DNA from: Burkholderiaceae bacterium
Lineage (GTDB): Bacteria; Pseudomonadota; Gammaproteobacteria; Burkholderiales; Burkholderiaceae
Length of the DNA stretch: 16,497 bases
Reading direction: 5' to 3'
NCBI GenBank assembly: GCA_947461335.1
Contig: CANHLB010000015.1
Location: 1-16,497 of the forward strand
Part shown: positions 1 through 16,497 of the stretch, one piece after another
Layout: every line of letters starts with the position of its first letter
Numbering within the stretch: the first letter of the stretch is position 1
Translations under genes and position numbers: made by a program
The notes under the pieces: model-generated
The model's input: only the letters and a program-made list of their open reading frames with translations
The model's database searches: none
Told to the model about the DNA's origin: nothing

Positions 1-833
1 ATCTGGGCAGTCAGAGCATGGGGACTCAAAAAGTTTAGGCTATTCAAAAAGCTAAGATAACCGACCTCGTTTCTAAGAGCAATAGCTTTATCCGGATAAT
101 GGGTCTGCCACTCCTTACTCAGCTCATTAGTCAGATCTAAACCCCTTTTAGGCAAAGCGCTAGAGAGTAAATCAGCCTCAATCAATAGCATTGCTAAACA
201 GTCTTGATGATTTGGTTCAGCAAGGGAAACTCGATCTAGTTGGTTTTGATAAAAAGCATGGTCGGTTGCCAAAATCCATGGGCTTACCGACTCGAGTACC
301 GACTCACACAAACCCCGGTCAGTTGATGAGTCTTTCAAGTGCTGTCGGAGGAGGTCCAAGCTATTTTGTTCAATTTCATAAGGCGTCTGATTAATTAAAC
401 CTGGATGCTCAAAATCATGAGCAATCGCAGCATAGAGCAGGAGCCAACACTCCTCTGGAGAAGCATACCAAGGATTTTTTGCTCGCTGACTATCAGGCCA
501 TGTTTCTTGCTGTAATAGTAAATAGGAAATCATCAAACAAACATCTTTGAAGTGGCTTCGCGAATGATAAGCAGGCTCAGAATGCGCTATAGCGAAGTGA
601 TCAATCTTTGTAGCAAGTTCATCGCAAAGTTTTTTAAAGGGATTACCGAGAAAATCTTGGGCAATCCAGAATGGAGTTTGAAGTAGGGCCTTAATGAATG
701 GCCTGAAATCCCCGTTGCTGCTCTCAATTAGATCTAAAGTGGCGTCCAGGAACTGGGCGGAATGAGGAAGTCTCTTGAGATCTAAAAGATCACTTATTAC
801 ACTTCTGGTATCTATGGAACTATTTTGCATCAT
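1..833 (-). CDS. Class I cyclic-nucleotide phosphodiesterase-like HD-domain protein (partial, C-terminus off left edge)
   Basis: An open frame of 277 codons runs from ATG (831-833) through the left edge without a stop; a second ATG follows at once (828-830) and an in-frame TAG lies 7 codons upstream. Motifs match the PDEase_I fold in order: YHSRSHFKDV (residues 89-98, compare YHNxxHAxDV), AIAHDFEHPGLINQ (136-149, compare HDxxHPGxxN), ILATD (187-191) and an EAD (219-221). The expected metal ligands H94, H139, D140 and D221 and the general-acid position H90 are all present. Such enzymes hydrolyse 3',5'-cyclic nucleotides, but the substrate here is unknown and the purine-binding Gln region is not visible. 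The usual HDxDH reads HDFEH. No signal peptide or membrane segment is seen, so it is probably cytosolic. No Shine-Dalgarno is evident. The coding call is strong; the family assignment is by motif recognition only. Confidence 0.75.
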   Translation of the reverse strand, partial: MMQNSSIDTRSVISDLLDLKRLPHSAQFLDATLDLIESSNGDFRPFIKALLQTPFWIAQDFLGNPFKKLCDELATKIDHFAIAHSEPAYHSRSHFKDVCLMISYLLLQQETWPDSQRAKNPWYASPEECWLLLYAAIAHDFEHPGLINQTPYEIEQNSLDLLRQHLKDSSTDRGLCESVLESVSPWILATDHAFYQNQLDRVSLAEPNHQDCLAMLLIEADLLSSALPKRGLDLTNELSKEWQTHYPDKAIALRNEVGYLSFLNSLNFLSPHALTAQ

Positions 834-840
834 TATTGAA

Positions 841-849
841 TATATACCA
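841..849 (-). promoter_or_regulatory. Possible extended -10 of the phosphodiesterase-like gene
   Basis: On the minus strand the sequence TGGTATATA reads as an extended -10 box (TGnTATAAT type). Its 3' end lies 7 bases before the ATG at 833, so transcription would begin at or next to the start codon. That would fit a leaderless mRNA, in keeping with the missing Shine-Dalgarno. No convincing -35 is present. Weak, composition-prone evidence in AT-rich DNA. Confidence 0.3.
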
Positions 850-857
850 GGCTATGA

Positions 858-901
858 AATCACGAGTGTTGTTTAAAGCAATACTCCTTTCACTAGTGAT
901 T
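858..901. repeat. Inverted repeat between tauD-like and phosphodiesterase-like genes
   Basis: AATCACGAGTG (858-868) and CACTAGTGATT (891-901) are complementary at 10 of 11 positions and enclose a 22-base loop. The plus strand continues CTTTTTG, like an intrinsic terminator, but no plus-strand gene lies upstream. On the minus strand no U-tract follows, so it is a poor terminator for the tauD-like gene. It covers the -35 and upstream region of the next gene, so it may be an operator or an mRNA hairpin. Confidence 0.4.
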
Positions 902-919
902 CTTTTTGTATGCCACTTG

Positions 920-1990
920 CTAGTACACGTCCAATTCAACGGATACTTTAGTGCCTTGCAAGATGATTCCCCCTCTGTCACCAGGAATGGTTGAACCCCA
1001 CCTTGGTTCAAAATAACTTGGTAGGGGTCTGCCCTGCTTGGGGGCTATCCAGAGTCTTAACAGATGTCTTTGACGCTCGGGCTCCGGCCAATTTTCAAAG
1101 TCATTTCTCGAATGCAAAATTTGATGGTTGTGCAATAACTGAATATCACCAGGCTCAAAAGCCATAGGCAAAACAAAACCGGGTTCAGCCAATATTTCAT
1201 CAATCAAATCCATGACAGAAATTTGCTCGCTTGTTAACCTCGGTGCCTCAGGGAAATTGGCTTGAGCAGCCTCGATATATTGACGGATATATACACAAGA
1301 TAAGATATTCTCATGCCAAGTAAAAATAGGCATGTCATACCAAGGGTATAAGCCATCAGGAACTTCTCCACGCCGATCTGTTGCATAAGGAAGAAACAAT
1401 GCTGGTAATAAATCAGGACGGCGCCGGGCTATTTCATTGTAAAGCGCCATCGAACTAGCAATAAAGGATTCCCCACCGAACTTTGCTTTTTGTAAACAAA
1501 GTAAACCCACAAAATCTGCTGAGTCAGTATGAAAATCTAATTTTTTATTCGTTTGATAAAACCTTCCACTACCCTTGCTCATTTGAATACCTTGGTCACG
1601 CACGTGTCCAAGCAAGTGCCCTTTAGCATTGCTACTCCGCAAGGCTCCAAGATGTACTCCAATGCCCATGTAAATAATGGAAGATAGTTTTATACCTAAA
1701 TCCTGCACTGGAATACCACGCAATAAAAGAAAGCCTCTACCATTTAGTAATTGGCTTAAGACTTCCTCTAAGAATGGTTTGACCTTGCTTAAGGGGAAAG
1801 TAGCTGGCGATATATCCTCTAAAGGGTGGTTCAGAGATTGAAAGTATTGCGCAGCATTAACTAGCTCATCAATCTGGGCTTTAGTCCATTGAATATGCCA
1901 TTGATCTTTTTTGGCCAACATTTCCTGGCCAGTCCAGACACAAGGCCCGCTCACTGATTTTGGATATGCTTCAATCTTCTGAAAATCCAC
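920..1990 (-). CDS. TauD/TfdA-family Fe(II)/2-oxoglutarate-dependent dioxygenase
   Basis: 356 aa. The family couples oxidative decarboxylation of 2-oxoglutarate to hydroxylation of a substrate, often a small acid, sulfonate or ether. The double-stranded beta-helix iron site is visible: HTD at residues 154-156 (His154, Asp156) and a distal His, most likely His293 in LHSRNDF, followed by Arg308/Arg312 in RHLLRLW as the 2-oxoglutarate carboxylate ligand. The segment NGRGFLLLRGIPV (83-95) is also typical. It is about 70 residues longer than E. coli TauD, mostly at the N-terminus, and belongs to a subgroup whose substrate I cannot name. The start is GTG at 1988-1990, preceded by AGGAG that overlaps the stop of the receptor gene 8 bases upstream, so the two genes are coupled. 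It is cytosolic, with no signal peptide. Confidence 0.85.
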   Translation of the reverse strand: MDFQKIEAYPKSVSGPCVWTGQEMLAKKDQWHIQWTKAQIDELVNAAQYFQSLNHPLEDISPATFPLSKVKPFLEEVLSQLLNGRGFLLLRGIPVQDLGIKLSSIIYMGIGVHLGALRSSNAKGHLLGHVRDQGIQMSKGSGRFYQTNKKLDFHTDSADFVGLLCLQKAKFGGESFIASSMALYNEIARRRPDLLPALFLPYATDRRGEVPDGLYPWYDMPIFTWHENILSCVYIRQYIEAAQANFPEAPRLTSEQISVMDLIDEILAEPGFVLPMAFEPGDIQLLHNHQILHSRNDFENWPEPERQRHLLRLWIAPKQGRPLPSYFEPRWGSTIPGDRGGIILQGTKVSVELDVY

Positions 1991-1998
1991 TATCTCTC

Positions 1999-2991
1999 CT
2001 AATTAATCTTATCAACTAAATCTAATCGTTTACCCAAATTAAAATAGGTTTCATATTGTTGTTTGGCAAACTGTTCGGCATCACGATTTACTTTGATATA
2101 GGGTACAGAGCCCATTAATTCCGTAGCCGCACGCCAATTTGCATTTTTATCGAGCGATGCAATCGCCTCTGTTAATTTATCTAAGACAGCCTTTGGAGTC
2201 CCAAGCGGTGCATCAATGCCACTCCAACCAATAATTTGCTCCATCCTTTCGAGCCCCAATTGATTGGCAGTGGGCACATCAGGCAAATCTTTATTGCGAG
2301 TTGGTGTAGTTACTAGCAAAGCACGCAATTTACCAGCTTTAATTAGGCTCAGCATCGTACCAATACTCCCGCAAGAAAAATCAATCTGTCCAGCCATGAG
2401 AGCAGTCACTGCTTCATTGGTGCCCTTGAAAGGGACCTGTTGAGGTATTTTTTCGCCAAGATTAAGTAAGGTAAACAATAGGCGCGGTCCCATATCATTA
2501 GTAGTGGCAGTGCCTGCGGTGCCGTAATTCATACTCGGGCCTCGTGTTTTGAGGGCTTGAGCAAATTCATCATAATTTTTATACGGGGAATCCTCTCGAA
2601 CCACGCATCCATAAGGATTGATCTCTAGAATGCCCACGGTAATAAAGTCATCCCATTTATATTTAGTCATGCTTGGCGAAATAGCTGGCAAGATGGATTG
2701 CGAACCTGGGCGGGATAACAATAAGGTATAGCCATCAGGAGCTGCTCTTCTTACAAAGTCTGAGCCAATTACACCACTTGCCCCTGGACGATTAACGACA
2801 ATAATACTTTGACCTAGTATTGAAGATGCATGATTAGCAAAAGCACGCGCAGCTAAATCTGAATCTCCTCCTGCTGCATATGGTGCAACTAAAGTAATAG
2901 GACGATTTGGGTATGGTGCTTGCGCAAATGCATTATTGAGAATAAAGCAGTAGGCACAAACGCCCATCATCTTATAAAAATATCTGTGCAT
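1999..2991 (-). CDS. Bug-type periplasmic receptor of a tripartite tricarboxylate transporter (TctC family)
   Basis: 330 aa from ATG 2991. A GTG six bases upstream would add two residues but leaves the purine-rich AGAGAG directly against the start, so the ATG is preferred. The N-terminus is a Sec signal peptide with predicted cleavage after AFA (residues 21-23), followed by the mature Bug start PYPNRPITLVAPYAAGGDSD. Other family marks are the NRPGASGVIG segment and AAPDGYTLLL. Bug proteins bind carboxylates or other small anions in the periplasm and normally deliver them to a TctA/TctB membrane pair; no tctA or tctB is present in the window. The gene heads a two-gene unit with the TauD-like dioxygenase (8-base gap), so its ligand is plausibly that enzyme's substrate. 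The ligand cannot be read from sequence. Confidence 0.9.
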   Translation of the reverse strand: MHRYFYKMMGVCAYCFILNNAFAQAPYPNRPITLVAPYAAGGDSDLAARAFANHASSILGQSIIVVNRPGASGVIGSDFVRRAAPDGYTLLLSRPGSQSILPAISPSMTKYKWDDFITVGILEINPYGCVVREDSPYKNYDEFAQALKTRGPSMNYGTAGTATTNDMGPRLLFTLLNLGEKIPQQVPFKGTNEAVTALMAGQIDFSCGSIGTMLSLIKAGKLRALLVTTPTRNKDLPDVPTANQLGLERMEQIIGWSGIDAPLGTPKAVLDKLTEAIASLDKNANWRAATELMGSVPYIKVNRDAEQFAKQQYETYFNLGKRLDLVDKIN

Positions 2992-3138
2992 ATTCACTCT
3001 CTGGGATTAAGATTGAAGCCTTGAATCAACATTGAAAGATTACATCGAATTAAGAAGTAGCAATTTAAATATCTCTTAGGGGTTATCCCTTATTTTTAAC
3101 TCATTACTAATCAAGCCGCATGATCTTGCGCTATTTTT
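2992..3138. promoter_or_regulatory. Divergent intergenic region between Bug receptor and ThDP-enzyme genes
   Basis: About 147 non-coding bases separate two divergent genes, so promoters for both should lie here. I found no convincing -35/-10 pair for either. A short inverted repeat, AGGG-GTTAT-CCCT (3078-3090), is the only structured element and could be a regulator half-site pair or chance. No Shine-Dalgarno precedes the ThDP-enzyme ATG. Confidence 0.3.
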
Positions 3139-4782
3139 ATGTCTTTAACTTCTAATGTAATTTCAAAACGCGGCGCTGACGTAATAGTCGAGACTTTCAA
3201 GCTAGCGGGGGTAAAAACCATCTTCACGCTATCAGGCAATCACATCATGCCTATTTTTGATGCGCTAATTGATAGTGGTATTCGCTTAATTCATACTCGC
3301 CACGAGGCTGCTGCCGTTCATATGGCTGATGCTTACGCTCGCTTAACTGGAGAAGTCGGCATTGCTTTAGTTACTGGTGGGCCGGGACATGCAAATGCCA
3401 TCTCTGCTCTCTACACAGCAAAAATGGCAGAGTCGCCCGTCATATTAATTTCTGGACATGCTCCTTTGTCACAGTTAGGTAAGGGTGCTTTTCAAGAGAT
3501 GGAGCAAGCTGAATTAGCAAAGCCTATTGCAAAAGCTTCATGGCTTAGCAACTCGATCGATAGCCTTCCATTTGATTTTGCAAAGGCAGTAAGCATTGCT
3601 AAATCTGGGCGCCCTGGAGTGGTTCATCTCAGTATTCCAATAGACTTATTAGAAGCTCAATATCCTCCAACATTCAAGCTCCCTACTGAAAAAGATTTTC
3701 TCAGCGCTAAAGAAGCCTTACCTAAAGATATTATTCAGAACATATTACAAGTTCTGACGAGTGCTAAAAAACCTTTAATACTTACTGGCCCGCAAATGCA
3801 ATCTAAAAGTGGTCGATTGCAATTAACTCGTCTTGAAAAAGCATTGGGAATACCAGTCATTGGCATGGAAAGTCCACGAGGCATCCTAGATCCCTCTTTA
3901 GGCTCATTTGCGCAAGTCTTGGCACAAAGTGACTGCGTTTTACTCCTTGGAAAAAAGATCGATTTCACAGTCAAATTTGGTCAGTCGCCTGCTTTTTTAG
4001 ATACCTGCCAATTTTTGCAAATTGATCCTGATCCAGTAGAAATCAAAAAAGCAAAAGTCATGCTTGATCAGAAATTAGTACTAAGTTGTCAGGCTGAAGT
4101 AATACCTATGATAGAAGCTCTTATAGAAATGGGTAAAACAAATCATGCCTATGAAGATTGGTGTGCAATCGTTCATCAAGCGATTAAATATCGTCCCGAA
4201 TCTTGGTTAACAGCTTCAGCTTCACAGGGGTTTGTCCATCCTGCCAAAGCATTCGCACAAATTCAATCGGTTCTAGATTCTCATCCAGACTCAGTGTTGA
4301 TCTGTGATGGCGGAGAAATTGGCCAGTGGGCACAAGCATGCTTGCATGCACCCCACAGGATTATCAATGGAGTGGCTGGTGCAATTGGTGCAGGGATACC
4401 TTTTGCTGCGGCTGCCAGCCTAGTTAAAGATGGGGCACCTATTGTGGCGGTAATGGGTGATGGAAGTTTTGGCTTTCATTGTGCCGAAATAGATACTGCA
4501 GTGAGATACGACTTACCTTACTTACTAATCATCGGCAATGATGCGTGCTGGAATGCTGAGCATCAAATTCAATTAAGAGAGTATGGAAAAGATCGAGCGA
4601 CAGGATGCGATCTACTGCCCACTCGTTACGATGATGTAGCAAGAGGCTTTGGTGGTCATGGTGAATCTGTAAATGATCTTGCTAATCTTCTACCTGCCTG
4701 TCAGCGCGCCTTAGATAGTCAATTACCAGCTTGTATCAATATGATGATTCCAAGCTTAGCAGCACCTAATTTAAATCCTTAG
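3139..4782 (+). CDS. Thiamine-diphosphate-dependent lyase/decarboxylase, acetolactate synthase / 2-hydroxyacyl-CoA lyase superfamily
   Basis: 547 aa, full length for the family. Three domains are visible: the N-terminal pyrimidine-binding domain with the catalytic Glu56 in HTRHEAAAV and the GGPG turn (80-83); a central Rossmann-like domain (about 190-330); and the C-terminal pyrophosphate domain with GDGS (440-443) and the Mg-binding N468-D469 about 28 residues later. The GAFQEMEQ stretch (116-123) and the RYDDVARGFGGHG region (496-508) resemble 2-hydroxyacyl-CoA lyase and oxalyl-CoA decarboxylase more than biosynthetic acetolactate synthase. The family makes or breaks C-C bonds next to a carbonyl through a ThDP carbanion. 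A CoA-ester lyase role fits the neighbouring acyl-CoA ligase operon, but the genes are convergent and the substrate is not determined. It may instead be a benzoylformate-decarboxylase-like or sulfoacetaldehyde-acetyltransferase-like enzyme. The start lacks a good Shine-Dalgarno, and no in-frame alternative lies nearby. Confidence 0.85.
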   Translation: MSLTSNVISKRGADVIVETFKLAGVKTIFTLSGNHIMPIFDALIDSGIRLIHTRHEAAAVHMADAYARLTGEVGIALVTGGPGHANAISALYTAKMAESPVILISGHAPLSQLGKGAFQEMEQAELAKPIAKASWLSNSIDSLPFDFAKAVSIAKSGRPGVVHLSIPIDLLEAQYPPTFKLPTEKDFLSAKEALPKDIIQNILQVLTSAKKPLILTGPQMQSKSGRLQLTRLEKALGIPVIGMESPRGILDPSLGSFAQVLAQSDCVLLLGKKIDFTVKFGQSPAFLDTCQFLQIDPDPVEIKKAKVMLDQKLVLSCQAEVIPMIEALIEMGKTNHAYEDWCAIVHQAIKYRPESWLTASASQGFVHPAKAFAQIQSVLDSHPDSVLICDGGEIGQWAQACLHAPHRIINGVAGAIGAGIPFAAAASLVKDGAPIVAVMGDGSFGFHCAEIDTAVRYDLPYLLIIGNDACWNAEHQIQLREYGKDRATGCDLLPTRYDDVARGFGGHGESVNDLANLLPACQRALDSQLPACINMMIPSLAAPNLNP

Positions 4783-4783
4783 A

Positions 4784-4816
4784 GCAAAAGAAAAACCCCC
4801 CGCTAGTACGGGTGGG
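4784..4816 (-). terminator. Rho-independent terminator of the nine-gene operon
   Basis: Read on the minus strand, CCCACCCG (4816-4809), loop TACTAG (4808-4803) and CGGGGGG (4802-4796) form a GC-rich hairpin with one mismatch. It is followed directly by the U-tract TTTTTCTTTT (4795-4786). It lies about 70 bases past the stop of the last operon gene and just beyond the convergent ThDP-enzyme stop. Confidence 0.8.
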
Positions 4817-4855
4817 CTCACTTTGCTTGAGCATGGGAGCAAAGCATTGTGAGCC
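4815..4855. repeat. Second hairpin in the convergent intergenic region
   Basis: GGCTCAC (4815-4821) pairs with GTGAGCC (4849-4855), and TTTGCT (4822-4827) pairs with AGCAAA (4838-4843). The arms are separated by a 5-base bulge, GCATT, on one side. No U-tract follows on either strand. It may stabilise the 3' end of one of the two convergent transcripts or reinforce termination. Confidence 0.5.
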
Positions 4856-4883
4856 TAGGTTAACGAGTTAATCAATACCAAAT

Positions 4884-5684
4884 CTAAACTTTATAATTGA
4901 AATTAGGGTCCCGCTTCTCTTTTAAAGAAGCTAAGCCTTCTTTGACTTCCGGCCCATTAAAACTTAACAATTCCAAAGTTGCCGAGTTATCAAAGATTGG
5001 TCCAGCCATGCGAAACCAATTATTTAAAGCATATTTAGACCAGCGAATAGGTCGTTGGGCTCCCTTGGCTAATCTTGCAGCCACCTCTTCTGCCTTGGCT
5101 TGCAATTCTTCATCCGGTACGCACATAGAAACTAAACCAATACGTTCGGCCTCCTCACCCATCACCGGCTCGCAGGTTAATAAATAGTACTTTGCTTTAG
5201 CCATTCCACAAAGTAAAGGCCAAATCATTGCAGCATGATCACCCGCTGCCAAACCTAGACGCGTATGTCCATCAATCAATCTAGCAGATTTTGCAGCGAT
5301 TGAAATATCGGCCATTAGTGCCGTAGCTAATCCCGCGCCAACTGCTGGACCCTGTATAGCAGATACTATCGGCTTAGAGCAATTAATCATGTTGTAGCAA
5401 AGATCTCGAAATTCTCGTAAAGCTTCTGCCTGCATTTCATAGTCGTTGATAATCTTTTCAACCATACCAAAGTCACCGCCTGCACAGAACCCTTTCCCTG
5501 CTCCACAAATAATGGCTACATTAGTCTCTTTATCCTTATCAACATCAAGCCAAACTCTAGAGAGCTCTCCATGAGCCTCCCAAGGCAGCGAATTTAATTT
5601 CTCAGGCCTATTAATCGTAATTCTTAGGACCCTATCAGAAGGTCTATCAAATTTTAAGTATTGATAGTTTTCATATAATTTCAT
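4884..5684 (-). CDS. Divergent crotonase-superfamily protein (possible CoA-ester or beta-diketone C-C hydrolase)
   Basis: 266 aa, last gene of the operon. The crotonase fold is clear, with the oxyanion-hole segments CAGGDF (67-72) and GPAVGAGLA (112-120). An ungapped match to the other crotonase of this operon shows that both hydratase glutamates are replaced: Glu118 there is Ala120 here and Glu138 there is His140 here. His140 is followed nine residues later by Asp149 (GHTRLGLAAGDH), the spacing I recall for the His145/Asp154 pair of 6-oxocamphor hydrolase, a retro-Claisen enzyme of this superfamily. It is therefore unlikely to be a simple enoyl-CoA hydratase; isomerase, decarboxylase or C-C hydrolase activity is possible. 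The ATG at 5684 has GGAG six bases upstream. It lies 25 bases after the PrpD-like gene and before the operon terminator. Confidence 0.85.
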   Translation of the reverse strand: MKLYENYQYLKFDRPSDRVLRITINRPEKLNSLPWEAHGELSRVWLDVDKDKETNVAIICGAGKGFCAGGDFGMVEKIINDYEMQAEALREFRDLCYNMINCSKPIVSAIQGPAVGAGLATALMADISIAAKSARLIDGHTRLGLAAGDHAAMIWPLLCGMAKAKYYLLTCEPVMGEEAERIGLVSMCVPDEELQAKAEEVAARLAKGAQRPIRWSKYALNNWFRMAGPIFDNSATLELLSFNGPEVKEGLASLKEKRDPNFNYKV

Positions 5685-5709
5685 TTAGTTCTCCATCCTT
5701 ATAAAATAA

Positions 5710-7101
5710 TTACACTGTAGTTTGTGTTGAAGCTGTTATCTCTTTAATTGAAGATTTAGGCAAAAGCATGACCGAATCAATTATTTTTTTAATCGCTTGC
5801 TCACTGATTAGCTCGCTGCAATTATCTGAGAACTTCTCTAATAAAAGCTCCTGGGAAATCGGATTATCAGGGTGTCCAATATTAATATCTAAGCGCTCAG
5901 TGATGATCATTCCATCCTTTAACGTTACCAACAAATGCCCTGGAAATGTTTTTGGAAACATCGTTGTTGACGCATCAGCGCTTTCATAACTCACTAAATC
6001 TGAGATAGCTTCAATATCACTTCGATTAAGATTTTTTAAGACAAAAGTATTGTGATTTATTTTTTTATCTAACAACTTTGTAGCAAGTAAAAATGGCAGG
6101 CTAAATTTAGCTCCATACGTAGTCACTGGACGTAATTTTTCAGCAAATGGCTCGCAGATTAAGGCTTGCTCAATTTCTGGAACATAACACTTGATGGCAG
6201 AAATTGCTTCAACCTGAACCCCTTTTTTAAGTAAGTTGCCTATGCAATCAATAAAGGCATGCGCAAAGTGACAGCAAGGGTAGGGCTTAATAGAAATTCG
6301 TGTTGTTTCCCATGTTTCAAATAATGAGTTTGTTGCTAATGACAAATCACATTCATCAAAGATGCCATAGGTTTTAAAAATACCATCACGCCCTTCAAAT
6401 ACAGAATGCGGTCCTGTCATGCCGTTTTTCGCAAATCGGGTTGATAAAATACCCGAGAAAGCGCTCCAACCTGCGTGCATACTTTTAGATGATGAGCTAT
6501 TAGATAAGTATTCATTGATACCAGAAGTTTGACTTCCCGCTAAACCAAGTGCATTAATAATTTCATTTTCACTTAAATGAAGTAACTTTGAAGCTGCGGC
6601 AACTGCACCAAAAATCCCAGCGATAGAGGTTGTGTGAAAGCCTCTCTTATGGAAGGTTCCCCTGGACGCCAAACCAATTCGAGCAGAAACCTCCCAAGCA
6701 CCAATAAATGCTGTTAAAAGTTCTTCTCCAGATGAATTGAGCTCCTCACCCAAAGCAAGTACAACTGGCGTAATGATAGTGCTGCCATGAACAATGGAAT
6801 CGGTATGAGTATCATCAAAATCAAGGCAATGAGCAGCGATCCCGTTGGCTAAAGCAGCATATTCAGTTGAAAGTTTTACCTTGGAACCCAAAACTGGTAT
6901 GAATTGTGCGTTCTTATTTACCTCAAGCAAACCTTTTAAAGAATTGACTGCATTCTCATGTGTTCTTCCTCGAATTGCAACACCAATCGTATCTAAAATA
7001 TGGCGCTTAGCGCTGAGGATAACTTCATCTGGGATCTGCTGATAATTTAATTGAACTAAAAATTCAGCGTATTGTTCTGCAATTGTTTTCAAGGTATACA
7101 A
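5710..7101 (-). CDS. MmgE/PrpD family protein (2-methylcitrate dehydratase / cis-aconitate decarboxylase superfamily)
   Basis: 463 aa, normal family length. The family includes 2-methylcitrate dehydratase (PrpD), cis-aconitate decarboxylase and iminodisuccinate epimerase, all acting on short branched polycarboxylates without metal. Conserved marks are LDFDDTHTDSIVHG (93-106, with Asp96/97, Thr98, His105), His156 in GFHTTS, and Lys206 in SSKSMHAGWSAF. These appear to match the active-site Asp, Thr, two His and Lys known from human cis-aconitate decarboxylase, so the protein is probably catalytically competent. The start is inferred as TTG 7101: an in-frame TAA lies two codons upstream, the family N-terminus begins at this point, and no ATG occurs for about 200 codons. 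No Shine-Dalgarno is seen, so translation may depend on coupling to the hydratase gene 8 bases upstream. The substrate is unknown; no citrate synthase or PrpB neighbour points to methylcitrate. Confidence 0.85.
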   Translation of the reverse strand: MYTLKTIAEQYAEFLVQLNYQQIPDEVILSAKRHILDTIGVAIRGRTHENAVNSLKGLLEVNKNAQFIPVLGSKVKLSTEYAALANGIAAHCLDFDDTHTDSIVHGSTIITPVVLALGEELNSSGEELLTAFIGAWEVSARIGLASRGTFHKRGFHTTSIAGIFGAVAAASKLLHLSENEIINALGLAGSQTSGINEYLSNSSSSKSMHAGWSAFSGILSTRFAKNGMTGPHSVFEGRDGIFKTYGIFDECDLSLATNSLFETWETTRISIKPYPCCHFAHAFIDCIGNLLKKGVQVEAISAIKCYVPEIEQALICEPFAEKLRPVTTYGAKFSLPFLLATKLLDKKINHNTFVLKNLNRSDIEAISDLVSYESADASTTMFPKTFPGHLLVTLKDGMIITERLDINIGHPDNPISQELLLEKFSDNCSELISEQAIKKIIDSVMLLPKSSIKEITASTQTTV

Positions 7102-7109
7102 ATATTAAA

Positions 7110-7901
7110 TTATTTTCGAAAATTTGCCGGGCGCTTTTCTTTAAACGCAGCAATTCCTTCATCTCTTTCGTTACTTGCTAGAGCTAAAGCAAATAATTTA
7201 TTTTCATAATCAATTCCTGACTGCAAATCTAAGTCTAGACTCTTAAGAACTGCATCTCGTGCAAGCATCAAAGAAATGGGTCCTTTACTTTGCCATTTTT
7301 TACACAATGACTGCGCTACATCCATCAACTCTAATGGGGCACAAACTTTGTTTATTAAGCCGATTCGCAGAGCCTCATCTGCTGAAATAGGTTCACCTAG
7401 CGTAATTAATTCCATCGCCCTACCCAGGCCAACAAAACGAATTAATCTTTGGGTACCGCCGCTGCCAGGTATGACGCCTAAATTAATTTCAGGAAGCCCT
7501 AGGATTGCGTTATTAGAGGCAATTCGTAAAGTGCATGCTAAAGCTAGCTCTAGACCAGCGCCCAAACAATATCCATTAATGGCAGCAATAGTAGGGATCC
7601 GCATAGTTTCAATTAGACGGGGTAACTCACGTCGTAGCTGTGCTTCAATTGAAAGCTCTTTAGCAGGTGTTCTGGTAGCCACCTCATTGATATCAGCACC
7701 TGCTGAAAAAGATTTATCTCCATCCCCAGTAATAATGATGGCGTCAGCCTCATCAAGTGACTCTATTTTTTGCAAGCACGCCATTAATTCTTTTCGCAAC
7801 ACAATACTCATTGCATTTCTTTTTGGGGGATCAGTTAATGTAAGAATCGCAATTCGATCCTTAACTGAGTAAGCCAATAAAGAATTTGAGATATTAGACA
7901 T
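7110..7901 (-). CDS. Enoyl-CoA hydratase (crotonase)
   Basis: 263 aa from ATG 7901, chosen because GGAG lies six bases upstream. A GTG at 7913 would add four residues. It adds water across a 2-enoyl-CoA double bond to give 3-hydroxyacyl-CoA. Both catalytic glutamates are in place: Glu118 in GAGLELA and Glu138 in LPEINLG. The oxyanion-hole stretch SAGADI (66-71), the PGSGGTQRL loop (145-153) and the C-terminal FKEKRPANF are typical. The start overlaps the ligase stop by 8 bases, so the two are translationally coupled and should act in sequence, the ligase giving the CoA ester and this enzyme hydrating it after desaturation. The chain-length or ring preference cannot be read. Confidence 0.9.
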   Translation of the reverse strand: MSNISNSLLAYSVKDRIAILTLTDPPKRNAMSIVLRKELMACLQKIESLDEADAIIITGDGDKSFSAGADINEVATRTPAKELSIEAQLRRELPRLIETMRIPTIAAINGYCLGAGLELALACTLRIASNNAILGLPEINLGVIPGSGGTQRLIRFVGLGRAMELITLGEPISADEALRIGLINKVCAPLELMDVAQSLCKKWQSKGPISLMLARDAVLKSLDLDLQSGIDYENKLFALALASNERDEGIAAFKEKRPANFRK

Positions 7902-9444
7902 TCTGGACTCCACTTAAATCGGCTTTAACGGTTTTACCACCTGCATTTTTTGGTAAAAACTCTCGAAACTCAACATACCGCGGTTTTTTAAATGCTGCAA
8001 TACGCTTTTCACAAAAAGTCTGTATTTCACCTATTTCAATATTCACATGGCCGCGGGTTACTAAATAAGCCTTAACGGCTTGACCCCATTTGGGATCATC
8101 AACCCCCACTACTGCAGCATCGAGAATATTTGGATGGGTCATTAGAACTTGCTCAATTTCTGCAGGATAAATATTGATGCCACCACTAATAATGACATCA
8201 TTTAGTCTGCCTGCAAGATGTAAATATCTCTCTTCATCTAAAAAACCATAATCTCCAGTGTGGTACCAGCCCTCTGTGAAGGCCTCCACGGTCTCCTTTG
8301 GTCGATTCAGATACTCAGTCATAGCAGAAGGATTAATACACCAAACCTCGCCCACCTCTCCAGTAGGGCATTCCACACCGTGAATGTTCATTATTTTTAG
8401 TTTGACGCCACGAAATGCCTGACCAACTGATTCTGGCTTTCTTAATTGATCTTCAGGGCGGAGAACAGACATGCTATTGGATTCAGTAGATCCATAATAA
8501 TCAAATAATTGCTTGCTAATTTTGTCAAGCACTCGCATTTTTGTATTCATTGGAAGCGGCGACCCACATGTCACAACTCGCTTTAGGTTTGTAGAAGTTA
8601 AATCCTGCTGCTGCTTCTCTAATTCCTCCACTAGCATTGTGAGAATTGTAGGAACTGCCAAAGAAGATGTGATCCCTTCAGCGTTAACGATCTTTATAAA
8701 CTCATCTGCATCAAAATGAGGCATGATCCGAACAGTTGCGCCAACATAAAGATGCATTAATGTAAATGTTAAGCCCGCTGAATGTACTTGAGGCATAGTG
8801 CCCAAATAGATATCTTGACTATTTAAACCATATTGAATCGCTGCATTCAAAACCCAAAGCATTCTCGCTTTATGTGTTGCTAAAGCACCTTTTGGCTTTC
8901 CCGTTGTGCCAGAGGTAAACATCAAACTAAAGAATTGATTCTCGTTGCAAACTGGTATTTTTATTTTTTCTGCAGAAAGCAGTTTTTCTAGAGATATATT
9001 GCCATTAGTATCCTGACCATCAATTTCAATAACGATCGTTTTTTTATCAGCCCAGCCACTCAGAACTTCTTTTACATTTCTTGCTTGCTCGACATTGGTA
9101 AAAATGATTTTTGGCTTTGACTGCTGCAGTATTTCAGAAATTTCAACACTTTTGTAACGAGGATTGATTGGTGAAAAAATCGCCCCTGCACGAGCAACAC
9201 TTAATACGACTAAAACATACTCTATGCAGTTCGGTAGATAGGCACAGACGATATCGCCTGACTTAACTCCTAAAGCAATCAATGCGGAAGCTAAGATATC
9301 TACCTGATTATTCAACTCTCCATAAGTGATTGACTTTTTCCCATCGTAAAGCGCTATTTTTTTTGGTTCAAGTTGCGCATAATAATTTGGTACATTACCA
9401 ACTACTAAATCGGCATTAGAAAAGTTCAATTCAGGCGTTTGCAT
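7894..9444 (-). CDS. AMP-forming acyl-CoA ligase (ANL superfamily)
   Basis: 516 aa. It activates a carboxylic acid with ATP and CoA by way of an acyl-adenylate. Motifs in order are: P-loop FTSGTTGKPKG (176-186), the acyl-pocket segment around MPQVHSAGLT (217-226), YYGSTES (316-322), the hinge region YHTGDYGFLDE (394-404) with GRLNDVIISGG (412-422), and the C-terminal catalytic Lys504 in AGGKTVKADL. All are intact. The start is ATG 9444, which shares one base with the sdhB-like stop (TGATG); a TTG just upstream is less likely. It is similar in length and layout to long-chain, 4-coumarate-type and cyclohexanecarboxylate-type ligases, and sequence alone does not decide the acid. Being embedded in the operon makes it the likely entry point to the CoA-ester part of the pathway. 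Confidence 0.92.
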   Translation of the reverse strand: MQTPELNFSNADLVVGNVPNYYAQLEPKKIALYDGKKSITYGELNNQVDILASALIALGVKSGDIVCAYLPNCIEYVLVVLSVARAGAIFSPINPRYKSVEISEILQQSKPKIIFTNVEQARNVKEVLSGWADKKTIVIEIDGQDTNGNISLEKLLSAEKIKIPVCNENQFFSLMFTSGTTGKPKGALATHKARMLWVLNAAIQYGLNSQDIYLGTMPQVHSAGLTFTLMHLYVGATVRIMPHFDADEFIKIVNAEGITSSLAVPTILTMLVEELEKQQQDLTSTNLKRVVTCGSPLPMNTKMRVLDKISKQLFDYYGSTESNSMSVLRPEDQLRKPESVGQAFRGVKLKIMNIHGVECPTGEVGEVWCINPSAMTEYLNRPKETVEAFTEGWYHTGDYGFLDEERYLHLAGRLNDVIISGGINIYPAEIEQVLMTHPNILDAAVVGVDDPKWGQAVKAYLVTRGHVNIEIGEIQTFCEKRIAAFKKPRYVEFREFLPKNAGGKTVKADLSGVQNV

Positions 9445-10160
9445 CAATCAAAATCGCCCTTGCTAATTAAACCCTTTAATTTTTGCATACCTTCTTGCAG
9501 GGGAATATCCACCGGACATACGGTAGAGCAGCTCCCAAGCCCGTGACAGCGCAATATACCTGAATCAGTAGCAATGCCACGTAGTCGTTTTTTCCCTAGC
9601 GAGTCCCGCTCATCTAAAGCTAACATCAAGACTCTATTCATAGCTGAGGGACCTAAATACCCTTCTTTAGTAGCTGACCACTCGCATGCTGAAAAACAAG
9701 CTCCGCAAGTAATGCAGCCATTTTGGTCTTGAATTGATTTTCGAACTTTTTCCCCAGGCGGCATAATTCTAAGTGTTGTTCTATCAGGGTCTTTAGAAAC
9801 TAAAGCAGCGTGTGAGTTGATTAGAGTTTTAAAAAAGGGGTCCATATCACACATCACATCTCTTAATACTGGCAATGCGCGCATTGGCTCGACACGAACA
9901 ACATCAGATTGTAATGAGCCAATTGTTGTTTGACACGCTAAGCCCTCTTTGCCATTAACTACAACAGCGCACGACCCACACATACCAGCACGGCATGAAT
10001 AGCGAAAACCTAAAGATGGATCAATGTTGTGTCGGACATAAAGTAAAGCGTCTAATACTCGACTATTTTTACTAGGAACAGGAACCCTGAATGACACAAG
10101 ATCATCACCATCAGTTCTCGATACTTCTAAAGTAATTTCAAAGGACTCTACGTTTGACAT
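9444..10160 (-). CDS. SdhB/FrdB-like iron-sulfur subunit of a succinate-dehydrogenase-like complex
   Basis: 238 aa from ATG 10160, chosen because AAGGGA lies just upstream. A longer reading frame would overlap the preceding gene by 23 bases. It carries electrons from the flavoprotein to the membrane subunits. All cluster ligands are present: [2Fe-2S] C56, C61, C64 and C76; [4Fe-4S] C149, C152, C155 and C215; [3Fe-4S] C159, C205 and C211. The numbering is nearly that of E. coli SdhB. The usual Pro after the fourth Cys of the first ferredoxin-like motif is Glu160. The intact three-cluster wiring argues for a working quinone-linked enzyme. The gene follows the sdhD-like gene after 10 bases and overlaps the ligase gene by one base. 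Confidence 0.92.
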   Translation of the reverse strand: MSNVESFEITLEVSRTDGDDLVSFRVPVPSKNSRVLDALLYVRHNIDPSLGFRYSCRAGMCGSCAVVVNGKEGLACQTTIGSLQSDVVRVEPMRALPVLRDVMCDMDPFFKTLINSHAALVSKDPDRTTLRIMPPGEKVRKSIQDQNGCITCGACFSACEWSATKEGYLGPSAMNRVLMLALDERDSLGKKRLRGIATDSGILRCHGLGSCSTVCPVDIPLQEGMQKLKGLISKGDFD

Positions 10161-10170
10161 GTGGTTTCCC

Positions 10171-10530
10171 TTAAATGAAGGCGCGCAATGCAACTAAGCC
10201 ATACAAAATGGTTGAGGCGATAGCCACTAGAATTGTGTAAGTGATAAAACAAGCAAGGCGTGAAGAATTAATATAGTCAAGCAAAATACTACGAAATCCA
10301 AGATATCCGTGAATGGATACTGAGATTAGTAAAACTACATCAATAGCTAAGATGAATCCGCTTTTGATCCGATCAGATACCTCCAGGAAAGTAATCGCAT
10401 CTGAATTAAAAACTATAAACTGGAGAATCAAATGAATGGCAACTAAAACCATTACAACAATTGCTGAGCTGCGCTGCAGCCTCCACAATTTAAGATCCAA
10501 TGAATTACCACTTAGATAAGTTTGTTTCAT
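10171..10530 (-). CDS. SdhD-like membrane anchor subunit
   Basis: 119 aa with three predicted membrane helices at about residues 22-42, 58-80 and 92-116. His33 in the first helix and His74 in IHGYLGFRSILLDY in the second are the expected haem-b or quinone-pocket residues; the HGxxGxxxxxxDY pattern is typical of SdhD. It anchors the flavoprotein/iron-sulfur pair on the cytoplasmic face of the inner membrane and takes part in quinone reduction. The ATG overlaps the stop of the sdhC-like gene (ATGA), so the pair is translationally coupled. Sequence identity to named subunits is low in such proteins, so the call rests on topology, motif and position. Confidence 0.8.
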   Translation of the reverse strand: MKQTYLSGNSLDLKLWRLQRSSAIVVMVLVAIHLILQFIVFNSDAITFLEVSDRIKSGFILAIDVVLLISVSIHGYLGFRSILLDYINSSRLACFITYTILVAIASTILYGLVALRAFI

Positions 10531-10805
10531 TGGCTACCCTGCCTATTTTTGAACCAACCGCGCTCACTTGCAATAATATGGAGCCCATTTAATCCATGGC
10601 CCAAAACACAAATAACTACGATGGCTTCTACCAAATGGAATGCGTTGGATTTAAAAGCGTTCATCACCAAATCAAATACTTCTTGGCCAAAGAGTAAGGC
10701 GGTAGAAATTGAAAGTACGTGCAGTAAGAAATAAATTAACAAAATTAACCCACTCACCCGATGAAATAAGAATTTCCAATTTTTAGCTGAATAAATTCTC
10801 AACAT
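10527..10805 (-). CDS. Short SdhC-like cytochrome b subunit
   Basis: 92 aa. The N-terminal FHRVSGLILLIYFLLHVLS (14-32) matches the SdhC signature HRxTG followed by a helix with a His (His29). LGHGLNGLHII (68-78) matches the second-helix HxxNG/HxxxGIR motif, with His70 as candidate haem ligand. Only two membrane helices are visible (about 17-38 and 57-79). The chain ends shortly after the second motif, whereas SdhC subunits of this type usually run to about 105-130 residues with a third helix. No frameshift remnant is apparent before the next gene, which starts within the stop codon, so the short form may be natural. It starts one base after the sdhA-like stop. Confidence 0.8.
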   Translation of the reverse strand: MLRIYSAKNWKFLFHRVSGLILLIYFLLHVLSISTALLFGQEVFDLVMNAFKSNAFHLVEAIVVICVLGHGLNGLHIIASERGWFKNRQGSQ

Positions 10806-10806
10806 T

Positions 10807-12567
10807 TCAAACCTCTGACGTCATCTTGGAGTCACCTGCTAATTTAGAGATTCCTTTGGGAATAACAGTTTCACCGCGAAGTTGCTCTGGATTTCTCCTG
10901 GTGAATTTAACGGGCCTTTTTTCAGAATGAATTGCTCCATCACCATCTTTTTTAAGGTAAATGTTATAGAGATTTTCTTGGTCTATTTCAGGAAAATCTT
11001 CGCGATAGTGACTGCCTCTACTTTCAGTACGCAATGCAGCAGATTTTGATATTAATTTTGCAACTGCAATCAAATTTTCTAAATTCATTCGTTCATGCAA
11101 GGCACTGTTACCAGCTCTTTTTTCTGGAATTGAAATTCCTTTCAATTTTTCCTCATAGTCATCTAAACTTGCTTGCGCTATTTCAAGAGAATCTTTGCTA
11201 CGAATAATTCCAATTTGATCCCAGGCCATTACTCCCAATTCCTTACGCAAGTGAAAGGGATTTAAGCTGCCATTTGAAGGAGCTAATTTATTGAATATTT
11301 CCTCTAAATTGCCGAAACTCTGATTGCTTGGCACCGATTGGCTTTCTAAATCATTGACCATCGCCTCACCAGCAACACCACCAAACACAATCGACTCGGC
11401 AACCCCATTACCACCTAAACGGTTAGCACCATGAACCCCTCCAGCATCTTCTCCGGCAGCATATAAGCCTGGAATCGAAGTTCGACACAGAGGGTCAATG
11501 CGTATTCCACCCATCTGAAAGTGCGCTGTCGGAGTTACTTGTATGGGATCTTTTGCCATGTCATATCCAACAGATAAACACCTCTTGTACATGCCAGGAG
11601 AAGATTTGAGTAAGAATTCTTTTCCTAGATGCCTTACATCCAAAAAGACTCCGCCCTGAGGAGTGCCTCTCCCAGCTCGGATTTCCATATAGCTTGATCT
11701 AGAGACGCGATCTCTTGTGGAACGCTCCATCTTGGCGGGATCATAATTTTCCATAAAACGTTTGCCGTCTACATTTAAAAGGTGTCCGCCGGCCCCCCTT
11801 AGACCCTCTTCCAATACCGTACCGGTCATCACGGAATCTCCAGCAATTAATCCTGTTGGATGAAACTGCATCATTTCCATATCAATCATTTCGACACCAG
11901 CCCTAAAGCCCATCGCTAAGCCATCGCCACTTTTTTCTAGAGATGCTGGAGTGAACTTATATAGTGGGGCAGCTCCGCCTGTTGCGAGCAATACCGCTTT
12001 AGCTTTCATCTGGATTAATTCACCCGAATTAAAATCCATAAGAACGGCCCCAATAATCCGTTCCTGATTGGCATCAAACAATAAATCAATACCGCGTACT
12101 TCACTCATTTTTTTGATATCTCGAACCAACACTTGTTCAAGCAATCTATTCATTAGCTCAATGCCAGTGAGATCTCCGCTATGAACAGTTCGATTAAATG
12201 ATTGGCCTGCAAGCGCGCGCTGATGGATGCTGCCATCAGCGTTTCTATCAAAATAGCATCCAAACTTATTCTCTAATTCAATAATCCGGTTTGGAGCCTC
12301 CGTCACCAGGGTCCATGCAAGCTCTTGATCATTAATTAATCCACCGCCTCGTAAAGTGTCGTCATAATGCTTGTCAAACGAGTCTTCTGAATTAAGAACA
12401 ACGTTATATCCACCCTGCACCATTCGAGTACAACCACTTTTGCCAATCAAGCCTTTGCTCGCCAATACAATTTTTAAGTTAGGGTTGGCATCATGGGCTT
12501 TAATTGCCGCATAAAGGGCAGCACCCCCACCCCCTAAAATCAAAATGTCACAACTCTCTTCATGCAT
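10807..12567 (-). CDS. SdhA/FrdA-like flavoprotein of a succinate-dehydrogenase-like complex
   Basis: 586 aa, full length. The N-terminal FAD-binding motif is ILGGGGAALYAA (10-21). Dicarboxylate-site residues of the SdhA/FrdA family are conserved: His236 and Thr238 in QFHPTG, Arg257 in GLRGAGG, Arg285 in STRDRVSR, His349 in PTAHFQMGG and Arg383 in GANRLGGN. A substrate with a succinate/fumarate-like core is therefore likely. The residue that normally links FAD covalently (His in SHTxxAQGG) is Cys46 here, in SGCTRMVQGG, so FAD is probably non-covalent or bound through sulfur. That often goes with altered redox potential or substrate. The usual TCA operon order is sdhCDAB; here it is A-C-D-B between iclR and CoA-ester genes, which points to a dedicated catabolic paralogue. 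AAGGA lies 8 bases before the ATG, which overlaps the iclR stop by 8 bases. Confidence 0.9.
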   Translation of the reverse strand: MHEESCDILILGGGGAALYAAIKAHDANPNLKIVLASKGLIGKSGCTRMVQGGYNVVLNSEDSFDKHYDDTLRGGGLINDQELAWTLVTEAPNRIIELENKFGCYFDRNADGSIHQRALAGQSFNRTVHSGDLTGIELMNRLLEQVLVRDIKKMSEVRGIDLLFDANQERIIGAVLMDFNSGELIQMKAKAVLLATGGAAPLYKFTPASLEKSGDGLAMGFRAGVEMIDMEMMQFHPTGLIAGDSVMTGTVLEEGLRGAGGHLLNVDGKRFMENYDPAKMERSTRDRVSRSSYMEIRAGRGTPQGGVFLDVRHLGKEFLLKSSPGMYKRCLSVGYDMAKDPIQVTPTAHFQMGGIRIDPLCRTSIPGLYAAGEDAGGVHGANRLGGNGVAESIVFGGVAGEAMVNDLESQSVPSNQSFGNLEEIFNKLAPSNGSLNPFHLRKELGVMAWDQIGIIRSKDSLEIAQASLDDYEEKLKGISIPEKRAGNSALHERMNLENLIAVAKLISKSAALRTESRGSHYREDFPEIDQENLYNIYLKKDGDGAIHSEKRPVKFTRRNPEQLRGETVIPKGISKLAGDSKMTSEV

Positions 12568-13369
12568 GAGAGATTTCCTTTTTAATTAATGTAGTTGTAT
12601 AGCCCAGTAGATTTGAAATTTTATTTGCCGCATCTACTACAAGAGGAATGAATCGATCAATGAGGTCTGCATTCATGCGAAATTCTGGAATGGCAACACC
12701 ACATGAAGCAATTACCTTACCGGTATGATCTCGAATTGGTGCAGCGATACCGCCCATTTCAGGATGATTCTCAGCCAAGGTGACTGCAAAGCCGTTCACC
12801 CTAACTTCATCGAGTAATTTTTTTATCTTGTCAGGACTAGTAATCGTTTTATTCGTAAACGATTCAAGCTTGTCTGATAAAACTTTTTGGGCAACTGATT
12901 CATTAAAAGCAATAATGCTTCTTCCCGTTGCAGTACACCAGGAAGGATTGATTTGGCCAAGTCTAGTCTGCACACTAATAGATTTAGGACTTTCAACCTT
13001 CGAGACATATACAACGCCACCTGAGGGATCTAGTACTGCTAAATGAACAGTCTCGCCAGTTTCAGAGCCAAGTTTACTCAGGATCGGCCTACCTTTATCG
13101 GCAATATCCAAAGCCTGTACTGCTACTGAACCAATGCGCCAAGCTTTTAAAGTCAAAAAATAGTGTCCTGCTTCATCCTGTTTCACAAATCCGGTATTTA
13201 CAAGGGTTGAGACCATACGATGAACGGTGCCCTTTGGCCTTCCCGTAGCAGAAATAATTGAGCCTAAAGAGGATGGCACCCCTAATTGACTAATTGCCTC
13301 CAGCACCTCTAGGGTGCCAGCAGCTGAAGCTATCACTTGATTGCGCGTTAGATTATTTTTGTACTGCAT
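12560..13369 (-). CDS. IclR-family transcriptional regulator
   Basis: 269 aa, typical length. The N-terminal winged helix-turn-helix spans about residues 16-75 (recognition segment RPKGTVHRMVSTL, 44-56). The C-terminal IclR effector domain covers about 85-260, ending in the GxAxPI-like AAPIRDHTGKVIASCGVAIP (20 residues). Such regulators bind small aromatic or carboxylic acids and control the adjacent catabolic operon, often with autoregulation. It is the first gene of the nine-gene minus-strand operon and diverges from the FAD oxidoreductase, so it probably controls both directions from the gap between them. The start at ATG 13369 lacks a clear Shine-Dalgarno. No second domain or truncation is seen. 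Confidence 0.93.
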   Translation of the reverse strand: MQYKNNLTRNQVIASAAGTLEVLEAISQLGVPSSLGSIISATGRPKGTVHRMVSTLVNTGFVKQDEAGHYFLTLKAWRIGSVAVQALDIADKGRPILSKLGSETGETVHLAVLDPSGGVVYVSKVESPKSISVQTRLGQINPSWCTATGRSIIAFNESVAQKVLSDKLESFTNKTITSPDKIKKLLDEVRVNGFAVTLAENHPEMGGIAAPIRDHTGKVIASCGVAIPEFRMNADLIDRFIPLVVDAANKISNLLGYTTTLIKKEISHA

Positions 13370-13397
13370 TGCAGAATTTATTTATTTAGTTAAAAAG

Positions 13398-13426
13398 ACT
13401 CTAAAACCTAATTAAATGCTTGTCAA
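13398..13426 (-). promoter_or_regulatory. Predicted sigma-70 promoter of the iclR operon
   Basis: On the minus strand a perfect -35, TTGACA (13426-13421), is followed after 17 bases by TAGAGT (13403-13398, 4 of 6 matches to TATAAT). Transcription would start near 13390, about 20 bases before the iclR ATG. The -35 overlaps that of the opposite promoter. Confidence 0.55.
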
Positions 13427-13448
13427 TATGTTTTTTTTATTTCAAAAT
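13420..13448 (+). promoter_or_regulatory. Predicted promoter of the FAD-oxidoreductase/Bug/soxC unit
   Basis: TTGTCA (13420-13425) and CAAAAT (13443-13448) are spaced 17 bases apart, with a T-rich spacer. A start near 13455 would give a leader of about 57 bases before the preferred ATG at 13512. TAATTAAATG (13409-13418) and TAATTTAAATG (13459-13469) form an imperfect direct repeat 50 bases apart that could be regulator contacts, though both are AT-rich. Confidence 0.35.
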
Positions 13449-13511
13449 GGTTAATACTTAATTTAAATGTTCTGCTATGCGGAACTACTTATTACTCAAG
13501 GTTTTCTATTT

Positions 13512-15065
13512 ATGACAGTGTTTTCTGAGGACCAACCAGAGCCAGCCCATTTTGACGAAGTCATAGATGTGGCAATTGTGGGATATGGCTTTGCGGGCGG
13601 CATGACTGCAATTGCATCGGCCAAGGCTGGACGAAAGCCGATCATTTTTGAAAAGATGAGCATCCCAGGTGGCTTGTCAATTTGCTCGGGGGGCGGTTTT
13701 AGGATTGCGACTAATCAAGAAAAGGCCTATGAGTATCTCAAAGCAACTAATGCGCAAACAATTAATGACAGTCTATTAAGTCACTTTGCAGGCGAAATGG
13801 TTAAGCTTCCTTCACTGCTAAAAGAATTAGGTAAGGTAAATAATGCAAGTCTAAGCACACTAGATCGACCAGCAAATTATCCGCTACCGGGTTATGAAGC
13901 TTTTCAATTTATGGAATACGATTCCGTACCTGGATTTGATCAAAGCAAAGAGTTTCCGAGAGCAAAATCTCTCAAATCAGGCGCCAATGCTTTTAAAGTC
14001 ATCAATGACAATGTCAAAAATCTTGGTATTGAAGTACGTTATTCCAACGCTGTTCAAAGATTAATTACGGATAAGAATGGGGTCATCACTGGATTATTAG
14101 TTAAAGCCAATAATCAAATCCGAAGAATCGGTACGCGTTATGGAGTAGTTCTAGCTTGCGGAGGATTTGAGGCGGGTATTGAAATGCAGCGTCAATATTG
14201 GCAACTCCACCCTGTTTTGCCTGCTGCTACTCTTGGCAACACTGGAGATGGAATCAAAATGGCTCAAGCTTTAGGCGCAGATATTGGGCATATGTGGCAT
14301 TTCCATGGCAGCTATGGATTTCGTCATACGGACCCCAAGTACCCCTTTGGCATCAGGAGTAAAAAATTACCAGACTGGACAAGAGGCGTGATGTCCACAG
14401 ATGTTCGTATGTCTTGGATTCTGATCAATCAAGATGGCAAGCGCTTCATGAATGAATATGAGCCTTATGGACACGATACAGGTCATCGCTATATGGATCA
14501 ATATGAGGCCAGTAAAAATCGATTTCCAAACTTACCCGCCTTTATGTTATTTGATGAGGAAGGCCGGAAACTTTACCCAGTTGCAAAAGCTTTTATCAAT
14601 GATCCCGATATCGATGTATACGAATGGAGCTCTGATAATCTCAAAGAAGTTGATTTAGGTATCTTACAAAAAGCAAATTCACTTGAAGAGTTGGCAACCT
14701 TAACCAATGTGCCAATCGATACGCTTAAAAATACGATTCAAGAATGGAATTCTCAATGCAGCTCAAATGGAATCGATGAATTTGGTAGACCACCTCAAAC
14801 CAGAATACCCATCCACTCCGCTCCTTACTATTTCGGGGCGGTCTGGCCAGTGGTATCAAATACCCAGGGCGCCCTTATTCACAATACAAAACAACAAGTA
14901 TTAAATACATTTAATGAAGAGATCCCAAGACTCTATGTTGCTGGCGAAATAGGCTCAATATGGGGATTTTTATATCTTTCAGGTGGTAATTTGGCTGAAT
15001 GCATTATTAGCGGTCAAATTGCTGGAAATGAAGTTTCTCACTTAGAAGCATTGCAATTGCGTTAA
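13512..15065 (+). CDS. FAD-dependent oxidoreductase, fumarate-reductase/ketosteroid-dehydrogenase-like (FAD_binding_2)
   Basis: 517 aa from ATG 13512, which has CAAGG about ten bases upstream. An ATG at 13467 would add 15 residues without a ribosome site or motif. The N-terminal Rossmann motif is VGYGFAGG (23-30), followed by an acidic FEK at the end of the second strand. The C-terminal FAD cap is LYVAGEIGSIWGFLYLSGGN. The SdhA-type NRLGGN and HPTG substrate motifs are absent, so it is not a succinate or fumarate enzyme; the layout is closer to flavoproteins that insert or remove a double bond next to a carbonyl. There is no signal peptide, haem domain or membrane helix. It is divergent from the iclR operon and followed at 35 bases by a Bug receptor gene, so it probably acts early on the imported acid. 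The substrate is not known. Confidence 0.87.
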   Translation: MTVFSEDQPEPAHFDEVIDVAIVGYGFAGGMTAIASAKAGRKPIIFEKMSIPGGLSICSGGGFRIATNQEKAYEYLKATNAQTINDSLLSHFAGEMVKLPSLLKELGKVNNASLSTLDRPANYPLPGYEAFQFMEYDSVPGFDQSKEFPRAKSLKSGANAFKVINDNVKNLGIEVRYSNAVQRLITDKNGVITGLLVKANNQIRRIGTRYGVVLACGGFEAGIEMQRQYWQLHPVLPAATLGNTGDGIKMAQALGADIGHMWHFHGSYGFRHTDPKYPFGIRSKKLPDWTRGVMSTDVRMSWILINQDGKRFMNEYEPYGHDTGHRYMDQYEASKNRFPNLPAFMLFDEEGRKLYPVAKAFINDPDIDVYEWSSDNLKEVDLGILQKANSLEELATLTNVPIDTLKNTIQEWNSQCSSNGIDEFGRPPQTRIPIHSAPYYFGAVWPVVSNTQGALIHNTKQQVLNTFNEEIPRLYVAGEIGSIWGFLYLSGGNLAECIISGQIAGNEVSHLEALQLR

Positions 15066-15100
15066 ATTAAATTTATCAAAAATAATTAGGAGGGAATGAC

Positions 15101-16069
15101 ATGAAAAAAGTTATTTTGTCTGGTTTAGCGATACTCATTTCTTGGAATATCACACCCAGTTTTGCACAATCCACTTACCCCAATAAGCCTATCAAAATCA
15201 TTGTGCCTTATGGCTCAGGTGGAAGCACCGATGTTATAACGAGGATGATTGCCCAAAAATTGACAGAAAAAATGGGAGCCTCGATAGTAGTAGAAAATAA
15301 ACCAGGGGCTAATGCAATGATTGGAACTGAGTTTGTCGCAAACTCACCAAATGATGGATATACCCTCTTAGCTGCTAGTAGTGGCAATGCTGCAAACCCT
15401 GCCTTAATAGGCGCTAAAGCCCAAATTTTTCCTAGGGACTTTGCCCCCATAGTAGGATTGGCCTCCACTCCAAATGCAATTTCAGTCAATCCACAAACAC
15501 CTTATAAGTCGCTTCAAGATATCGTGAAGGCGTCGAAAAGCAATCCCGACTCATTAAGTTATGCTCACGCTGGGATTGGTTCACTACAACATATTGCTGG
15601 TGAGCAATTTAAATTTACAGCTAACATCAAAATGGTTGATGTTCCCTATAAAGGTGGTGGCCCTGCTGCTGCCGATGTTTTGGGAGGGCAAGTACCGGTT
15701 TTAGTCTCTGGACTCACTGCATCTATTGGCTTCATAAATGCTGGGCGCCTTCGCCCCTTAGCAGTGACTAGTGAAAAACGCTCCCCAAATTTGCCAAGCG
15801 TTCCCACAGTTTCTGAAAGTGGTTTCCCAGGATTTAATAGCGTCTTTTGGGTAGCACTATATGCACCCGCAGGCACTCCTGCAGCAATCATTCAGTCAAT
15901 CAATTCGGACGTCAATGAAATATTAAAGCGTCCTGAGGTAATTCAGCAACTATTTGTACAAGCTGCCGAGCCTTTTGGTGGTACTTCGCAATCTCTAGAA
16001 ACCTACGTTAAAAATGATATCCAAAATTTTGCAAAGGTAATTAAATCTACAAATATCAAGGCTGACTGA
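15101..16069 (+). CDS. Bug-type periplasmic receptor of a tripartite tricarboxylate transporter (TctC family)
   Basis: 322 aa. A Sec signal peptide (MKKVILSGLAILISW...) should be cut after SFA (residues 20-22). The mature protein begins with the Bug hallmark YPNKPIKIIVPYGSGGSTDV, followed by NKPGANAMIG and SPNDGYTLL. The ribosome site AGGAGGG (15088-15094) is the strongest in the window, as expected for an abundant binding protein. It is distinct from the receptor at 1999-2991 rather than a recent duplicate. It captures a carboxylate-like ligand for transport, but the TctA/TctB membrane partners are not in the window. Its position between the FAD oxidoreductase and soxC-like genes makes a shared substrate likely. 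Confidence 0.93.
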   Translation: MKKVILSGLAILISWNITPSFAQSTYPNKPIKIIVPYGSGGSTDVITRMIAQKLTEKMGASIVVENKPGANAMIGTEFVANSPNDGYTLLAASSGNAANPALIGAKAQIFPRDFAPIVGLASTPNAISVNPQTPYKSLQDIVKASKSNPDSLSYAHAGIGSLQHIAGEQFKFTANIKMVDVPYKGGGPAAADVLGGQVPVLVSGLTASIGFINAGRLRPLAVTSEKRSPNLPSVPTVSESGFPGFNSVFWVALYAPAGTPAAIIQSINSDVNEILKRPEVIQQLFVQAAEPFGGTSQSLETYVKNDIQNFAKVIKSTNIKAD

Positions 16070-16102
16070 ATCTTCTATTAGCCAAGAATAAGGATTTTAC
16101 AA

Positions 16103-16497
16103 ATGTCGAAAAAAAACCAAACAGTTACACGTCGTCAGTTCATGCAACGCTCCATTGTTGCATCAGCCAGTGTTGGGTCTTCACTTGCTGCCGGGATTGC
16201 GGTTGCAAGTCCGCCCAAAGATGCGGATTTCTTAACTATTGACCCATGGACAAAAACGCAGCGACAAAACTTTCCAAATCCAGACTACGGCATTCCCAGT
16301 TCTTATGAGAAGTTAGTTACTCGCCTGAAATACGCTAATGGCTCAAGGACGCCGCTACAAAAGTTGCACGGCATCATTACCCCAAATGGTCTCCATTTTG
16401 AAAGACACCATGGTGGTATTCCAGAAATTAATCCAGACCTACATCGTTTAGTGATTCATGGGCTAGTAGATGAGCCAATGATCTTTACTATGGACGA
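16103..16497 (+). CDS. soxC: SoxC-like sulfite dehydrogenase, molybdopterin subunit (partial, N-terminus only)
   Basis: 131 complete codons from ATG 16103 run to the right edge; TAAGGA lies 8 bases upstream. A twin-arginine signal (TRRQFMQ, residues 9-15) precedes a hydrophobic Ala/Ser/Gly-rich stretch, as in the exported SoxC/sulfite-oxidase family. The segment ITPNGLHFERHHGG (91-104), then LHRLVIHGLV, matches the start of the SoxC molybdopterin domain, where sulfite or a SoxY-bound sulfur is oxidised with electrons passed to a cytochrome c partner (SoxD type). The catalytic Cys and the rest of the domain lie outside the window, so sulfite dehydrogenase is the best guess and another exported molybdoenzyme of the family cannot be excluded. 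It is 33 bases from the Bug gene with no terminator between, so it is probably co-transcribed. Confidence 0.82.
   Translation, partial: MSKKNQTVTRRQFMQRSIVASASVGSSLAAGIAVASPPKDADFLTIDPWTKTQRQNFPNPDYGIPSSYEKLVTRLKYANGSRTPLQKLHGIITPNGLHFERHHGGIPEINPDLHRLVIHGLVDEPMIFTMD

Follow-up and report, generated by a model that had tools for sequence, protein, structure and literature searches.

A nine-gene operon in the window, the whole 16,497-nucleotide stretch of Burkholderiaceae DNA analyzed here, joins a four-subunit homologue of succinate dehydrogenase (SDH) to an acyl-CoA ligase, two crotonases, and an MmgE/PrpD family protein. The complex is a dedicated paralogue that forms a separate clade with three relatives. 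We give an even chance to the reading that this operon serves the breakdown of a 2-substituted succinate in racemic form.

Operon organization

All nine minus-strand ORFs between positions 4884 and 13369 are intact, and their families were established by Pfam and NCBIfam profiles. From 5' to 3', they code for an IclR-family regulator (12560 to 13369, minus strand; PF09339/PF01614), SdhA, SdhC, SdhD, SdhB, the ligase, an enoyl-CoA hydratase (ECH), PrpD, and a second crotonase. The iclR and sdhA genes overlap by 8 bases, a single base separates sdhA from sdhC, sdhC overlaps sdhD by 4 bases and sdhB overlaps the ligase gene by 4, and gaps of 8 and 25 bases lie on either side of the PrpD gene, after ECH and before the last crotonase, respectively. 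The two remaining junctions depend on the start chosen: with inner ATG starts (10160 for SdhB and 7901 for ECH), SdhD and SdhB are 10 bases apart and the ligase and ECH overlap by 8, whereas the longest ORFs overlap by 23 and 20 bases. An earlier note on this DNA described overlaps of 1 to 8 bases or gaps of at most 25.

A hairpin followed by a T-run (4799 to 4812, minus strand), located by pattern scan and folding about 70 bases beyond the last stop, was taken as the intrinsic terminator; a 100-nt stretch here folds at z = -3.6, while the pattern scan as a whole performed at chance level (8 found versus 7.5 expected). Upstream of iclR, a sigma-70-like site matching 10 of 12 positions (13398 to 13426, minus strand) gives weak evidence of a promoter, such sites being no commoner in the region than in shuffles (18 versus 21.6). 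A search of Rfam gave zero matches. The nine-gene operon proposed previously is confirmed.

The SDH-like complex

The SdhA-like flavoprotein (10807 to 12567, minus strand; assigned by profiles, alignments, and tree) is only 33% identical to the canonical SdhA of the same genome, which is encoded in an sdhCDAB cluster beside gltA on contig C20 and has the covalent-FAD motif. The earlier reading of a dedicated paralogue, which hinged on the presence of another SDH in the genome, is thus borne out. A housekeeping or back-up SDH of the tricarboxylic acid (TCA) cycle, for which family membership alone speaks, was rejected on account of this canonical cluster, and the low identity and the operon context also make it extremely improbable.

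Positions aligned with FrdA His232, Glu245, Arg287, His355, and Arg390 are retained, and the position of Thr244 is Glu, so five of the six catalytic and dicarboxylate residues (in what we take to be the FrdA numbering) are kept. At the position of FrdA Phe116, presumably in the active site, the window protein has Leu119; Leu occupies it in all four window-type sequences and Phe in 24 of 25 other rows, the NadB row having Glu. Our literature search found no source for the role of Phe116. The covalent-FAD His is absent, with GKSGCTRM replacing the RSHT motif in 4/4 window-type sequences, and it is missing in every noncanonical SdhA compared (25 plus one further fragment). The earlier statement that the dicarboxylate-site His/Arg residues are all kept leaves out of view two changed pocket residues, at Thr244 and Phe116, and the loss of the flavin-linking His.

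The SdhB-like iron-sulfur protein (9444 to 10193, minus strand, likely start 10160) scores above the TIGR00384 cut-off, and its alignment with the genome's canonical SdhB bears out the claim that all 2Fe-2S, 4Fe-4S, and 3Fe-4S ligands are present. The SdhD-like anchor (10171 to 10530, minus strand; above the TIGR02968 cut-off) retains the heme His, Asp, and Tyr positions, and the SdhC-like anchor (10527 to 10805, minus strand, 92 aa; PF01127) those of the heme His and the quinone-site Arg. In a Kyte-Doolittle scan, however, the window SdhC has two hydrophobic segments and lacks the third helix, whereas three segments were found in its nearest relative (L006), a sister-type SdhC, and the canonical one. 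The complex was previously called complete, a description that needs qualifying on account of SdhC. Neither the shortened SdhC nor the loss of the flavin-linking residue, the degenerate SdhB of relatives, or the SoxC-like start described below appeared in the earlier reading.

Fumarate reductase without covalent FAD is hampered in succinate oxidation and favors reduction, and both this enzyme and thiol:fumarate reductase run as reductases. The missing His therefore argues against oxidation of the succinate type, and the complex could work in reverse, reducing a fumarate analogue as an electron sink or saturation step. The best NCBIfam model of the window SdhA, TfrA (NF004900; 609.8 bits, below the cut-off of 718), is in line with this. 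We nevertheless consider it quite unlikely, as the downstream ligase and true hydratase suit an unsaturated product, the heme and ubiquinone-site positions of SdhC and SdhD match those of canonical anchors, and the sister family is accompanied by fumarases and sulfite oxidation.

The window-type clade and its relatives

The window SdhA forms a clade of four (support 100/100) with those of L006, L007, and L008, all three from metagenome-assembled genomes, and lies outside the fumarase-linked, sulfonate-associated clade. SdhA, SdhB, the ligase, and ECH occur together in 4/4 window-type loci, which upholds the proposed linkage to CoA esters, and the anchors, IclR, PrpD, and the second crotonase are additionally present in two of the four. 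In L006, an IclR ortholog (64% identity) immediately precedes SdhA. PrpD and the second crotonase were not found at L007 and L008, on contigs of 9.4 to 9.5 kb, where SdhC and SdhD are also missing and SdhB has lost one 4Fe-4S ligand as well as 3Fe-4S ligands, so quinone coupling is not universal in the clade. Together with the truncated SdhC, this degeneration could mean that the complex is decaying to a flavoprotein that uses a different electron acceptor or has none; the remaining window subunits are intact, with ligands kept, no stops, and a tight operon preserved, and we regard such a loss as improbable.

Conservation across the bacterial order, in which the earlier note had suggested surveying the arrangement of the nine genes, was not seen, the genome of the window being the single positive among 399 sampled. 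Any member of the SDH-like family was found in only 8 of 349 genomes sampled from the phylum (G1252, labelled Acidobacteria, falls outside this sample), and every window-type genome (4/4) holds another member. The related complexes outside the window type are paired with class I fumarases; the sister clade was found on plasmids of Pseudomonas, Cupriavidus, Paracoccus, Sulfitobacter, and Methylobacterium and also in genomes of the window's family. Cases of sdh genes without the ligase and crotonase genes, which had been held to count against the CoA linkage, are thus absent from the window-type clade, while the sister clade pairs its complex with fumarases. By uniform tblastn, 18 of the 22 wider-family loci carry sulfonate/sulfite marker genes, versus 1 of 4 window-type loci (Fisher 0.047, for loci that are not independent and of unequal length), with none at L006 (whole 21.9-kb contig), L007, or L008. 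Among the co-occurring paralogue loci, markers were found only at L003, in the window's genome, and none at L054, L055, and L056.

The L006 operon is extended by MutE/MutS/MutL and TctABC. Its MutS scores above the NCBIfam cut-off and its MutE below (296.8 versus 390.1), with Gln, Asp, and Thr aligned with Arg66, Arg149, and Glu171, residues whose functional roles we presume. Judging by these replacements, the system is probably not a glutamate mutase. Also encoded at this locus is a binding protein of SsuA/NMT1-like type that does not reach the SsuA cut-off.

CoA ester and PrpD genes

The AMP-forming acyl-CoA ligase (7894 to 9447, minus strand; PF00501/PF13193) and ECH (7110 to 7913, minus strand, likely start 7901; PF00378) have orthologs in L006 to L008 with identities of 50 to 61% and 61 to 67%, respectively. 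ECH has Glu at both catalytic positions (motifs GLELAL and LPEI), which we take to match Glu144 and Glu164 of rat ECH. Both are missing from the second crotonase (4884 to 5684, minus strand; motifs GLATAL and DGHT), a PRK07327/EchA15-type protein (NF005595, 418 bits versus a cut-off of 292) with EchA15 as the nearest solved structure and an 84% ortholog in L006.

The MmgE/PrpD family protein (5710 to 7101, minus strand; PF03972 at 225.8 and PF19305 at 108.3 bits versus a gathering threshold of 32.1) has IDS-epimerase, Bacillus subtilis IRG1, and cis-aconitate decarboxylase as nearest solved relatives. In our mapping, the catalytic set is kept, with Asp in place of Glu91, and we predict an epimerase of 2-substituted succinate. 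According to PMC12290011, those MmgE/PrpD enzymes whose function is known use substituted 1,4-dicarboxylates; one is a methylsuccinate isomerase, for which an HMM threshold (score >550) is published. A Proteus PrpD (L066), 47% identical, neighbors an aspartase/fumarase-superfamily lyase, a cystathionine-beta-lyase-like enzyme, and a DcuC-like transporter, a succinate-adduct-like cluster. For the plasmid matches of PrpD (H35, H21, and H19), the stretch concerned is without annotated features, and H19, the Proteus locus, was read via its ORFs; a Variovorax match (H32) was uninformative. The PrpD literature and this cluster, together with the clade-specific change of Phe to Leu and the retained acid-group residues, support the earlier suggestion of a substituted-succinate substrate.

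Divergent operon and candidate substrates

On the plus strand, a possible partner operon begins with an FAD_binding_2 protein (13467 to 15065; PF00890) that resembles flavocytochrome c/urocanate reductase and scores below the listed NCBIfam cut-offs. It is followed by a TctC-type solute receptor (15101 to 16069; PF03401) and, 33 bases further, by the start of a SoxC-like sulfite dehydrogenase (16103 to 16495; 131 aa), cut by the contig end. This start is 59% identical to the SoxC of sulfonate locus L035, matches the sulfite dehydrogenase structure 2xts, and reaches 112 bits against TIGR04555 (cut-off, 420), a model of 408 positions of which the contig covers no more than the first 126. Its presence favors the sulfur-bearing option among the substituents proposed earlier. 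A TauD-like gene and a ThDP enzyme were set aside as pathway members, since the pair recurs without the operon in two genomes of the genus (L059 and L060) and the ThDP gene also adjoins sister-type SDH loci.

The SoxC-like start and the markers at the wider-family loci make 2-sulfosuccinate the leading candidate, a tentative choice that probably will not prove correct: L006 to L008 lack markers, no sulfite exporter was found in the window, and the SoxC-like gene, being at the contig end, may belong to another function.

Methyl-branched succinate is next, and an unlikely candidate. In this variant, already included in the chances of the preferred reading, a nonsulfonated dicarboxylate such as methylsuccinate would be converted to mesaconate, mesaconyl-CoA, and a hydroxyacyl-CoA. 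The glutamate-mutase-like system of L006, of a kind linking straight-chain with methyl-branched acids, fits, as do the three of four window-type loci without markers and the PrpD that is a methylsuccinate isomerase (PMC12290011). The SoxC-like gene speaks against it. So do two negative results: the scanned ORFs of the window include no CoA transferase, no citramalyl-CoA lyase, and no acyl-CoA dehydrogenase, and no MutE was found in the window's genome (G000, 79% complete).

The substrate could instead be 3-sulfopropionate or another non-succinate sulfonate, with the ligase and hydratase standing in for the fumarase of the sister pathway. Consistent with this are the sulfonate context of the sister family, the second family member in all four genomes, the SoxC-like start, the SsuA/NMT1-like protein of L006, and the breakdown of 3-sulfopropionate via sulfoacrylate and sulfolactate, for which a thesis is cited in PMC11489063. 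Yet achiral 3-sulfopropionate needs no epimerase, Leu119 and the residue two past His355 differ from the sister clade, and only one in four co-occurring paralogue loci has markers, so we find this alternative rather improbable.

Proposed pathway

The order and families of the genes, the states of the residues, the separate clade, the linkage, and the SoxC start are observed; the substrate, every reaction, and the sequence of reactions are inferred. For a 2-substituted succinate, PrpD would epimerize the free diacid, and the SDH-like complex, with noncovalent FAD, would dehydrogenate whichever enantiomer it accepts at C2-C3, giving a substituted fumarate, with electrons passing through three Fe-S clusters and the b-heme anchor to quinone. 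The ligase would then convert the product to its CoA ester and ECH would add water, while the second crotonase may act later, e.g., in C-C cleavage, decarboxylation, or isomerization. This would amount to beta-oxidation with dehydrogenation ahead of CoA activation. With sulfosuccinate, adding water at the carbon that bears the sulfonate would set sulfite free, to be oxidized by the SoxC-like enzyme of the divergent operon. The absence of PrpD and the second crotonase at L007 and L008, the missing SdhC helix, and the lack of a lyase or thiolase in the window to complete the route all argue against this scheme.

More speculatively, and with a doubtful outlook, sulfosuccinate or a similar sulfonated or branched dicarboxylate might be mineralized by an inverted beta-oxidation. 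Epimerization and, in L006, a B12-mutase skeleton change would occur at the free-acid level; the enlarged-pocket complex II homologue would pass electrons to quinone, and activation would come afterwards, with crotonase hydration freeing sulfite for the SoxC-like enzyme.

Complex II is commonly regarded as an enzyme of the TCA cycle or of fumarate respiration. If the more speculative scheme is true, the committing step in a pathway for a xenobiotic or sulfonate would fall to one of its homologues. The window locus and the sister family suggest that complex II homologues, changed in their flavin and substrate sites, have radiated into succinate-analogue catabolism, candidate substrates being substituted succinates such as sulfosuccinate for the window and 3-sulfopropionate or a related sulfonate for the sister clade. 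No breakdown genes for the latter were found in the literature searched.

Comparison with known systems

No characterized pathway with this gene set had been recognized previously, and we found none in the literature searched. Among the closest systems are the sister complexes, whose SdhA is 45 to 50% identical and which share the four subunits, the loss of the flavin-linking His, and the same Glu; they differ in having class I fumarase alpha/beta (no fumarase match was found within the window by tblastn) in place of ligase and hydratase, mostly sulfonate/sulfite genes, and the conserved Phe116. With complex II (SDH/fumarate reductase) the window shares the four subunits, Fe-S ligands, dicarboxylate His/Arg, and heme and quinone-site positions, while it differs in the covalent-FAD His, the Glu at Thr244, the Leu at Phe116, the two-segment SdhC, and the A-C-D-B order with CoA genes. 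TfrA is the best-scoring model, but below cut-off, and the window has separate SdhB and anchors. The MutE/MutS/MutL of L006 are shared with the glutamate (methylaspartate) mutase system, from which its MutE departs in score and in the three residues. Lastly, the itaconate/methylsuccinate cluster, as described in PMC12290011, also has an MmgE/PrpD isomerase beside dehydrogenation and hydration of a substituted succinate; there, a CoA transferase activates first and an acyl-CoA dehydrogenase oxidizes the CoA ester, whereas the window has an SDH-like complex and a ligase, with no citramalyl-CoA lyase seen.

Operon anatomy and the second succinate dehydrogenase

The window spans the entire contig C15 of a 1.68-Mb genome with a completeness of 79%. 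Nine genes, each an intact ORF, occupy 4884-13369 of the minus strand, and both their ORFs and their family profiles bear out the set named in the earlier note (iclR, sdhA-C-D-B-like, acyl-CoA ligase, enoyl-CoA hydratase [ECH], PrpD-like, and a second crotonase, which proves to be of the PRK07327 type), as does the hairpin with T-run that follows the last gene for its intrinsic terminator. The same genome contains on contig C20, by ORF reading and a FAD_binding_2 match, sdhC, sdhD, sdhA with the covalent-FAD motif, sdhB, a small sdhE-like gene, and gltA. The second canonical operon that the earlier note had proposed to search for is therefore present, so the window complex is a paralogue, and a role as the TCA enzyme is ruled out. 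Window SdhA is 33% identical to this canonical SdhA, and its top NCBIfam model is TfrA, under the cut-off.

Relatives and gene linkage

A scan of the contigs of 84,980 species genomes, which used exact 8-residue patterns and hence had limited sensitivity, gave 30 matching stretches, four of them relatives: L006 (71% identity; a metagenome-assembled genome labelled Betaproteobacteria), L008 (69%; labelled Acidobacteria), L007 (65%; labelled Alphaproteobacteria), and L009 (36%; canonical type). The maximum likelihood tree groups the window with L006, L007, and L008 with a support of 100/100, and we refer to these four loci as the window type. In overlapping samples of genomes from the order (399), the class (369), and the phylum (398), with the top three candidates per genome scored, there was no match at E <= 1e-184 beyond the window's own genome, and conservation of the nine-gene order across the order was thus not borne out. 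The 64 genomes from the family of G1250, the genome of a window-type relative, gave no match at this threshold except G1250 itself. Within the window's genus, 78 of 186 genomes, the window's own included, have a homologue at E <= 1e-120, all at 50-59% identity besides the window gene. Any homologue at E <= 1e-130 was found in 8/349 genomes of the phylum sample, among them the own genome and a family member.

SdhA, SdhB, the ligase, and the hydratase adjoin in all four window-type loci, except that the anchor genes separate SdhA from SdhB in L006 and in the window; sdh genes devoid of ligase and crotonase, which the earlier note had held to count against its pathway, do not occur there. The order in L006 matches that of the window (IclR, SdhA, C, D, B, ligase, ECH, PrpD, PRK07327), except for one additional gene, for a binding protein, ahead of PrpD. 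No orthologs of SdhC/D, PrpD, or PRK07327 were seen within the 9.4- to 9.5-kb contigs of L007 and L008. No publication describing an SDH-like complex in the company of a ligase and crotonases came up in our literature search.

Active site and electron transfer

SdhA was compared in one alignment of 23 rows and another of 29, the latter with 26 non-canonical sequences, two canonical ones, and a NadB. The dicarboxylate-site His and Arg residues that the earlier note described as kept are indeed retained at His232, Arg287, His355, and Arg390 (FrdA numbering), as is Glu245, but the flavin-linking His is gone, with GKSGCTRM in its place, and the position of FrdA Thr244 is Glu; both changes appear in the 25 tabulated non-canonical rows and in fragment L054p. 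Leu119 is aligned to FrdA chain residue 117, Phe116 of the literature numbering, a residue assigned a role in the pocket. All 4 window-type rows have Leu in this column and 24 rows have Phe, with Glu for NadB, and, if the pocket role holds, the Phe116-to-Leu change would open space above the substrate C2-C3.

Window SdhB retains every Fe-S ligand, and the heme His and quinone-site Arg/Tyr positions are retained in the alignments of SdhC and SdhD; in the cell, the complex may be coupled to quinone. Window SdhC (10527-10805) stops after two hydrophobic segments, in an ATGA overlap with SdhD, while three are present in the L006 ortholog, in the sister-type SdhC of MPC6, and in the canonical subunit. 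The SdhB homologues at L007:4980-5708 and L008:1922-2614 retain the 2Fe-2S ligands and have lost the fourth 4Fe-4S Cys and 3Fe-4S ligands; as, in addition, no SdhC/D was seen nearby on these contigs, their electron acceptor must differ.

Fumarase-linked sister family

Sister homologues, at about 45-55% identity, occur on chromosomes as well as plasmids, in the company of class I fumarase subunits; archaeal L033 gave no fumarase match. Fumarase-linked complexes, mostly with sulfonate or sulfite genes, were seen in L003, L035, L041, and L061 (same genus) and in L028-L032, L034, and L036-L044. In a uniform tblastn tally (queries TauE, YeiH, SoxC, UxaA-type [Suy-like], SlcC-like, and ComC-like; fragment locus L062 excluded), at least one marker was found in 18 of the 22 loci outside the window type, and none in L034, L054, L055, and L056. 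The window itself is the one window-type locus in four with a marker (Fisher 0.047 against 18/22, for loci 3.8 to 21.9 kb long, some of them near-duplicates). Assignments are uneven: SoxC of L035 is above the cut-off, YeiH, sulfolactate dehydrogenase, and the Suy-like genes are below it or assigned by relation only, and SlcC/ComC fall in broad dehydrogenase families.

L035 is arranged as LysR, SdhB, D, C, fumarase alpha, beta, SdhA, TauE-like, Bug, SlcC-like, ComC-like, Suy-like pair, GntR-like, YeiH, and SoxC, an arrangement that suggests complete conversion of 3-sulfopropionate, or of a related sulfonate, into sulfate. Degradation of 3-sulfopropionate is described in PMC11489063 as unreported save for one thesis, in which it proceeds via sulfoacrylate and sulfolactate.

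All four window-type genomes hold another family member (G000 C119, in the window genome; G1250 C366, partial; G1251 C95; G1252 C153), with markers in G000 C119 alone. L055, from G1252 (labelled Acidobacteria), branches outside both clades in the maximum likelihood tree; this paralogue (L055:131-4332) adjoins a fumarase beta subunit, and by ORF reading its SdhB frame extends into a Rieske-like stretch followed by a cytochrome b-like gene.

Divergent operon and window edges

Opposite iclR lies a divergent operon in which the gene for a FAD_binding_2 protein (13467-15065) is followed by that for a TctC receptor (15101-16069). After 33 more bases, a gene for a SoxC-like sulfite dehydrogenase begins (16103-16495), of which the contig contains 131 codons before it ends. 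This start shares 59% identity with the SoxC encoded at L035, a sulfonate locus, and matches TIGR04555 with 112 bits over the first 126 model positions; its sole solved relative is 2xts, and the Pfam scan gave no match.

Towards the other edge are a ThDP enzyme (3139-4782; closest solved 2-hydroxyacyl-CoA lyase 7pt1) and a TauD-family dioxygenase (920-1990), a pair that recurs in two genus genomes (L059 and L060) at 67-68% and 75-76%. In other genomes, ThDP relatives are found near sister-type SDH loci, and an SdhA homologue is present in 7/8 ThDP-bearing genus genomes, the eighth having a fragment at a contig end (L062). A minus-strand ORF (3-833) with a PDEase_I Pfam match of 34.5 bits runs off the contig start.

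PrpD, crotonases, and putative substrate

The closest solved structures to window PrpD are IDS-epimerase, Bacillus subtilis IRG1, and cis-aconitate decarboxylase, and by our own mapping the listed catalytic residues are retained, with Asp replacing Glu91. According to PMC12290011, the characterised MmgE/PrpD proteins have substituted four-carbon 1,4-dicarboxylates as substrates, and the one from the itaconate cluster isomerises methylsuccinate. Homologues at 47-49% identity to the window lie in clusters at L066:2573-8377 (a Proteus record) and L025:5054-9303. The Proteus PrpD (47%) adjoins a fumarase/aspartase-superfamily lyase, a cystathionine-beta-lyase-like protein, and a DcuC-like transporter, neighbours that suggest a 2-substituted succinate; the cluster looks like one for succinate adducts, such as S-succinylcysteine. 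A copy on an Escherichia coli plasmid has an annotation split into several pieces. ECH retains both catalytic Glu residues, and the PRK07327 crotonase neither.

We infer the direction of the reaction and the order of the steps, and among substrates, sulfosuccinate would match most of the threads together. It is favoured as a 2-substituted succinate that is chiral (epimerase, larger pocket), belongs to the sulfonates (sister family), and would supply sulfite (SoxC). A methyl-branched acid is the alternative, for which speak the absence of markers in three of the four window-type loci and a mutase in L006. Glutamate-mutase-like MutE/MutS/MutL and TctCBA genes extend the L006 operon (L006:12964-15798 and L053:2422-7436), in the order MutE, MutS, MutL, TctC, TctB, TctA, and a HAD-like gene, the latter part by ORF reading; no MutE was found in the 79% complete window genome. 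L006 MutE differs from glutamate mutase in its substrate residues, as Arg100 is retained, whereas Gln, Asp, and Thr stand at the glutamate-mutase positions Arg66, Arg149, and Glu171 (own count on the alignment).
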